Assembly: GCA_946481315.1 (NCBI GenBank)
Contig: CAMLMH010000011.1
Coordinates: 30,475-94,474, forward strand
Source: an uncultured Bacteriovorax sp.
GTDB lineage: Bacteria > Bdellovibrionota > Bacteriovoracia > Bacteriovoracales > Bacteriovoracaceae
Length of the DNA: 64,000 nucleotides
Reading direction: 5' to 3'
Shown here piece by piece: positions 1 through 64,000 of this stretch. How positions within the stretch are numbered: the first letter of the stretch is position 1; every line of letters starts with the position of its first letter. Both the position numbers and the translations under genes were made by a program. The notes below the pieces were generated by a model. That model made no database searches, was not told the DNA's origin, and saw only the letters and a list, made by a program, of their open reading frames with translations.

Positions 1-32
1 TTGGCATACCAAACTTTCTCGGAGGACCCAGC

Positions 33-251
33 TTGAAAACAGCTTTTGCTATGGCTTGTTTCCTGACATGCCTGTTGTCACTTAGTTCCTGTGCTAATGT
101 AAAACAAATCGATCGCGGACGAATGGCCTCAAGAATTATGCAACTCGATCCAATTCCGGAAGAGTCGAGTTTCTTAAATGAAGTCAACTCTTACAGTGAA
201 GGTGCCGCCGGCGGTTCCGGTGCAGTAGGAGGCGGTTGTGGTTGTAACTAA
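33..251 (+). CDS. DUF4266-type small lipoprotein with Gly-rich CxC tail
   Basis: A 72-residue exported lipoprotein that starts at TTG; a strong GGAGGA Shine-Dalgarno lies at 21-26, five to six bases upstream. A short hydrophobic signal (residues 4-18) ends in a lipobox-like LSSC, so Cys20 is the likely lipidated residue. The middle carries the V-x-x-x-x-R-G-x-M pattern I associate with DUF4266. The last 16 residues are almost pure Gly/Ala/Ser and end in GGGCGCN, giving two free cysteines in CxC spacing. The gene overlaps the following DUF3570 gene by 14 bases and so is probably translationally coupled to it. Function is unknown; an inner- or outer-membrane-anchored redox partner is an inference from the neighbours. 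Confidence 0.8.
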   Translation: MKTAFAMACFLTCLLSLSSCANVKQIDRGRMASRIMQLDPIPEESSFLNEVNSYSEGAAGGSGAVGGGCGCN

Positions 252-1392
252 AAAATGGACGAGTGCGCTGCTTTCCCTAGGGGCCCTGCTTTCTCAAAAT
301 GCTCATGCAGCGATTGAATTAAAAAGTTTTAAATTTCTCCTGAATTTTCTGGATCAGAATGGAAAAAGCGGAAAGCAGGTTTACGATAATTCCGGCAATG
401 AAAAACTAACTGTTTTTGAACCGATGGTTTTCGTCGTGGCCAAAGCTGATGAAGATACTGACGTCAGTGCCCAGTTTGTTCTGGATGCCTGGACAGCAGC
501 TTCGGACACAGCTCTTGATGGAAATACCGGTGCTTCAGGTGCCGGGATTAAAAATCAGTCCCGTGTCAGCGGTCAACTGGGATATAAAAAAGGAAACGAG
601 CGAAAAAATTGGTCAGCACGATTTGGTCTCTCCAGTGAATATGATTATCAGTCGTTAAACTTTGGCGGAACGTGGGTAGATTCGTTTGCCGAAGACAACT
701 TCACACTGGCCATCTCTCCCCAATTGTATCTCGACCAGGCAAAAGATTTCGATTTACGAACTCAACAAGCAAGTGGCTTTAAAGGGAGAGTCATTCATTC
801 CCTGGATATCTCCGGCGCTCAGGTAATGACCGAAAATGCTCTCTGGCAATTTGGTTATACGTATATCGGAATGAATGGTTACCTCAATAATATTACCAGC
901 AAAGTACGGGTTTTATCCGAATCAACGGACCGTTTCCAGCGTCAGAGTGAGCGTCTACCAACTGATCGCATCCGTCATGCCATTTATACGAAATGGGTCC
1001 ATGCTTTTAGTGACGATGTGGCCGTGCATGGTGCTTATCGCTACTACCAGGATGACTGGAAAATAAAAGCACATACTCCGGAAATAGGTGTGCGTATAGC
1101 ACTCAATGAAGGTGAAAGCTTTCTCATTCCATCATTTCGTTACTATACCCAGACGGCTGCAGAGTTTTATCAGGACGTCTTTACCACTTCGCGAGCATTG
1201 ATGACCAGCGATTCTGATATGGCACATTTTCATTCTGAACGCTTGGGGGTCACTTATGGTCAGGGGGGGAAGGAAATCGCCCCATTCGGGCTGAAATCGA
1301 CCTTAGAATGGACTTTGGGGACTTATTACACAACAAGAAGCAATGATCTGAAATATCTGATTGTGCAGACCGGGGCGGGACTCACTTTTTAA
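238..1392 (+). CDS. DUF3570 outer-membrane beta-barrel-like protein
   Basis: A 384-residue exported protein starting at GTG inside the end of the preceding gene. A Sec signal peptide covers about residues 1-24 (cleavage after NAHA). The remainder is rich in alternating polar/aromatic strands and ends in ...GAGLTF with a terminal Phe, as expected for an outer-membrane barrel. It is recognised as DUF3570 by overall appearance and by its neighbours (DUF4266, ApbE, TlpA). Residues 94-100 read DGNTGAS, which fits the D-x-x-[ST]-G-A-[ST] motif used by ApbE flavin transferases; Ser100 would be the FMN acceptor. The stop codon overlaps the ApbE start by one base. The role is inferred to be extracytoplasmic redox; the barrel assignment is from sequence pattern only. 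Confidence 0.78.
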   Translation: MVVTKKWTSALLSLGALLSQNAHAAIELKSFKFLLNFLDQNGKSGKQVYDNSGNEKLTVFEPMVFVVAKADEDTDVSAQFVLDAWTAASDTALDGNTGASGAGIKNQSRVSGQLGYKKGNERKNWSARFGLSSEYDYQSLNFGGTWVDSFAEDNFTLAISPQLYLDQAKDFDLRTQQASGFKGRVIHSLDISGAQVMTENALWQFGYTYIGMNGYLNNITSKVRVLSESTDRFQRQSERLPTDRIRHAIYTKWVHAFSDDVAVHGAYRYYQDDWKIKAHTPEIGVRIALNEGESFLIPSFRYYTQTAAEFYQDVFTTSRALMTSDSDMAHFHSERLGVTYGQGGKEIAPFGLKSTLEWTLGTYYTTRSNDLKYLIVQTGAGLTF

Positions 1393-2339
1393 TGAGTGAA
1401 GCTTTAAAAATTGAACGCAAAATTATGGGTGGCACGTTTATGGTTCAGCTATGGACCAACAATCGTGCTCAACACTCTCGTCTTATCGAAGAGGGACTGG
1501 AAAAGCTCAGTGAGCTGGAAAACCGGCTGACTGATTTTAAAGATTCCCCCTTTAATCAGATCAATACATTTGCCGGAAAAAGAGCCGTTGCCGTTGATGC
1601 AGAAACCTTTCAGCTGATAGAAAAAGCGCAGAATTTTTCCCGGGAAAGCGGAGGCGTTTTTGATATCAGTTACGCTACGGTTGGAGCTTTATGGCGAGAG
1701 GCCAGAAGAAGCGGAGTCTTGCCTGATCCTCAGGTGATTGCCGAAAGAAAAAAACTTATCAATTTCCAGAGTATTGAGCTGAATTCTGTAAACCTGACCG
1801 TGTATTTGCCCGATGAACGTATGCGTATAGGTCTCGGGGGCATAGGAAAAGGTTATGCTGTTGATAAACTTTATCAGTTTTTGCTTGAGCAGGGGCTGGT
1901 GAATTTTTTGGTTGATGGTTCAGGTGATGTACGCGTTCATTCGACAATAGATGCACCGAGACCATGGCGTTTAGGAATTAAAAATCCCTTTGCCGAAGGC
2001 CAGGACAAAAAGATTGGATATGTAGCTCTGGCAAATGGTGCACTGGCCACTTCCGGCGATTATATAAATTATGTAAGAAGAGAAGACCTGGACCGCAAAT
2101 TTCATCACGTCATTGATCCTTTGACCGGCGAACCCAGTCACGGAATTGTCAGCAGTACGATTCTTGCTCCAACGGCCCTGGAAGCAGACCTGAATGCCAC
2201 GACAGTCATGATCATGGAAGTGACGAAGGCCCTGGAGTGGCTTAAACTTAAACAACTTGCCGGTTTTCTGGTAAAAGCGGACGGGACAGTTTTGATGTCT
2301 CAGAAGGCTATGCAACTTATGCAGGGGAAACAAAAATGA
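1392..2339 (+). CDS. apbE: FAD:protein FMN transferase (ApbE family)
   Basis: A 315-residue enzyme that transfers FMN from FAD to a Ser/Thr of a target protein. Family landmarks are visible in order: the N-terminal MGGTF, GGIGKGYAVD around residue 150, DGSGDV, ATSGDY, HHVIDPLTG and the metal-site segment EADLNATT near residue 275. The start ATG overlaps the DUF3570 stop (TAATG) and the end overlaps the next gene by four bases, so the cluster is one transcription unit. Unlike classical ApbE lipoproteins it has no signal peptide or lipobox, and no earlier start is available in this frame. The most likely substrate is the adjacent DUF3570 protein, which carries a matching motif. Confidence 0.93.
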   Translation: MSEALKIERKIMGGTFMVQLWTNNRAQHSRLIEEGLEKLSELENRLTDFKDSPFNQINTFAGKRAVAVDAETFQLIEKAQNFSRESGGVFDISYATVGALWREARRSGVLPDPQVIAERKKLINFQSIELNSVNLTVYLPDERMRIGLGGIGKGYAVDKLYQFLLEQGLVNFLVDGSGDVRVHSTIDAPRPWRLGIKNPFAEGQDKKIGYVALANGALATSGDYINYVRREDLDRKFHHVIDPLTGEPSHGIVSSTILAPTALEADLNATTVMIMEVTKALEWLKLKQLAGFLVKADGTVLMSQKAMQLMQGKQK

Positions 2340-2773
2340 AAAAAATTTTGATTGGTTTAATTGGCTTTTTTTGTCTGCAGCAGCTACAGGCTGAAACGAT
2401 TCAGAATTTCGAATTGCCGGTCCACAATCAGGATAAAATTTTTAAAATGGAGGAGCAAAAAGGAAAGACAGTTGTGCTTAATTTTTTTGCCAGCTGGTGC
2501 ATAGCATGCATACAGGAAATGCCGGAATTAAATGCTCTCAAAAATAAATATTCTTCTGCTGATTATGTTTTTGTGGCCATCAATGCTGGCGATAAACCTA
2601 ACCAGATTAAGAAATTACTTTCCAAATACCACTTCGACTTTCTCATTCTGGAGGATGTCACTAAGGCCGTAAGTAAAAAGTTAGGTGTGAATGAATTACC
2701 CAGAACAATGGTCATTTCTCCAGCGGGAGAAATTATCTACAGCAGTTCAACACCACCAAAAAATTTAAAATAG
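2336..2773 (+). CDS. TlpA/ResA-like periplasmic thioredoxin-fold protein
   Basis: A 145-residue exported thiol-disulfide protein. The signal peptide is residues 1-19 (after LQQLQA). The active site FFASWCIACIQEMPEL has a W-C-x-x-C motif in the TlpA context, followed by the conserved cis-Pro segment ELPRTMVISPAGEI. The start overlaps the apbE stop by four bases (ATGA). It probably keeps cysteines reduced outside the cytoplasm; the CxC tail of the DUF4266 lipoprotein in the same operon is a plausible client, which is an inference. It is slightly shorter than many TlpA proteins but appears complete. Confidence 0.9.
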   Translation: MKKILIGLIGFFCLQQLQAETIQNFELPVHNQDKIFKMEEQKGKTVVLNFFASWCIACIQEMPELNALKNKYSSADYVFVAINAGDKPNQIKKLLSKYHFDFLILEDVTKAVSKKLGVNELPRTMVISPAGEIIYSSSTPPKNLK

Positions 2774-3043
2774 TCGGATATTTTTTCCCTTTAATTTTTT
2801 TAACTTACACTTTCTTACAAAGTGCCCCTATCGGGCAAGCTTGAAAAAACCTAAGGTTAGCTAGGGTGATCAGCAATAACTGTTTATTTACTCAGGGAAA
2901 AAAAGCAATTTATACCATTTCTTTTATTTTGCTTCTTTTGCATTTTTCATGTCATGATTTTATTAGACCCTATGGTTCTCTGAGGACGTCAAGAAGTGAC
3001 CCCGAGATACTATAAGAAGTTAACAAGTAGTGCAGGAGGTACT
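2774..3043 (+). promoter_or_regulatory. lon upstream region
   Basis: This 270-base stretch has no convincing gene. It holds a short GC-rich hairpin (GCCC...GGGC, 2824-2836) that might end the redox operon, an 11-base palindrome AACCTAAGGTT at 2848-2858, and a weak sigma70-like pair TTGCAT (2938-2943) and TATTAG (2961-2966) with 17-base spacing. I see no clear heat-shock (sigma32-type) promoter. Which of these elements drives or controls lon cannot be decided from sequence. Confidence 0.35.
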
Positions 3044-5452
3044 ATGTCGCAAGCCTGGTCCGAGTCAAAAAAGTTCCCACTTCTTCCACTGAGGGACATG
3101 ATTATTTTCCCTCACATGGTAGTACCTCTATTCGTGGGAAGAGAAAAATCAATCTCAGCGCTTGAAGAGGCACAAAGAAACAACAACGAAATTTTCCTGG
3201 TCACTCAAAAAGACGCCAGCGTTTTAAATCCTGATCGCGAAGACATTTATGAAGTGGGTGTTGTGGTCAACATCATTCAAATGCTTCGTCTGCCGGACAA
3301 TACTGTAAAAGTATTAATTGAAGGAAAATATCGCGCACGTATTAAATCATTCGAATCTGGTCCGGAAGGATATTTTGCAGAAGTAGATAAGTGTGTATCA
3401 GAAACAAGGGATCCAGTTACTCTGGAAGCTACCATCAGAAGCATCAAAGGAATCTTTGAACAGTATGTGAAGCTTAATAAGAGAATTCCTCCTGAACTTC
3501 TCATGAGCATTTCTTCTATCACTGACCCTTCACGTCTGGCCGACATTATGGTTGCCCACCTGACTATGAAGATCGCTGAAAAGCAGGAAATTCTTGAAGC
3601 AGTGGAAGTCGGTAGACGACTTGAACTGTTACTGGAAAAAATGCAGGGTGAAATCGAAATCATTAATGTTGAAAGGCGCATCCGTACACGCGTAAAAACG
3701 CAGATGGAGAAGTCGCAGAAAGAGTACTATCTGAATGAGCAGATGAATGCGATTCAGAAAGAATTAGGACAGAAAGATGATGGCAAGTCCGACATCCAGG
3801 AGATGGAAGAAAAACTTGCTGCCAAGAAAATGCCTGATGAAGCTCGTGAAAAAACAGCAAAGGAACTTAAAAAACTTAAGTCAATGTCTCCAATGTCTGC
3901 TGAATCAGCAGTCGTTCGTAACTATGTTGACTGGATGCTTTCACTACCATGGGATGAATACACGACTGATAATAATTCCGTAGCGCGAGCAAAAGAAATA
4001 TTAGACGATCACCATTATGGAATGAAAGATGTTAAAGAAAGAATTGTTGAATACCTTGCTGTTCGTTCTTTATTAAAAGAAGAAGGTAAAGGAACAATTC
4101 TGTGTCTGTCTGGTCCTCCGGGAGTAGGTAAGACATCAATCGCTAAATCCCTTGCTGAATCTCTAGGACGTTCATTCCAGAGAATCGCGCTTGGTGGTGT
4201 TCGTGATGAATCAGAAATCCGTGGACACAGAAGAACTTACGTTGGAGCAATGCCAGGTAAGATCATGATGGCCTTGAAAAAAGCCGGAACATCAAATCCG
4301 CTTATCCTACTGGATGAGATTGATAAAATGTCATCAGATATGCGTGGCGATCCTGCAGCAGCAATGCTTGAAGTTCTTGATCCAGAGCAAAACAAAAATT
4401 TCTCTGATCACTATATTGAAGTAGAGTACGACCTTTCTAAAGTTATGTTCATCATGACTGCTAACGACCTGGGGAAAATTCCGGGGCCGTTGAGAGACCG
4501 TATGGAAATCATCCACCTTTCTGGTTACACTCCTCAGGAGAAACTGGAAATTGGTAAACGTTATTTGCTGAAAAAAGCGGTTAAATCAAATGGTCTGACT
4601 GATCATGAGATCCAGATCGGTGATACAGCAATGACAGATATCATCCGTGGATGGTCAAAAGAAGCTGGTGTCCGTGAATTCGAAAGACTTCTGAATACCG
4701 TTGTAAGAAAAATTGCTACTGAAGTTGTTACTAAAGAAGTACCAGGCGGGAAGAAATTCAACGTCACTTCAAAACAACTTCCGAAATACTTAGGACCTAG
4801 AAGATTTGACAGCACTGATATTGAACAAGGTGCTCAGGTTGGATTGGTTAACGGACTGGCATGGACCAGTGTAGGTGGTGAACTCCTGCATATTGAAGTT
4901 GTAACAGTGGAAGGAACAGGGAAGATTCAGATTACTGGTAAATTAGGTGAAGTGATGCAGGAATCGGCGAAAGCAGCACTCAGCTACGTTCGTTCAATAT
5001 CCAGCCGTCTGGGAATCGGAGCTGAATGGTATAACAAAAACGATATTCATATTCACGTCCCGGAAGGCGCGACACCAAAAGATGGTCCATCTGCCGGTGT
5101 GACAATGGTTACGGCCCTGACGTCAGCGATTACTGGAATTCCAGTTCATCAAAATGTGGCAATGACGGGTGAAGTAACAATCAGAGGACGTGTTCTTCCG
5201 ATTGGCGGATTAAAAGAAAAACTTCTTGCTGCAAAACACGCTGGTGTGAAGACAGTTGTTATCCCGGCGAAAAACGTAAAAGACCTGGCCGAAGTTCCTC
5301 AGGAAATTCAGGAAGGACTTGAAATTCATCCATGTGATCATGTTGAACAAGTTCTGAAAATTGCTCTTGAGCTTAACCAGCCTGAAAAATTCATGCAGGT
5401 TGTTGGCTTAAAAGTAGTTGATGGCGATCGCTCAATGGAAGTTGCTAACTAA
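3044..5452 (+). CDS. lon: ATP-dependent Lon protease
   Basis: An 802-residue cytoplasmic AAA+ serine protease that degrades damaged and regulatory proteins. The start chosen is ATG at 3044 because AGGAGGT ends five bases upstream; an in-frame GTG at 2996 has no such site. The Lon N-terminal substrate-binding domain (about 1-200) is followed by a coiled-coil linker, the AAA+ module with Walker A GPPGVGKTS at residue 357 and Walker B LILLDEIDKM, and the proteolytic domain with catalytic Ser683 in PKDGPSAG and Lys726 in GGLKEK. Length is normal for the family. It is transcribed alone and followed by a strong terminator. Confidence 0.98.
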   Translation: MSQAWSESKKFPLLPLRDMIIFPHMVVPLFVGREKSISALEEAQRNNNEIFLVTQKDASVLNPDREDIYEVGVVVNIIQMLRLPDNTVKVLIEGKYRARIKSFESGPEGYFAEVDKCVSETRDPVTLEATIRSIKGIFEQYVKLNKRIPPELLMSISSITDPSRLADIMVAHLTMKIAEKQEILEAVEVGRRLELLLEKMQGEIEIINVERRIRTRVKTQMEKSQKEYYLNEQMNAIQKELGQKDDGKSDIQEMEEKLAAKKMPDEAREKTAKELKKLKSMSPMSAESAVVRNYVDWMLSLPWDEYTTDNNSVARAKEILDDHHYGMKDVKERIVEYLAVRSLLKEEGKGTILCLSGPPGVGKTSIAKSLAESLGRSFQRIALGGVRDESEIRGHRRTYVGAMPGKIMMALKKAGTSNPLILLDEIDKMSSDMRGDPAAAMLEVLDPEQNKNFSDHYIEVEYDLSKVMFIMTANDLGKIPGPLRDRMEIIHLSGYTPQEKLEIGKRYLLKKAVKSNGLTDHEIQIGDTAMTDIIRGWSKEAGVREFERLLNTVVRKIATEVVTKEVPGGKKFNVTSKQLPKYLGPRRFDSTDIEQGAQVGLVNGLAWTSVGGELLHIEVVTVEGTGKIQITGKLGEVMQESAKAALSYVRSISSRLGIGAEWYNKNDIHIHVPEGATPKDGPSAGVTMVTALTSAITGIPVHQNVAMTGEVTIRGRVLPIGGLKEKLLAAKHAGVKTVVIPAKNVKDLAEVPQEIQEGLEIHPCDHVEQVLKIALELNQPEKFMQVVGLKVVDGDRSMEVAN

Positions 5453-5488
5453 GTCTCGTTTTGTAAATCTCAATGACATCCATAAAAA

Positions 5489-5516
5489 GAAGCCCCAGAA
5501 ATGGGGCTTTTTTTTT
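5489..5516 (+). terminator. Rho-independent terminator of lon
   Basis: A seven-base stem (AAGCCCC / GGGGCTT, 5490-5496 and 5503-5509) with a six-base loop is followed by a run of T. It isolates lon from the downstream exported enzyme. Confidence 0.93.
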
Positions 5517-5578
5517 CTTATTTATTGGACTTTTTTTCCTTCAATAAATATTTCACTACTCAAGCTAGAATTTACTTT

Positions 5579-7171
5579 ATGAAGCTTAATACTCTTATAT
5601 TTTCATCTCTATTTATTTCTCAAGTCTGGGCACTGGAATGTCCTCCAATTGCACAGGCACCATTGTGTCCCAATAGCGGAGCAACTATTCTGGATGAAAC
5701 CTACCCCACACAGGCATTCGTCATGAGTGTTGGACCGGGATTCCGCACAAATCCTCCGCCATCAAAAGAAGTGGCGAGAGTCACAGAAAATTTTATTAAC
5801 TCTGTTGTGAAAAGTTACAATTATGACAACGTTCCGCAAATGATGATTACAACTTCATCAGTAGCAGAATTCAATTTGCAAAAAGCAAAACTAATTGAAA
5901 ATCTCAAAAAACAAAAAATTCCTGAAACTAAGATTGAAAAAATTGCCAATCAGCTTACTCATGTGCAGAACAGAGCGTGGACCTGGCAGCAGGATTATTT
6001 TGAATCTTTTTTTGATCCTAAAACAGGTCGCCCTGTTCTGAGAAACGTCGAAACGTACAGCCGTCTACCCTCTGAAACTGATACTATAAAGCTGGCAGCA
6101 TCCGGTCAGGCCTGTGCGATAACAAAAGGCGAGGCTTTACCTTATGATCCTCAGAGTACAGGTTCTGGAGAAATGGGCGGCAATATTGAAGGAGCGCCGG
6201 GAGGATTCTGTCTGGTGGGAAATAACCAGGGGCCGGACTTTAAAAAAAGTTTTTGTGGGCCGGAAGAAAACAGCATAACCTTAAATGTTGCCTGGCTGGA
6301 AGTGGGGCATGTGGATGAGATTTTTAAAATTATTCCTACAAATCAGAATGATAATCGACCGAAGGAATGTAAATTTTCATTAATGGTCGCCAGTCCACGC
6401 AAAGCTTTACAATTGTGGAGCGATTCCAAAAACCGCAATCAACCATTTTTTAATTTCTCCGCCAAACTTACTGATGATGAACTGGAAGACCTGAGAACAT
6501 CCCGATCTAATATTGAAACAGGAGGAGCAAGTACTTCTCTTTGTGATCTGTTTGTACGTGCCTATAAACCATCGGCTGGTAAAAAAGAGGGGAGAGGAAC
6601 TGGAACCAAAAGTGCCTTTCTGGATTTTATTTTCAATTCAGCCAACGCCCAAACGACCTCTCATGCTGAGCTTGCAGCTCAATGCAATAAGACAATTACT
6701 GAGGTGACCAATGGTCAGTTTGTTGATGAAGTCCGTAAAGATAAGCGTCTACTGGAGTATAATGAAGCCATTCAGGCTTCACTGGATAAAGATACGGCCC
6801 TGATCAAATCTAAAATACTTTCCCGATTACCTCAATGTGCAAAATACTTCGATGTTCTCGAAGTTCCTAATTACTTTGAAGGTGGACCATTAATCGAGGA
6901 TCCGGTGACTGGTAAAGGACGTTTACCCAAAGTTGAAGGTAACGGCGGATCTTTTTTACCTAATCCAACGAACTCTGTACTGATGAATAAAACTTTATTG
7001 TTTTCTGATGCCGGAAGTACTGCTTTTAACGATTATCTGGCACAGGAAATGAAAAACAGAAAAATGAATGCCGATTTTATTCCAACATGGGAATATGCTC
7101 ACATTGGACGAGGAAATATCCATTGTTCTTCTCATTCAATACCATATTGCAGACCAAGAGGTTCACGATGA
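5579..7171 (+). CDS. Secreted protein-arginine deiminase (PAD_C-like) homologue
   Basis: A 530-residue exported protein that resembles the catalytic domain of vertebrate-type peptidylarginine deiminases, enzymes that convert protein arginine to citrulline. ATG at 5579 is chosen since it gives a signal peptide (1-18, ending VWA); a longer frame would begin inside the lon terminator. Conserved segments in order: WQQDYFE with Asp139, GNIEGAPGG near 201, WLEVGHVDE with His244 and Asp246, MVASPRKALQLW near 269, FLPNPTN near 459, and IHCSSHS with Cys516 close to the C-terminus. These correspond to Asp350, His471, Asp473 and Cys645 of human PAD4. The two N-terminal Ig-like PAD domains are absent. 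Fourteen bases downstream features are coupled: its stop overlaps the next gene by four bases. No Shine-Dalgarno is obvious. Confidence 0.8.
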   Translation: MKLNTLIFSSLFISQVWALECPPIAQAPLCPNSGATILDETYPTQAFVMSVGPGFRTNPPPSKEVARVTENFINSVVKSYNYDNVPQMMITTSSVAEFNLQKAKLIENLKKQKIPETKIEKIANQLTHVQNRAWTWQQDYFESFFDPKTGRPVLRNVETYSRLPSETDTIKLAASGQACAITKGEALPYDPQSTGSGEMGGNIEGAPGGFCLVGNNQGPDFKKSFCGPEENSITLNVAWLEVGHVDEIFKIIPTNQNDNRPKECKFSLMVASPRKALQLWSDSKNRNQPFFNFSAKLTDDELEDLRTSRSNIETGGASTSLCDLFVRAYKPSAGKKEGRGTGTKSAFLDFIFNSANAQTTSHAELAAQCNKTITEVTNGQFVDEVRKDKRLLEYNEAIQASLDKDTALIKSKILSRLPQCAKYFDVLEVPNYFEGGPLIEDPVTGKGRLPKVEGNGGSFLPNPTNSVLMNKTLLFSDAGSTAFNDYLAQEMKNRKMNADFIPTWEYAHIGRGNIHCSSHSIPYCRPRGSR

Positions 7172-7545
7172 AATTTTTAGCGACGCTCGTACTGTTGACT
7201 TTACCTGCAATGGGATTTGCAAAGTCTTATCAGTGTCATGTCGAAAATGTGATTGTTAAATACAAAACTACCAGTGATACTCTGACAGCAGAATTTTTTC
7301 TGGATAAAAAACTGGTTAACAGTTGTTTGTTCAATGCACTGGCAAATCCCGGATCTCGTGCTGGTGTGGCCAATTCTGTTACTCAAAATTATGAAAAAGT
7401 CAGTTGTTCTGATGAAACCGTGAAACTAGGAGTGGGGATGGGAGTTTCATCTCGCGTTTATACTAAGACTAGTGTTAAGCGGGATACTGCTTTCTTTTTC
7501 GTTTTTAAGGGATTGGATCCTGTCGACTGTGTAGCCGTTAATTAG
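7168..7545 (+). CDS. Small exported Cys-containing protein coupled to the PAD homologue
   Basis: A 125-residue exported protein; ATG at 7168 overlaps the preceding stop by four bases (ATGA) and gives a clean signal peptide (1-18, ending GFA). The mature chain has four cysteines, which could form two disulfides, and no domain I recognise. Translational coupling suggests it works with the arginine-deiminase homologue, for example as an accessory or inhibitor, but nothing in the sequence proves this. The 3' end overlaps the convergent HD-domain gene by eight bases. Confidence 0.75.
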   Translation: MKFLATLVLLTLPAMGFAKSYQCHVENVIVKYKTTSDTLTAEFFLDKKLVNSCLFNALANPGSRAGVANSVTQNYEKVSCSDETVKLGVGMGVSSRVYTKTSVKRDTAFFFVFKGLDPVDCVAVN

Positions 7546-9013
7546 GCACATTAAAAATCTTCTGCAGCTGCTCGACAACTTCTTTATAGGTTAATTGAGT
7601 ATAATGCGACTTTAACTGAAGAATAATGTTTGTCAGGTCACTAGGGGTGACTTCTTTCCCGCTTTTCTCCATTGTCTCCAGATAGGAAGTGACGAAATCT
7701 TCAACTACGATAAACGCCATGGCCAGCGGAGAGATGGACAGACTGGGATTCTCCAGAAATCCTTTCCCGCTTTTTACACCATGATGTTCACGTATAAGTA
7801 TGGTTAATTCCCGCGGGGCTTTGACCAGTTTTTCCAGATGGTTTCCGATAGTATCAGCATGATTTAGCATTAAATTCCTGATTTCATCAGGAAGCCTGCT
7901 CTTTTCCTGATTATATCGGTGATGACTGCGGATGTTTCGTTCATTGTGCAGACACAAATCATGAAAGAGGGAAAGATAGATAATTTTATTTTTCGACTGA
8001 TCTTTGCTCCATGGAAAAGAATCAATAAATTTAAAAATTAACACGCATGTCATATGGATATGAGAGTAAGCATAAGACATTTTCTTTGCGGCCAGTCCCT
8101 GAAAAAATAGGGCCATCGGGTCAGATACTTTTATGCTTTTATCCAGAGACTTAATCATCTCTTTGATAATTTCCACCGAATACTTATTGAATGATTCCTG
8201 TTTGAAAATATCCAGCAAAAATTCATAGCCATCACTGTTTAAAGTCAGTCGATCCATGGCCGTTATTTGTGGATTTGTGAAAAGAGACAGAAAACTCTCG
8301 GTTAGTATCTGGTTGGCAACATCAAAATCTTTTTCAGTGACAAATAATTCTTTACCTGTGCGCAGTTCAAACTGGCGCTGAACTTCTTTTGTATTTTTCC
8401 ATCCAGGCGCCAGCTTTTGACTGTATACGAATTCATCATTTTTTTTAATTCGTCCATAAACAGCAAATGGTAAGATTTGATCCGGAATCAGGTGTAAAAA
8501 ATATTTTATATGGAAGGGACAATATTCCTCAGCGGGGAGTATTTTCTTTTTTATTTGCGGTAAGCGGAAGACTGTTGTTTTCTCTTCGTCAGACGTGACT
8601 TCAGCTTTTTTAGGATTTTCCGGAACTGGTATATTTATTTTTTCCGGTTGCAGGTCGTCGATATCTTCAGTGGAAGCACCGATAAGAAAGGCAACTTTAT
8701 GAGCTAGCTTTTTTGGGTCAGCGGATTCGTTAACGGCTATTTCCTGTTTAAGACCGGAGCTTTTATGCCCAAGAGTGAGAACCTGGGTTTCAATCGCATT
8801 TGACTGAATATAATTACAAATTCGAAAAGCAGTCGAATCATTACCGATTTTTTCATTACAGAGGACTAAATTGAAAGGAATAATACTGAGGACAGATAAC
8901 AAATCCTCTGCGTCTTTTTTAATAACGCTGTTTACCTGATAACGACGGGACAATTCAGCCTGAACAATCCGGGTGAATTCCTGATCTTTGAGAAGAATGG
9001 CTATCTGGAACAT
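7538..9013 (-). CDS. Degenerate receiver plus HD-GYP-like domain protein
   Basis: A 491-residue cytoplasmic protein. The N-terminal 120 residues resemble a CheY-type receiver, but the usual phospho-acceptor Asp position reads Asn53 (NLVLCNE), so phosphorylation is unlikely. A charged linker follows. The C-terminal 200 residues contain an HD-superfamily pattern: SLFHDL, NHAD, and IREHHGVKSGKGF, the last resembling the HHE...GYP region of cyclic-di-GMP phosphodiesterases but without a true GYP. It may be a catalytically altered or non-catalytic c-di-GMP protein. It stands alone on this strand; no strong Shine-Dalgarno was seen. Confidence 0.75.
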   Translation of the reverse strand: MFQIAILLKDQEFTRIVQAELSRRYQVNSVIKKDAEDLLSVLSIIPFNLVLCNEKIGNDSTAFRICNYIQSNAIETQVLTLGHKSSGLKQEIAVNESADPKKLAHKVAFLIGASTEDIDDLQPEKINIPVPENPKKAEVTSDEEKTTVFRLPQIKKKILPAEEYCPFHIKYFLHLIPDQILPFAVYGRIKKNDEFVYSQKLAPGWKNTKEVQRQFELRTGKELFVTEKDFDVANQILTESFLSLFTNPQITAMDRLTLNSDGYEFLLDIFKQESFNKYSVEIIKEMIKSLDKSIKVSDPMALFFQGLAAKKMSYAYSHIHMTCVLIFKFIDSFPWSKDQSKNKIIYLSLFHDLCLHNERNIRSHHRYNQEKSRLPDEIRNLMLNHADTIGNHLEKLVKAPRELTILIREHHGVKSGKGFLENPSLSISPLAMAFIVVEDFVTSYLETMEKSGKEVTPSDLTNIILQLKSHYTQLTYKEVVEQLQKIFNVPN

Positions 9014-9082
9014 GTTCTTAGTCTAAGGCTGAATCCAGGTATTTTCAACTGCAACACAATCTTGGCGATTCTATCAAGAATA

Positions 9083-9111
9083 CAAAAAAAATAGGGGCCC
9101 CATGAGGGCCC
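9083..9111 (-). terminator. Terminator downstream of the 9.1-9.5 kb gene
   Basis: Read on the minus strand, GGGCCC and GGGCCC (a self-complementary hexamer at 9095-9100 and 9106-9111) form a stem with a five-base loop, followed by TATTTTTTTT. It ends the small exported-protein gene. Confidence 0.85.
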
Positions 9112-9120
9112 AGATGTTGT

Positions 9121-9546
9121 CTAGAGACTGATTTTACAAGCAGAATAAGTACTGGCGTCTTCACCTCTATGATCAAACAGAACATTTGAAATAAAAAATT
9201 CAACTTGTTCTTCTGAGAGTGCACGGATGTGCAGGAGCTGAGTTCCGCCGTTTACATAATGAGGAAAACGCAGAGACTGAGAAGCGGAAACTTCTCCTTT
9301 TTGTAAGTCGACTACTAATCCCAGAGCATTATCCAGAAGAGTATAAGCGTCACGGGTATTGGCAGAATTGATCTCTACAGTAACTGCACCTTTTGTTGTT
9401 GAAACAGCAACAGTACATTTAAGAGCGCCGTTAACACCCTTATAAATACCTGGCGCAACCAGTGCTGTTACCGCTTCAGTAGCAGTTGGCTTTGCAAAAG
9501 CTTGCGAAGAAAGTAGAAGGGTTAGTCCCACGAGAATTGATTTCAT
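9121..9546 (-). CDS. Small exported protein, two-cysteine type
   Basis: A 141-residue exported protein with a signal peptide (1-18, ending QAFA) and a GGAGAG Shine-Dalgarno before the ATG. The mature chain begins with a short helix-like segment and then mostly beta pattern. There are two cysteines only, one in GALKCTV and one five residues from the C-terminus in ACKISL. The same arrangement occurs in the exported protein at 20904-21326, which suggests a shared fold held by one disulfide. No named family is recognised. It has its own terminator and appears monocistronic. Confidence 0.75.
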   Translation of the reverse strand: MKSILVGLTLLLSSQAFAKPTATEAVTALVAPGIYKGVNGALKCTVAVSTTKGAVTVEINSANTRDAYTLLDNALGLVVDLQKGEVSASQSLRFPHYVNGGTQLLHIRALSEEQVEFFISNVLFDHRGEDASTYSACKISL

Positions 9547-9639
9547 ATGCTCTCCAAATCAGTTAAAAGTTGTGATTGGTTGTGTATCCCAAAAATTAAC
9601 GCCGGACAAGAAATCCTATAAAAATGTCATTTTTTTAAA

Positions 9640-9668
9640 TTGACAGTTTGTGGCGCATCCATTAAATT
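9640..9668 (+). promoter_or_regulatory. Promoter of tRNA-Val
   Basis: A perfect -35 TTGACA (9640-9645) is followed after 17 bases by a -10 TAAATT (9663-9668). Transcription would start near 9676, about 15 bases before the tRNA. Confidence 0.75.
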
Positions 9669-9690
9669 AAGCAGCACTTCGAATTCTAAT

Positions 9691-9766
9691 GGGCGTTTAG
9701 CTCAGCTGGGAGAGCGCTACCCTTACAAGGTAGATGTCGGGGGTTCGAACCCCTCAACGCCCACCA
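9691..9766 (+). tRNA. tRNA-Val (anticodon TAC)
   Basis: A full cloverleaf is visible: acceptor GGGCGTT pairs with AACGCCC, the D arm is GCTC...GAGC, the anticodon stem CTACC/GGTAG holds the loop CTTACAA with anticodon TAC at 9724-9726, and the T arm contains GGTTCGAACC. The discriminator A and the CCA end (9764-9766) are encoded. Confidence 0.97.
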
Positions 9767-9858
9767 TTTTAATTCTGTTTACAATCTTCTGATTTATATC
9801 ATTTATTCTTTAGCCATCTTCTGGAAAAATCCTTCTTTAACCTTTTAAAGGAATCGTC

Positions 9859-10884
9859 ATGAGCACCAAAGAACGTTTCGCTGATAAAATGGATATGCCT
9901 CCGGCAACGGAAGCACCTAACGTTTATCCCCTAACCTGGGTGACAAAAACGCATAAGATGGAAGAAATCTGGCAAGCCGCTCAAAGAGAGCAATGGGACC
10001 CGCAAAAGCTTCCCTGGGACACTTTTGATGTTTCCCGCTACACTTGGGAGGAGCGTGAGTCGATCGCATACTGGTGGACTATTCTATCCGTCTTTGATGC
10101 TTCAGCACCGCCGGTCTTTGCTGCTGCTTTAATCAAAACCTATGAAGCTCATGAAGAAGATCCAGTCAGAAGGTGTTTTTTCTCTGTCACCCGTGACGAG
10201 CAGATGCATGAACAGATTTGCGGTCTCGCTATCACCAAACTTCTCGAACATTCTGATCCCCTGACTTACATTCCAAAAACAGAACTGGGGAAACGGCTGC
10301 AGAAAAACGCGCACTGGTTGTATTTCAATGGTGGACGCTACTGGAGTGGTTATAAAAATGCCGTACCTAAATATTCACTCGCCGTTCTCTTTAGTTCTTT
10401 TCTTATGGGTGAAATTGCCGCTGCAACGATCTTCCATCAAATGGCGAAGGGATGCTCTGAACCTGTTTTCCAGGAAGCCTTTAAAAACATCGGCCGCGAT
10501 GAAGGTCGCCACATGGCCATCTGTATGAGTTTGATGGAGCGGGATTATCCAAAACTCGCTGTTGAAGATCGCACTCTCATCACGAAACAGATTCGTGCCG
10601 GATACCTGTTTTTATCAGCAGTTCTTTTTGAACCGCCCATGGAATTCTGGGATCTGCCGGCAGATTTTATTAAAAATCAGCGAGAGGCAGAAGAAATTGC
10701 CCGTGCTGCAGGTTTTTTTATTCCAACTTACGAAGGAAAAAAAGAAAACTGGAAAAATGCCATGTTGAACTTAAAAGGTGTGCTGGATAAATACAACATT
10801 CCATTCCCGGCCATTCCGGAAGTCGGTATTACCGGTCAGGAAATTTTAGATGTCGATATGGAAGACATTATTCCGGTATTTTAA
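9859..10884 (+). CDS. Ferritin-like (R2-type) diiron oxygenase component
   Basis: A 341-residue soluble helical protein with diiron ligands in ferritin/ribonucleotide-reductase-R2 style: E114-x-x-H117 (DEQMHEQ), Glu185 in MGEIAAATIFHQ and E215-x-x-H218 (RDEGRHMA); Asp80 is a candidate for the first ligand. The next gene overlaps by one base and encodes an iron-sulfur flavoprotein reductase, so together they look like a two-component O2-dependent oxygenase or desaturase. It is not a canonical NrdB, since no NrdA is near. The substrate cannot be read from the sequence. GGAATC before the ATG may be the ribosome site. Confidence 0.8.
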   Translation: MSTKERFADKMDMPPATEAPNVYPLTWVTKTHKMEEIWQAAQREQWDPQKLPWDTFDVSRYTWEERESIAYWWTILSVFDASAPPVFAAALIKTYEAHEEDPVRRCFFSVTRDEQMHEQICGLAITKLLEHSDPLTYIPKTELGKRLQKNAHWLYFNGGRYWSGYKNAVPKYSLAVLFSSFLMGEIAAATIFHQMAKGCSEPVFQEAFKNIGRDEGRHMAICMSLMERDYPKLAVEDRTLITKQIRAGYLFLSAVLFEPPMEFWDLPADFIKNQREAEEIARAAGFFIPTYEGKKENWKNAMLNLKGVLDKYNIPFPAIPEVGITGQEILDVDMEDIIPVF

Positions 10885-11903
10885 TGAAAAAAATTCGTCT
10901 TATACCATCTCAAAAAGAAATCAATTATAACGAAGGCGAATCCGTTTTATCCTGTCTGGAAAAAAACGGATTCATCCTGCCTAATAATTGCCGGGCCGGC
11001 GCTTGTGGCGAATGTAAAGTCAAAGTGAAGTCCGGTGAAATTGATCAGGGTTTTATTCTGGACATGGCCCTCTCTCGTGAAGACCGCGAACAAGGGTTTG
11101 CGCTCATGTGTATGGCCAAAGTTAAAAGTGATGTGCTGGAAATTGAATGGGAAGATAAAGCGGGGGGACCGAAACTTTTTCCCCCAATGGAAAATGTGCA
11201 GTACATGCTGATAGAAAAAAATCAGCTGACAGATTCAATTATTAAATTACGACTGAAAGCTTTAGGGACACCAATCCGTTTCTGGCCGGGACAATACATT
11301 CAGGTGGGATTTCCCGACCACAGTATTCCCTATCGCAGTTACAGTATCGCCAACATACCTAATAACGAGGGAGAGCTTGTATTACTTGTGACGAAAGTAG
11401 AGCAGGGGAAAACAAGTCCCTTTATCCATGAGCAATTTAAAGTTGGAGAGAGAGTTAAAATAAACGGTCCTTACGGAACTTTTATCGGCGACCCCACTTC
11501 TGATCGTCCGGTACTTTGTCTGGCGCAGGGATCAGGACTTGCTCCTATTATGTCACTGGCCATGGCCGCGATGCTCAGAGGCGGCTTTAAAAATCCTGCT
11601 ACCGTATTATTTTCAGCCCGAACCAGTAAAGACTTGCTCGAACCAGGTATCTTCAAATTTTTAGAGACTAAATTTCGAAACTTTCGTTTCCACTATACAT
11701 TGACGGGAGAAGGCGAAGAAGCGCCTTTGAAAGGCAGAATCCCCGCTATCCTGCCGTCACTTTATCCCGACCTGGGCTCTCATGATTTGTATATTGCCGG
11801 AAGTCCGCAATTTGTTTCCGATTGTAAACAAAAGGCGCTGGAGTTAAACGCTGATCCATCACGACTGTTTCTGGAGAGCTTTCATTCTGCTGCGCCAGCA
11901 TAG
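10884..11903 (+). CDS. 2Fe-2S/FAD/NAD(P)H oxidoreductase (oxygenase reductase)
   Basis: A 339-residue electron-transfer protein. It has a plant-type 2Fe-2S ferredoxin domain with Cys36, Cys41, Cys44 and Cys76, then a ferredoxin-reductase FAD domain with the RSYS motif (IPYRSYSIAN), then an NAD(P)-binding domain with LAQGSGLAPIMS. This order matches phenol-hydroxylase and toluene-monooxygenase type reductases. The ATG overlaps the stop of the diiron gene (TAATG). It most likely passes electrons from NAD(P)H to the upstream diiron centre. Confidence 0.92.
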   Translation: MKKIRLIPSQKEINYNEGESVLSCLEKNGFILPNNCRAGACGECKVKVKSGEIDQGFILDMALSREDREQGFALMCMAKVKSDVLEIEWEDKAGGPKLFPPMENVQYMLIEKNQLTDSIIKLRLKALGTPIRFWPGQYIQVGFPDHSIPYRSYSIANIPNNEGELVLLVTKVEQGKTSPFIHEQFKVGERVKINGPYGTFIGDPTSDRPVLCLAQGSGLAPIMSLAMAAMLRGGFKNPATVLFSARTSKDLLEPGIFKFLETKFRNFRFHYTLTGEGEEAPLKGRIPAILPSLYPDLGSHDLYIAGSPQFVSDCKQKALELNADPSRLFLESFHSAAPA

Positions 11904-11990
11904 TGTTTTTTACACGGTTTAAAACATGCGTCTTCCAAATTGGCCATTTTTCATGTTACTTCCCTAGAAAAAATTTTAAGGAATTTTACC

Positions 11991-12431
11991 ATGAAAAAAT
12001 TGATGATTCTTGCAAGCGTATGTTTTTCACTGAATGCATTCTCAACAGAAAAAGAAGTTGTGGGATGTCTTAACCCAATGAGTTCAACCAAATCTTATAA
12101 TGCTCTTTTCGATGTCACTTACAATCGTCTTAATTCATACACGATTGAAATCGATGGTGAATTGCATGAGGAAGAACTGATTACTGAAGAAAGAGAAGTG
12201 GGCCCGCTGTATATTAAATATGCTGAGCTCGCGGGAAATATGTACGGTTATAAAGTGGCAATCACCAAAGACCTGATGAAAAACTGGAATGTGTCGTCCT
12301 GGAAGAGCACAACTTATATTGATGACTACACCGTTGAAGAAGGACAGGAGTTAGTTGTGTGCCATCTTTTGAAAAATGCTCCGTCTTCCATGGAAGTTTC
12401 GGCAAAAAATATCGCCCAAAAAATTCAGTAA
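11991..12431 (+). CDS. Small exported protein of unknown function
   Basis: A 146-residue exported protein. ATG at 11991 is chosen because AAGGAA lies nine to ten bases upstream and a signal peptide follows (1-18, ending NAFS). The mature chain is acidic with many Glu and Tyr and has two cysteines, one near the start (VVGC) and one near the end (VVCHLL). No known family is recognised. It resembles the other short exported proteins in this window in size and cysteine layout but not clearly in sequence. Confidence 0.7.
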   Translation: MKKLMILASVCFSLNAFSTEKEVVGCLNPMSSTKSYNALFDVTYNRLNSYTIEIDGELHEEELITEEREVGPLYIKYAELAGNMYGYKVAITKDLMKNWNVSSWKSTTYIDDYTVEEGQELVVCHLLKNAPSSMEVSAKNIAQKIQ

Positions 12432-12441
12432 TAGATAATTT

Positions 12442-12462
12442 GGTGGAGACGGCGTCTCCACC
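12442..12462. terminator. Perfect hairpin between convergent genes
   Basis: A nine-base perfect stem (GGTGGAGAC / GTCTCCACC) with a three-base loop lies between the exported-protein gene and marC. It lacks a clear T tract on either strand, so termination in both directions is likely but not certain. Confidence 0.65.
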
Positions 12463-12465
12463 AGC

Positions 12466-13044
12466 TTAGATCCCGCTACGAATGAGTTTAATAGACATCG
12501 CCAAAAGAATTGTCCCGAAAAACTTTCTCAAGATAATACTTCCAGTTACACCCATGGCCCGGTCAATATGATCAGAAGCCTTGAGAACTGCATAGACAAA
12601 AATCAGGTTGAGAATGAGACCCAGAATAATGTTTATCTTCGCATACTGAGAATTCAGCGAAATAAGTGTCGTCATTGAGCCTGCTCCGGCAATCAGTGGA
12701 AAGGCCAGGGGAACGATGGGAGAAGAATGCTCAATCTGCGGATCGTGTTTGAAGATTTCGATATTGAGAACCATTTCCAGTCCCAGGAAAAACATGATCA
12801 GACCACCGGCAATGGCAAAAGACTGAACATCTACACCGAACAATTTAAGAATTGACTGGCCGACATATAAAAAGACAAACAGCAGGATGCCCGATACCAG
12901 TGTTATTTTAAAGGCATCAATATTCTGGTAACGTTTACGCAAATTCAGGATGAAGGGGATCGAACCCAATATGTCGATGACTGCAAAAAGAATAAGAGTC
13001 ACCGAAAAAACTTCTTTTAAATTCAGCTCAGCTAAAAGATCCAT
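12466..13044 (-). CDS. MarC family integral membrane protein
   Basis: A 192-residue inner-membrane protein with about six hydrophobic segments. The N-terminal pattern (VTLILFAVIDILGSIPF) and the later PLAFPLIAGAGSMTT match the MarC/UPF0056 family, whose members are membrane proteins of unresolved transport function. Length is typical. It is a single gene convergent with the upstream exported protein. Confidence 0.9.
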   Translation of the reverse strand: MDLLAELNLKEVFSVTLILFAVIDILGSIPFILNLRKRYQNIDAFKITLVSGILLFVFLYVGQSILKLFGVDVQSFAIAGGLIMFFLGLEMVLNIEIFKHDPQIEHSSPIVPLAFPLIAGAGSMTTLISLNSQYAKINIILGLILNLIFVYAVLKASDHIDRAMGVTGSIILRKFFGTILLAMSIKLIRSGI

Positions 13045-13182
13045 CGACTATAGTTTCCTGCTAAAGAGTTATCATTCCATCATAGATCGAAAGCTGTGTA
13101 AAAAATACATGCAAGGCTTATTAAATTCTTAAAGTGGTGCCTTTTTGGTACTACCTAAAAAAAATTTCAGGGGGAAAATCAA

Positions 13183-14439
13183 ATGATTAGACATTTTGTT
13201 GTCTCGTCGAGTCTGCTGACAGCGCTGGCTGTAACTATGCCTGCTCTCTATGCGGATGTCACAAATAAAAACGAAGTTCAGTTGCCAGCTGAAGCTCAGA
13301 ATAAGATAGAGGGAATTAGACTGGATGATGTAGTTGCTGTATTTCCAGCGGTTATTCCCGGTCTGGCCAATGTCGCAGCTAACTTGAAAAAGACACCACA
13401 GGCCTTTTTTCCTTATGGAAATATCGAAGCCGTTCACACAGTCTTTTTAAATGACATCCCTGACCTGAGTGGCGGAGCAGTAGAGTTAAAACTGGTCGGT
13501 TTTGTGAAATATAAGGACGGAACGCGTTTTGAAAAAATTGCGGTTCGTTATAATAAGGGAGCAAAAAAGCTGGAAGAGATGACGATTGAACAACAAGGTT
13601 CAATTGATATCAAAAACACCAGTTTTACTTTGAGTGTCGGGTTAGTTGACCGCAAGCTCATCATTGAAGATAAAAATAACGATATCAAATTACTTTTCCC
13701 GGTGGGGGTAGGTGGATTTGATGAAGGCGTATTGAACGAAGGGCGGGTCAGTTTACTCACTCCACGATTTAAACGGGGAGTTCTTGATCAGCGGGCAGTC
13801 ATTTCCAAGAGAGAAAAACCTCGTTACTTCGACGGAAAGCCTTTTATTCGCATTCTTCAGGGAGCCGATCTTAAAACAGATATGACAGCGATTGGTTTTC
13901 ACATTGAAATCAATGATGGTTTTGTTCGCGGTTTTGATTCGCACGGATGTATGCGGTTACGGGCTTTTGATCTGCAGGCCCTGCATGATCTGATAATGGA
14001 CGGAAATAAACAGCAGTTGCCAATCACCGTAAGCTACCACACGGAAGATAAGGCAGATCACCCGTGGCCTAAAAGAAATAAAACGTACAAGACGGTTCAG
14101 AACAATGGAACTGCAGAAAGTCCTTTTTTCCCCTTAGACAGAGATAATCTGGTGCAAATGACATTTAGGGAATCAGGAGCGCCTATAGAAAAGCTGGCCG
14201 ATCATCCGGCAGATAATAATGAAGATCTTTTTAATTATGATACCCAGAAACAATTGCGCGAGCAGGATGAGAGACGGGCCAATGAATGTCAGGCCCGGAT
14301 CATGGCCGGCACGCTCTCTTCAGATGAAAAAAGCCTGAAGGCCTGTCTGGATGAAGGAAAGCGCAAGGATTCGGCCAGAGACCGCATCTATCGTAAATTT
14401 ATGGGTATAGATTCGGCTGAGGAGCCTATCTTATTCTGA
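13183..14439 (+). CDS. Exported L,D-transpeptidase (YkuD domain)
   Basis: A 418-residue exported peptidoglycan enzyme. A signal peptide covers about 1-24 (ending ALYA) after a GGGGG-rich ribosome site. The YkuD catalytic centre is FHIEINDG followed by SHGCMRLR with the nucleophile Cys256 and the preceding His254. About 160 residues follow the catalytic core and are charged, with two cysteines near the end. Such enzymes form 3-3 crosslinks or attach and exchange peptides on the cell wall; in predatory relatives they can act on the prey wall, which is only a possibility here. Confidence 0.9.
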   Translation: MIRHFVVSSSLLTALAVTMPALYADVTNKNEVQLPAEAQNKIEGIRLDDVVAVFPAVIPGLANVAANLKKTPQAFFPYGNIEAVHTVFLNDIPDLSGGAVELKLVGFVKYKDGTRFEKIAVRYNKGAKKLEEMTIEQQGSIDIKNTSFTLSVGLVDRKLIIEDKNNDIKLLFPVGVGGFDEGVLNEGRVSLLTPRFKRGVLDQRAVISKREKPRYFDGKPFIRILQGADLKTDMTAIGFHIEINDGFVRGFDSHGCMRLRAFDLQALHDLIMDGNKQQLPITVSYHTEDKADHPWPKRNKTYKTVQNNGTAESPFFPLDRDNLVQMTFRESGAPIEKLADHPADNNEDLFNYDTQKQLREQDERRANECQARIMAGTLSSDEKSLKACLDEGKRKDSARDRIYRKFMGIDSAEEPILF

Positions 14440-14470
14440 TCAGACCTGACAATCGGATAATTTTTACATA

Positions 14471-14508
14471 AGCAGCTTCATAATTCCCACTGGACTTTTG
14501 AAGCTGCT
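14471..14508. terminator. Ten-base inverted repeat upstream of the APP1-type gene
   Basis: AGCAGCTTCA (14471-14480) and TGAAGCTGCT (14499-14508) are perfect inverted copies separated by 18 bases. It follows the L,D-transpeptidase gene and precedes the phosphatase gene, so it could be a terminator or an operator. No T tract follows. Confidence 0.5.
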
Positions 14509-14548
14509 ACCATCTTAATTATTTAAGGACTTTTTTCCGGGAGTTATT

Positions 14549-15328
14549 ATGAAAGGGTCGATCCTTTTTCTGGCCGCCACTTTAATGCTTACAGCACATA
14601 CAGGTTTTGCTAAAACACTTATTGTAAGTGACATAGACGATACGGTTAAGCTCACTGATGTTCTGAACTCCAAACCGGAAATTATTCGCAATGCGCTCTT
14701 ATCCAAAAAAGCATTTTCAGGAATGAGCACGCTTTATCGCGAGCTCGATAAGAAAGACACAATCATTCATTATGTTTCAGGTTCTCCCCAAATTATCAAA
14801 TCAATCATTAATAATTTCCTGGAGTACAATCAATTCCCACAGGAAACGAATGTGACATTGAAACGTAAATCAATTGAAACTTATGAATATAAAGTTGAAG
14901 CGATTAAGCATTTAATTGCTAATCACAATCCGGATGAAATTATCCTGATTGGTGATGATACGGAAAAAGATCCCGAAGTCTACGATACGATTTCAAAGCT
15001 TAACCCGCGCAAAGTTTCCGGCATCTATATCCGAGCTATTAGAAACAGGGCGATTCCGGATAATGGGTTATCCCGCAACTTCTTTTCTGCCGTTGAAATT
15101 GCCGGATTTGAACACCTGAAGGGAAAATTGAACACGACAGCTGTGACGAAAGTTACTGACAGCTTTATCCGGCAGGACAATAAATCTGAATTAGCTATTA
15201 AGAATCGTTACTGTCCTTCACAAGGTCGAACTGAACTGGAGGAAATCAAACAACAGGTTCGCGATCAAAAGACGATTGAGGATATGGAAAGGACCCAAAC
15301 TAAAATCATCAAAACTTGTTCGGTTTAA
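14549..15328 (+). CDS. Exported APP1-type (DUF2183) phosphatidate phosphatase-like protein
   Basis: A 259-residue exported protein with a signal peptide (1-21, ending TGFA) and a GGGAG ribosome site. The mature enzyme starts directly with the HAD-type nucleophile motif VSDIDDTVK, followed by the YVSGSPQ motif and GDDTEKDPEVY, which define the APP1/DUF2183 catalytic domain. The yeast founder dephosphorylates phosphatidic acid. An exported version would act on lipids or phosphates outside the cytoplasm. Two cysteines lie in the C-terminal tail. The 3' end overlaps cdd by four bases in convergent orientation. Confidence 0.88.
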   Translation: MKGSILFLAATLMLTAHTGFAKTLIVSDIDDTVKLTDVLNSKPEIIRNALLSKKAFSGMSTLYRELDKKDTIIHYVSGSPQIIKSIINNFLEYNQFPQETNVTLKRKSIETYEYKVEAIKHLIANHNPDEIILIGDDTEKDPEVYDTISKLNPRKVSGIYIRAIRNRAIPDNGLSRNFFSAVEIAGFEHLKGKLNTTAVTKVTDSFIRQDNKSELAIKNRYCPSQGRTELEEIKQQVRDQKTIEDMERTQTKIIKTCSV

Positions 15329-15726
15329 TTTTTGGTTAAGTGATCCGGCGTGAAGGACAGAGGCATGAGATCCGTAAATTTCATGACAGTTTCTCCGCCG
15401 GATTCGTTACCCATGATCACTTCCATTCCAGCTGCTGCAAATTCACTCATAACCTGGCGGCAAAGACCGCATGGCGGCCAGCCTTCTTTTGTGTAGACAT
15501 AAACTTTTTGAATACCACGTTTGTTTTCCGAAATGGCCTTGAAGATCGCCACTCGTTCGGCGCAAACCGTACCACCGTAGCTAGCGTTTTCAACGTTACA
15601 GCCGGTATAGATGGAACCATCACTCATGACAATGGCACTGCCCACATGAACTTTTGAATAAGGGGAATAAGCATGAGCTGCTGCTTCAACAGCTTTTTGT
15701 CTTAATGTCGTGACGATTTTTTCCAT
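15325..15726 (-). CDS. cdd: Cytidine deaminase
   Basis: A 133-residue cytoplasmic zinc enzyme that deaminates cytidine and deoxycytidine. Visible signatures are the YSPYSKVHVGSA substrate loop, the TVCAER motif with zinc Cys and catalytic Glu, and PPCGLCRQ with the other two zinc cysteines. Length is normal for the homotetrameric class. It is the last gene of a pdp-pnp-cdd salvage unit, 12 bases downstream of the phosphorylase gene. Confidence 0.97.
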   Translation of the reverse strand: MEKIVTTLRQKAVEAAAHAYSPYSKVHVGSAIVMSDGSIYTGCNVENASYGGTVCAERVAIFKAISENKRGIQKVYVYTKEGWPPCGLCRQVMSEFAAAGMEVIMGNESGGETVMKFTDLMPLSFTPDHLTKN

Positions 15727-15738
15727 AACGTTTTTTCC

Positions 15739-16572
15739 TTAATCCAGTTTAGCAAACTCAGGGATAGCTTCGGTCAAAACAGCAGTAAAGTGATGCATGG
15801 CCTTCATCGCTTCATCTTTGATGTCTTCATGTTTTAGTGTCTGTTTCAGGATCCCTGTGCCCATATTGGTGATGCAGGAGATACCACAAACTTTTAAGCC
15901 CAGGTGATGAGCGGCAATAGTTTCAGGGACAGTGCTCATTCCGACCATGTCCCCGCCCAGAATGCGGAACATTCGGATCTCAGCTGCAGTCTCATATGTT
16001 GGTCCGAGAACGCCGACATAAACTCCACGGGCCAGCTTTTGTCCAAGTTTGTCAGAAACATTTTCGATAATTTTATTCATGTCTTTGTTATAAGCATTTC
16101 CCATATCCGGAAAACGCGGCCCCATTGAATTGTCATTCGGACCAATCAGGGGATTTTTTCCCATCAGGTTAATATGGTCGTCGATAATGACCAGATCGCC
16201 CGGATTGTAAGTTAAGTTTACTCCGCCGGCAGCATTAGTCAGAATAAGTTTTTTAACTCCCATGCTCGCCAGCAGACGGACCGGGAAGACAACATCGTCC
16301 ATCTCCAGCCCTTCGTACAAATGGTATCGTCCCTGTAACGCAACGATAGGTGTTCCGCCAATTTTACCAATAATCATTTGTCCGGCATGACCTTCAACAG
16401 TCGTTTTGCGAAAATGCGGTATTTCATTGTAAGGGATGATGATTTTGTCCTGGATTTTTTCGACAAAAACTCCCAGACCAGAACCTAAAATAATACCGAC
16501 AGCAGGTTTTAAATTTGTTTTTCCGGCGATGAATTCTGCTGATTGTTTTAATTTGTTTTTTAAATCACTCAT
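15739..16572 (-). CDS. Purine-nucleoside phosphorylase (trimeric type)
   Basis: A 277-residue enzyme that phosphorolyses purine (deoxy)ribonucleosides. The phosphate-site GIILGSGLG, GRYHLYEG and LTNAAGG motifs and the purine-site EMRMFRILGGDMVGMSTVPE-like region (here EIRMFRILGGDMVGMS) identify the PNP class of about 280 residues. It lies two bases after the pyrimidine phosphorylase gene and just before cdd, consistent with one operon for breaking down nucleosides. Confidence 0.95.
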   Translation of the reverse strand: MSDLKNKLKQSAEFIAGKTNLKPAVGIILGSGLGVFVEKIQDKIIIPYNEIPHFRKTTVEGHAGQMIIGKIGGTPIVALQGRYHLYEGLEMDDVVFPVRLLASMGVKKLILTNAAGGVNLTYNPGDLVIIDDHINLMGKNPLIGPNDNSMGPRFPDMGNAYNKDMNKIIENVSDKLGQKLARGVYVGVLGPTYETAAEIRMFRILGGDMVGMSTVPETIAAHHLGLKVCGISCITNMGTGILKQTLKHEDIKDEAMKAMHHFTAVLTEAIPEFAKLD

Positions 16573-16574
16573 TC

Positions 16575-17969
16575 TTATTTCTTCTTGTTATTTGGCTTTT
16601 TGCTTTTTGCTGCAGGTTTTTTGGCGGCTTTTTTGATGGGAGCAAATTTAGTCTGAACTTCAATGATCAGTTTCTTTTTTCCCCGGGGCTTGGCCGTTGT
16701 GATTGTCATATCTCTTGTCTGAACAGCTTCAGTTATTTCTTTTACGATTTCCATCTGATTAGCATGACAGTGCAGAGTCAAAAGGACATCACCTTTTTTC
16801 ACAGCATCACCTAACTTTTTATTCATGACAAAGCCAACTGCAAAATCCACCAGGTCTGTTGCTTTAGTCCGGCCACCGCCCAGACGCACGCAGTGTAATC
16901 CCAGCTGCGTACAATTCATTTTACTGACGTATCCGTTTTTAGTGGCAAGAACCGGAACCTGCATTTCAGTTTTTGGTAACAGGTCGTAGTTATCAATAAC
17001 TTCGGCATTGCCACCCTGATTAATCAACAGTTCGCGAAATTTGGCAAGCGCTGATCCATCGGCAATTGAAGCTTCTGCTTTTTTTATTCCTTCCTTCAGT
17101 GTTTTGGAGAGGCCTGCAAGATAAATCATTCCTCCGGCCAGGGCCACGGAAATTTCCGTCAGATCTTTTGGACCTTTGCCTTTTAATGTTTCGATACTTT
17201 CGATGATCTCCAGTGAATTACCGACAGTGAATCCGAGCGGCTCATTCATATCAGTAATCATGGTCATCATGTTTTTGTTAAAACGTAATCCGGTTTGACG
17301 TATGCTCTCTGCTAATTTTTTGGCATCAGAAAGTTTAGACATAAAAGCACCGTTACCGGTTTTTACGTCCATCACGATTCCTTTTGCCCCTTCTGCGAGT
17401 TTTTTACTCATAATGGAAGCAGTGATCAGAGGAATGGATTCGACAGTTGCTGTCACATCCCGGAGAGCATAGATTTTTTTATCGGCCGGCGCAATCTCTC
17501 CGGTCTGACCGATGAGAACCAGACCTCTTTCTTTTAATTGCTTTTCGAATTCATCCAGTGAGAGTGATGTATTAAATCCTTCGATCGCCTCAATCTTATC
17601 GACTGTACCGCCCGTGTGACCCAATCCTCGGCCGGCAATCATCGGAACCTTAACTCCGCAGGCAGCAGCAATAGGAGCGAGGATGAAGGAAGTTTTGTCT
17701 CCGACACCACCAGTTGAGTGTTTATCGATGTAATGTTGTTCTGTGAAATCTAACACCCTTCCGGAATATAACATGGCGTCTGTGAGATATGCCGTTTCCT
17801 CACGGTCCAGGCCATTGAGATATATGGCCATTAAGAGCGCTGACATCTGATAGTCGGCAATTTCTCCTTTCGTGAGACCCTGGATAAACCAGTCGATTTC
17901 TTCTTTGCTAAGTTTTTCTTTATCTCGTTTCTTTTGTATAATAGTATAGGCTGTGAATGGCTGAATCAT
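16575..17969 (-). CDS. Pyrimidine-nucleoside (thymidine) phosphorylase
   Basis: A 464-residue enzyme that releases pyrimidine bases and (deoxy)ribose 1-phosphate. The start is placed at 17969 (MIQPFTAYT), which has AAGAAG about nine bases upstream and matches the family N-terminus; a longer frame to 18059 lacks a ribosome site. The signature KHSTGGVGDK and MIAGRGLGHTGGT are intact. After the normal end the protein carries an extra tail of about 24 residues rich in Lys, Ala and Pro, which is unusual for this family. It heads the salvage operon. Confidence 0.95.
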   Translation of the reverse strand: MIQPFTAYTIIQKKRDKEKLSKEEIDWFIQGLTKGEIADYQMSALLMAIYLNGLDREETAYLTDAMLYSGRVLDFTEQHYIDKHSTGGVGDKTSFILAPIAAACGVKVPMIAGRGLGHTGGTVDKIEAIEGFNTSLSLDEFEKQLKERGLVLIGQTGEIAPADKKIYALRDVTATVESIPLITASIMSKKLAEGAKGIVMDVKTGNGAFMSKLSDAKKLAESIRQTGLRFNKNMMTMITDMNEPLGFTVGNSLEIIESIETLKGKGPKDLTEISVALAGGMIYLAGLSKTLKEGIKKAEASIADGSALAKFRELLINQGGNAEVIDNYDLLPKTEMQVPVLATKNGYVSKMNCTQLGLHCVRLGGGRTKATDLVDFAVGFVMNKKLGDAVKKGDVLLTLHCHANQMEIVKEITEAVQTRDMTITTAKPRGKKKLIIEVQTKFAPIKKAAKKPAAKSKKPNNKKK

Positions 17970-18087
17970 GAAAGTGCTCTTCTTGTGCATCAGGGGATCA
18001 ATATTAAGAGAATCAGTGTATTCAAAAGGCGCAATAAAATCAAAAATAACGCATGACAAAGGTTAAGGATAGTTAAGGATTAGAACG

Positions 18088-18519
18088 ATGAAAAGCTCAC
18101 TCAAGAATAAACTGCTGCCATTTTTATTGACCCTTGCTCTGATAGTGAATCCACTCTCTGGGTGGGCTCAGGAACAGCAGGATGTAGATTTTGTCGACGA
18201 ATCTCTGCGCGATATTACGATTGTATTAGGGGCGGGTGCCGCTGGAGCCGTCCTGGGACTTTCAACCTTGTCTTTTGTGGATAAACCGAAAGACCACATG
18301 AAAAACATCTCTATAGGTGGTGCTATTGGAATTGTCGTCGGTGTCGCCGTCGTTATTTTTTCTCAGGCCACTAAAACGCAAACCATCACTAATCATTCCT
18401 ATAAGCCCGAGCTAAACGAGTTTGCTGCTGAAAGTATGTCCCGTCTTTCATTTTCAGAAGAAAAAATCGCAGCGAAATATCACCAACCTTCGACTTTTGG
18501 GCTCAACCTAGCTTTTTAG
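18088..18519 (+). CDS. Exported/membrane protein of unknown function
   Basis: A 143-residue protein with a signal peptide (about 1-27, ending GWAQ), then two Gly/Ala/Val-rich hydrophobic segments (about 46-62 and 75-92), and a polar C-terminus. AAGGA upstream of the ATG supports this start. No family is recognised. It is divergent from the nucleoside-salvage operon and 90 bases upstream of the RNase G gene. Confidence 0.7.
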   Translation: MKSSLKNKLLPFLLTLALIVNPLSGWAQEQQDVDFVDESLRDITIVLGAGAAGAVLGLSTLSFVDKPKDHMKNISIGGAIGIVVGVAVVIFSQATKTQTITNHSYKPELNEFAAESMSRLSFSEEKIAAKYHQPSTFGLNLAF

Positions 18520-18611
18520 TCAGACTTTTTTCCATTGGCGCATTGCTGCCCTTTTGATTGATCGTCCTTGGTTTGATAAACTGATAGAGATTTATCACTT
18601 TAAGGAATTTT

Positions 18612-20207
18612 ATGGCTAAACAATTAATTATCAACCAGACACTCAATGAGTGCCGAGCGGCGCTTATTGAAAATGGTGAAATTCTCGATTTTCTGATGGA
18701 GCGCTCCCATCACCACAAAGCTGAAACCAACCGTACAAACTTTCCCTTTGTAGGCGATATCTACAAAGGCAAAGTCGTGCGCGTATTGCCTGGAATGCAA
18801 TCGGCTTTCGTCGACATAGGATACGAAAAAGCCGCTTTTTTGTATGTCGATGATGCTTATATTCCGACCCTGGAAGAACAGAGGGAAATGGCGGAAAAAA
18901 GTAAAAAGTCCATTGAAGGATCTCAACGCCATGGCGAAGTTATTCCCGATGAGCTTTCCACTTTATCAGAAGCTGTGAATATGCGGTTTCGCCCGGACAT
19001 CAGTATCGAATCTTTTATTAAAGAAGGGGATGAGATCCTCGTTCAGGTGGCAAAAGAGCCTATTTCAACTAAAGGGCCGCGAGTGACTCGCCATCTGACT
19101 TTTGCCGGAAGACATATTGTGTTCATGCCTTTTATCGAGCACACCGGTGTGTCCCGAAGAATTGAAAGTGAAAAAGAGCGCGAACGATTAAGAGAGATTC
19201 TGGAGACCATCCGTCCGGAAGGGACTGGGGTCATTGCCCGTACTGTGGCCGAAGGTCAAAGTTATAAAACGCTGAAGTTTGACTACAACATGCTGGTGAA
19301 AATCTGGAAAGATGTTTCCAAAAAAGCTGAGAAGCTCAGAGCACCTTCAGTTGTTCATCAAGACTTAAGTTTTATTCAGCGGGTTCTTCGCGATATCACC
19401 GATGAAGATGTAGATGAAATTGTTTGCGATTCAAAAGAAAATTTAAAAGACGCTGAAAAGTTTGTTCAAAAGTTCCTTCCAACAATGAAAGGAAAATTCA
19501 AATTTTACGGGGAAGAAGCAACTCCCATTTTTGAGAAATTCGGCATCGATCTGGAAGTTGAACGTGCCATCGATAATAAAGTTTATCTGAAATCGGGCGG
19601 CTCACTCAATATTGACCAGACAGAAGCTCTTGTTTCAATCGACGTCAACACCGGTAAGTTTATCGGACGCAAAACGTTTGAAGAGACAATTCTCAAAACA
19701 AATCTGGAAGCTGTTAAAGAAATTGTTTATCAGCTTCGTCTCAGAAACTGTGGCGGTATTATCATTATCGATTTTATCGACATGGAAAAGGAAGAAAGCC
19801 GACAGACCGTCTATAACGCTTTAGTTGAAGCGCTTAAAAAAGACCGCGCTAAAACCAATGTTCTTCCGATCTCGGGTCTGGGGCTGGTTGAAATGACCCG
19901 CAAGAGAACCCGCGATACACTCTCGCGCATCATGTGTGAACCTTGTCCTTATTGTGAAGGAACAGGAAGAGTTAAATCAACTCTGACTGTTTGTTATGAA
20001 TTAATCCGCGAGCTCAATAAATTGCTGGCAAAAACTAAGGCGCAGAAAGTTTCAATCTATGCTCATCCGGAAGTTGCGGCGACTTTAACCGGAGAAGACT
20101 TCGATTTGATAGATACGCTGGAAGAAGCGCATGGAAAATCGATTCACATTCGTTCGGAAAATAATTATCACATCGAGCAATACGAAATTTTTCCACAGGA
20201 GTTTTAA
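18612..20207 (+). CDS. rng: Ribonuclease E/G family endoribonuclease
   Basis: A 531-residue RNA-processing enzyme. It has the N-terminal S1-like RNA-binding region (GDIYKGKVVRVLPGMQSAFVDIG), the 5'-sensor part, the DNase I-like catalytic core with SIDVNTGKFIG and IIIIDFIDM (the Mg-binding Asp residues), and the CPYC zinc-link region. Compared with E. coli RNase G (489 residues) there is an insertion at about 85-125 inside the S1 region. It has no long C-terminal scaffold, so RNase G is the better name. The GNAT gene follows after two bases. Confidence 0.95.
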   Translation: MAKQLIINQTLNECRAALIENGEILDFLMERSHHHKAETNRTNFPFVGDIYKGKVVRVLPGMQSAFVDIGYEKAAFLYVDDAYIPTLEEQREMAEKSKKSIEGSQRHGEVIPDELSTLSEAVNMRFRPDISIESFIKEGDEILVQVAKEPISTKGPRVTRHLTFAGRHIVFMPFIEHTGVSRRIESEKERERLREILETIRPEGTGVIARTVAEGQSYKTLKFDYNMLVKIWKDVSKKAEKLRAPSVVHQDLSFIQRVLRDITDEDVDEIVCDSKENLKDAEKFVQKFLPTMKGKFKFYGEEATPIFEKFGIDLEVERAIDNKVYLKSGGSLNIDQTEALVSIDVNTGKFIGRKTFEETILKTNLEAVKEIVYQLRLRNCGGIIIIDFIDMEKEESRQTVYNALVEALKKDRAKTNVLPISGLGLVEMTRKRTRDTLSRIMCEPCPYCEGTGRVKSTLTVCYELIRELNKLLAKTKAQKVSIYAHPEVAATLTGEDFDLIDTLEEAHGKSIHIRSENNYHIEQYEIFPQEF

Positions 20208-20209
20208 GC

Positions 20210-20797
20210 TTGAAGGTGAAGAGTTTTATCGGCCATGAAATTGCTGATCAAATTCCTGCCCTGGCCAGACTTCGCATTGAAGTCTTCAGGGATTTTCCTT
20301 ATCTCTATGAGGGCTCTCTGGACTACGAAAAAAAATATCTGCAAATTTATCCGGCCAGCGACAGAAGTGTCCTGGTCGGGGCCTTTGATCACAACAATGA
20401 ATTAGTAGGAGCATCAACCGGAATGCCTCTTGCTGATGAAGCCGATTATGTGCAGGAGCCTTTTAAAAAAGCGGGCTACAACATCAATGACATTTATTAT
20501 TTTGCTGAAAGTGTATTATTAAAAGGGTTTCGCGGAATGGGGCTGGGGCATCGCTTTTTTGAAGGCCGCGAAAAAGTAGCTCGCGAAAATGGTTTTAAAC
20601 TGGCCGCTTTTTGTGCCGTTGTTCGTCCGGAAAATCATCCTTCTAAACCTGCAGATTATCATCCGCTGAATGAATTCTGGGAAAAGCGTGGCTTTACCTG
20701 CCATCCGGAGCTGCAGGCCGAATTCGCCTGGCCGGACATTGGCGAGACTGAAGATTCAAAAAAACAAATGATTTACTGGCTAAAAAAGCTAACCTGA
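20210..20797 (+). CDS. GNAT family N-acetyltransferase
   Basis: A 195-residue protein starting at TTG, two bases after the RNase G stop, with GGAG about ten bases upstream. A GNAT acetyl-CoA loop is visible as GFRGMGLGHRFFEG, with the preceding beta strand IYYFAESVLLKG. The substrate cannot be told. Close spacing suggests co-transcription with rng, which is not a known functional pairing. Confidence 0.82.
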   Translation: MKVKSFIGHEIADQIPALARLRIEVFRDFPYLYEGSLDYEKKYLQIYPASDRSVLVGAFDHNNELVGASTGMPLADEADYVQEPFKKAGYNINDIYYFAESVLLKGFRGMGLGHRFFEGREKVARENGFKLAAFCAVVRPENHPSKPADYHPLNEFWEKRGFTCHPELQAEFAWPDIGETEDSKKQMIYWLKKLT

Positions 20798-20903
20798 CCT
20801 ATAAAAATCAATACTTTGCCGTGTCTGTAAAAAGGATGAAGCGCCTTTACTAGCAGAACCCCCTTTGATAGGTTGGGGGCATCTAAAGTTTATAGGGGGC
20901 CTG

Positions 20904-21326
20904 ATGAAAAGATTAATGACCATTGCTTTAACTTTATGTTCTTTCGCTGTTTTTAGTGCTGAAAACAATGCAGTTGATTCACTTCTTTCTGTATTACCAG
21001 TTGGTAATCACAACGGAAAAGATTGTGTTGTTAATGTTAATGTTGCTGAATTTCCAGTGCGTTCAGCATTCGTGAAGCTTTCAAATGATAAAAACAGCAT
21101 TCTCAAAATTGTCAGTGAAGGATCTGAATTTTTCTTTGAAGATTACAAGAGAGAATTCATCCAGACAGAATATGTAACGATTGACGATACACGATCCTCG
21201 AGTGTTGAAAGAATTATTCGCACTGTAATGGTTGATGAAAAACAAACGTACGTAGTTGTCGAAGAAGCTGTCACAGTTAATCGTGAGCGTCGTTCTGATA
21301 TTGTTGAGTGTGTTGTTTCAATCTAA
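20904..21326 (+). CDS. Small exported protein, two-cysteine type
   Basis: A 140-residue exported protein; ATG at 20904 is preceded by a G-rich ribosome site and followed by a signal peptide (1-18, ending AVFS). Two cysteines remain in the mature chain, one in HNGKDCVVNV and one five residues from the end in ECVVSI. The spacing and flanking pattern parallel the exported protein at 9121-9546. Predicted mostly beta. No named family is recognised. A strong terminator follows. Confidence 0.75.
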   Translation: MKRLMTIALTLCSFAVFSAENNAVDSLLSVLPVGNHNGKDCVVNVNVAEFPVRSAFVKLSNDKNSILKIVSEGSEFFFEDYKREFIQTEYVTIDDTRSSSVERIIRTVMVDEKQTYVVVEEAVTVNRERRSDIVECVVSI

Positions 21327-21350
21327 TTTCAAACTAAAATGTGAGCATAT

Positions 21351-21382
21351 TAAAAAGGGAGCCATTGAGCTCCCTTTTTATT
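21351..21382. terminator. Bidirectional terminator between convergent genes
   Basis: AAAAAGGGAGC and GCTCCCTTTTT pair around a CATTGA loop. The A tract and T tract flank it on both sides, so it can stop the exported-protein gene (+) and ileS (-). Confidence 0.92.
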
Positions 21383-21388
21383 TTCCAC

Positions 21389-24300
21389 TTATGCTTTGCT
21401 TAGACCGATTTTTAACTGATAGTCATCCACGTCATAGGCAAGATTCAGGTCGCCTGCGGTCTTGGTCAGGCTCGCTGCCAGTGTCTCACCGGCAATATGA
21501 TCCTTGTGTTTCAAAATAGCTTCTTCCAGTTCCACTGAGCCGTTAAACGTCACATGCACGCGATCACCAACATTGAAGTTTAAATCTTTACGTGACTTCT
21601 GGATACGATTGATCACCTCGCGGGCCAGACCTTCAGCAATCAGTTCAGGATCAAGAACGGTATCCATATCTATAGAGATGAAGCGATTACTCATCGCTTG
21701 CGTCCCTTCTTTGGCTTCCCGGAAAACCAGGATTTCTTCTGTATAAAAAGTAATGCCATCGATGTGTAGCGCACCTTTTTCTTCCAGCTCAACTAACTGA
21801 GCCGCATCTAGCTTTTCAATCTGAGCTTTGTAGCGACCCATTTCTTTGCCTAATTTCTTACCTAATACCGGAAGATTGGCCTTTGCAAAGAGTTTGATGA
21901 ATTTGGATTCATCTGTTGAGAGCTCAATGTTTTTCACGTTGAGCTCAGTCTGAATATATTCAGATAGCTTATTAATCTCATCCAGCAGTTTCTTGTCTTT
22001 ATGAATGATGGTTAAGCGTTTAAGAGGAGTTTTAACTTTAATCTGAACCTGATTTCTCTTCTGGCGGCCAAGCAGAATGATCTGTTGCATACGATCGACG
22101 GCCACTTCCAGGTCTTTGTTGATAAGATAATCATTGGCCACCGGATATTCACACAGATGAACAGATTCCTTTTCAGCAGGATTCATTTTGCGAAGTTCCT
22201 GGAAAACATATTCCGAGAAAAACGGAGCAAAAGGGGCCATCGAAATGGTCAGTTCTCTGAGTGCTGTATAAAGAGTAGAGTAAGCCGCACATTTGTCTTC
22301 GGTTAAACCTTCTCCCCAGAAACGCGGACGGTTTAAACGGATATACCAGTTTGTTAAATCTTCAATAAAAGTAAACAGTGCCGGAACCACATTGTAGAGG
22401 TGATACTCCTCCATCTCTTTAGCGATATTCTTTTTCAGTGTCTGCAGATTGGATATCAGCCAGCGATCAACGATGTTGTTACTTTCGCGGAAGTTTTTAA
22501 CCGGCGACCAACCATCCACTTCGGCGTAAGTCTGGAAGAATTTAAATGAGTTCTGCCATGGCAGAAGCGCCTTTCTTACCATGTCTTTTACACCGGTGTC
22601 GGAAAAGCGCTGCTCTTCTGCTTTGACCAGACCAGAGTTGATCAGATAAAGTCTTAAAGCATCTGCCCCAAACGTTTCCATCAGTTCATCAGGTGGGGTA
22701 TAGTTTTTCAATCGCTTTGACATTTTTTTGCCGTCTTCGGCCATAACGATACCGTTGACGATAACATTTTTGAATGCAGGCTTGTCATAAAGCGCCGTTG
22801 ATAAAACAGTCAGTGTATAAAACCAGCCCCGCGTCTGATCCAGACCTTCAGCGATGAATTCTGCCGGAAAACCATGCTCGAACATTTCTTTGTTTTCAAA
22901 AGGGTAGTGCAGCTGAGCATATGGCATTGAACCTGATTCAAACCAGCAGTCCAGCACTTCCGGAATTCGACGGTAAACGCCTTCTTCCCCTTGATGAGTA
23001 AAAGTAAGATCATCGACGTTTTCTTTATGCAGATCCGTAACTTTTACACCTGTCAGTCTGTGCAACTCCTCAATAGATCCGATGCACACCCGATTACCGG
23101 TTTTGTCATTGATCCAGATTGGAATAGGCGTTCCCCAGATTCGATTGCGGGAAATATTCCAGTCGCGGGCTCCTTCCAGCCATTTACCAAATCGTCCTTC
23201 TTTGATGTGTGAAGGTGTCCAGTTGATCTGATCGTTGCTGTTGAGCAGACGATCTTTAATTTTCTCCACATTCACATACCAGGATGGAATAGAGCGATAG
23301 ATTAGCGGAGTATCTGAACGCGGACAAAATGGATAACTGTGAACCAGAACTCCCTGGTCATAAAGTTTACCTTCATCCTTTAATTTTTTAATGATGTCTT
23401 TATCAGCTGTTTTAACATAAACGCCGGCCCAGTCAGTGACTTCACTGGTAAATTTTCCTGCATCGTCTACCGGGCATTCCAGAGCAGAAATACCTGCTTC
23501 TTTCATCACGCGACTATCATCTTCCCCGAAAGCCGGAGCAATGTGAACAATACCTGTACCATCTCCGGTCGTAACGTAGCCGTCGTTTAAGACAACGAAA
23601 GCACCCACATTTTCATGTTGTTTGAAATAAGGAAAGAGTGGCTCGTAACGAAGTCCTTTAAGATCAGAACCTTTAAATGTCTCCAGCGTTTCGAATGTTC
23701 TTTTTTTTGAGTAAGCTTCCAGACGATCTTTAGCGATAATAAATTTGATGTCTTTTTCCACATCGCGGACTTTTACATATTCTATGTCCGGTCCCATACA
23801 CAATGCCAAGTTGGAAGGTAATGTCCAGGGAGTCGTTGTCCAGGCAGCGATGAAATAATCCGCATCTTTGACTTTAAAGAGAATGGTGATGGCAGGGTCC
23901 TGCACATCCTGATAATTGGATGAAGCTTCGAAGTTAGAGAGCACTGTTCCCAAGGCCGTTGAAAAAGGAACAACTCTTGTTCCCTGGTAGATCAGACCTT
24001 TTTTCCATAATTCAGAAATAACCCACCAGACAGACTCCATGAACGAAGCGTCCATTGTTTTATAATCATTCTGAAAGTCGACCCAACGGCCGATGCGGGT
24101 AATTGTGCGTTCCCATTCCGAAGTATAGCGTTGAACAATTCCGCGGCATTCGTCGTTGTAACCTTTAACACCTAATTGTTTAACAGCATCCTGAGCGGAC
24201 ATACCGAGTTTTTTATCAATTTCATGTTCAATGGGAAGACCGTGACAGTCCCATCCAAAACGACGTTCAACATAACGGCCCTTCATTGTGAAGTATCGGG

Positions 24301-24526
24301 GAACAATATCTTTCAACGTGGAAGCCAGTAAGTGGCCGTGGTGAGGAAGGCCTGTAGCAAATGGAGGTCCGTCATAAAAAATGTACGGCTTACCCTTTTT
24401 GGTTTGCTCGAGAGTTTTCTTAAAAATATTATTGGCCTTCCAGAAATCGATTATCTTGTGTTCTGTTTTAACAAAAGAAAATGAACTAGAGTCTGATTCA
24501 ATTACTTCGGTATTTTCCACTGACAC
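21389..24526 (-). CDS. ileS: Isoleucyl-tRNA synthetase (type 2-like)
   Basis: A 1045-residue class I aminoacyl-tRNA synthetase. The HIGH signature reads HHGH at 62-65 (PPFATGLPHHGH), the CP1 editing domain includes WTTTPWTLPSN, and the KMSKS signature reads KMSKR at 601-605. The length, the HHGH form and the long C-terminal anticodon domain without a Cys4 zinc finger fit the eukaryote-like IleRS2 group found in many bacteria, some members of which are mupirocin resistant. It is monocistronic and divergent from the FecR-domain gene. Confidence 0.96.
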   Translation of the reverse strand: MSVENTEVIESDSSSFSFVKTEHKIIDFWKANNIFKKTLEQTKKGKPYIFYDGPPFATGLPHHGHLLASTLKDIVPRYFTMKGRYVERRFGWDCHGLPIEHEIDKKLGMSAQDAVKQLGVKGYNDECRGIVQRYTSEWERTITRIGRWVDFQNDYKTMDASFMESVWWVISELWKKGLIYQGTRVVPFSTALGTVLSNFEASSNYQDVQDPAITILFKVKDADYFIAAWTTTPWTLPSNLALCMGPDIEYVKVRDVEKDIKFIIAKDRLEAYSKKRTFETLETFKGSDLKGLRYEPLFPYFKQHENVGAFVVLNDGYVTTGDGTGIVHIAPAFGEDDSRVMKEAGISALECPVDDAGKFTSEVTDWAGVYVKTADKDIIKKLKDEGKLYDQGVLVHSYPFCPRSDTPLIYRSIPSWYVNVEKIKDRLLNSNDQINWTPSHIKEGRFGKWLEGARDWNISRNRIWGTPIPIWINDKTGNRVCIGSIEELHRLTGVKVTDLHKENVDDLTFTHQGEEGVYRRIPEVLDCWFESGSMPYAQLHYPFENKEMFEHGFPAEFIAEGLDQTRGWFYTLTVLSTALYDKPAFKNVIVNGIVMAEDGKKMSKRLKNYTPPDELMETFGADALRLYLINSGLVKAEEQRFSDTGVKDMVRKALLPWQNSFKFFQTYAEVDGWSPVKNFRESNNIVDRWLISNLQTLKKNIAKEMEEYHLYNVVPALFTFIEDLTNWYIRLNRPRFWGEGLTEDKCAAYSTLYTALRELTISMAPFAPFFSEYVFQELRKMNPAEKESVHLCEYPVANDYLINKDLEVAVDRMQQIILLGRQKRNQVQIKVKTPLKRLTIIHKDKKLLDEINKLSEYIQTELNVKNIELSTDESKFIKLFAKANLPVLGKKLGKEMGRYKAQIEKLDAAQLVELEEKGALHIDGITFYTEEILVFREAKEGTQAMSNRFISIDMDTVLDPELIAEGLAREVINRIQKSRKDLNFNVGDRVHVTFNGSVELEEAILKHKDHIAGETLAASLTKTAGDLNLAYDVDDYQLKIGLSKA

Positions 24527-24634
24527 GAAAGGCTCCTTGGGCTAATGCTCGGTAAGGGCAAATTTTATCACTCCCGGGGGAGTCTGAACAGGGTCAACCT
24601 TCATTTCAGAGGGACTTCAGCCGAAAAAGAAGAC

Positions 24635-26056
24635 ATGAAAAGATGGAAATTAGCAACTCTACTCACCGGGATGGCCCTTCTGATGGCCGTGGGCGGCGCA
24701 CAGGAAGCTCCGGTGATTGAACAAAGTGGCTACAAAGATCAAAAAAAGAGTCTTACCCCCTGGGGAGAACTCCCGGCCGAAAGCTCGTTTCTTTCATTCA
24801 AAGAATGGAAAGATGAATCTGATATGCGTGATCTTTACCCGGACTGGCAGAAGATTCTGACGGAGAGGTCATTGCGGGAAAAAGTCGGGCACGTTTTTCA
24901 GTGCGAAGGCATCTGCCGTATTGACAGGGGGGCCAGTTTTTTCAATGCCAGTCACCGCACTGTTCTTTATGAAGGTGATGAAATTCAGACCATCGGCGAC
25001 AGTTACATCTGGATTTTCCTGCTAGACGGTACAATGGTCCGGTTGGCACCACATTCTTCCATTACACTTAATGAGCTGAATGTTGCGGCAGAGAAAAATT
25101 TTTTTAATGTACGTTTTAATGCCGGCAATATTTTGTGGTTATCCCGTCATGAATCCCTTTTTGAGGAAGTGGATATCAGAGAAACCGATACACTTTTTTT
25201 CCCGCTCAAAACTTATGAGGCCATGCCGGTTACCGAAGTTAAACCTTACGAAGAACAGGATTTGATTGAGCTGATCGAAGATAAAAATACACGTCTGAAT
25301 CAATATAAGGCACTTAATAGAGCTGTAGAAAAAAATAATCTTATGACCCGGAAGAAGCAAACTTTTGCTTTTCTGATTATGCCAAATGTAACAGTGATGG
25401 GAAATTCTCCTAACATTGAAGCCGTGGTTTTAATTGGTGGGAAAACTTTTTTTAAAAGTCGTTCAGAGACGGCATTAGGACTAAAAGAAAGCACAGAAAA
25501 CGATCTGCAGATTCAGCTGCGAGGTTTTGATAATAAAGAAGTGCAGAAGATCAGCGATGATACATGGATGGTTGTTGACGAAAAAGGGCGCTCCTTGAAT
25601 AACGAAAACGACACATACTGGTTAAGCATGGGCGAATTTCTCACCAAACGTATTCCAAGTATCATGCTGGGAAGAGAAATTTTTCTGCAACAATACTCTG
25701 CTTTTCTTTTTGATGACAAAAGTACTGCTCTGACTCTGGCACGCGATTATGGAGTCAGGCTCTGGACAACAGCAGAGCTCGATGCCCGCAGTGCTTTTTT
25801 GCAGGAATATTTCCGCCGGGTGGAAACATCTAATTTGTTAACCAGTTCGCGGTTTCGCCAGCGTCTTGAAGATCGTGGTGATTCGGCCGGTGCACGCGGG
25901 CAGATCATGGAATACGGCAGACATTTTTTTATCCGCGCTTTAAATCATTATTACTCTTATGAAGACGATCCGGTGGGAAAAGAATATGATCCTGAAAAAG
26001 AACAATTAAATTCCACAAAAAAATTATTATGGAAAAAAATGCATGGAATCCGTTAA
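24635..26056 (+). CDS. FecR-domain exported protein
   Basis: A 473-residue protein. ATG at 24635 is chosen since it is preceded by AAAAGAAGA and yields a signal peptide (about 1-19). Residues roughly 75-160 hold a FecR-like domain: a GICRIDRG strand, the L-Y-E-G-D-E-I-x-T motif and the VRLAPHSSITL strand. The rest is charged and unrecognised. FecR domains occur in sensors of sigma regulation and in exported proteins with LysM or ligand-binding modules; no sigma gene adjoins it here. Its 3' end overlaps the maf gene by 14 bases. Confidence 0.8.
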   Translation: MKRWKLATLLTGMALLMAVGGAQEAPVIEQSGYKDQKKSLTPWGELPAESSFLSFKEWKDESDMRDLYPDWQKILTERSLREKVGHVFQCEGICRIDRGASFFNASHRTVLYEGDEIQTIGDSYIWIFLLDGTMVRLAPHSSITLNELNVAAEKNFFNVRFNAGNILWLSRHESLFEEVDIRETDTLFFPLKTYEAMPVTEVKPYEEQDLIELIEDKNTRLNQYKALNRAVEKNNLMTRKKQTFAFLIMPNVTVMGNSPNIEAVVLIGGKTFFKSRSETALGLKESTENDLQIQLRGFDNKEVQKISDDTWMVVDEKGRSLNNENDTYWLSMGEFLTKRIPSIMLGREIFLQQYSAFLFDDKSTALTLARDYGVRLWTTAELDARSAFLQEYFRRVETSNLLTSSRFRQRLEDRGDSAGARGQIMEYGRHFFIRALNHYYSYEDDPVGKEYDPEKEQLNSTKKLLWKKMHGIR

Positions 26057-26654
26057 ACATACTTTGATTCTTGGATCGCAAAGTCCGCGGCGTAAAGAGC
26101 TTCTTTCGTGGCTGAATATACCTTTTAAAATTCTAACAGCTGATCTGGATGAAGTTTCAGATGAAACAGATCCTTCCCGGATCGCCTGTGACCTGGCTTC
26201 GCAAAAAGCCCATGCAGTAAAAGCAAAAATCAGTAACGAAACTCATCCTTTCATTATCGCCAGTGACACCATTGTGGTTCTCGATGGAAAAATTTACGGC
26301 AAACCAAAAGACAAAGATGAAGCAAGAATTATTTTAAGCGAATTGTCCGGGCGTACTCACAACGTCATCACCGGAGTTAGTTTTCTTTTTATGTGCGAAG
26401 GTAAATGGAGAGAACACTTCTTTTATGACTTCACGGATGTGACCTTTAATCCGATCACACCTGACCTGATGGAAGCTTACCTTGCCACTGGTGATTCGCT
26501 GGACAAGGCCGGAGCTTACGGAATTCAGGGGCCCTCTCTCACCTTCATATCGAGGGTGAACGGCTCATATTCTAATGTCGTCGGTTTTCCTCTGGATAAA
26601 ATAGTAGGGGAGCTGGGAATTGTGTTGGGGGAAGACTGGAAATCAAAATTTTAG
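26043..26654 (+). CDS. maf: Maf-like nucleoside triphosphate pyrophosphatase
   Basis: A 203-residue housecleaning enzyme that hydrolyses non-canonical or modified NTPs. The N-terminal LGSQSPRRKELL and the internal SDTIVVLDGKIYGKPKD and GRTHNVITGV motifs are diagnostic of Maf/YhdE proteins. Its ATG lies within the end of the FecR gene, suggesting coupled translation. A strong terminator follows. Confidence 0.95.
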   Translation: MESVKHTLILGSQSPRRKELLSWLNIPFKILTADLDEVSDETDPSRIACDLASQKAHAVKAKISNETHPFIIASDTIVVLDGKIYGKPKDKDEARIILSELSGRTHNVITGVSFLFMCEGKWREHFFYDFTDVTFNPITPDLMEAYLATGDSLDKAGAYGIQGPSLTFISRVNGSYSNVVGFPLDKIVGELGIVLGEDWKSKF

Positions 26655-26658
26655 AAAA

Positions 26659-26688
26659 AAAAAGCCCGCTCTCTGGCGGGCTTTTTCG
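26659..26688. terminator. Terminator after maf
   Basis: AAAAAGCCCGC and GCGGGCTTTTT pair around TCTCTG. A and T tracts on both sides let it serve maf (+) and the small basic-protein gene (-). Its left arm is repeated in inverse at 27107-27121. Confidence 0.92.
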
Positions 26689-26689
26689 T

Positions 26690-26881
26690 TTATTTTAGTT
26701 TGCTGTAAGCTTGCTTTAAACTAGTAATTTTTTTTACTGATTTCGTAGGACGTAAACTATGTGGCTGCATATTTTTCGTCACTTTTTTATCAATTGGATT
26801 TCCGGCTGCACTTGAAGCGTTCATGGTTTTTTTTGAGAAAGTTGCCGGTTCGAAAGTTAGGGTCAAATTGTCAGTAGTCAT
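26690..26881 (-). CDS. Small basic protein of unknown function
   Basis: A 63-residue protein, strongly basic (about 11 Lys) with no signal peptide. CGAGGTGA provides a good Shine-Dalgarno about seven bases before the ATG, which supports a real gene. The middle is Ser/Ala/Asn-rich and the C-terminal half is Lys/Ser/Leu-rich, so a nucleic-acid-binding role is possible but unproven. No homologue is recognised. It sits in a segment bounded by a 15-base inverted repeat. Confidence 0.55.
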   Translation of the reverse strand: MTTDNLTLTFEPATFSKKTMNASSAAGNPIDKKVTKNMQPHSLRPTKSVKKITSLKQAYSKLK

Positions 26882-27121
26882 AAGTCACCTCGTTTTTTTA
26901 AGTTAGTTTGCTAATGTTGGTTCAGGATTTGGTACCCTTTCCCCACCAATAACAACCACACTTACGAAGTGGCTGCATTCAGGAAGAAGAAAAGCTACCT
27001 GTTTTTATAGATAGTCTTCAATACATTCTCCTTAGACCTTATCCCGACTAAAACGTTCTCCTAATCGGCTTTTATAACAAGATCTTTAATGAAATCATTG
27101 TATCACGAGAGCGGGCTTTTT

Positions 27122-27167
27122 CCTATGGGCCCCCTGTAGGCAAAGTTTCCCCGTCAGGAACACTTTG
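27122..27167. other. Two adjoining hairpins upstream of the TRAP operon
   Basis: The first stem is CCTATGGG / CCTGTAGG (27122-27129 and 27133-27140) with two G-U pairs and a CCC loop. The second is CAAAGTTTCC / GGAACACTTTG (27141-27150 and 27157-27167), ten pairs with one bulged C and a six-base loop. No T tract follows on the plus strand. They lie just before the TRAP promoter and could be part of a small RNA or an operator. Confidence 0.5.
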
Positions 27168-27174
27168 TAAATCA

Positions 27175-27206
27175 TTGAAATGTAGGGCATTCTTAAAGTC
27201 TATAAT
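27175..27206 (+). promoter_or_regulatory. Probable promoter of the TRAP operon
   Basis: A perfect -10 TATAAT lies at 27201-27206. The best -35 is TTGAAA at 27175-27180, with a long 20-base spacer. Transcription would start near 27213, leaving a leader of about 35 bases. Confidence 0.6.
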
Positions 27207-27248
27207 GCAACTAAGTATGGTACCTTTTACAAACTGGTGAGCAAAACT

Positions 27249-28232
27249 ATGTCCAAAACCGGCCTTATAAACTGTCTGACTTTAACCCTTACTTTAACCC
27301 TTTCTGCCTGTTCCACCATCAACAAAATGGCAATAAACGGTTCCTCAAACCTGCTTTATTCTGCCGGTGGAAATGTGGAAACTCAGAATAATTTTGAGTT
27401 TGTTAAGTCCGGAATGAGTGGCAATTTATTATTAATGGAGAGTCTGCTTTCTGCCTCCCCGGAAAATCAAAATATAATTGCTACTTTGAATAAGGGGTAC
27501 GCCGGGCTTGCGTTTGCCATCAATGAAACTCAGATGAATGAAGAAGAGTGGGCAGAATTAAAGAGCGAAGAAGGAAGAAAACAGGCCTTGTTCAATTACA
27601 CCCGTGCTCTTACTTATGGACAGAAATATCTGGCTGAAGAAGGAGTGGAATTCAGTGAACTTATCAACCGAATCAATGAGCCTCAGGAAATTCACCATCT
27701 GCTGGACAAAAGACTTTCAAATGACAAACGCGATCTGGAAGTAATTCTTTTTACCGCACAATCTTTCGGGGCCCTGATAAATTTGCAAAAAGATAACATG
27801 ACTCTGGTGGCCCAGCTTCCGGTGGCTAAAACTTTGTTTGACTGGGTTTGTGCTAAAAATCCTCAGATTAATTATGGAACATGTGACATTTTCTATGGTG
27901 CTTTTGAAGCCGGACGTCCGCAAATGCTGGGCGGAAATCCTAAAAAAGGAAAAGAAATTTTTCTTAAAGCTATTCAGAAACATCCTCACAACTGGCTCAT
28001 CAGAACCAGTTTCATTCAATATTATCTGATCCCGCAAAACGATGAAGAAGGTTTTAAAGAACAGATGAATTTTCTGGCTACGGTTCATGAAGCTTTCAAC
28101 AAATATTATATCTACGATGCGGCTCCGAAAGCTGATGCAGAGTGGACCAGAGAAGAAAACCTGAGACTTTATCAATCAATCGCAATGAAAAGATATGAAT
28201 TATTAAACCGTTTTCAGAAACAATTTTTTTAG
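27249..28232 (+). CDS. TatT-like TRAP transporter-associated lipoprotein
   Basis: A 327-residue exported lipoprotein with TPR-like helical repeats. ATG at 27249 is favoured over GTG at 27237 because GGTGAG lies just upstream. The signal sequence is an odd run of LTLTLTLTL ending in the lipobox LSAC. The pattern and its position directly before DctP/Q/M match TatT proteins (Treponema pallidum Tp0956 type), which form a periplasmic complex with the TRAP solute-binding protein. Twelve bases separate it from the dctP-like gene. Confidence 0.88.
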   Translation: MSKTGLINCLTLTLTLTLSACSTINKMAINGSSNLLYSAGGNVETQNNFEFVKSGMSGNLLLMESLLSASPENQNIIATLNKGYAGLAFAINETQMNEEEWAELKSEEGRKQALFNYTRALTYGQKYLAEEGVEFSELINRINEPQEIHHLLDKRLSNDKRDLEVILFTAQSFGALINLQKDNMTLVAQLPVAKTLFDWVCAKNPQINYGTCDIFYGAFEAGRPQMLGGNPKKGKEIFLKAIQKHPHNWLIRTSFIQYYLIPQNDEEGFKEQMNFLATVHEAFNKYYIYDAAPKADAEWTREENLRLYQSIAMKRYELLNRFQKQFF

Positions 28233-28244
28233 CAAGGAACTATT

Positions 28245-29219
28245 ATGAAAAAAACATTAATTGCCTTATGTGCAATGACTTCATTGAACCTTATGGCCGC
28301 GCCTATTAAAGTAGGTGTTCTTGCTCCGGAAGGAACAGGATGGGCTAAAAATATCAAAAAGATGACAACAGAAATAAAAGAGGCCACAAAGGGCAATGTC
28401 GAAATTAAGGTTTACTATGGTGGCTCACAAGGTGATGAGCAAGATGTTCTCCGCAAAATCCGTATCGGACAGCTTCAGGGGGGGATCTTCACTGGTAAAA
28501 CACTGGGAGAGATCAATGGTGATGTAAGAGTTATCGAATTGCCTTTTACCTTTAATAACAACAGAGAAAAAGCACTTAAAACATTACAGACATTGACTCC
28601 TTATTTTAATCAGCGATTTGAAGCAAACAAATTTAAAAGCCTTGGTGTTTTTGAAATTGGACAGGTTTACTTTGTTGCTCAGAAAAAAGTTTCCAATCTT
28701 AATGACATCAAGAATTTAAAAATCTGGTCATGGGATGGAGATCCAATAGTATCCAGCATGTTTGAGGCCATGAACTTAAATGGTGTACCTCTGGCCTTAC
28801 CAGATGTTCTGTCTTCCCTTTCTACAGGAGTAGTTGAAGCAGCCTACGCTCCGCCAATTGGAATTCTGGCCCTGCAATGGAATACAAAAGTTAAGTACAT
28901 GATCGATTTTCCAATTTCCTATTCAATTGGTGCTTTCGTTATTTCGCAGACAGCGTGGCAGAAAGTGGCTCCGGCTGATCAGAAAATTGTAGAAACAATT
29001 GCTAAGAAATATGAGTCTGAAATCAATGCCGGCAATACTAAAGATAATGCTGACGCCCTGGCAGCGATGAAATCACAAAAAATTGAATTCATCAAATTCA
29101 CGGATGCGGATGTTAAGACAGCTCAGGGATACCGTGCAGAGATCATCAAAAAACTTAAAGGTAAACTATTCTCTGATGAAGCCTTTAAAAAGCTTGAAGC
29201 GGAATTAGGAAAAAAATAA
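28245..29219 (+). CDS. TRAP transporter solute-binding protein (DctP family)
   Basis: A 324-residue periplasmic protein with a signal peptide (1-18, ending LMAA). The DctP fold is seen in IKVGVLAPEGTGWAK, the VYYGGSQGDEQDVLRKIRIGQLQGG region and IKNLKIWSWDGDP. Since it is coupled to a TatT gene it belongs to the TPAT class; in that class the ligand may be hydrophobic, but the ligand cannot be read here. Its stop overlaps the dctQ ATG by one base. Confidence 0.95.
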   Translation: MKKTLIALCAMTSLNLMAAPIKVGVLAPEGTGWAKNIKKMTTEIKEATKGNVEIKVYYGGSQGDEQDVLRKIRIGQLQGGIFTGKTLGEINGDVRVIELPFTFNNNREKALKTLQTLTPYFNQRFEANKFKSLGVFEIGQVYFVAQKKVSNLNDIKNLKIWSWDGDPIVSSMFEAMNLNGVPLALPDVLSSLSTGVVEAAYAPPIGILALQWNTKVKYMIDFPISYSIGAFVISQTAWQKVAPADQKIVETIAKKYESEINAGNTKDNADALAAMKSQKIEFIKFTDADVKTAQGYRAEIIKKLKGKLFSDEAFKKLEAELGKK

Positions 29220-29734
29220 TGAAAGTTGTTCGACTGTTAGATACGGCACTTGAAAAGTTTTCCATTTTTTTATTGGTTATGAGCGTTCTGGCGATGCTCT
29301 TTTTCAGTTCTGGCAGTATCGTGCTTCGCTGGTTTCACATTAATTTGCCATGGATTGATCCTTTTATACGGCATCTGGTTTTTTTCAGTGCTTTTTTAGG
29401 AGGAGTTGTTGCTACCGGAAGAGGAACACATATCGGCATCGATCTGGTAGGAAAAATCATAGAGAATAAGGGTTGGGATAAACTGGCTGACTTCATTAAA
29501 AGATTGATTATGATTTCCTCTTTTTTGGTTTTATTGTGGCTGATTAAAGCAGGCATAGATTTTACCAAAGTGGAAATGGAGTATGCCAAAGAAGAATTCT
29601 GGGGCATCAGCAGTGGTTATCTAGTGATGATGATCCCTGTTGGGCTCGCTTTAATAGCTCTTCGTTTCCTGTTTGTTTTCTGGTTAAGTTACGATGAAAA
29701 ACCTCACGCGGTTGTTTCAGGAGAAGTAAGATGA
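29219..29734 (+). CDS. TRAP transporter small permease (DctQ family)
   Basis: A 171-residue inner-membrane protein with four hydrophobic segments (about 14-36, 50-66, 94-115, 133-158). The R-G-T-H-I-G-I-D pattern between segments 2 and 3 is typical of DctQ. It overlaps dctP by one base and dctM by four bases. It partners the large permease in solute import driven by an ion gradient. Confidence 0.93.
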   Translation: MKVVRLLDTALEKFSIFLLVMSVLAMLFFSSGSIVLRWFHINLPWIDPFIRHLVFFSAFLGGVVATGRGTHIGIDLVGKIIENKGWDKLADFIKRLIMISSFLVLLWLIKAGIDFTKVEMEYAKEEFWGISSGYLVMMIPVGLALIALRFLFVFWLSYDEKPHAVVSGEVR

Positions 29735-30996
29735 GTGCATCTCTGGCCATTATCGGTATTGTCAGTTTGGCGGCAATCGGGGTTCCGCTTTTTGTTATTA
29801 TGTCACTGGCAGCACTGGTTGCCTTCACATACAGTGGAGTAGAGGTCTCCGCAGTCGCGCAGGAAATATACCGGATTGCAGCGGCTCCCACCTTAATGAC
29901 CATTCCGCTTTTTACTTTTGCCGGTTATCTGATGGCCGAAAGTAAATCGCCTCAAAGATTACTTCGTCTGGCGGAGACAGGACTGGGCTGGATGCCGGGT
30001 GGGATTTCCATCGTTGCCCTGGTGGTCTGTGCTTTTTTCACTGCTTTTACCGGTGCTTCAGGAGTCACCATTATCGCTCTTGGCGGATTAATTTATCCAA
30101 TTCTGGTCAAGGATGGTTATTCTGAAAAATATACTTTAGGAACGATAACTGCTTCGGGATCCCTGGGATTGCTATTTCCTCCTTCGCTTCCGATCATTCT
30201 ATATGGGTTAGTTGCTAAAGTTGATATCGATAAACTATTCAAAGCAGGATTGATCCCTGGACTTGTCATTATGGTCATTCTTTCTCTCTGGGCTATCTAT
30301 AATAGCCCCAAAACTGCAGCGGCAAAACATAAGTTCGTTCTCAGAAATTTTTTAATTGCACTTAAAGAAGCCTGGCTGGAAGCGCTGCTGCCTGTCCTTG
30401 TATTGGTCGGTATTTATGGTGGATTCGTAACGGTAACCGAAGCTGCAGCTTTCACCGCACTTTACGTTTTTGTGATCGAAGTGTTTATATATCGCGACCT
30501 CTCTTTCATGAAAGATGTTCCGCGAGTCATTGTGGATTCAATGAGCCTGGTAGGGGGGATCCTTCTGATTCTCTGTTGCGCACTGGGATTTACGAACTAC
30601 CTGGTTGATGAAGAAATTCCACTGAAAATCTTTGCGCTGATGAAGGAATTCATCCATGACAAGTATACATTTCTCTTATTCCTGAATTTATTTTTGTTAG
30701 TAGTCGGATGTTTAATGGATATTTTTTCGGCAATTGTGGTTGTTGTACCACTCATTATCCCGATTGCCACCGACTTTGGGATTGATCCTATTCACCTGGC
30801 GATGATCTTCCTGGCTAATTTGGAAATCGGATATCTCACACCACCAGTGGGAATTAACCTCTTCATCAGCAGTTTTCGCTTTAACAGGCCGATAACTGAA
30901 ATGTATCGTGTCTCGTTACCTTTTTTGATCTTATTGGTAATTGCGCTGTTGATTATTACTTATATACCTAGTCTGAGTTTATTCTGGTTTAATTGA
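29731..30996 (+). CDS. TRAP transporter large permease (DctM family)
   Basis: A 421-residue inner-membrane protein with about 12 hydrophobic segments. Conserved DctM stretches are visible: the IPLFTFAGYLMAES region, AFFTAFTGASGVTIIALG, LGLLFPPSLPIILYG and LTPPVGINLF near the end. It is the ion-coupled transport subunit. The stop overlaps the start of the next exported protein by one base, so five genes may be co-transcribed. Confidence 0.96.
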   Translation: MSASLAIIGIVSLAAIGVPLFVIMSLAALVAFTYSGVEVSAVAQEIYRIAAAPTLMTIPLFTFAGYLMAESKSPQRLLRLAETGLGWMPGGISIVALVVCAFFTAFTGASGVTIIALGGLIYPILVKDGYSEKYTLGTITASGSLGLLFPPSLPIILYGLVAKVDIDKLFKAGLIPGLVIMVILSLWAIYNSPKTAAAKHKFVLRNFLIALKEAWLEALLPVLVLVGIYGGFVTVTEAAAFTALYVFVIEVFIYRDLSFMKDVPRVIVDSMSLVGGILLILCCALGFTNYLVDEEIPLKIFALMKEFIHDKYTFLLFLNLFLLVVGCLMDIFSAIVVVVPLIIPIATDFGIDPIHLAMIFLANLEIGYLTPPVGINLFISSFRFNRPITEMYRVSLPFLILLVIALLIITYIPSLSLFWFN

Positions 30997-32579
30997 TGAT
31001 TTTAAAAACTTTCTTATTTTCACTGGCCCTTTTGTTTTCCTCGCTGGAAGCAAAAGAGCCTGTGCTTAACGAATACTATCTCAATGTCTATCTGGGGGAA
31101 AAGAAAACACCAAATTATCGGGGACCGCTTGATCCGCGAACGGAATTTTCTGATGTCCAGGGGGGATTAATCCTTTTAGATGATCTTTTTAATGACTCTT
31201 ATCTCAATCGTGAAATTCAGACAGCTCCGTTTGATTTACATCACTATTGGTTTAAGGAAGTAGTAGAAAAGTCGACCTGTCCTGATGAAACTTTGAGTGC
31301 GAATATTGATTACATCCGTTATCTTTATCGCTTGGTGACTATAAGTTATCTTTTTGAATCGATGAAGCTCAACCATAAACTTTCCAGCCAGCTTCAGGCA
31401 AAAAATAATTGTTCAATTGATTTTAATACTTTGTTTGGAAAATGCAGTCCGAAAAGCGATGACATGAAAAAATTCCGGGACCGTGTATACGGAAAATTTG
31501 TCAATGAAATTTCCAAAGTAAAGTACCAGCCATTTTCCAGAAGGGAAAAAGAGCAGTGGCATAATGAATTTGAAAAGTCGACATCTCTCACGACTGATCC
31601 GGTTTTCTCCCGTTTGCATGAGTGGTGTATCGGCAATAAAAAGAATTGCCGCTCATTGCCTGAACAGGACATCGAAGCAGCACTGGGGAATTTCTGTCAG
31701 ACTGATATAGAAGTCATGCAGAAGTTATGTTCTGAAAAAGATCAGATCTATGGTTTAAATCAAATTGAGAAAGCAACAGAACTCATCCGCAACTCAAATG
31801 CTTTTAATCTCATCAATCAAACAGGCATGGGTGAAGAATGTCTGCGCCGCTATTCAAAACTTTTTTCAGGAAAAGAGATACCATATATAACATTGAATCG
31901 CATTTACCCTATGATTTATTCGTATCTACTAAAAACAGATTCGCGCTATCTGCAAGGGGAACTCTTTCTTCCAGGTGCATTAAAAGAATTTGATATGAAG
32001 GGGCTCAGTGACTTTTTAACGGCATTGAAACCACCTAAAATTGAACCTGTTGCCGTTAAGCCTAAGCCTAAACCGAAAGCACGGCCAAAGGTTGTTGCTC
32101 CTCCTCCGGTGACTGTAGAAAAACCAGTAGAAAAACCTGTAGTCGTAGAAACGCCCCCTGAGCCACCTAAATTATCCGAGTTTGAAACGAAAGCACTGAT
32201 GGTAACAGCACAGGGGAAAGATCAGGCAGTGATTGATATGAATATTTTTCGGGATGATTTTGAATTTACGCCTGAGATGATGAGTGAGCTGGCAGCACCA
32301 ATGAAAAAATTTCAAACTCGCGCTGCTTTAAACGACATGAAAGCATACGATCTGCTTGGAACGAAAGAAGCACCAGTTGGGCTGGTGTTTATTAAGTACA
32401 TGCTGGATACTGATAATCACCAGGGACTTTTTAATATGGTTACTGTGCTCGGTGAAAAATTTTATGTCGTTAATGATATAGAAAAAAAAGATGTACCGCT
32501 CTACATGCATTTAAAAAACGATGCCAGCACAAATAATCGCTGGCAGTTAGTTTTGCTTAAAGATCCACTGAAAAAATAA
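30996..32579 (+). CDS. Exported protein with Pro/Lys linker, coupled to the TRAP operon
   Basis: A 527-residue exported protein (signal 1-19, ending LEA). ATG at 30996 overlaps the DctM stop (TGATG); a TTG three bases earlier is the alternative. The N-terminal 340 residues are mostly helical with several cysteines. A linker of about 40 residues rich in Lys, Pro, Val and Glu (around 350-390) leads to a C-terminal domain of about 130 residues. No family is recognised. Its placement suggests a role linked to the transporter, perhaps bridging to the cell wall or outer membrane through the linker, which is inference. Confidence 0.72.
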   Translation: MILKTFLFSLALLFSSLEAKEPVLNEYYLNVYLGEKKTPNYRGPLDPRTEFSDVQGGLILLDDLFNDSYLNREIQTAPFDLHHYWFKEVVEKSTCPDETLSANIDYIRYLYRLVTISYLFESMKLNHKLSSQLQAKNNCSIDFNTLFGKCSPKSDDMKKFRDRVYGKFVNEISKVKYQPFSRREKEQWHNEFEKSTSLTTDPVFSRLHEWCIGNKKNCRSLPEQDIEAALGNFCQTDIEVMQKLCSEKDQIYGLNQIEKATELIRNSNAFNLINQTGMGEECLRRYSKLFSGKEIPYITLNRIYPMIYSYLLKTDSRYLQGELFLPGALKEFDMKGLSDFLTALKPPKIEPVAVKPKPKPKARPKVVAPPPVTVEKPVEKPVVVETPPEPPKLSEFETKALMVTAQGKDQAVIDMNIFRDDFEFTPEMMSELAAPMKKFQTRAALNDMKAYDLLGTKEAPVGLVFIKYMLDTDNHQGLFNMVTVLGEKFYVVNDIEKKDVPLYMHLKNDASTNNRWQLVLLKDPLKK

Positions 32580-32583
32580 AAAA

Positions 32584-32612
32584 CCCGCAGAAAGAACTCC
32601 TGCGGGCCGTTT
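32584..32612 (-). terminator. Terminator between convergent genes
   Basis: CCCGCAG (32584-32590) and CTGCGGG (32600-32606) form a seven-base stem. On the minus strand it is followed by TTTTTTATTTTTT, so it is a good terminator for the lipoprotein gene; on the plus strand the T tract is poor. Confidence 0.8.
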
Positions 32613-32638
32613 AATGAAGGTATATGGAGAGGTAAGGC

Positions 32639-33289
32639 CTATTCGTATTTTTTCGCAACGGCCTTAAGCTGAGATTTAACTTGTTGACTCATGTCCAGCA
32701 TCAGAAGAAGACCAGCGTTTTCACCATTGGCATCTTCACCAACCAGTGAGATGTTACCAATGCGGTTAGACCCAGTATAATATCTTGCTGTAATGATCGA
32801 ATTACCGATACCTAAGTTTTTAAGCGGGATAAATACACCAAAAACTTTTGGTCCAATGTAGAATCCCATATTTTTAAACTTCTCAATAGAGAAAGCTACT
32901 GCCGGAAGACGACCACCAGCTACACCTGGAAGTGAACGACCACCAGGAAGAGTTGCAGGATCGAGCATTTGCAGTTTAGTATCTAAAACGTCTTTTAAAG
33001 AAAGGTTGATTGCCATCAATGTTCCGGCAGACTGTAGATCCGGAGAAATTTCCAGATAGGAATTTGGATATTTCGGAATGTTGTAACGAAGTCCACCATC
33101 CAGCTGAATATTTTCAAAAACCATCGAGATTAAAACGTTGTCTTGAACTAAAGTAACAGACATTCCGTTAACACCCGGTACCTGGATGTTTTGTGAGCTG
33201 GTACCATCACCACATGAAGTTGTCAGTAGACCGAGGGAAACGACTGCTGAGAAAACGAGAGCTTTTGTTTTAGAGAACATTGTAGTCAT
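32639..33289 (-). CDS. Lipoprotein of unknown function
   Basis: A 216-residue exported lipoprotein: hydrophobic signal at about 8-24 with lipobox LLTTSC and Cys26 as the anchor, preceded by AGGATCT as a ribosome site. The mature protein is Gly-rich with a mostly beta pattern and no other cysteine. No family is recognised. It is monocistronic with a clear terminator, and the gap to the upstream porin gene (about 230 bases) holds its promoter but no clear consensus was identified. Confidence 0.72.
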   Translation of the reverse strand: MTTMFSKTKALVFSAVVSLGLLTTSCGDGTSSQNIQVPGVNGMSVTLVQDNVLISMVFENIQLDGGLRYNIPKYPNSYLEISPDLQSAGTLMAINLSLKDVLDTKLQMLDPATLPGGRSLPGVAGGRLPAVAFSIEKFKNMGFYIGPKVFGVFIPLKNLGIGNSIITARYYTGSNRIGNISLVGEDANGENAGLLLMLDMSQQVKSQLKAVAKKYE

Positions 33290-33456
33290 AGAGATCCTAA
33301 TTTCTTGTTTTGCGATTTTTTCTTGCTCTTTTTAACTTCAACAGACGTACCGCTGAAAAACCACAAACGTTTCAATTTAATTAGGAGCAGATTACTAGGG
33401 AATTACACTGATCTCAAGAAATGCAAGCGTTCTTTAAATATTGCGAGGTTATGAAA

Positions 33457-33480
33457 AGGGCACTTTATTAAAAGTGCCCA
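33457..33480 (-). terminator. Terminator of the porin-like gene
   Basis: GGGCACTT (33458-33465) and AAGTGCCC (33472-33479) form an eight-base stem. On the minus strand CTTTTC follows, a short T tract. Confidence 0.75.
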
Positions 33481-33517
33481 TATTTTGTGTGATTAGCAGT
33501 AAGATGTGAAAAAGTGA

Positions 33518-34708
33518 TTAAAATGTCGCGTTTAAAGAAAGGCTTCCAGCGCGATCTTTATAGTCGCCGAAAAATTTTCCATAAAAAGCATTCAGTGCAA
33601 GACTCGGAGTGAAAACATATCTCAAGCCAATATCAGCAACACTATTTTTTTCTTTAATGGCCCCATTGTAAAAGACACCATGTCCGCCAGCTAAACTGGC
33701 CGAGAAAGATTCACCAAATTTTTTTGAAAATCTGACAGCATTAAAGTTTTCATCAACATTTTTTGATCCTAAACCAAAACCTATCGTCCGTAGTTTGATT
33801 TGAGATTGATTGTGATCTGGTGAATTGTTTACCAGGCTTGAAAGGGAATCGAAACCACCGGCAATTAAACCTCCATCTACTGTCAGCATTGACTGAAGTT
33901 CAATCTTTATAATTTCAAAATCTTTTGAAAGTTTAAGAGCTGCGGAGTGGTGATCGTCTTTGTATAAAGCAGAGCCACCGGTTAAAAGAGTGTAGTAACC
34001 GTTTAAAGTAACTCCAGCAATTGTTGTTTCAATCTGCGGTGTCACTTGTTTGATATTGTCCAGATTTACACCGTTAAAACCAGATGTGGCCAGAGCATAT
34101 TTTTTGGACTTCCAGTATCCTGTTTGTACGGCATATTTAAATCCATCTGCAATCCCATAGTAATTAACTGAGTACATATCCACATCGTCTTTTTCGTCAG
34201 TAAGCGCGCCTTCTGCTCTTTTGTCATATACAAGAGCTAGCACACTGTAGTTAGGGTAAATCTTTAATACTTGCAAACGATCTCTTCTGTCATCTGAAGT
34301 TAAGAAGGCACCAGGAGAAGTAACAACCATACGACCTGCTGAAGTAATCCACCCGTTTGCAGAGTATTCAATAACTGCGTGGTCAAGGCGAGTCACATTA
34401 GCATCACCGAATGCATCGTCATTAGTTCCCTGAGTGGTTAAGGTTCCCGCAGCAGTTCCGCTGTGGTTATCTCCTTCCCAGTTATTACTGGAAAGAACGA
34501 GACCGGTTTTAACAGTCAAGTTAGCATCTGGTTTTGCTTCAACGTTCATGCGGAAGAACTGACTGAAGGCATGTGTATCAGCTCCGGCATTGCTGTTTTT
34601 GAAATATTCACGGACGTAAGCATCGCCACTGAATTTAAAAGTTGTGTCGGCAACGGCGTTACTTAAAAAAGCAACAAGTGCCAGTAAGCATACTAGGCTT
34701 TGTTTCAT
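33518..34708 (-). CDS. Porin-like outer-membrane beta-barrel protein
   Basis: A 396-residue exported protein with a signal peptide (1-20, ending NAVA). The mature chain has many alternating strands rich in Tyr, Gly, Asp and Asn, and ends in SLSLNATF with a C-terminal Phe, as in outer-membrane barrels. It resembles general porins or alginate-type porins (FSGDAYVREYFKN at the start) but no exact family is assigned. It is a single gene with its own terminator. Confidence 0.75.
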   Translation of the reverse strand: MKQSLVCLLALVAFLSNAVADTTFKFSGDAYVREYFKNSNAGADTHAFSQFFRMNVEAKPDANLTVKTGLVLSSNNWEGDNHSGTAAGTLTTQGTNDDAFGDANVTRLDHAVIEYSANGWITSAGRMVVTSPGAFLTSDDRRDRLQVLKIYPNYSVLALVYDKRAEGALTDEKDDVDMYSVNYYGIADGFKYAVQTGYWKSKKYALATSGFNGVNLDNIKQVTPQIETTIAGVTLNGYYTLLTGGSALYKDDHHSAALKLSKDFEIIKIELQSMLTVDGGLIAGGFDSLSSLVNNSPDHNQSQIKLRTIGFGLGSKNVDENFNAVRFSKKFGESFSASLAGGHGVFYNGAIKEKNSVADIGLRYVFTPSLALNAFYGKFFGDYKDRAGSLSLNATF

Positions 34709-34787
34709 GATTGGTTTCTCCTAAAATTTTTAGAAGAATAGAGTGGGTTAGCGGACTGTTTTAGTCAAGATAAGAGTGACTTGTGCA

Positions 34788-35462
34788 TTAGCCCATATTG
34801 AAATTTTTAATGGTTGTATATTCGTGATCCAGCTCTTGGGTGGATGTAGTGTGCAGAAACTCCACAACTCTGACAACATCGGCGTGAGAGAGACGGGCTG
34901 CCATTAGTCCGGTTGGTGAATCTTCAAAGATTAAAGTCTCATCGGGGGTTACGCCCAAGCGGCGCATTCCCTCGATGTAAGGATCAGGATGGGGTTTGGT
35001 CAGAGTAGTCTGGTTGCGGCCCATGTGCAGTTCCATGAAGGGCAGCAGTTCAAAACATTCCAGTGTTTCCTGCACAATTACATCTTCACTGGCCGAGACA
35101 ACGGCACATTTAATATTGTGCTGTTTTAGGTATTTTAAAAAATGGATTAATCCCGGTGTTAGATAAAATTCCTTTTCATTAGGGTGCAAGGCCCGGAAAA
35201 TTTCGACCAGGTGTCGGTTTTTTTCTTCAATAGCAGCGGTTACTTCTTCATCAGTAAGCTGGGGACAAACTGTTTTCAAAACCACATAGTCAGTCATACC
35301 GTAAAACTGATCGATAGTGCTCACCAGATCGATGGTTATTCCCATAGATTCCAGCACTCTGACTGCCGCTTTAGCATGCAAAGGCTCAGTATTAACCAGT
35401 GTTCCGTCCATATCAAAGAGGACTGCGCGTTTATTTTTTACAAGAGTTTTTAGGTCGGACAT
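34788..35462 (-). CDS. HAD superfamily phosphatase (phosphoglucomutase-like)
   Basis: A 224-residue cytoplasmic enzyme. The HAD motifs are all visible: FDMDGTLVNTEP with the nucleophile Asp and the general acid, VVSASED, the TKPHPDP Lys motif, and FEDSPTGLMAA with the metal-binding acids. The cap domain is of the beta-phosphoglucomutase/phosphatase subclass. Substrate is not determined; sugar-phosphate phosphatases are the usual members. Confidence 0.92.
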   Translation of the reverse strand: MSDLKTLVKNKRAVLFDMDGTLVNTEPLHAKAAVRVLESMGITIDLVSTIDQFYGMTDYVVLKTVCPQLTDEEVTAAIEEKNRHLVEIFRALHPNEKEFYLTPGLIHFLKYLKQHNIKCAVVSASEDVIVQETLECFELLPFMELHMGRNQTTLTKPHPDPYIEGMRRLGVTPDETLIFEDSPTGLMAARLSHADVVRVVEFLHTTSTQELDHEYTTIKNFNMG

Positions 35463-35502
35463 GCTGCAATTTTGCCTGATAAAAATGTGGAGGAAGCTAC
35501 GC

Positions 35503-35508
35503 TATAAT
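35503..35508 (+). promoter_or_regulatory. -10 element for the 35.5 kb gene
   Basis: A perfect TATAAT lies 38 bases before the ATG at 35547. No good -35 is found at 16-18 bases upstream, so an extended or activated promoter is possible. Confidence 0.45.
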
Positions 35509-35546
35509 AGTACAGGAGATCTCCCTCATTCGAGAAGGAAAATGCC

Positions 35547-36014
35547 ATGAAAATTTTTCCACCAGCTGCGCCAACATCCTCTTCAACTGTCCGTGAAACC
35601 CGAACAGAGAAAAATCGCAGTGGGAAAACTGGTATTGTGCGGAAAAAACAGGCCCTGCCTCCCAAACAAAACCTATCACCCGATGAAATAAAAGAAAAAC
35701 TGGCCAGTCATGTGGAGACATCAGGAAAATCACTGCAAAAAGCAAAAAATGCGACTGCACGGTTAGGCGAAGGTTTTATGAATGATGCTATCGTGCGTCC
35801 TCCGGAAATTGTTCCACTAGATAGCAAGCCAGCCGCAGCAGAAACTATTGAGGAAACTGCAGAAGTCAAAAAAGATTTGCTGTTAAAAAGTGATATTGCC
35901 GCCAATGATCCGCGAGATACCAATACACAGGAAAAACTGAAAACCGTATTATCTAAAGGCGCGTTTAGTTTTAATCCGAAAGAAAAAGAAATTCTGGAAA
36001 AAATTCTTTCTTAG
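35547..36014 (+). CDS. Hydrophilic protein of unknown function
   Basis: A 155-residue cytoplasmic protein with no signal peptide, preceded by GAGAAGGA. It is highly charged and Pro/Ala/Thr-rich, with low complexity in the first 50 residues, and ends in a more ordered segment (about 125-155). It is likely largely disordered. No family is recognised. It is convergent with the DHH phosphoesterase gene, one base apart. Confidence 0.6.
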   Translation: MKIFPPAAPTSSSTVRETRTEKNRSGKTGIVRKKQALPPKQNLSPDEIKEKLASHVETSGKSLQKAKNATARLGEGFMNDAIVRPPEIVPLDSKPAAAETIEETAEVKKDLLLKSDIAANDPRDTNTQEKLKTVLSKGAFSFNPKEKEILEKILS

Positions 36015-36015
36015 A

Positions 36016-37053
36016 TTATTGTGCTTCTTTCGCTTCCATTTCCAGCAGCAATTGATGAAGTTTCTCAACGGTTGTTTTGATAACGTTTTCCAGTTCACCT
36101 TTGATGATTGTGGCAGCTGAGTGATCATGACCGCCTCCGCCCAGGGCGCGTGCCATTGATCCAACGTCAATGACTCCCGTAGAGCGCAGAGACACTTTTA
36201 TCTCCGTTCCCATTTCCCGGAACATCAAGGCCACTTTGATATTATCCAGAACAAGCAGATGATTGATAAAAGCGAGCGTATCTTCCGAATCGATGTGATA
36301 TTTATCCAGCAAATCTTCCGTCAGAGTCAGCCATGCAATTTTTTCGTCTTTAGTGTTGTGAGCAGATGCCAGAACTTTTCCTAATAGCTTCATATAGGCC
36401 AGTTTCTTTGTACCATAAATCATGTTGTAGGCATGAGGAGGACGAACGCCTGTATCCATTAGGCTTCCAATCAGGCGATGAGTATCACCGGTCACAGTTG
36501 GATAACGGAAACTGGAAGTATCAATCAGTATCGCCGTGTAAAGCGGAAGGGCCATGTCCCGGGTCAGGGGTACCTGAATGCTTTGAATCAGCATCCCGGC
36601 CAGTTCACCGGTCGCCGCTTTTGAAGTGTCAATGCAGTGGTTATCGATCACTTCCTGCGGACAGGGATGATGATCTATAAATAATAAATTAGGCGCACGC
36701 TTGGCCAGAGCCTTCATCCTTTCGCCAATCCTGTCGAGAGAATTGGTGTCAACGACTATACAAAGATCAATTTCCGATTCATTGAAAAAAGAAGCATAAT
36801 CCTCATGTGAAATGACAACATTTTCCGGATCCAGATATTTGTATCGCTCCAGAAGAGGTTCTTCGTTTACACAAATGGTATTTTTCCCCATTCCTCTGAG
36901 TGCTAAACAAAGTGCAATCTGACTTCCAATTCCATCGGCGTCCGGAATAATATGTGTGGAGATCACAATGTTTTGAGCGTTATTAATAGCTTTTTGAAAT
37001 TTTTCGATTACGTCCATCATTGCTGACTGATCGTTAAAATCAGCTCCTTTCAT
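36016..37053 (-). CDS. DHH-family phosphoesterase (NrnA/RecJ-like)
   Basis: A 345-residue cytoplasmic phosphodiesterase. DHH motifs are seen as ISTHIIPDADGIGSQ, VVDTNSLDRIG and FIDHHPCP, with the DHHA1 glycine motif ALGGGGHDHSAA near the C-terminus. The NrnA group degrades nanoRNA and pAp or cyclic dinucleotides. The start is uncertain: the first ATG (37053) has no ribosome site, and Met12/13 are alternatives. Confidence 0.9.
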   Translation of the reverse strand: MKGADFNDQSAMMDVIEKFQKAINNAQNIVISTHIIPDADGIGSQIALCLALRGMGKNTICVNEEPLLERYKYLDPENVVISHEDYASFFNESEIDLCIVVDTNSLDRIGERMKALAKRAPNLLFIDHHPCPQEVIDNHCIDTSKAATGELAGMLIQSIQVPLTRDMALPLYTAILIDTSSFRYPTVTGDTHRLIGSLMDTGVRPPHAYNMIYGTKKLAYMKLLGKVLASAHNTKDEKIAWLTLTEDLLDKYHIDSEDTLAFINHLLVLDNIKVALMFREMGTEIKVSLRSTGVIDVGSMARALGGGGHDHSAATIIKGELENVIKTTVEKLHQLLLEMEAKEAQ

Positions 37054-37154
37054 TAAAGTTATACTAAATTTTTTTCAATTGCTGTAATTTTTGCTACGAT
37101 TTTCCCCATATTGTTAACTTTTACCTATAAACCCCTGCGATAAAGAGTGGTCCT

Positions 37155-38039
37155 ATGGAATATGCTATTCAAACATCAAATTTAGCCAAATCATATCCTG
37201 GACGCATGGCCCTAAAAGATGTCTCCTTTTTTGTGCAAAAAGGAAGTGTTCACGGTTTTTTAGGTCCTAACGGTGCTGGGAAATCAACGACGATGAAAAT
37301 TCTGGCCGGACTGCTTACACAATCTTCCGGAACTTTTAACATAAATGGACGAGTGGGCTTTTTGCCGGAGCATCCACCAGTTTATCCCAATATGACAGTC
37401 CGGGATTATCTTGAGTTCGTACAAAAAATTACGACTGTGTCCACACCAAAAAGTGTGGCGCATATTTTACAAAAAACCGGTCTCGGCCACGTGCAAGACA
37501 GACTGATAGGAAATCTTTCTAAAGGATATCAGCAAAGAGTGGGAATCGCTCAGGCCCTGGTGGGGGATGCGAATATTATTATTTTAGATGAACCTACTGT
37601 CGGACTGGATCCGGTTGCCATTGCCGAAATTCGCCACCTCATCAATGAGCTTAAGCATGAACACACGATTTTATTTTCTTCTCATCAGTTACATGATGTG
37701 GAGTTGTTATGTTCTGACATCACATTAATTAATCATGGCAAAGTTATTGTGTCCGGAAAAATGGATGACATTCTCTCTGGACTGCTTACCCATCAGACTT
37801 TAATTGCACGACTCAATCATTTCGATGAAAAAGACAAAGCTGACTTTGTCCGTAAATACAATCTGCTTTCTTTAGACTGCAATCATCACGGTCCGGACTG
37901 GACATTGACTATTAAGACAAATGGTAAATCCGATCAGCGTATGGACCTGGCACGCGATCTGGTTAATTACGGGCTGCTTGAATTTTATGAAGAAAGAGCT
38001 GACCTGGAAGAACTTTTCAAAAGGATGACCAATGAATAA
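37155..38039 (+). CDS. ABC transporter ATP-binding protein (GldA-like)
   Basis: A 294-residue ATPase. Walker A is GPNGAGKST at about 39, the ABC signature reads LSKGYQQRVG, Walker B is IIILDEPTVGLDP and the switch His is in FSSHQLHD. It belongs to the ABC-2/NatA-type group. It overlaps the permease gene by eight bases, and the order ATPase, permease, GldG-like, DUF4340 recalls Gld-type transporters. Confidence 0.95.
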   Translation: MEYAIQTSNLAKSYPGRMALKDVSFFVQKGSVHGFLGPNGAGKSTTMKILAGLLTQSSGTFNINGRVGFLPEHPPVYPNMTVRDYLEFVQKITTVSTPKSVAHILQKTGLGHVQDRLIGNLSKGYQQRVGIAQALVGDANIIILDEPTVGLDPVAIAEIRHLINELKHEHTILFSSHQLHDVELLCSDITLINHGKVIVSGKMDDILSGLLTHQTLIARLNHFDEKDKADFVRKYNLLSLDCNHHGPDWTLTIKTNGKSDQRMDLARDLVNYGLLEFYEERADLEELFKRMTNE

Positions 38040-38775
38040 ATTATCCAGCACACTGGTTCTGACCAGAAAGGAATTGAAAGATACTTTTACATCACCGCTC
38101 ATTTATGTTCTGACTGGTTTATTTTCATTTATGATGGGCTGGCTATTCTTTAACTATATTCTGCAATCCAAAGAACTCACGACAACCACTCTTACCCAGG
38201 GAGTGATCACACCCATTTTTGGTAATATCAATTTCATCTTTGTTTTTCTTTGTCCATTAATCACCATGCGCACTTTTGCTGAAGAAAAGGCCCAGCACAC
38301 TCTGGATCTTCTGCTGCGCTCGGAATTAAGTGAATGGCAGATAATCATCGGTAAATTTCTGGCGACAACGACTACGTTGATGTTCATGCTTTCAATCACT
38401 TTACTTTTTCCGGTTATCCTTGCTTTGTCCGGTTACAGTGACTGGGGAGTTGTTACCAGCTCTTATATCGGAATCATTCTGTCTCTGATGACTTATACGG
38501 CAGTCGGAATGTTTTGCTCCAGCCTGACTGACAATCAAATCGTCGCCAGTGTGATGACATTTTGTTTATTGCTGGGATCGATGCTGATGGTTATTTCAGT
38601 CAATGCGACCAACAATTATTTACTGGCCCTGATCACCCAATATCTCACTGTTCCTTTTCATTATGAAGGATTTACCAGAGGGGTCATCAAGTCCTACAGC
38701 ATTGTCTATTTTGTATGCACCTGGATTTTTTTCGGCATGCTGACTCAAAAATCACTGCAATCTCGGAAATGGTAA
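38032..38775 (+). CDS. ABC-2 type permease (GldF-like)
   Basis: A 247-residue inner-membrane protein with about six hydrophobic segments. The cytoplasmic segment PLITMRTFAEEKAQHTLDLL is the hallmark of ABC-2/GldF permeases. It is coupled to the ATPase gene by an eight-base overlap and followed by the GldG-like gene six bases later. Confidence 0.92.
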   Translation: MNKLSSTLVLTRKELKDTFTSPLIYVLTGLFSFMMGWLFFNYILQSKELTTTTLTQGVITPIFGNINFIFVFLCPLITMRTFAEEKAQHTLDLLLRSELSEWQIIIGKFLATTTTLMFMLSITLLFPVILALSGYSDWGVVTSSYIGIILSLMTYTAVGMFCSSLTDNQIVASVMTFCLLLGSMLMVISVNATNNYLLALITQYLTVPFHYEGFTRGVIKSYSIVYFVCTWIFFGMLTQKSLQSRKW

Positions 38776-38781
38776 TTGATT

Positions 38782-40317
38782 ATGAAAAAATGGTATAACG
38801 TTCTAATTACTGCAATCAATATTATTCTTTATCTGGTGATCATAGCTCTCTGGATCGCAATTCCGGATGAAAAAATTCTGAATGTCGCCGTTACGCTCTT
38901 CAACTTTTGTCTGACATTGATTCTGTTGTATCTCAACAAGGAGCAGTTGGCGGTCTATTATCAAAGCCATCATTTTAAAAAACTGACAGAAGCACTGATT
39001 ACCTTTTCTTTGATTTTTGCGATTCTAGGAGTGGTCAATTATTGGGCCTATAAACATCCGGCACAGGCTGATCTATCGGTCATCAAACTCAATTCCCTGA
39101 CGGAACAGACAAAAAATGTTCTGAAAAATATGGATGACGATATCACGTTCAAAATGTTTGCCCGCAAACAGGAATCAATGGCCTGGATGGCTTTACTTGA
39201 TTTCTACCGCATGGAAAAAAGCACTATTAAAATTGAAAAAGTAGATATCGACGTTCGCCCCGATCTGGTGGGCGATTATCAAATCAGCGATGCTGCTACT
39301 CTTGTTGTAGAATATAAGGGAAAACGGCAAAAGGTCACTCAACGGGATGAATTGAATATCACCAATGCTCTTATTAAGATTTCCCGACCTGCTGATCCGG
39401 TCATTTACTTTATTCAGGGACACGGCGAAGGAGATATTGCAAGCCAGGATAATGAAGGGCTGAAATATATTTTCGAAGCAGCCCGAAATTCGGCTGTGGA
39501 TATACGGCCGCTGAATTTACTATCCACCCAGGAAATTCCTTTTGACGCTAAAGCCGTCATTCTTTGGGGGCCAAAAACATCTCTGCAGGAATCGGAAATC
39601 GGCGTGCTTAAACGTTACCTCGTTCGTAAAGGTAACCTGATGCTGGCAATTGATCCGGATCTCAACGGCGACAATCACCGCAATCTTCGGGGCATGCTGG
39701 AGCAGCATAAAATTATCCTGAGGAATGATCTAGTTATCGACAATAAAAGTTTCGTGAACGGTTCCAACGGGTCCATTCCCCTGATTGCTGAATACAGTAA
39801 AGATCAGACCATCACACAGACCTTTAAAGGTCAGGTTTTTTTTCCACTGGTTTCTTCTATCGATATTATTCCGGATGAAGTTCTTCCCGGAGAACGGGGA
39901 AATGTTATTGCTCTTTTTTCAACCAGCGCGTTTCCAGCTTCGTGGGGGGAAACGAGCATTAAAGAAGTCATGGATCAACAGGCTACGTTTACCGCCGGTA
40001 AAGATAAACCGGGTCCGCTCGCTCTGGCCGTGAGCTACGAAAGCCCGGACAACCGGATGGTGGTATTCGGTAACTCAACCTTTGTTATTAATGCTTATCT
40101 GAAATTTGGCAGCAACTATGCGCTCTTTCTCAATGCTCTTTCCTGGCTTGCGGGGGAAGACCGCCTGATAGCTTTTAACTTACCGATCGTGCAGAGCGAG
40201 CCTGTCTTTATCTCCGATGCCCAGAAAGGAATCATTTTTTATTTTGCTGTTCTTTTTTCTCCGCTCATTCTCTTTGGTCTGGCGATCTTTATGTACAGAA
40301 GGAAACGCAACAAATGA
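38782..40317 (+). CDS. GldG-like ABC transporter auxiliary membrane protein
   Basis: A 511-residue protein. ATG at 38782 is preferred over an in-frame TTG at 38776. Hydrophobic segments lie at about 6-28, 34-52 and 70-90, a large extracytoplasmic domain follows (DDDITFKMFARKQES..., IYFIQGHGEGDI, LWGPKTSL) and one transmembrane helix closes the protein (about 480-505). This matches the GldG/ABC_transp_aux family. It overlaps the next gene by four bases. Confidence 0.88.
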   Translation: MKKWYNVLITAINIILYLVIIALWIAIPDEKILNVAVTLFNFCLTLILLYLNKEQLAVYYQSHHFKKLTEALITFSLIFAILGVVNYWAYKHPAQADLSVIKLNSLTEQTKNVLKNMDDDITFKMFARKQESMAWMALLDFYRMEKSTIKIEKVDIDVRPDLVGDYQISDAATLVVEYKGKRQKVTQRDELNITNALIKISRPADPVIYFIQGHGEGDIASQDNEGLKYIFEAARNSAVDIRPLNLLSTQEIPFDAKAVILWGPKTSLQESEIGVLKRYLVRKGNLMLAIDPDLNGDNHRNLRGMLEQHKIILRNDLVIDNKSFVNGSNGSIPLIAEYSKDQTITQTFKGQVFFPLVSSIDIIPDEVLPGERGNVIALFSTSAFPASWGETSIKEVMDQQATFTAGKDKPGPLALAVSYESPDNRMVVFGNSTFVINAYLKFGSNYALFLNALSWLAGEDRLIAFNLPIVQSEPVFISDAQKGIIFYFAVLFSPLILFGLAIFMYRRKRNK

Positions 40318-41717
40318 TTAACTGGATTAAAAAACATAAAAATTTAAGCCTGCTGACAGTACTCATACTGGCGATTACTGCCACTTATTTTTTTGAGGAG
40401 AGGGCAGGTAAAAAAGATAAAGCTGCCCTGGATAAGAAACTCTCATTGGTCGATGTTGACCGTTTGGGTGACATCACAGCGATTGAGGGGATCAAACTCT
40501 CGTTCGAAAAACGGGGTGCTGATTATTACGCTAAAGAAAACAATCTGAAGCTTTCTTCTGCCCGGCTGGATGAATTTTTTACTATCCTCTCAGGTTTGCG
40601 GATTAAATCTGTTTTAGATCAAACGGAGGTTGAGAAGGTCGGAAAGACTCAATACATCCCTGATCCGACAATGAAAATGACATTTAAATTTGAAAAAGGT
40701 GAGCTGACATTCGTTCTGGGAAAAAAACTGGACTACGATCAGAGTTTTTACATGGAAGTTATCCGGGATGGAAGATCTCAGGTGGTCGTCGTCAATGATG
40801 AATCCCCGGATCCCGGTGTTTATCAAAATGATGATGAGTACAAAAAATCAGATGCAAAATACAATCGTCTACAGATGGTCTTTTTGCTGACTAATAAATA
40901 TTTTTACGACACACGCATCTTTAAAGAGATGAACTATGAGCAGGAAAAAATTAACTTTCGGGAAATTTCCATTTCCACTTTCCGTAACCGTCGCTTTACT
41001 CTGAACTTTAAGGATTCTGTAACTTTTCCACCTGCTCCGAAAGTGCTGGGATACTTTGAACAAAACTGGGTATCTTTTCATCAGGTTTTAAGCAAACTAG
41101 AAGGAAAAGAAATATACTTTCCAGCCGAGCCACATTTGTTAAAAGAACCATTGTCGCGATTTGAAGTAACAGACCGGGAAGAACGTAAATACACTCTGGA
41201 TGTTTATAAAAAATACGGAGAAGAAAATGGATATTTTCTGAAAAGCAGTCTGGATAATATTGTTTACCGTTTGAAACCGGAAGATGCACAGTACTTTTTT
41301 GTCAATGTACAGGATTTCTGGAATAAAAAAATAGCTCCAGACGGTAAACAATATGACCTGAAGATCACCTTCTATAACAAAAAAAGCATTGCTGTCAGTG
41401 TCTCTGACAGTGATTTGTTTAAGGTTGAATCAAAGCAAGCGGGTGTGGCCACATCTAAATTGCGACCAGTGGCCTTCAAACAGCTGATCGATTTTATTAA
41501 AATGGAAGGTGATCACGTCAGTGATATGCTGGAAAAACCCAGCGACTTACTCAAGAATAACGTCTTAACTGTAAGCTTTCAGAATAAACAATTGGATGTT
41601 ATTCTGGAAGACAACGATGCCATAACTGTTGATCAGGCAAACCGGGTGAAAATTCACCACTATGTCGGAGCTACTTTACCGTTTAGTATCAAGTTTGAGG
41701 ATTATGTAACTCCATGA
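40314..41717 (+). CDS. DUF4340 domain protein
   Basis: A 467-residue protein with one N-terminal transmembrane segment (about 10-27) and a large extracytoplasmic part with repeated units of about 80-100 residues, as in DUF4340. The family regularly follows GldG-like genes in ABC-2 clusters. Its function is unknown. It overlaps the gene on each side by four bases. Confidence 0.85.
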   Translation: MINWIKKHKNLSLLTVLILAITATYFFEERAGKKDKAALDKKLSLVDVDRLGDITAIEGIKLSFEKRGADYYAKENNLKLSSARLDEFFTILSGLRIKSVLDQTEVEKVGKTQYIPDPTMKMTFKFEKGELTFVLGKKLDYDQSFYMEVIRDGRSQVVVVNDESPDPGVYQNDDEYKKSDAKYNRLQMVFLLTNKYFYDTRIFKEMNYEQEKINFREISISTFRNRRFTLNFKDSVTFPPAPKVLGYFEQNWVSFHQVLSKLEGKEIYFPAEPHLLKEPLSRFEVTDREERKYTLDVYKKYGEENGYFLKSSLDNIVYRLKPEDAQYFFVNVQDFWNKKIAPDGKQYDLKITFYNKKSIAVSVSDSDLFKVESKQAGVATSKLRPVAFKQLIDFIKMEGDHVSDMLEKPSDLLKNNVLTVSFQNKQLDVILEDNDAITVDQANRVKIHHYVGATLPFSIKFEDYVTP

Positions 41718-42328
41718 CCAGATCGCTTTCGGTTTTTTTCTCGACTTTCATGCACCCGGCCCGCAAAGAGCGGGATGGTGAACGCTCGGATTTTTTCGAA
41801 GTCCTGGGCTATTCCTGGGGATTGCATTTTATCTATGCTTTTTATTCTGTAGCCGCCATTTATCTGGGTATTATGAGCTATGAATATCTCTCCAGCTCCA
41901 AAGATTTTACCCATATCCTTTTTCAGACTCTCAATGTAAAGTTTCAGAAAATTTCTTTATTCAGTGCCCTGCTTGAAGCTATCTTCTATCCTTTTATTTT
42001 CCAGTTTATGCACAAATTCTGGACCTTCCTGATTAATTTCTATGCCCAGATTTTTGATTTTGAGGAAGATGCAGAACACACTGAAGAAGCCCTGATTGAA
42101 GACGTTGTCACCACTTCGTTTACTTCCAATTTGCTGCTTTTAATTCCCATTTTTGGAAGTGTACTCTCAACTATTGCTCAGGGCCTTTATTTATATACCG
42201 GCTTAAAAGCAAAATTATCTTTTACAAACACGCAAGCTTTTTTAGTCCTGATTACGCCATTATTTATTCTTTTTCTTGTCTTGATACTCATCGCGTCTTA
42301 CTTTCTGTTTCTGATATCCCTGCTCTAG
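41714..42328 (+). CDS. Multi-spanning membrane protein (Yip1-like)
   Basis: A 204-residue integral membrane protein with about five hydrophobic segments and a short acidic loop (FEEDAEHTEE, about 115-125). The shape resembles Yip1-domain proteins, but the match is weak. It is the last gene of the Gld-like unit, coupled by a four-base overlap. Confidence 0.7.
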   Translation: MTRSLSVFFSTFMHPARKERDGERSDFFEVLGYSWGLHFIYAFYSVAAIYLGIMSYEYLSSSKDFTHILFQTLNVKFQKISLFSALLEAIFYPFIFQFMHKFWTFLINFYAQIFDFEEDAEHTEEALIEDVVTTSFTSNLLLLIPIFGSVLSTIAQGLYLYTGLKAKLSFTNTQAFLVLITPLFILFLVLILIASYFLFLISLL

Positions 42329-42466
42329 GGACCGGAAACGGACCGATTTTTATTGATGTCAGAATTTATTAATTTTTTGGGCCAACCGTCACGTTTACAC
42401 GCGCGCCACCATAGGCCATGATGGAAAAACACACACACGTATTTATGACATTCAGGAGAGTATTTC

Positions 42467-43105
42467 ATGAGTTTGTTTACACCGATGGCAGGAGCCTCCG
42501 GCAGTATTGAAGTTGTTTGCGGTCCAATGTTTTCCGGCAAAACAGAGGAACTCATCAGAAGGGTGAAGCGTTCACAAATCGCCAGACAAAAAGTACAGAT
42601 TTTCAAACCCAGTATTGATAATCGCTACCATGAAACTGAAGTTGTCTCACATTCATCATTATCCATTGAAGCGACTCCGGTTAATACATCTGTAGAAATC
42701 TTGCAGAAGGTTTTTGACTCTACTCGTGTTGTCGCCATTGATGAAGTCCAGTTTTTCGACAGCAATATCGCTCTAGTGGTTGAGAAACTCGCTCGACGCG
42801 GAATCAGAGTGATCCTTGCAGGTCTTGATCAGGATTACATGGGTAAACCATTTGGCCCTATGGCCGACTTACTGGCAATTGCTGATCGGGTAGATAAAAT
42901 TCACGCCATTTGCACTGTTTGCGGATCCCCAGCTTCAAAAACATACAGAAAAGATCCTGCAAATTCATCTCAGGTTCTGGTCGGGGAAACTGATCTTTAT
43001 GAAGCCCGTTGCCGGGCACACGCCGATTTTTTTGGTGAAGATCAGGATCAACTCGCTTTCTTTGTAAATTTAAACGAGTCTCGTTCCAAAACTCAAAACT
43101 TATAG
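42467..43105 (+). CDS. tdk: Thymidine kinase
   Basis: A 212-residue cytoplasmic enzyme that phosphorylates thymidine and deoxyuridine. The P-loop GPMFSGKT is at about 24-31, the DEVQFF motif contains the catalytic region, and the zinc cysteines CTVC and the later RC pair are visible. It is a type II Tdk. It starts a salvage unit with hpt 45 bases downstream. Confidence 0.97.
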   Translation: MSLFTPMAGASGSIEVVCGPMFSGKTEELIRRVKRSQIARQKVQIFKPSIDNRYHETEVVSHSSLSIEATPVNTSVEILQKVFDSTRVVAIDEVQFFDSNIALVVEKLARRGIRVILAGLDQDYMGKPFGPMADLLAIADRVDKIHAICTVCGSPASKTYRKDPANSSQVLVGETDLYEARCRAHADFFGEDQDQLAFFVNLNESRSKTQNL

Positions 43106-43150
43106 TACACTTAGAGGCATTATCACATCCCCTTAAGCCAGGAGTTGAGG

Positions 43151-43681
43151 ATGAATGCCAGCAGTACTAAGCCGATAGGGGAGTTCATCTCCGCTGCCAC
43201 TATTTCTAAAAGAGTTAAAGAACTTGCTGAGATGATCAATACTGATTTTAAAGATCAGGAAGTGATTATCATTGGCGTACTTAACGGATCGTTCATTTTT
43301 TGCGCCGATCTCGTTCGTCATCTTAATGTTCCGGCACAAATTGAGTTCGTCTCATTAAGCTCTTACGAAGGGACTCAAAGTTCCGGAGAAGTCAGTTTCC
43401 GCCTGGATGTTAAACAATCACTCATTGGAAAAAATGTCATTGTCGTTGAAGACATCGTCGATACTGGTTTAACAATCAGCTTTCTATTAAAACACATGAC
43501 ACTTAAGCAAGTGAAAAGTCTGAAACTCTGTTCGTTGCTGTTAAAGCGTGCCCGTTTGAAAACGGAAGTCGCCATTGATTACCTGGGATTTGATATCGAA
43601 GATAAGTTTGTTATTGGATACGGCCTGGATTTTGATGGTGCTTATCGTGAGTTGCCTTATATCGGAGTCTATGGTGAGTAA
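43151..43681 (+). CDS. hpt: Hypoxanthine phosphoribosyltransferase
   Basis: A 176-residue enzyme that converts hypoxanthine and guanine to IMP and GMP using PRPP. ATG at 43151 is used because AGGAG lies six bases before it; a TTG at 43145 is disregarded. The PRPP loop VIVVEDIVDTGLT and the Mg-binding loop region GVLNGSFIF are diagnostic. It overlaps the GHMP-kinase gene by 11 bases. Confidence 0.96.
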   Translation: MNASSTKPIGEFISAATISKRVKELAEMINTDFKDQEVIIIGVLNGSFIFCADLVRHLNVPAQIEFVSLSSYEGTQSSGEVSFRLDVKQSLIGKNVIVVEDIVDTGLTISFLLKHMTLKQVKSLKLCSLLLKRARLKTEVAIDYLGFDIEDKFVIGYGLDFDGAYRELPYIGVYGE

Positions 43682-44693
43682 AAAATTTTTCGAAGCAAGT
43701 GGATCTGTTCGGGTGGATTTATTAGGTGGAACTCTTGATTTAAATCCAATAAACCTGATTCTACCTAATGTAGTGACATTAAATCTGGCCACTTCATTAA
43801 AAGCGAAAGTTGCTATCAGCGAGATTGATTTTGATGGTGTGGAAATTGTCTCACATGATTACAATTCTACAGATCGATTTAAGTCCGTTGATTTTACCAA
43901 TACTAATTTTCAGAATGGTTTTTTTGGCCCTTTGTCTTTTATCGTTCAGATTCTTAATCTCTTCGATTTAAAACGTAATGTTCGCCTTGAACTTTCATCA
44001 GGATCCCCTCCGGGAGCCGGACTGGGAGGATCATCGGCCATGGGGGTAACGTGTTACAGTGCTATTGCCAATTATCTGGGAAGGCCATTTGACCGCATAC
44101 AGGCCATTCAAAAGGTTAACTCTATTGAAGCGCGCATTCTCGATTGCGGTCCGGCCGGATATCAGGATTATTATCCTGCACTGTTTGGAGGCGTACTTGC
44201 CTTGTTGCCCGAACCTGGGGGCGTGAAAGTCGAACAGCTTTATACAGAAGAATTAAAAAACGTACTGGAGAGTCATTTAACATTAGTGTACTCCGGTGAA
44301 ACACGACTTTCAGGAATAAATAACTGGGAAGTTTACAAGGCATTCTTTAACAAAGATGTTGAAGTCCGCAGAGGGATGGGGGAGATTGCAAGGCTTTCTT
44401 ACGAAGCACTGAGTTCTGCTCGTGAGAAGAAATACACCGATCTTGTGTCGCTGATTGCTCAGGAAGGTGAAGAGCGCAGAAAGCTTTTCCCTGGAATCCT
44501 GACACCGAATATGCAACAACTGCATCGAGATCTAAGTGCGCAATCAAAACATTTTGGAATGAAAATTTGTGGTGCCGGTGGCGGCGGATGTTTCCTTATC
44601 ACTCACCGTAAAGAAGACCGCGATACAGTTGAACATATGCTGAACAAATTTCAGATGAAGCGCCTTCCATTTATTGTGGATGCCCCACTTTAG
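43671..44693 (+). CDS. GHMP-family kinase (heptose/galactose kinase-like)
   Basis: A 340-residue small-molecule kinase. The frame is open further upstream, but ATG at 43671, giving MVSKKFFEASGSVRVDLLGG, fits the family N-terminus. The ATP loop PPGAGLGGSSAMG (about 115) and the C-terminal GAGGGGCFL are hallmark GHMP motifs. The closest type is HddA/galactokinase-like. Its substrate is not known; its place after hpt suggests a sugar phosphorylation step but this is not a standard pairing. Confidence 0.9.
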   Translation: MVSKKFFEASGSVRVDLLGGTLDLNPINLILPNVVTLNLATSLKAKVAISEIDFDGVEIVSHDYNSTDRFKSVDFTNTNFQNGFFGPLSFIVQILNLFDLKRNVRLELSSGSPPGAGLGGSSAMGVTCYSAIANYLGRPFDRIQAIQKVNSIEARILDCGPAGYQDYYPALFGGVLALLPEPGGVKVEQLYTEELKNVLESHLTLVYSGETRLSGINNWEVYKAFFNKDVEVRRGMGEIARLSYEALSSAREKKYTDLVSLIAQEGEERRKLFPGILTPNMQQLHRDLSAQSKHFGMKICGAGGGGCFLITHRKEDRDTVEHMLNKFQMKRLPFIVDAPL

Positions 44694-44699
44694 GAATAT

Positions 44700-45647
44700 A
44701 TGGAAATTAAAAACATCGGAAGCTTAAGTATGAAAGGAGGAAGAAATGACAATTTCTATTTCTGCCTTATTGAATACTATGCTGAAAGCGGACGATGGTT
44801 TTTAAAATCTCTTCTGCCGGTTAAGGACGAGGATGCCCTGGATAATGATGAAGCTATCCGCGGATGGATTCACAATTTTGATGTTCGCCAGCTGGTGGTG
44901 GATTTTCCGCTTTCCAAACCGGCATGTGAATTGTGTGAAATAGAGTGTCCAGGTGCAAATACATGTCCTGACGTTGGCGTTACAGTCGTCAAGGACAAAA
45001 TCCGCGATCTTTTGAATGAAGATCAGAAACTGATAAATTCCAATCCTAAAAAGTACGAACAGGAACGCAATAAATCTGATGAAGTTGTCTACAATCGCGA
45101 CATCTTTTTCAAAGAAACTTCTCATCACTTGTTATCCCGATCATTCAAACGAAAACTTAAAAAAGGTTTTCTGCCTTACTGGAACCGCGCTCTGGATTTC
45201 TGGGTCTGGAAATATTACTACGACCAAATCCTGGAAACGTTTAACACTTCTTTTGATTCATTCGGAAATGCTTCCCTGATGATACTTTCTCGTTTTTCCT
45301 ATATCAAACGCCACTTTCCCAAATCGCTGGAACTTTTTGAGGCCAACGAACAGATCATTTTGATTGAGCTTCTGCGCTCTAAAGTCATTCTGAAAAAGGA
45401 TATCGAACTCATCAGCGACATTGACCTGGGAATTGAAGCCCGCCTGGACATGATCAAAAAAATTGAAAACAAACTTCAAATCTTTATCTACAATCACGAT
45501 CTCGAAATCCTGGTTAAAAACCCACGTGCTTTCGATTCATTTCTGCTCGCCCTGGCCGGCCAGAATGTTCTGCAAAAAAAGAACATGGAATTGCCGGACT
45601 GGACCAAGCCGAAAGAAACTAAATTCATTATTCCCAATTTTGGTTAA
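44700..45647 (+). CDS. Unknown protein with C-x2-C-x3-C-x5-C motif
   Basis: A 315-residue cytoplasmic protein, seven bases after the GHMP-kinase gene with TTAGGA before the ATG. The first 80 residues have a beta-rich pattern ending in LVVDFPLSKP, which faintly resembles RNase H-fold DUF429 proteins. At about 79-93 four cysteines occur as ACELCEIECPGANTC, which could bind a metal or iron-sulfur cluster. The remainder is helical and basic. No family is assigned with confidence. Confidence 0.62.
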   Translation: MEIKNIGSLSMKGGRNDNFYFCLIEYYAESGRWFLKSLLPVKDEDALDNDEAIRGWIHNFDVRQLVVDFPLSKPACELCEIECPGANTCPDVGVTVVKDKIRDLLNEDQKLINSNPKKYEQERNKSDEVVYNRDIFFKETSHHLLSRSFKRKLKKGFLPYWNRALDFWVWKYYYDQILETFNTSFDSFGNASLMILSRFSYIKRHFPKSLELFEANEQIILIELLRSKVILKKDIELISDIDLGIEARLDMIKKIENKLQIFIYNHDLEILVKNPRAFDSFLLALAGQNVLQKKNMELPDWTKPKETKFIIPNFG

Positions 45648-45728
45648 TCAAAATTAATTTCATCTATTTATTGCCTTAATAAATATTCGCAATCTGAATT
45701 TATTTAAAGTCTGCCCTTATTGCATTGG

Positions 45729-45741
45729 CCTCTTAAAGAGG
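45729..45741 (+). promoter_or_regulatory. Hairpin over the transposase ribosome-binding site
   Basis: CCTCTT (45729-45734) and AAGAGG (45736-45741) are perfect inverted hexamers with a one-base centre. The right arm is the Shine-Dalgarno of the transposase gene (ATG at 45747), so the fold could hide it. The stem is short and the one-base loop is too tight for all six pairs. Confidence 0.5.
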
Positions 45742-45746
45742 TGAAA

Positions 45747-46367
45747 ATGCATAAGTTTAATAAAGGACAGCAATTACCATTAATTAATTACAAGAAAGCG
45801 GGGAGACCTCCAAAAAATGATCCAGGAATCCGGCATCGTGGCCGTGAGACCTTGTTAAAAACTTCGTCTCTGCATCTGACTGTTAAGGTTGATAGAAATA
45901 AGGCAGATATTAAGTCCAAACCAATTTTACAAATTCTGAAGCGTTCAATTTTAAGGGCGCGAAAGCAAGGACTCAAAGTTCTGCATTTCACTTTAGAGTG
46001 GGACCATGTTCATTTGTTAATTGAGGCAGACAATAATCTTGAATTAGGGAAAGGAATGCAGGCGTTCGGTGTTACTTTTGCCAAAGGCATTAATAAAATA
46101 AAGAAAAATAGCGGCAAAGTTTATAAACACCGTTATCATTTTAGAAAAATTAATTCAGGCAGAGAATTGAAAAGAGTAATGAATTATATTTTTACGAATG
46201 GGGAAAAACATAGAACAGCTACAAGCATTGATAATGTTTTTAATTCATTACGTGCGGAAATTAAATTCAGTCTTTTTACCCGAAATAAAGTTCAGCTTGA
46301 TCCCGATTTAATCCGTTTATTGGATAAACCCAAAATTTATTACAATCAGATTAAGTTTGTGACTTAA
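45747..46367 (+). CDS. RAYT/IS200-like Y1 HUH transposase
   Basis: A 206-residue single-strand transposase-like protein. ATG at 45747 has AAGAGG at the right distance; a longer in-frame start at 45720 has none. The HUH metal motif is H87-V-H89 (WDHVHLL) and Tyr147 in MNYIFTN is the likely nucleophile, giving the Y1_Tnp fold. The very basic N-terminal 40 residues are a typical DNA-binding tail of REP-associated proteins. No obvious flanking REP or IS ends were found, so it may be a domesticated single gene. The 3' end overlaps the anti-sigma gene by four bases, convergent. Confidence 0.85.
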   Translation: MHKFNKGQQLPLINYKKAGRPPKNDPGIRHRGRETLLKTSSLHLTVKVDRNKADIKSKPILQILKRSILRARKQGLKVLHFTLEWDHVHLLIEADNNLELGKGMQAFGVTFAKGINKIKKNSGKVYKHRYHFRKINSGRELKRVMNYIFTNGEKHRTATSIDNVFNSLRAEIKFSLFTRNKVQLDPDLIRLLDKPKIYYNQIKFVT

Positions 46368-46834
46368 GCCCGCGCCAGCATACGACCGCTGATTTCAAGC
46401 GTGAAGGCAGAGCCGACAATGGCACCTAGGAGCCACATGATAGAAAACTCAATGAAGAGTTCTGGTTTCATGATCAGAAAAACTCCGGAAGAAATGAGAA
46501 TCAGCATGAAAGTTGAAAGAAATTTCTGATAGCGAAGTGCCCGGATTTCATCCCGCTTTAAAAGTAGGGCTGCCATAACCATTGTTGATGTCATGAAAAA
46601 AGCTCCACAGAGAAGAAAACAAACAGGAAGGCCTAAAAACATAAATGAATGCATCAGGTTGATGCCTGTGGGAAAAGTTGAGATGCCGAATTGTGGGCAG
46701 ACAGAAAGCGTACAGACAGCAGTGAGCAGGTGAATCACAAAAACTTTAAGCAGAAGTGTACGCTGATCAGGAATGACCTCAGCTTTTACGTGTCCCAGAA
46801 TTTTTTCAGAAAGTTTTGATGGGATTTCACTCAT
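46364..46834 (-). CDS. Membrane protein, probable anti-sigma factor
   Basis: A 156-residue protein with a cytoplasmic N-terminus of about 25 residues and four hydrophobic segments. It overlaps the upstream ECF sigma gene by eight bases, and its size and four-helix layout resemble membrane anti-sigma proteins of the NrsF/DUF1109 type, although the sequence match is not strong. Two cysteines lie in the first periplasmic loop (VCTLSVC). Confidence 0.68.
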   Translation of the reverse strand: MSEIPSKLSEKILGHVKAEVIPDQRTLLLKVFVIHLLTAVCTLSVCPQFGISTFPTGINLMHSFMFLGLPVCFLLCGAFFMTSTMVMAALLLKRDEIRALRYQKFLSTFMLILISSGVFLIMKPELFIEFSIMWLLGAIVGSAFTLEISGRMLARA

Positions 46835-47360
46835 ACACTTCTTCCTTTTTTATCCGGCTAATTAGCCGGCTCACACTTTTTCTCAGGGACACTTCTGATT
46901 TTGCAAGAAGCTTGGCCATTTCCTGGTAGCTTAATTCATCAATAAATTTCAAAGTCAGCAGGTCCTTATCTTTTGCATCTAGTTTATCCATAAAGCCCAG
47001 GTTCAGTTCCTCTTCATTGACTGAAGGATAAATATCTAATCCAGCAAACAGTTCATGCTTTTTGTCCCGGCGATTTTTAGAACGGATGTGATCCAGAACC
47101 GCGGTACGGGCAATGACAAACAACCATTGCTCAAAACTAAACTGCTCTTTATAGAGATGTTTGCTTTCGTGAATCTTGAAGAAAACTTTCTGCAGTAAAT
47201 CCTCGGCGTCAGCATGATTCTTCAGCTTGGAGAGGAGATACGCAAAAACACGACCGCTATAACGGCCGTAAAGCTCTTCAAAGGCCCGATAAGCTTCGAG
47301 AGGGGCCTTAAGCTGGTAGATGAGCATCAGCTCTTCTGCACTTAGTTGTCTAAAATCCAC
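46827..47360 (-). CDS. ECF-type RNA polymerase sigma factor
   Basis: A 177-residue sigma factor starting at GTG with AGGGG upstream. Region 2 is seen as AFEELYGRYSGRVFAYL and EDLLQKVFFKIHE (with the promoter-melting residues), and region 4 is a helix-turn-helix LTLKFIDELSYQEMAKLLAKSEVSLRKSVSRL. There is no region 1 or 3. It is coupled to the downstream four-TM protein, which probably holds it inactive. The target promoters were not identified. Confidence 0.93.
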   Translation of the reverse strand: MDFRQLSAEELMLIYQLKAPLEAYRAFEELYGRYSGRVFAYLLSKLKNHADAEDLLQKVFFKIHESKHLYKEQFSFEQWLFVIARTAVLDHIRSKNRRDKKHELFAGLDIYPSVNEEELNLGFMDKLDAKDKDLLTLKFIDELSYQEMAKLLAKSEVSLRKSVSRLISRIKKEEVYE

Positions 47361-47518
47361 CTAATCCCCTGTCAGCTTGAATACGCCACAAAGATGAATT
47401 TGTGACTTTATGATTTGGATTGATTCTACACTGAGTTATTCGCTGTGGGGAGTCCTGTAAATTTCCCACCTTAACTATTTTAGTCACCTATGTTGGTACG
47501 AAAAACGTATTGGAAGGG

Positions 47519-47941
47519 TTAATTTTGAGCCTTCAAAGGGAACATTTTAGCAGTGGTGTAATAGCTAAGGCCATAAATCATGGCCGGCAACAATGCATAG
47601 GGTGTTTCCGCCACGGCCAGGATCAGACAGCCCATGCTGGAGAAAGCCGTGTAAAATTTTACATAAAGTTTAGCTGCCTTGAATTCTTTCCAGTAAAGAG
47701 CATAAATCACAATATGCGTGGCCACAAAAAGCAGCAGACCGAATGTCAGGCTTTGCAGATAAACTTTATATAACTGCACCTGGAAATCTGGAGAGTCGGT
47801 GATGGTAGAAGCATATTTGAGGTATTCAGTGTAATTGCCGGCCTTGAAATAAAGCCACAATGAAAGCCCGATGTCGCTTAAGAGTCCACCGAGGATAATC
47901 AAAAATTTTTTCTGTAGATTATTCAGAGACAATTCCACCAT
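47519..47941 (-). CDS. Four-helix membrane protein of unknown function
   Basis: A 140-residue inner-membrane protein with four hydrophobic segments, about 14-32, 60-84, 95-115 and 117-130. ATG at 47941 is chosen; TTG at 47950 is an alternative. It overlaps the end of the preceding exported-protein gene by 23 bases and so is probably translated with it. No family is recognised. Confidence 0.68.
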   Translation of the reverse strand: MVELSLNNLQKKFLIILGGLLSDIGLSLWLYFKAGNYTEYLKYASTITDSPDFQVQLYKVYLQSLTFGLLLFVATHIVIYALYWKEFKAAKLYVKFYTAFSSMGCLILAVAETPYALLPAMIYGLSYYTTAKMFPLKAQN

Positions 47942-48422
47942 TGGTATCAATAGATAATTTTAAATGTGATGTTTTGTCCGTAAGTACTTTTGCTGCCCAT
48001 TCGCGATTTTGCAGATCATCCAGATCTATTTCATCCATTTCACCATGTTCCTGACCCAGCAAATAGATTTCACCGAAAGCTGTTTTGCCACTAGGATCTT
48101 TGCCGATCAGAAGTAATTTATAAGCGCAGGTGAGTAATCGCCAGCCAGGCAGCATTTCACTTAGTGAACCTTTTTTAATTTTAAGAGAGTAGTTATCGCC
48201 AGAAGCAGGCCGGATCCATGTCTGGGGGTATCGGATAGATTCTTTCCTGGATCCATTGTGATCGAAATGACAACTCATCACCGCCTGCCAGTCAGTCAGA
48301 CGCAAAGAAGGGGCTGCAATTGTCCCGTTTATTTCCGGTGTCTTAAAACTGACAATAGCCCCGAAAGCTTTGGGAATAAAAAAGACCATCATGACGAGAG
48401 TTATAAGTGATTTTGTTTTCAT
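47919..48422 (-). CDS. Exported protein of unknown function
   Basis: A 167-residue exported protein with a signal peptide (1-21, ending AFGA). Two cysteines occur in the mature chain. No domain is recognised. It is the first gene of a two-gene unit with the four-helix membrane protein. Confidence 0.7.
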   Translation of the reverse strand: MKTKSLITLVMMVFFIPKAFGAIVSFKTPEINGTIAAPSLRLTDWQAVMSCHFDHNGSRKESIRYPQTWIRPASGDNYSLKIKKGSLSEMLPGWRLLTCAYKLLLIGKDPSGKTAFGEIYLLGQEHGEMDEIDLDDLQNREWAAKVLTDKTSHLKLSIDTNGGIVSE

Positions 48423-48500
48423 AGGAAAAGTTTAGAAATTTTGCAGCAGACTGAATAGCTTTTTCATGGCCTTTTCCAGTAAAAAGAGGACAATTGACTC

Positions 48501-48785
48501 ATGATGAAAATAATTGTTTTTCTCTTTGTGACGATTGTTGCTACTGGCGTTGGTTTATATTTCCGGCCGGACTATACACTTGTCGGTCAGCTTGACTGGG
48601 TCAATGTCCTGACCAAAGGGTATTTCGTAGGTTCATTTCAGAAGTTCTTCACCCAGGGGATGATTGATGAATCGTTCTTTTTTGTTATGCGTTTCACTGC
48701 AGGGGGAGCGGTCCTGGGCCTGATTGCTGCTTATTTTAGCGGTGGAAAATCTATGGGATCGGGCACCAAAAGCAAGAAGAAATAA
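48501..48785 (+). CDS. Small membrane protein with two hydrophobic segments
   Basis: A 94-residue protein with hydrophobic segments at about 3-20 and 61-80 and a basic C-terminus (KSKKK). ATG at 48501 is preceded by AGAGGA about 12 bases upstream. It ends one base before the convergent smpB stop. No family is recognised. Confidence 0.62.
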   Translation: MMKIIVFLFVTIVATGVGLYFRPDYTLVGQLDWVNVLTKGYFVGSFQKFFTQGMIDESFFFVMRFTAGGAVLGLIAAYFSGGKSMGSGTKSKKK

Positions 48786-49238
48786 TCAGTCGTCGTAGTT
48801 TCCGCGCTGAAGTTTTCTCTGAACATCGCGCTCTTTATCACTTTCGCGTTTGTCGTGCAGTTTCTTACCTTTTGCCAGAGCAAACTCCAGCTTCACCAAT
48901 GAGTCTTTGAAATAAATTTTGGTCACGACCAGTGAGAGCTGCTGGGTTTTCATTTCATGATAAATGCGGGCGATCTGCTGTTTGGAAAGAAGAAGTTTTT
49001 TGATCCTTCCTTCGGTATGGTTATGGATATTTCCGAAAGCGTAATGAGGAATAAGAACGTTATAGGCCCAGACCTCACCATTATTATCGATCATAACGTA
49101 AGCTTCGTTTAAGTTAACTTTCCCGTCGCGAAGAACTTTAACTTCTGTTCCCTGCAAAACCATGCCTGCTTCGAAAAATTCTTTTAACGAATAATCAAAG
49201 CCAGCTCGTTTGTTAGTACCGATGATTTTTATGCCCAT
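48786..49238 (-). CDS. smpB: SsrA-binding protein SmpB
   Basis: A 150-residue RNA-binding protein for trans-translation. The N-terminal NKRAGFDYSLKEFFEAG, the LQGTEVKVLRDGKVNL strand and the basic C-terminal tail (KLHDKRESDKERDVQRKL) are the standard SmpB sequence. It lies two bases after the FadL-like gene. The tmRNA gene was not found in this window. Confidence 0.97.
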   Translation of the reverse strand: MGIKIIGTNKRAGFDYSLKEFFEAGMVLQGTEVKVLRDGKVNLNEAYVMIDNNGEVWAYNVLIPHYAFGNIHNHTEGRIKKLLLSKQQIARIYHEMKTQQLSLVVTKIYFKDSLVKLEFALAKGKKLHDKRESDKERDVQRKLQRGNYDD

Positions 49239-49240
49239 AA

Positions 49241-50563
49241 TTAGAAATTAAATTTGATCCCGGCATTAGCGCTCAGAATATATCCGCCGATATCATATCC
49301 GGGAGCACCAAGCTTGTCACCGGCAGTTCCATTTTCCTGACCGGAAGATTTAGTGACGTGTTTGTCTTTAAGTTTATGATACTGTAGCGCAGAGCCTAAA
49401 TGAACGTCTTTGCCAAAAATGACCATACGGTAATCCAGGCCCGCAGCTCCGATATAGGCATCGGTATCGATTGAATTTCCGCTGCCGGAGAAATCGCCCT
49501 TAAGAGGTGACATGCGATAAGCAGCACCTATAAGTGAAGACCAGCGATCAGTTATCGTCCATTTTAAACCCAGCTTGGGATTAATGGTATCCTGTAATTC
49601 GAGTCGCTCGTAACTGGTGCTCGGTAAAACGACACCACCATTTCGGGAGATAGAAATCGTTGGTGCTTTGTATTTATCCCACATTTGGTATTCAACAGCA
49701 GCAAAAGCTTCCAGAGAGCTGGTGGAATCTGCTTTTAGAGACGTACCCAGCCGGAATGTGTGAGGTTCAAAAAAAATGGCAGAAGAGATCGTTGTATCAA
49801 AAGGAAACGGTAATGGATCGTTAATCTCACCTGAGGCGATGGCCTTCAGATTGGATTTCATTTCCTGCTGATAAGTGAAGTAAATTTTACTGGCGTTAGT
49901 TTCAAACTTTTTTGTGACTGAAGCAATAGCGCCAAGGGAAGGAGAGACTTTCGACTGAACTTTTGCCCATGATCCGTAGTTAGACCCATTTAAGCTCAGG
50001 TTTGTACGGACTTCAGCTGAAGCCTGAAATCCCAGGATGGCACCGAGAGAGAAAGCAAAATGGTCACTCCATTTTTTAGCAAAGTTTAGATAAATGGATG
50101 TACGTGTGTGGCGCGAACGGTACATTACGTATTCAGGAAGAAAAGGATCGCCGGAATTTGTTTCAATCAAATCCCCCACCGGTAGAAAAACTGAAAGCCC
50201 GATAGTCCCCAGGTGGCGCTGACCACCGGCGGGTAAGGCGATATGAATGGCAGAGCCGTAAAATTTTGGATAGTCGGTTTTCGCGTTTCCAAAAGTTGTG
50301 GAGCTCGAATTTGTGGAATTGGTGACGACAATATTATTGATAGCTTTAAAATGAGTGGCAGTAGAACTGGCCTGTAGAAGAACGTTAAAGTTTTCTGAAA
50401 AGCCCAGGACAGAAGGAACATAAAAGTTATTGCTGGGATCATCCTCGTCCATATTGGCCTGACCGCCTAATGCCGCAGTTGAATAGCTGGATCCAAAAAG
50501 TTCCGGATAGCTGGCGAATGCATTTCCGGTAATCAACAGTAAGGCAATTAACGTCATTTTCAT
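49241..50563 (-). CDS. FadL/TodX-type outer-membrane protein
   Basis: A 440-residue exported beta-barrel protein with a signal peptide (1-17, ending NAFA). The mature N-terminus SYPELFGSSYSTAALGGQA resembles the hatch region of FadL-family hydrophobic-substrate channels, and the chain ends in NAGIKFNF. It overlaps rsmA by four bases and precedes smpB by two, so an outer-membrane channel is placed inside an RNA-maintenance operon. Confidence 0.82.
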   Translation of the reverse strand: MKMTLIALLLITGNAFASYPELFGSSYSTAALGGQANMDEDDPSNNFYVPSVLGFSENFNVLLQASSTATHFKAINNIVVTNSTNSSSTTFGNAKTDYPKFYGSAIHIALPAGGQRHLGTIGLSVFLPVGDLIETNSGDPFLPEYVMYRSRHTRTSIYLNFAKKWSDHFAFSLGAILGFQASAEVRTNLSLNGSNYGSWAKVQSKVSPSLGAIASVTKKFETNASKIYFTYQQEMKSNLKAIASGEINDPLPFPFDTTISSAIFFEPHTFRLGTSLKADSTSSLEAFAAVEYQMWDKYKAPTISISRNGGVVLPSTSYERLELQDTINPKLGLKWTITDRWSSLIGAAYRMSPLKGDFSGSGNSIDTDAYIGAAGLDYRMVIFGKDVHLGSALQYHKLKDKHVTKSSGQENGTAGDKLGAPGYDIGGYILSANAGIKFNF

Positions 50564-51372
50564 TTTTTTAACTTCCTGTATAGAGCTATAACCTGATCCA
50601 GCGTCAGTGCTTCAGATCTTATCGTTAAAGGTATTCCGATTTCATTAAATGAACTTTCAATTAAAGACATGGGAAAAGAACTTTTGAGCAGACCGCCCAG
50701 TTGTTTTCTTTTTTGGGAAAATAGTAAGCGCAGAAATTTTTCATATTGCTGGAATTCAGCAAGTGCAACCTGGGGTGATGATCTGCGTTTCATTGTGAGT
50801 ACGGCCGAGTCAACTTTAGGTGGCGGACTAAATGCTCCCGGAGGAACTTTCAGTAATAATTCGCACTCAAAATAATTCATTGCCAGTGCGTGCAGTGATC
50901 CCATGAAATTTTTTGTTGTAGCGAAGGGAAAAACTTTGTCAGCTACTTCCCGTTGAAACATCAGAGTCATCATCTGAATTTCCGGTGCCTGCAGAAAATT
51001 AATTAAAAGCGGTGTGCTGATATTGTAAGGAAGATTGGAAACGAGCCAGATTTTTTTATCTGCAATTTTTTTCTCTGCAAAAAATGCCGGGAGATTAACG
51101 GCCAGTGCATCCGTCAGAGTCATTTGTTCGGGAGAAATAAACTGGGTTAAATATTCCGGAAAGCGTTCGTCTTTTTCGATGACAAAGAAAGGCAATTTTT
51201 CTTTTTGGGCCCGTTCTGCCAGTGATTCGGTTAAAATGCCCGGCCCGGGTCCGATTTCCACGATCGCCTCAGCTTCATCTTTAAAGTCGGAGGTAATTTT
51301 GCGAATGACATTCTGGTCTTTCAAAAAATGTTGTCCGAGACTTTTGTCGGCTTTTGGGAGTTCAAGTTTCAT
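50560..51372 (-). CDS. rsmA: 16S rRNA dimethyladenosine transferase
   Basis: A 270-residue SAM-dependent enzyme that dimethylates two adenines of 16S rRNA helix 45. SLGQHFLKD, the SAM loop EIGPGPGILTE and the catalytic NLPYNISTPL motif are all present. It overlaps tsaD and the FadL-like gene by four bases each. Confidence 0.97.
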   Translation of the reverse strand: MKLELPKADKSLGQHFLKDQNVIRKITSDFKDEAEAIVEIGPGPGILTESLAERAQKEKLPFFVIEKDERFPEYLTQFISPEQMTLTDALAVNLPAFFAEKKIADKKIWLVSNLPYNISTPLLINFLQAPEIQMMTLMFQREVADKVFPFATTKNFMGSLHALAMNYFECELLLKVPPGAFSPPPKVDSAVLTMKRRSSPQVALAEFQQYEKFLRLLFSQKRKQLGGLLKSSFPMSLIESSFNEIGIPLTIRSEALTLDQVIALYRKLKK

Positions 51373-52418
51373 GAGTGTTTTCTTTGTTGGTCAAGTTTTT
51401 CTTTTTTAGAGACAAATTGCCCGCGGGCATCAAGAGCAAGGCAATCGGGAAAAGGAATAGCTTCACTAAAAGTGCGAAGAGCGTAGTTGGCAATCATCGC
51501 TCCGTTATCTGTACAGAATTTTGGTGCAACAAAATGAACATTCTTCACATTAGTGGCGAGAACTTCACGCAGTTTACTGTTGCAGGCGACGCCACCTCCT
51601 ACAACAACCGGAAGATTTCCGCCGGCCTTTTCCTGTGCTTTTTTTAGTTTGCGGACAAGCGCTTCGACAATTGCGTGTTGATAAGAAGCGCAGACGTCTT
51701 CCATTTTAAAATCTTTTTCTGTTTCAATGAAATTGCGAAGGGCTGTTTTTACCCCGGAAAAGCTCAGCATGGCATCGCCGGAATCCAGCATGGATACCGG
51801 AAAAGAATACTTTTTGGGATCACCACTTTTAGCGAGATCATCGATGATTTTTCCGGCAGGATAACCCAACCCCAGCAGTTTTCCGCCTTTATCAAAAGCT
51901 TCTCCGGCAGCATCATCAATAGTATTACCCAGAATTTCAAAATCAAGCGGACTGGTGACCTTCAGGTATAAACTATGTCCTCCACTCACTAAAAGTCCCA
52001 GATACGGGTAGGGAAGAGGTGTTGTAAGATGAATGGCTTCCAGGTGAGCGTACAGGTGATTGACGGGGAGAACTGGCAACTGACGGATCATCGCTATGGT
52101 TTTAGCGCAGTTAATTCCCGTTAAAAGCGGTCCCAATAATCCCGGATGAGTAGTCACCGCTACGGCATCAATGTCGTAAATGGTGAGTCCTGCGGACTGA
52201 AAACAGGAATCCAGCAAAGGAGTGATTTTTTCCAAATGATTGCGTGCAGCTATTTCCGGAACGACGCCGCCCCAGCGCGCCAACATTGTTTCCTGAGAGA
52301 AACTTTGGTGGGCCAGAAGATTCGGAGTTTCTAACAATTGCTCAGGATCACCCTTGATCAGGGCAATGGAAGTATCATCACAGCTTGTTTCAATTCCCAG
52401 GACAATTTTTTCTTTCAT
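51369..52418 (-). CDS. tsaD: tRNA N6-threonylcarbamoyladenosine transferase TsaD
   Basis: A 349-residue essential enzyme that adds threonylcarbamoyl to A37 of ANN-decoding tRNAs. The start is set at 52418 since MKEKIVLGIETSCDDT is the usual N-terminus; longer frames start at 52454 or 52484. The metal site NHLYAH and the GLLVSGGHS and FSGVKTA motifs are present. Divergent from the DUF3015 gene and first of the tsaD-rsmA-FadL-smpB unit. Confidence 0.96.
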   Translation of the reverse strand: MKEKIVLGIETSCDDTSIALIKGDPEQLLETPNLLAHQSFSQETMLARWGGVVPEIAARNHLEKITPLLDSCFQSAGLTIYDIDAVAVTTHPGLLGPLLTGINCAKTIAMIRQLPVLPVNHLYAHLEAIHLTTPLPYPYLGLLVSGGHSLYLKVTSPLDFEILGNTIDDAAGEAFDKGGKLLGLGYPAGKIIDDLAKSGDPKKYSFPVSMLDSGDAMLSFSGVKTALRNFIETEKDFKMEDVCASYQHAIVEALVRKLKKAQEKAGGNLPVVVGGGVACNSKLREVLATNVKNVHFVAPKFCTDNGAMIANYALRTFSEAIPFPDCLALDARGQFVSKKEKLDQQRKHS

Positions 52419-52420
52419 TT

Positions 52421-52450
52421 TGGCTTTTTTATTGAGTTTTTTGCTATAAT
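52421..52450 (+). promoter_or_regulatory. Promoter of the DUF3015-DUF4105 unit
   Basis: A perfect -10 TATAAT (52445-52450) with a TGGCTT at 52421-52426 as -35 and an 18-base spacer. Transcription would begin about 45 bases before the DUF3015 start, inside the tsaD 5' region. Confidence 0.6.
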
Positions 52451-52503
52451 ACATGAACCTATTTAGGTTAGCAAAACTGCTCATGGTTCAAGGAGGACCC
52501 GCA

Positions 52504-52974
52504 ATGAAAAAAATTCTTTTCGCTCTTATCGCTATTGCCTCAACATCAACTTTTGCCGCTGATACAAGCTCTGGATGCGGGATGGGTTACGAAGTAGCTC
52601 CTAAACAATCACTTGTTTCTTCATCAACAAGATCACTTGTAAACGCAACATTTTCAAACTCTGTAGCGATGACTCTTGGTACATCTGGATGTGCTAAGCA
52701 CTCAATTGTAAAGAACGAAGCTAAAGGAATCCACTTTGCTGAAGCAAACATGAATCAACTGGCCGTTGAAATGGCCCGTGGAAACGGTGAGTTCGTAGCT
52801 GGTTTCGCTGCTACTTTAGGTTGCCAAGACGTAAACGCATTTGGTTCAATGGTTCAGTCTAAATATGAATCAGTTCTTCCATCAGTTAATACAACTGGCG
52901 TTGAACTTTTCAACAACGTAAAGGCTGAAATTAGAAACAATGCAACTCTTTCTGCAACTTGTTCTCTTATCTAG
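52504..52974 (+). CDS. DUF3015 exported protein
   Basis: A 156-residue exported protein. AAGGAGG lies eight bases before the ATG and a signal peptide follows (1-19, ending TFAA). The motif SSGCGMGYE and the later TLGTSGC are as in DUF3015. Codon use is more regular than in neighbours, hinting at strong expression. Its last 35 bases overlap the DUF4105 gene, a common partner of this family. Confidence 0.88.
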   Translation: MKKILFALIAIASTSTFAADTSSGCGMGYEVAPKQSLVSSSTRSLVNATFSNSVAMTLGTSGCAKHSIVKNEAKGIHFAEANMNQLAVEMARGNGEFVAGFAATLGCQDVNAFGSMVQSKYESVLPSVNTTGVELFNNVKAEIRNNATLSATCSLI

Positions 52975-54793
52975 TTTTGTAATGGTGGCGGGTGCCTATC
53001 CGGTGCACGCCACTTCATTGTCATACGATCGATCTTACTGGCTCAAACTACTTCATTTCAAAAACGGCAAAAGCCGCGTTGATGGTCAAAATTTTTTCTT
53101 ATCTCCTCAGGGGAAAACTAATCCCGATGCTGAACTGGCCGCAACCATCGCTTTATTTAAGGATAAGACGGCCAGTGCCGGATGGTTTAAGTATCATCCC
53201 CAGTGTATTTTCAGAGAGCGACTGCGTTTTTTAAAAGCATCCGGCCTGCTCGACGATCTCGAGATCATGAGCTGCGAGGTTTTTGAAGAATGGAAACGCG
53301 GCTTAAATGCTGAAAGCCTCACACTGATTTTTTCATCATCTTATCCTAACAATCCTTCTTCACTTTTTGGTCACACTCTTTTGCGTTTTAATCAAAAAAA
53401 CAAAACCAATGATCTGCTGGATTATGCCGTCGCTTTTTCTGCTGTACCGGAGAGTGAAGATTTAGGTTTAATTTTCGCTGCAAAAGGAATGTTTGGTGGT
53501 TATAAAGGACTTTTTGAAGTCACAAAATACTACACCAAAGTAAATGAATATAATAATGGCGAGTCCAGGGATCTTATAGAATACGATCTTAACCTGAATG
53601 CAGAAGAGCTCGACCGGATGATCAATCACCTCTGGGAACTTTATCAGACCACTTATTTTGATTATTTCTTCGCCGATGAGAACTGCTCTGCAGTCCTGGC
53701 CGATGTTCTGGCCGTTCCGCTGCACCCTAATGAAAAAGTGAATACACATGATCGCTGGTATTATCTTCCCGCAGAAATGGTGAAGCACTTTCGCAACCTT
53801 CCGGCAAGAATTCGCGGTATAAAATATCGTCCCAGCCTGAAAAAGCAACTGGCAAAAAAGTGGGAAAGTCTCAATGATCAGGAACTGCGCGAACTGAAAC
53901 AATTGCTGAGCGAAAAAAATATTCCTGTAGGTTATAACAATGCCAGAGTTCTGGATACCATTGCAGGATACCTGGATTTCACCCATTATCGCACCAAAGA
54001 AAAATTAAATCCTGAGGATCAGAAATTCCTGCGTTCGGTATTAGTTAAGCGTGCAGGATTACCTGCTGCGGTTAATGACAAAATAATCTATGATGAGACA
54101 AACCGGCCCGATGAAGGCCATGAACCGCAAAAATTTTCTTTCTTCAGCAGAATGCACGACCACCGTTTTCAAAGCGGGTTTGAAATTAAACAAGGCTATC
54201 ACGATCTGATGAGTAACGACCGGGGTTTTGATCCTTTTTCTCAGTTTGATTTTCTGTCAATGGCTGCCTTTTACGATTTTAAATTGAAAAAATTCGATTA
54301 TGATCATCTGACTCTGGTTGATCTCATCTCCATTCACGAATACCGGACTTTTGATCCTCAGCTATCGTGGCAGGCACGTGTTTCCAGTGAGCGTTTATAC
54401 GCATTTGCCTGTGATAGCTGTCATAAAATAAATGCCAAGGCTTTAGGGGGACCAAGTTTTAAACTCAATGAAAGAGGGGTTCTGGCGGTTATGGGAGGAT
54501 TGTTTAGTGAAGCATCTCACCATTTCAGAAAAGGTTATCGCATAGGGCCCGCCGTTCAAATGGCCTATTACCAGCAATTTGGAAACAGCTATAAACTTGG
54601 TGTGGTTGATGAACTACGCCTTGATGCTGCCTTTAAAATACGGCAGGATTATGTGAACACTTTAACCCTGCGACATTCGTTTTTTAATGGCAACGCAGGC
54701 GACTTCAGACTTGATTCAACATTTGTTTCTCGTCAGGGTGATTTAACCAGAGATACGCTCATTCATCAGGTCAGTTATGGTTTCTATTTTTAA
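52940..54793 (+). CDS. DUF4105 (Lnb-like) exported protein with barrel-like C-terminus
   Basis: A 617-residue exported protein with a signal peptide (1-25). The DUF4105 core is seen at about 120-300: LIFSSSYPNNPSSLFGHTLLRF, with a conserved His, and DYFFADENCS. DUF4105 includes the N-terminal domain of lacto-N-biosidase-like proteins and is related to NlpC/P60-type Cys-His folds. The C-terminal 200 residues have strand patterns ending in VSYGFYF, possibly a barrel. It overlaps DUF3015 by 35 bases and the hydrolase by 17. Confidence 0.85.
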   Translation: MQLFLQLVLLSSFVMVAGAYPVHATSLSYDRSYWLKLLHFKNGKSRVDGQNFFLSPQGKTNPDAELAATIALFKDKTASAGWFKYHPQCIFRERLRFLKASGLLDDLEIMSCEVFEEWKRGLNAESLTLIFSSSYPNNPSSLFGHTLLRFNQKNKTNDLLDYAVAFSAVPESEDLGLIFAAKGMFGGYKGLFEVTKYYTKVNEYNNGESRDLIEYDLNLNAEELDRMINHLWELYQTTYFDYFFADENCSAVLADVLAVPLHPNEKVNTHDRWYYLPAEMVKHFRNLPARIRGIKYRPSLKKQLAKKWESLNDQELRELKQLLSEKNIPVGYNNARVLDTIAGYLDFTHYRTKEKLNPEDQKFLRSVLVKRAGLPAAVNDKIIYDETNRPDEGHEPQKFSFFSRMHDHRFQSGFEIKQGYHDLMSNDRGFDPFSQFDFLSMAAFYDFKLKKFDYDHLTLVDLISIHEYRTFDPQLSWQARVSSERLYAFACDSCHKINAKALGGPSFKLNERGVLAVMGGLFSEASHHFRKGYRIGPAVQMAYYQQFGNSYKLGVVDELRLDAAFKIRQDYVNTLTLRHSFFNGNAGDFRLDSTFVSRQGDLTRDTLIHQVSYGFYF

Positions 54794-55577
54794 ATGGCTT
54801 ATAATCGCTCTCACAGCTTCGGGCTGCACCAGTATTATTTATCAGCCCGATAAATTTCTGCATGCTCATCCTGAACAGTATAAAGTTAAATTCGAACCTT
54901 TCACGATCAGTTCACTGGACGGTACAACACTTTCTGCCTGGAAACTTTTTTCTAAAACCAAAGCAAAAAATCTGGTTCTTTTTTATCATGGAAATGCTCA
55001 GAATCTGACCAGTCACTGGGTGGCACTTTCCTGGTTAACCAATCATGCTACAGATATCATCATTTTTGATTATCGCGGTTATGGACTATCAGAAGGATCA
55101 CCCAATCCAAAAGGGGTGAGTGAGGATGGTCTTGCTTTTCTCAATTACGCTCACGAAGAATTTAAAAAAGGCGGCTATCAGAAGTTTGTCATTTATACCC
55201 AGAGTTTAGGCGGGGCCATTGCCCTTCGTTCTCTGGAGGATTTCAGTCATCGCAAAGATATTTCTCTGCTGGTTCTTGATTCAACTTTTTTATCACCCCG
55301 CTTAGTGGCCAGAGATAAAACGAATTTCCTTTTTTCTTATCTGATCTCTAATGATTTTACGGCCGATCCGAAATTAAGTCACATCACTATGCCGGTTGTT
55401 TCTATTCACAGTAAGCAGGATTCCATTATCTCGTATAAATTGGGTAAGGAGTTATATGAAGCCCTTCCTTCACCCAATAAAGAATTCTGGACAGTAGAAG
55501 CTCCCGGTCACGGAAATGTTTACTATGTGGAAAATTTAAAATTTCGCAAAGAACTTCTCAGAGTTTTGGACAACTGA
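54777..55577 (+). CDS. Alpha/beta-hydrolase lipoprotein
   Basis: A 266-residue hydrolase anchored as a lipoprotein: hydrophobic signal with lipobox TASGC and Cys17. The core has HGNAQN (oxyanion turn), DYRGYGLSEG and the nucleophile elbow TQSLGGA with Ser, plus Asp in SKQDSI and His in APGHGN as the rest of the triad. This is the usual BEM46/YfhR-like fold. It overlaps the DUF4105 gene by 17 bases and the convergent metallophosphatase gene by 20. Confidence 0.9.
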   Translation: MVSIFKWLIIALTASGCTSIIYQPDKFLHAHPEQYKVKFEPFTISSLDGTTLSAWKLFSKTKAKNLVLFYHGNAQNLTSHWVALSWLTNHATDIIIFDYRGYGLSEGSPNPKGVSEDGLAFLNYAHEEFKKGGYQKFVIYTQSLGGAIALRSLEDFSHRKDISLLVLDSTFLSPRLVARDKTNFLFSYLISNDFTADPKLSHITMPVVSIHSKQDSIISYKLGKELYEALPSPNKEFWTVEAPGHGNVYYVENLKFRKELLRVLDN

Positions 55578-57141
55578 CCTGCTTATATTTTTCGTCAAAT
55601 GTCGCATTGACTTTGATTCCGCTGTCATACCATTCCGGTGTCTGTTCCGGCGTGTGACAGGAAAGGCATTTATTTTTGATATTCACTTCCGGTGATTTGG
55701 TTTTGGGGTGATTGTCACTGGCCGAGTGGCAGTTCAAGCATTGGACATTGGCAAAGTTGTGGGTAACGTTTGTTTTCTTGTCCAGAGCAAACCATTGCAC
55801 AGAAACGTTTTTGCGCTCTTCCGGTTTTGCATTTCTGACCGATGGCAGATGAGTGCCCAATTTCTTCACTTCATTCCAGTAGTCAATTAAGGGCTTCTTT
55901 TTAAACTTAACCATTTCCTGAGTGGTCGAAAAACCTCGTGGATCATTGAGCCCCAGGGAGTGACATTGAACGCAGGTCAAATTATTTGGTTCATTTACAT
56001 TGATAAGAGTTGTGTAAGCAATAGAATGAGCAGTGCCCTGCCAGAACTCTGTCTGTGGCTTATGGCAAGTCATACACTGCGCAGCTGTCTGGAATTTTTT
56101 TACATTGGCATGCGCGAGCTTGCTTATATCCTGTCCGCTTATACCCATTTTAGCCTGTTCTTTAATCTGCAGATCATTCATTTTGGTTTTATGATCATCA
56201 ATAAAAGAGCGCATTGGATTGGGATCTATTTTCTTTTCCAGTTCGTCACGAATTTCTGCTATGGAATAAGTATCGGTCTGCTTTTTAGAATTCAGATCAA
56301 TATGAATCTGACCCACATAATGGTTTTTTGACAGAACCTGAACGATTTTCACCGGACCTTCATCCTGAGAGTAGCGCAGGAAACTTTGTGAGTGAGCTCC
56401 GATGATCCAGTCTATGACCGGATAATTCCGGGCGAGCTGGGCATCCGGTTCGATTCCTGAGTGGGAGAGGACTACCAAACGATGATATGGATTATTTTTC
56501 TGATAACCCAGTCCAGTTATTTCTTCAATCGCCCGGGGAAGGGCCGTTTGCGGACTTTCAAAAAAGTCTGCAGCTTCCCCCAGCATCGCTTCCGGATCAA
56601 CGAGACCCAGAAGAAAAATGCGGGTAGGAGGACGATCAACAATAGCATAGCGTTTGTGTTTGATCACTGATTCATCTTTTAGATTCGAAATAAGAAAATC
56701 AAATTTTCTTTTTTCGGCCATATTCTTTAAAAAGCCCATGCCCATAGCAAAATCCTGATCACCCGGAACAAAATATTTAAGACCAATCTGTTCGAGTCCG
56801 AGGGCCAGATTCTCGGCGGCAAAAGAGAGTGAATCTCTCATTGTTGCAGGAATGACCGAGGACGGAAAAAAGGTATCTCCGGTATCGACGTAGAGAATTT
56901 CACTTTCTTTACCAATATCCGCAAAAAGGCCTGCTACCTGAGGTAAACCACCTAAGGGAAAATTACGGCAGCCGCAGGGATGAGTTTCCCCGCTTATGTT
57001 ATGAGAAAAAAGAACTGAGAATTTTTTTTCAACCGGAGCTTTAGCTACAGAATTTTTATCCACCTTAGCGATGTAGTAGGAACAAGATGCAAATGTGACT
57101 ACCAGTGAAATTTTAAGAATCGCTAAGAGTTGTTTTTTCAT
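55558..57141 (-). CDS. Lipoprotein fusion of UshA-like metallophosphatase and tetraheme cytochrome c
   Basis: A 527-residue exported lipoprotein (lipobox ending in Cys20). Residues about 40-300 form a UshA/5'-nucleotidase-like domain, but the metal motifs are altered: the first reads FSHNISGETHPCGC instead of D-x-H, the third reads PGDQDF instead of GNHD, while DTGD and SHSG remain. Residues 350-500 hold four CxxCH heme motifs (C356-H360, C390-H394, C468-H472, C492-H496). The CGC at 56-58 replaces usual metal ligands. A redox enzyme, not a phosphatase, is likely. Upstream gene on the same strand is the CpoB-like gene, one base apart. Confidence 0.85.
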   Translation of the reverse strand: MKKQLLAILKISLVVTFASCSYYIAKVDKNSVAKAPVEKKFSVLFSHNISGETHPCGCRNFPLGGLPQVAGLFADIGKESEILYVDTGDTFFPSSVIPATMRDSLSFAAENLALGLEQIGLKYFVPGDQDFAMGMGFLKNMAEKRKFDFLISNLKDESVIKHKRYAIVDRPPTRIFLLGLVDPEAMLGEAADFFESPQTALPRAIEEITGLGYQKNNPYHRLVVLSHSGIEPDAQLARNYPVIDWIIGAHSQSFLRYSQDEGPVKIVQVLSKNHYVGQIHIDLNSKKQTDTYSIAEIRDELEKKIDPNPMRSFIDDHKTKMNDLQIKEQAKMGISGQDISKLAHANVKKFQTAAQCMTCHKPQTEFWQGTAHSIAYTTLINVNEPNNLTCVQCHSLGLNDPRGFSTTQEMVKFKKKPLIDYWNEVKKLGTHLPSVRNAKPEERKNVSVQWFALDKKTNVTHNFANVQCLNCHSASDNHPKTKSPEVNIKNKCLSCHTPEQTPEWYDSGIKVNATFDEKYKQVSCPKL

Positions 57142-57960
57142 TTAAAGACTGGCCTTTAATTTAGCAGCTTCAGCTGCTTCTTTGCTTTTAGGATAGCGAC
57201 TGATCAGTTCATCTAAAGTCATCCCGGCCTCATCTTTCGATTTTAGTTTGTCAAAAGTTTTGGCCAGATTAAGAAGTGTGGCCGGAGCAAATGAAGATTT
57301 CGGATTATCGCTGAAGAGTTTAGAAAAATAGACTTTTGCCTCTTCGTATTTTTTTTGCTTGTAGGCAATCATACCCAGAAAGTGAGTTGCCCCTTCACGG
57401 TCTTTCTTTTTAACTTTTTTATCGCCTTCTAGTTGCTTGAAAATATCAATGGCGTTTTCGTAATCTTTGGCGCGGTATTTAGTCATACCATTACTGAATG
57501 TAACAGCCTCACTGGTTTCAGATGCGGAAGAATCGTCGTCGTTATTTACGGTTTTTTTTTTTGAAGGTTTTTCTTCTTCTTTAGTTAATTTTTCGAGTGT
57601 TGCAATAACTTCTTCAATGTAGCCGCTCTGATTGTTTACTTTTTCAGTAAGCGCTTTGATGTACTCAACTTGCTTAGCGTTTGTTTCTTCCAGTGTAGTC
57701 AGGCGCTGGTTTAAGGCCTGATTGTCTTTTACGGTCTGTGCACGCTGATGATTAAGCTCTTCCATCTGACCATTAAGTCGAGCGAGTTGTTCTTCGATGG
57801 TGTTGAATCGTTGTGAGACACCAGCGGTTGATTTTTGAGTCTGCTGAATTTGTTCATTAAGATTTTCAACTGTGCGCTCACGACGAATATCTTCCTGGGT
57901 CTTACAGGCAGATAACGTGAATGTCAGTGCGATTAAGAGAAGGGTAGTTTGACCTTTCAT
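57142..57960 (-). CDS. CpoB/YbgF-like coiled-coil and TPR lipoprotein
   Basis: A 272-residue exported lipoprotein (signal with lipobox LSAC, Cys19). Residues about 25-120 are a long coiled coil rich in Gln, Glu and Asn, followed by a charged linker and three TPR-like repeats (FSNGMTKYRAKDYENAIDIF, about 150-270). This is the CpoB/YbgF order. It is in the Pal-DUF4398 unit, 28 bases after DUF4398, and one base before the metallophosphatase-cytochrome gene. Confidence 0.85.
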   Translation of the reverse strand: MKGQTTLLLIALTFTLSACKTQEDIRRERTVENLNEQIQQTQKSTAGVSQRFNTIEEQLARLNGQMEELNHQRAQTVKDNQALNQRLTTLEETNAKQVEYIKALTEKVNNQSGYIEEVIATLEKLTKEEEKPSKKKTVNNDDDSSASETSEAVTFSNGMTKYRAKDYENAIDIFKQLEGDKKVKKKDREGATHFLGMIAYKQKKYEEAKVYFSKLFSDNPKSSFAPATLLNLAKTFDKLKSKDEAGMTLDELISRYPKSKEAAEAAKLKASL

Positions 57961-57988
57961 CTGATAAACCTCGAATGATTTGATTATA

Positions 57989-58291
57989 CTACAAATTTTC
58001 TAATGTCTTTTTCCGGATGGCAACATATTCCGCCCGCTCGCTGTACTTTTTGGAAAGGAGTGCGTACTGCTGGGCCTTATTGAAATATTTTCTTTTGTAG
58101 GATGATTTGGCCTTGAGATAATAATATTCGGCTTTTCGGAAGAGACCTGGAGCTTTTACATCGGCCTGGGCCTCTTTAGCTGCCATAAACGCGACCTGGG
58201 CCATCGACATTTCCATTTTAGGGCGTGTGGTAGCTAAACCACACGCCGTTAAAACTAAAAGGGAAACTATCAGCAGCCCGTTTCTAAGCAT
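57989..58291 (-). CDS. DUF4398 lipoprotein
   Basis: A 100-residue lipoprotein with lipobox LTAC and Cys17. The rest is a helical, Ala/Lys/Tyr-rich domain typical of DUF4398 (AEYYYLKAKSSYKRKYFNKAQ). It lies four bases after pal and 28 before the CpoB-like gene. It may bind the cell wall or Pal, by analogy only. Confidence 0.83.
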   Translation of the reverse strand: MLRNGLLIVSLLVLTACGLATTRPKMEMSMAQVAFMAAKEAQADVKAPGLFRKAEYYYLKAKSSYKRKYFNKAQQYALLSKKYSERAEYVAIRKKTLENL

Positions 58292-58295
58292 TAAA

Positions 58296-58817
58296 TTATT
58301 TTTCCGTTACAACAAAATTTGCTCTTCTGTTTTTTGACCATGACTCTTCATCGTGACCAAAAGAAACTGGTTTTTCTTTTCCAAGAGAAATGGTTGTGAT
58401 TCTGTTTCCGGCCACACCCTGAGAGATAAGATAATCACGTACGCCTTTGGCTCTTTTTTCACCAAGAGCTAAGTTGAACTGAACTGAGCCACGTTCGTCA
58501 GCATGTCCTTCAATCTGAACTTTAACAGTCGTGTTTTGCTTTAGGAATTCTGCATTTTTATTAAGTGTATCCTGAGTTGATCCACCAATCGCTGAAGAGT
58601 TAAAGTCGAAATATACAGTTTGTAATCCACCAGCGCGATTTGTATCTGAATCACCATTGAGTTCCAGGTTCATACCTTTGTTTGCACCGTTATCAACGAC
58701 GCCTGTATCTACACTTGTACCCTCAGTTGGTGCTGTCTTCTTCTTGCTTCCTGCGCATGAAGTGATAGAAAGAGAAGTTGCGAGTATCGTGATGATAAAA
58801 AGAGATTTCAATTTCAT
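58296..58817 (-). CDS. pal: Peptidoglycan-associated lipoprotein Pal
   Basis: A 173-residue outer-membrane lipoprotein. ATG at 58817 has AAGGAGCA seven bases upstream. The lipobox is ITSC. The OmpA-type peptidoglycan-binding domain includes VYFDFNSSAI, EGHADERGS and NRRANFVV with the conserved Asp and Arg that bind diaminopimelate. The Tol genes tolQRAB are not in this window, though cpoB- and DUF4398-like genes follow. Confidence 0.95.
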   Translation of the reverse strand: MKLKSLFIITILATSLSITSCAGSKKKTAPTEGTSVDTGVVDNGANKGMNLELNGDSDTNRAGGLQTVYFDFNSSAIGGSTQDTLNKNAEFLKQNTTVKVQIEGHADERGSVQFNLALGEKRAKGVRDYLISQGVAGNRITTISLGKEKPVSFGHDEESWSKNRRANFVVTEK

Positions 58818-58918
58818 TAGGGGTGCTCCTTTTGTTGAAAAATACAAAATGTTTATTTCAAATGACTCTAAAGATGTATATGATTATGCATATTTTACTG
58901 CACATAAGGAAGAAAAAA

Positions 58919-61756
58919 ATGGCCCTGATCCGTGCTTGCCTAGTTTGCCTTTTGGTCTTTATTTTTTTCGTTGATAAGGGTCATTCTAAACAACTCCCAA
59001 AGAGCGTAACGCTTAAAACAATTCATGCCAGTCTGAACTCAGATTACGGAACTCTTCAAGCTGAAATCCATTTCGATGAACGCGATGCTGTCATTGCGGA
59101 AAAAGTCGAACAAATCATTAAGAGCGAGTTGATTAAAGTGGTCAACTATTTTCACTATGTGCCGCGCGGCCTGGTTCATTTCAACGTCGATCCTTACATG
59201 CGTCTGTCAAACGGAAATGCGCGGGTATTCACATCAAATATCATTAATCTCTATAACTTTCCGTCCAGCAATGCTGATCATCTGATTGTCATGGAAGACT
59301 GGCTAAGAGGCCTGGTCTTCCATGAATATATACACATTACCCATCTGGATCAGACCCGTGGTTATTTAGACGATGGAAGGACAATTTTTGGGTCCATCGC
59401 CAAATTGCCGGCCAATGTCGTTCCTCGCTGGTTTACCGAAGGTATTGCGGTCTGGGGAGAATCGCATCTGCTCGAAGGCGGAAGACTGGACAATCAACTC
59501 TTCAGAAAAGAATTGCTGATTCAGTTTTTGCGCGAAGATTTCTGCGACAGCATTGATTGCCTGGATGATCCAGGAGTGTATCCACATGGGAGCCTGGCCT
59601 ATTGGGCAGGATCACATTTTATTGAATACATTGAAAGCCTGAAAGCAGGTTCAGTGCGATGTCTGGTTGAAGAGAACTCTTCTGCCATTCCTTTTTTGTT
59701 AAACCGCGCTTTTGTTAACTGTACAGGAAAAACAGCGCAGGATCATTTTGCAGATTTTCGCGAAAAAATTATTCAAAGTGCAGGACAATCTAACCGGGAG
59801 ACCTGGGGAGATAAAATCAACAATGCGTTTGGTTCGGACAATTTTCAGAAGGGTTTTCTGCTGGATCAGGAAAGACTATTTAAAATAGAGAATGACCGTT
59901 ATACCGAAGCACTGATGAGTTATGATCTCTCTGAACCGGGCGGGATGAGTCTGATTAAAATGCATTATCGTTATCCGATATCCGATTTATCTGGAATTGT
60001 CAGCGGAATTTCACAGGAAGGTGAGCCGTTAAAATATCTGCTTGTATCTTTCAACGAAGATCCACACTATCGGATTGAAAATAAAAAATGGAAACTGATC
60101 AATTCTGATACTCTGTTGATTGAAAAACATCTTCCTTTTATTAACGATCCCAGCTATGTCATCGCGCTGGGAAATTACCGTTATCTGACTGCTAGTTACA
60201 TTGATAATCAATGGATTATTGAAAAACAAAAATTGAACGAACTCGACCGGCTTGTTGAAGCCGAACTCATCCGCAAGTTTCCGGCGAATGTAAATATAGT
60301 TGCATTTTCCAAAGCTGGAGAAAAACTTTTGCTTAAGATTCACGATGGTGATAAGGCCCGGTTGCTGATTGCAGACCCGACGGCAACAGAAATTACTGAA
60401 GCATACTCTTCGGAGAATTATTTTGAACTCCCTGTTGTTCACGAAAGATTTATGGTGATCAGTGAAGGTGAGAAAAAAACACTGATCGAATTTCAGGACC
60501 ACAACAATATTTTACAGTCACAAATCGACGCAAAACTTTTAAAAAATGTCACAGCGGCTCAGCTCAATGACGGACGGGTCCTTTTTCTGGAAAACAGGCT
60601 AAAAACAAAACTACAGACACTGGATCAGAGTCTGTCCTTTCTGAAACAAAATGCCACAACCGCTGAAGCTAAAACACTGCAGCCTTTCAAACTCCAGGAG
60701 CCGGCCGTAAGCTCCGAGGACATGCATACAGAAAAGTATCCTCAGCTTTATCATCTCTCACCAAATTATTGGTTTCTTGCTACGGGATCAGGTGAAAATA
60801 TCTCCAGTATCGGAGCTATGACTACTCTAGTGGACCCTATGGCAGTTCACACCATTGATGCAACGGCACTTCTATTTCCCAGCATTAGTCGTATTGGCGG
60901 AACACTCAGTTACTTTTACCGGGTGACGCCGGTAACTGATCTTTGGTCAGTCAATGCATTTTTTGAACAGGATTACTCCCGATCAGAATTAAATAACGTA
61001 CTGATGAGTTCACGGGAGTGGGGTGCTGGTACGGCCTATACTTTTTTGCTCAAACGCTGGAGTTACGTTCCTGGAGTGTACCTTACACAGTCGCATGATG
61101 AGGACTTTCTTTCCGAACGTACAATTAACAGTGTTGGTTTAAAGCAGACATTGACTTATGAATCGATGTCTTTTGAGGATCTGGCTCAAAGTATGATCAC
61201 GCAGATTAAACTGCAAAGAGATGAGCCGGATCAGGGGAACCATTATTTAAATCTGCAATCACGTTTTTTTCTGTTGGGACGTTTTTCAGAACGCCTTGAG
61301 ATGGGAGTTCAGAGTGCATACGGAAAACTTTTTAAAAATGATTTCCGGCGAGGTGTGATTTACGGGGGAGGAATAGATTCAGTCGTCAATCAGCGCTGGT
61401 TTGAATTCTATGGAATCCCTTACAGCAATGCCTATGGTAATGAGATTTTTACATTTCGCTTATTCGCGGAATACAATTTCTGGAATATCTACCGCGGAAA
61501 AAACTTTATTCCTATCTTCTTCAAGGAAGCACATTTTCTGTTAGGGCGGGAAACAATGTATGCCGACCGTATCTTTTTAGATAATTCGTTAATCCGGGAA
61601 AAAGCAGTTAATTCTTTCTTCGGAGGCGTTCGCCTTAAAACGAATATTTTTTATTACGTACCCACCGATCTGGATTTAATCTTTTCATCTACCCGTCATC
61701 CATCCGGGCAAAGCGTGCAGGCAGTGAATTTTACAATCAATGCCGAGCTTTTTTAG
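58919..61756 (+). CDS. Exported HEXXH metallopeptidase with C-terminal barrel-like region
   Basis: A 945-residue exported protein. ATG at 58919 is chosen: AAGGA lies about nine bases upstream, and a signal peptide (about 4-24) follows. The zinc motif is H135-E-Y-I-H139 (VFHEYIH), with a third ligand likely Glu174 in RWFTEGIAVWGE, as in gluzincin peptidase MA-like proteins. Residues about 300-650 contain repeated beta segments that may form a propeller as in TolB-like proteins, and the last 300 residues end in NAELF as in outer-membrane barrels. The gene is divergent from pal. Substrates are unknown. Confidence 0.78.
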   Translation: MALIRACLVCLLVFIFFVDKGHSKQLPKSVTLKTIHASLNSDYGTLQAEIHFDERDAVIAEKVEQIIKSELIKVVNYFHYVPRGLVHFNVDPYMRLSNGNARVFTSNIINLYNFPSSNADHLIVMEDWLRGLVFHEYIHITHLDQTRGYLDDGRTIFGSIAKLPANVVPRWFTEGIAVWGESHLLEGGRLDNQLFRKELLIQFLREDFCDSIDCLDDPGVYPHGSLAYWAGSHFIEYIESLKAGSVRCLVEENSSAIPFLLNRAFVNCTGKTAQDHFADFREKIIQSAGQSNRETWGDKINNAFGSDNFQKGFLLDQERLFKIENDRYTEALMSYDLSEPGGMSLIKMHYRYPISDLSGIVSGISQEGEPLKYLLVSFNEDPHYRIENKKWKLINSDTLLIEKHLPFINDPSYVIALGNYRYLTASYIDNQWIIEKQKLNELDRLVEAELIRKFPANVNIVAFSKAGEKLLLKIHDGDKARLLIADPTATEITEAYSSENYFELPVVHERFMVISEGEKKTLIEFQDHNNILQSQIDAKLLKNVTAAQLNDGRVLFLENRLKTKLQTLDQSLSFLKQNATTAEAKTLQPFKLQEPAVSSEDMHTEKYPQLYHLSPNYWFLATGSGENISSIGAMTTLVDPMAVHTIDATALLFPSISRIGGTLSYFYRVTPVTDLWSVNAFFEQDYSRSELNNVLMSSREWGAGTAYTFLLKRWSYVPGVYLTQSHDEDFLSERTINSVGLKQTLTYESMSFEDLAQSMITQIKLQRDEPDQGNHYLNLQSRFFLLGRFSERLEMGVQSAYGKLFKNDFRRGVIYGGGIDSVVNQRWFEFYGIPYSNAYGNEIFTFRLFAEYNFWNIYRGKNFIPIFFKEAHFLLGRETMYADRIFLDNSLIREKAVNSFFGGVRLKTNIFYYVPTDLDLIFSSTRHPSGQSVQAVNFTINAELF

Positions 61757-61805
61757 CGGGTATTAAGAGGTCAAGTTAGTTGGTTTAGTTGTCGATAAGA
61801 CTTCC

Positions 61806-62186
61806 ATGAAAACTCTTATTATAAGCACACTCTTATTTTTTTCTTTTCATCTGACTGCCGGAGAAGTTGTCTGGAAACTGGGAAAAACGTTTATCCCCAT
61901 GTCCCAGAATGATTCAAAACGCTGGCTGATCTCTTTGCATTGTGAAACAGACCCGTGCGAGGCACTTCAGCAGTTACAAATGATTAATGTCAGTTTGCTA
62001 AAGAAAAATGATCTCGCCGGAGGAAAAAACCCCGGTGCAGTCTTATGCCATAAACTACCCGGGGCAAGTGTTGTTTTCATGGATGATTTAAGCGGCAATC
62101 AAAATAGTTTTTGCAAGTTTAAAGACGGATCAATTGTTTCTAATTCCACTTTGGTGATTTATGCAGAAGCCAACACAAAAAAATAA
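61806..62186 (+). CDS. DUF333-like exported protein
   Basis: A 126-residue exported protein (signal 1-18, ending LTAG). The segment NPGAVLCHKLPG through GNQNSFCKFKDGS resembles the DUF333 domain, which has this Cys spacing and the C-x-F-x-D-G motif. Four cysteines are in the mature chain. It overlaps the papain-like protease gene by 26 bases, so the two are probably translated together; an inhibitor or chaperone role is an inference. Confidence 0.75.
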   Translation: MKTLIISTLLFFSFHLTAGEVVWKLGKTFIPMSQNDSKRWLISLHCETDPCEALQQLQMINVSLLKKNDLAGGKNPGAVLCHKLPGASVVFMDDLSGNQNSFCKFKDGSIVSNSTLVIYAEANTKK

Positions 62187-63945
62187 TCTTCTATTGCTGA
62201 CTTTTATAACACTGATGCATCCAGCCTGGAGTCTTGCTCAAAGTTGTCATGGTGTGGGCGATGGTGAGGTTGTCCGTCTGGATGCTCCCGGAAAACCACT
62301 GCACAACTTCCGCACTCAGGATCAGGATGGCCTGGGCACTTGTTATGCCAATACTGCTTCTGTTTTGTTGCAATCTAAGTTAAAAAATAATCCGGAAGTT
62401 TCTTATCTTAATCTGGCCTTTATGTACGCTGAAAAGCATTCTGCTCCTGCCGTTCGACAAAATGGTCAGGACTCCGGATTCCAACCGAAAAAAAATCCCA
62501 CAGACAGTGATGCCTTTTTGATCGATGGCGGTTTTACCTGTGAAACAATCATGGCGGCAAAAGAGCGGGGTGGTGTTTGCAAGCGCTCTGACGTAGCGCT
62601 GGAAAGTTTTTTTCACTCTGATGGAACAACAGTGGCCGCTGACAGTTCATGGATTCAAAAAGACCTGATTAATAAGCTCTCCCGTTACTACGATGGTATT
62701 TTTCATAGTTTCGAGCGCAAACAGAACAAACCTGAAAACCAGTTGCCGGGGATTCTTTCATTTCTGGCCCCCAAGCAAAAAGAAGAACCCAATCGTTTTC
62801 AGGAATATAAACTGGCCTTGAAAAATGTTTTAAATAAAGGAAGAGAAAAATATAGCGAAGCCACTTGTCTAAAACCAGACACAGCTCAGTCGGAAGAAGT
62901 GTTAAAAAATATCCTGGCCCGTATATATCAATATTCTAACAATCCAAAAAATTTCAAAAATAAAGATTTTAAACGTATTATGGAGACAGGTCGCAAATTT
63001 GGTTCAACCTATAAAATGAAGACCTCTCAAGGGTATAAGTTAGAAATTGATATTCAGCCACAGGCCAAAAAAGCACTGAAAGATGTGTATCTCAAAACCA
63101 TCACTGAAACTCCAGAAGCCAATGCAGAAGAAACATTTCTGAAAACATTAAGCAAGATCCATCCGTCTTTTAATGAAAAAATGCTTAAGGCCATCGGTGG
63201 ACTATCAGATCAGGACAAAGTTCATCTCGCTATTGATGAAGATCGATATGTTCGCAAAAACATCGAAGAATGTAAGAAAGCGCAAAAGCTGGAATACTTT
63301 ACCAGTGACGATGGTTTCATGAAAGATTTTAACAGTGATACGTGTCTCGCAAAGTACAGTAATCACGCAGAAAATATCCGGCAGTTGGTAACCACACTGG
63401 ATAAAGCAAACATGCGCAATATTGATTCACTTTACAGTTTCCTGATGGATCTGCCGGAGATGAATTACGAACAGGCCATGATGAGAATGGTTGGACCAGA
63501 TTGTCCGGATGATAAAAAAATTAAGCTCCCAGAAGATCTGCAGTGTGAAGGTAAAGATATAACTTATCCTTATGGAGAACAGACAGCAGCTACCGATGCT
63601 GCTTTTCTACAGGAAACCAAAACCAGGCTTAAAAATGTCGCTGCAGATGCGTTTAAATCAGGAAATGCAGTTGGACTGTCAATCTGTACCGGTTTCTGGG
63701 ACCCTCTTAATCCAGATCAGTTTTATAATAAAACCAAACAATGCCCTACGACGACCCATGGGTTCCACGCAGTGGCGATGGTTGGCTATCGATGTAAGGC
63801 TGGACAGATGCAGTATCTGATTCAAAATTCCTGGGGAGACTGGGCGGCGGCCAATACACGTTTTGCAGAAACGGAACCTGGGAAGGCTTGGATCAGTGAA
63901 GAAGATCTGGCGAAAAATGCGTATCGCTATGATGTGATCAAATAA
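62161..63945 (+). CDS. Exported papain-like cysteine peptidase with large insertion
   Basis: A 594-residue exported protein (signal about 1-27). Papain-type residues are seen: nucleophile Cys61 in GLGTCYANT (with the preceding Gln as oxyanion helper in RTQDQDG), His536 in GFHAVAMVGY and Asn556 in LIQNSWGDW. In typical C1 peptidases Cys and His are about 130 residues apart; here it is about 475, with a helical Lys/Glu/Asn-rich insertion. No propeptide precedes the catalytic Cys. It is coupled to the DUF333-like gene. Confidence 0.85.
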   Translation: MQKPTQKNNLLLLTFITLMHPAWSLAQSCHGVGDGEVVRLDAPGKPLHNFRTQDQDGLGTCYANTASVLLQSKLKNNPEVSYLNLAFMYAEKHSAPAVRQNGQDSGFQPKKNPTDSDAFLIDGGFTCETIMAAKERGGVCKRSDVALESFFHSDGTTVAADSSWIQKDLINKLSRYYDGIFHSFERKQNKPENQLPGILSFLAPKQKEEPNRFQEYKLALKNVLNKGREKYSEATCLKPDTAQSEEVLKNILARIYQYSNNPKNFKNKDFKRIMETGRKFGSTYKMKTSQGYKLEIDIQPQAKKALKDVYLKTITETPEANAEETFLKTLSKIHPSFNEKMLKAIGGLSDQDKVHLAIDEDRYVRKNIEECKKAQKLEYFTSDDGFMKDFNSDTCLAKYSNHAENIRQLVTTLDKANMRNIDSLYSFLMDLPEMNYEQAMMRMVGPDCPDDKKIKLPEDLQCEGKDITYPYGEQTAATDAAFLQETKTRLKNVAADAFKSGNAVGLSICTGFWDPLNPDQFYNKTKQCPTTTHGFHAVAMVGYRCKAGQMQYLIQNSWGDWAAANTRFAETEPGKAWISEEDLAKNAYRYDVIK

Positions 63946-63951
63946 AAAACT

Positions 63952-63969
63952 GCCCCACTTGAGTGGGGC
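63952..63969. terminator. Hairpin after the papain-like gene
   Basis: GCCCCACT and AGTGGGGC (63952-63959 and 63962-63969) form a tight stem. A T tract is found on the minus strand side (GTTTTTTATT) but not on the plus strand, so it may serve a gene beyond the window. Confidence 0.6.
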
Positions 63970-64000
63970 TGATTCAAAAAAAAGAATATTACTTCAAACT

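Follow-up and report, generated by a model that had tools for sequence, protein, structure and literature searches.

To our knowledge, few studies of protein citrullination in bacteria go beyond Porphyromonas and a single cyanobacterial enzyme. PPAD, the secreted citrullinating pentein enzyme of Porphyromonas gingivalis, belongs to a family which we take to be PF04371, the agmatine-deiminase family. The human protein-arginine deiminases (PADs) PAD3 and PAD4 share the PAD_C fold and a catalytic Asp/His/Asp/Cys set, and have two calcium sites in the catalytic domain. Cummings et al. (PMC8826395) describe the PAD of Cyanothece sp. 8801 as a three-domain enzyme that is active and calcium-dependent on proteins, and restrict calcium sites 2 and 4 to an animal/cyanobacterial clade; the fungal and actinobacterial PADs lack these two sites and keep a divergent PAD_M domain. 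In the text of that paper the term 'signal peptide' does not occur, and neither a loop motif nor a partner is described in the sections consulted. For secreted enzymes with an exported partner, PMC4686830 describes a self-protection pair in Bdellovibrio, where the gene for the inhibitor Bd3460, an ankyrin-repeat protein, lies directly downstream of that for its target, the endopeptidase Bd3459.

The locus examined here lies in a 64,000 nt stretch of DNA, referred to as the window, and its features are listed in Table 1. The PAD it encodes resembles PAD3 and PAD4 in fold and catalytic residues; unlike them, it lacks the PAD_N and PAD_M domains and has a signal peptide, many conserved cysteines, an extra loop, a partner gene and, by sequence, only one catalytic-domain calcium site. 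As a bacterial PAD it is comparable to the Cyanothece enzyme, but only PAD_C is present, and though it shares the lack of calcium sites 2 and 4 with the fungal and actinobacterial enzymes, it does not retain their divergent PAD_M. Like PPAD it would be a secreted citrullinating pentein enzyme, but of a different family. The order of the genes, a secreted enzyme followed by a small exported protein, recalls Bd3459/Bd3460, although the partner is predicted to be all-beta and has no identified family. Tentatively, and a little short of an even chance, we read the locus as a two-gene operon for a secreted, calcium-dependent protein-arginine deiminase and its own dedicated partner.

Table 1. Features of the PAD locus (window positions)
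Feature	Position	Strand	Remarks
Terminator-like hairpin 3' of upstream gene	5484..5515	+	
PAD gene, secreted PAD_C-only protein-arginine deiminase	5579..7171	+	530 aa
N-terminal signal peptide, residues 1-18 (MKLNTLIFSSLFISQVWA)	5579..5632	+	Read by eye
Q138-D139-Y-F-E142, catalytic Asp139 and two putative calcium-1 ligands	5990..6004	+	Compared with PAD3 WIQDEME
E204 in GGNIE, third putative calcium-1 ligand	6188..6190	+	PAD3 alignment; 141/146
H244-V-D246, catalytic His and Asp	6308..6316	+	Compared with PAD4 GHVDE; both 146/146
Variable loop C322 to C369	6542..6685	+	Partly disordered in model (334-358 pLDDT < 50)
Signal-peptidase-like motif K344-SAFLDFIFNSANA-357	6608..6649	+	Putative cut before Q358
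Catalytic Cys516 (IHCSS)	7124..7126	+	Compared with PAD3/PAD4 HC motif; 145/146
ATGA overlap, PAD stop and partner start	7168..7171	+	
Partner gene	7168..7545	+	125 aa; signal peptide (by eye) and predicted 8-strand beta domain

The first-pass annotation had read the gene as a secreted PAD homologue, and its open reading frame and residue numbers (D139, H244, D246 and C516) were correct; the stretches WQQDYFE, WLEVGHVDE, MVASPRK, FLPNPTN and IHCSSHS that it named are all present. The HMM check named beforehand, a search of Pfam, returned a significant match to PF03068 (E 1.6e-14, 54.2 bits against a cut-off of 25) and to no other family at E <= 1. PF04371 was among the families without a match at that threshold, which agrees with the proposed distinction from the Porphyromonas agmatine-deiminase type, and NCBIfam gave chance matches only. 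The predicted structure has the five-bladed pentein fold of PAD_C, as the annotation had anticipated, and matches PADs, so that fold and PF03068 both favour a PAD homologue. The structural match covers residues 295-660 of PAD4 only and PF03068 stands alone in Pfam, bearing out the reported absence of the two N-terminal Ig-like domains. The homologues found at E <= 1e-3 numbered 198, and all 120 listed carry PF03068 in precomputed domain assignments, a similarity beyond chance. When the 146 sequences of at least 480 aa (window PAD included) were aligned, all four catalytic residues occurred together in 145. Calling the gene a PAD is thus correct but, taken alone, unremarkable, as the enzyme is already in the databases.

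Within the alignment, Q138 and D139 are invariant (146/146 each) and E142 is found in 133 of the 146. Q138, E142 and E204, presumably ligands of calcium site 1, align with WxQDxxE and GNxE in human PAD3 and occur together in 131 of 146 sequences. Hence, judged by sequence, site 1 looks kept and would be the only calcium site of the catalytic domain. The second site, with ligands that we take to be E351, D369, S370 and N373 in PAD4 numbering, is not kept, position 140 being Y, W or F in 141 of the 146 PADs, position 156 being E in only 41 and position 157 being hydrophobic. The description 'vertebrate-type' in the first-pass annotation is therefore loose. An enzyme whose substrate is free arginine, or some other small guanidine compound, rather than protein could be suspected from the lack of an invariant counterpart of R374, which we take to be the substrate-backbone arginine of PAD4; the presumed match, position 162, is R in 84 of the 146. 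However, human PAD3 reads NG, not NR, at that place, and the fold match is to PADs that act on proteins. Citrullination of proteins by the cyanobacterial PAD, as described in PMC8826395, also counts against this, and we consider a small-molecule substrate very improbable. Conversion of peptidyl-arginine to citrulline outside the cytoplasm is very probably what the enzyme would perform.

A genome scan yielded 154 stretches encoding a relative. Among the best 80 of the 154, which were kept, 17 (L001-L017) match over most of the length, 12 of these carrying the title Bacteriovorax or Bacteriovoracaceae; the more distant PADs among them come from several phyla. The genome had been called 'Bdellovibrionota-like', a label that rests on these nearest named relatives. 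In the order of the genome that holds L001 (G004), a match at E <= 1e-5 is present in 38 of 129 genomes; in the phylum, the figure is 73 of 368 at E <= 1e-8. The enzyme may modify prey or host proteins, as the first-pass annotation proposed, but the spread is patchy and the PAD is therefore not a core predation gene. Six genomes (L143-L148) encode PADs close to Bdellovibrio spp. proteins, those of B. bacteriovorus included, which carry the NCBI label 'protein-arginine deiminase family protein', the PAD of L147 being 57-77 % identical to the nearest named Bdellovibrio proteins. The enzyme is thus known to automatic annotation. PF03068 alone detects five of six Bdellovibrio-like genomes (G151 was missed) and none of 14 control genomes. 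In one genome of the order, G064, divergent PAD genes have expanded to at least six, each on a contig of its own (L107 and L179-L183), and five of them fall in one tree clade.

The PAD start at 5579 was preferred over that of a longer alternative frame at 5501, because the latter lies inside the terminator-like hairpin of the upstream gene. The position of this hairpin also makes it likely that PAD and partner are transcribed alone. The signal peptide claimed for the PAD is visible by eye, with cleavage expected between MKLNTLIFSSLFISQVWA and LEC. The partner has four conserved cysteines, at residues 23, 53, 80 and 121. A small secreted-looking open reading frame adjoins the PAD on the same strand in all 16 near loci examined (L001-L007 and L009-L017, with L004 and L005 near copies; L008 ends within the PAD), downstream of it in 15 and upstream in L017. 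The L017 pair, with its reversed gene order, is on a contig titled Nitrosovibrio sp., representing either transfer or a misplaced contig. The 31 main-clade partners have the common spacing C-x25-38-C-x25-29-C-x28-46-C, a few with extra cysteines; 29 are downstream of the PAD and two upstream, and 19 overlap it by 4 bases.

A search for the partner by protein words found six proteins only, the query included, and genome searches were therefore used. A profile built from 16 partners was run over 111 sequences (the window and the PAD-surrounding loci), and its matches adjoin a PAD with one exception, a weak paralogue in L011 (9963-10460, E 7e-4) on the opposite strand and away from the PAD. Two loci outside the training set matched at 4.6e-21 and 5.5e-22. 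The same profile, run over the 129 whole genomes of the order independently of any PAD, found 27 genomes at E <= 0.01. In 15 of them the match was at E <= 1.1e-20 and lay next to a family PAD (seen in G103 as a C-terminal piece only). Training sequences had come from 12 of these 15, and G087 nearly duplicates one of them, so that the search is chiefly of value in revealing no strong match away from a PAD. The remaining 12 genomes gave weak matches only, at E 1.9e-6 to 0.0054. Of the genomes in the order that have a nearly full-length family PAD, G015 alone lacks a partner match, and there the contig end cuts the PAD. Among the phylum-search loci, 14 of 15 have a partner-type open reading frame (L139 and L141 are the same places as L015 and L016) and L140 has none. 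The close Bdellovibrio-like relatives L143-L148 all carry the partner, and L149 (905-4536) has two PAD-partner pairs in tandem, the second PAD being cut by the locus end. Weak partner-like frames (E 1.9e-6 to 1.7e-4) were also seen in G102, G128 and G085 (L126-L128), which have no PAD match at E <= 1e-5; these could be free-standing relatives of the partner.

The small gene could in principle be carried for co-expression only, with no physical link to the PAD, for example as a substrate or a separate envelope protein. The low identity of other partners to that of the window (13-22 %) and the L011 paralogue would fit such an arrangement. However, the partner stays beside the PAD while the rest of the neighbourhood changes from genome to genome (the window has a Lon-like gene, L001 and L002 an HNH-like frame, both labels being readings of the sequences, and other genes occur elsewhere), and no match at E <= 1e-6 was found away from a PAD in the 129 genomes. 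We consider mere co-expression improbable.

When 21 partners were compared to Pfam, only four chance-level families appeared (best E 0.032), MliC not being matched at E <= 1, and the window partner found nothing in NCBIfam or PADLOC. Solved structures gave no significant fold match using Foldseek and VIA, PAD_M included. The top Foldseek row was PliC/MliC, below significance at E 0.026; these periplasmic lysozyme inhibitors are small exported beta-barrels. A GID4 row, not reliable, was also among the hints from Foldseek and VIA.

The strict coupling and the 4-base overlap would equally suit an obligate subunit, and the partner might be an activator or folding helper, either a chaperone or a stand-in for the calcium-sensing PAD_M. 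Its predicted all-beta structure would fit, as would the absence here of PAD_M, a domain that holds calcium sites in the animal enzymes (PMC8826395). Against this, 37 of the 74 phylum PADs labelled below are partnerless, some of only about 440 residues (L101 and L102), and folding alone of a domain of this kind therefore does not require the partner; no significant fold match to PAD_M was seen. We regard an activator or helper as rather unlikely.

The loop between C322 and C369 includes a motif reading KSAFLDFIFNSANA followed by Q in the window. In most relatives the corresponding loop has a basic residue, a hydrophobic stretch, A/S/V-x-A and then a polar or small residue. A strict form of this rule is satisfied by 119 of 146 loops, whereas shuffled loops satisfy it 32.6 times on average; in many of the 27 loops that fail, the motif is nevertheless visible by eye, and at least six around P0067 depart from it. 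A home-made signal-peptidase score, which is crude and not SignalP, placed the best internal site of the mature protein within the loop in 116 of 146 cases, the loop being 12 % of the protein length, and in the window A357 is the top-scoring internal site. The exposed loop may be cut at AxA by a signal-peptidase-like protease to leave two chains that cysteines hold together, and such a cut might serve to activate the enzyme in place of the absent PAD_M control; we treat this as plausible, if appreciably short of even. Alternatively, the motif could always stay uncut and serve to dock the partner beta-barrel, or to bind membranes as an amphipathic helix, and this is likewise a real possibility that falls below an even chance. 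The small residues at -3 and -1, together with N, P or S at -5 in 51 of the 119 motif-bearing loops, are features of peptidase sites that docking would not need, and docking is not helped by the association of motif with partner, which is not significant after kinship is considered.

This association was examined among the phylum-set PAD frames of at least 400 aa, of which 74 of 78 were labelled after setting aside duplicates (L192, L176 and L189). Those left unlabelled were L093 and L105 (partner frame without a common start codon), L185 (contig end) and L178 (171 bases left downstream). Partner and motif occur together in 33, partner only in four, motif only in two and neither in 35 (Fisher p 5.6e-14, uncorrected for kinship). 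Labelling was done by hand, not blind, and L083, L085, L088 and L149 were counted as motif-bearing by eye, the automatic rule having picked another place or none, and near copies are present among the rows (L085/L088; L143/L146/L147). In a kinship-corrected test on independent pairs significance was out of reach, there being too few pairs.

A quick tree of the PADs, not a careful search, places partner and motif together in two separate clades. L096 and L161 fall inside the main clade on long branches, their placement being unsure, and have neither, L161 bearing a lipobox in their place. It is mainly in partnerless PADs that a lipobox pattern or a distant membrane segment turns up, but weak lipobox-pattern matches also occur in the partner-bearing L139 and L110, and many partnerless PADs look soluble. 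All 41 PADs without a labelled partner were checked for neighbours. L159 and L160 have a secreted 235-aa frame 124 bases downstream and L098 a 160-aa frame upstream, and were counted as partnerless as these frames have no partner cysteine pattern by eye. The second, distant clade (L103, L105, L106, L109, L110, L174 and L175) is accompanied by a small secreted protein of its own, encoded downstream, which has two or three cysteines and may be a relative of the four-cysteine partner. Partners of the two clades (A and B) matched with probability 92, a value inflated by the signal peptides that were included; without these, the probability was 38 and P 3.3e-4, compared to P 0.054 for the best of 20 shuffled controls. 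The two partner groups are thus likely homologous.

A coupled exported protein is a common answer to self-damage by an exported enzyme. Together with the example of Bd3459/Bd3460, this would favour inhibition or self-protection over activation, the loop being a site of cleavage or docking. A PAD exported in free form could harm the envelope of its producer. The small cysteine-bearing beta partner exported with it may bind the PAD, keeping it inactive or protecting the envelope proteins of the producer, and this hold would last until the PAD is released or meets prey or debris, a scheme to which we would give somewhat less than an even chance. The fullest version, a zymogen PAD with a dedicated periplasmic beta-barrel inhibitor, activated by internal cleavage of a loop replacing the calcium control of PAD_M and used on prey proteins in predation as a previously undescribed two-component citrullination system of some Bdellovibrionota, is unlikely to be right in its entirety.

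The partner family and the internal motif appear undescribed in the literature searched. Searches on Bdellovibrio deiminase or citrullination, PF03068, PAD immunity and internal signal peptidase, with subscription papers largely outside their scope, listed no paper on this family or pair, and 'deiminase' is absent from the searched text of a polymorphic-toxin survey (PMC3482391). Should the partner be a natural protein inhibitor of a PAD-fold enzyme, a secreted PAD from a predator clade would offer a genetically tractable system, with PAD-family proteins in Bdellovibrio including B. bacteriovorus and a partner in the close relatives. The Bdellovibrio group is known for its predators. Processing at a conserved internal AxA site of a secreted enzyme is likewise a question open to direct test.

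Several other genes of the window were noted. Near the operon, 9121-9546 (- strand) encodes a secreted-looking 141-aa protein that has no Pfam match and no partner cysteine pattern. A 418-aa protein (13183-14439, + strand), with no Pfam match at 1e-5, includes an SHGCMR stretch reminiscent of L,D-transpeptidases, and three further + strand frames of 977, 594 and 528 aa (58823-61756, 62161-63945 and 30993-32579, respectively) also lack Pfam matches at 1e-5. The secreted-looking product of 14549-15328 (+ strand) contains an APP1-type phosphatidate phosphatase domain (E 1.1e-30), of a family known chiefly in eukaryotes.
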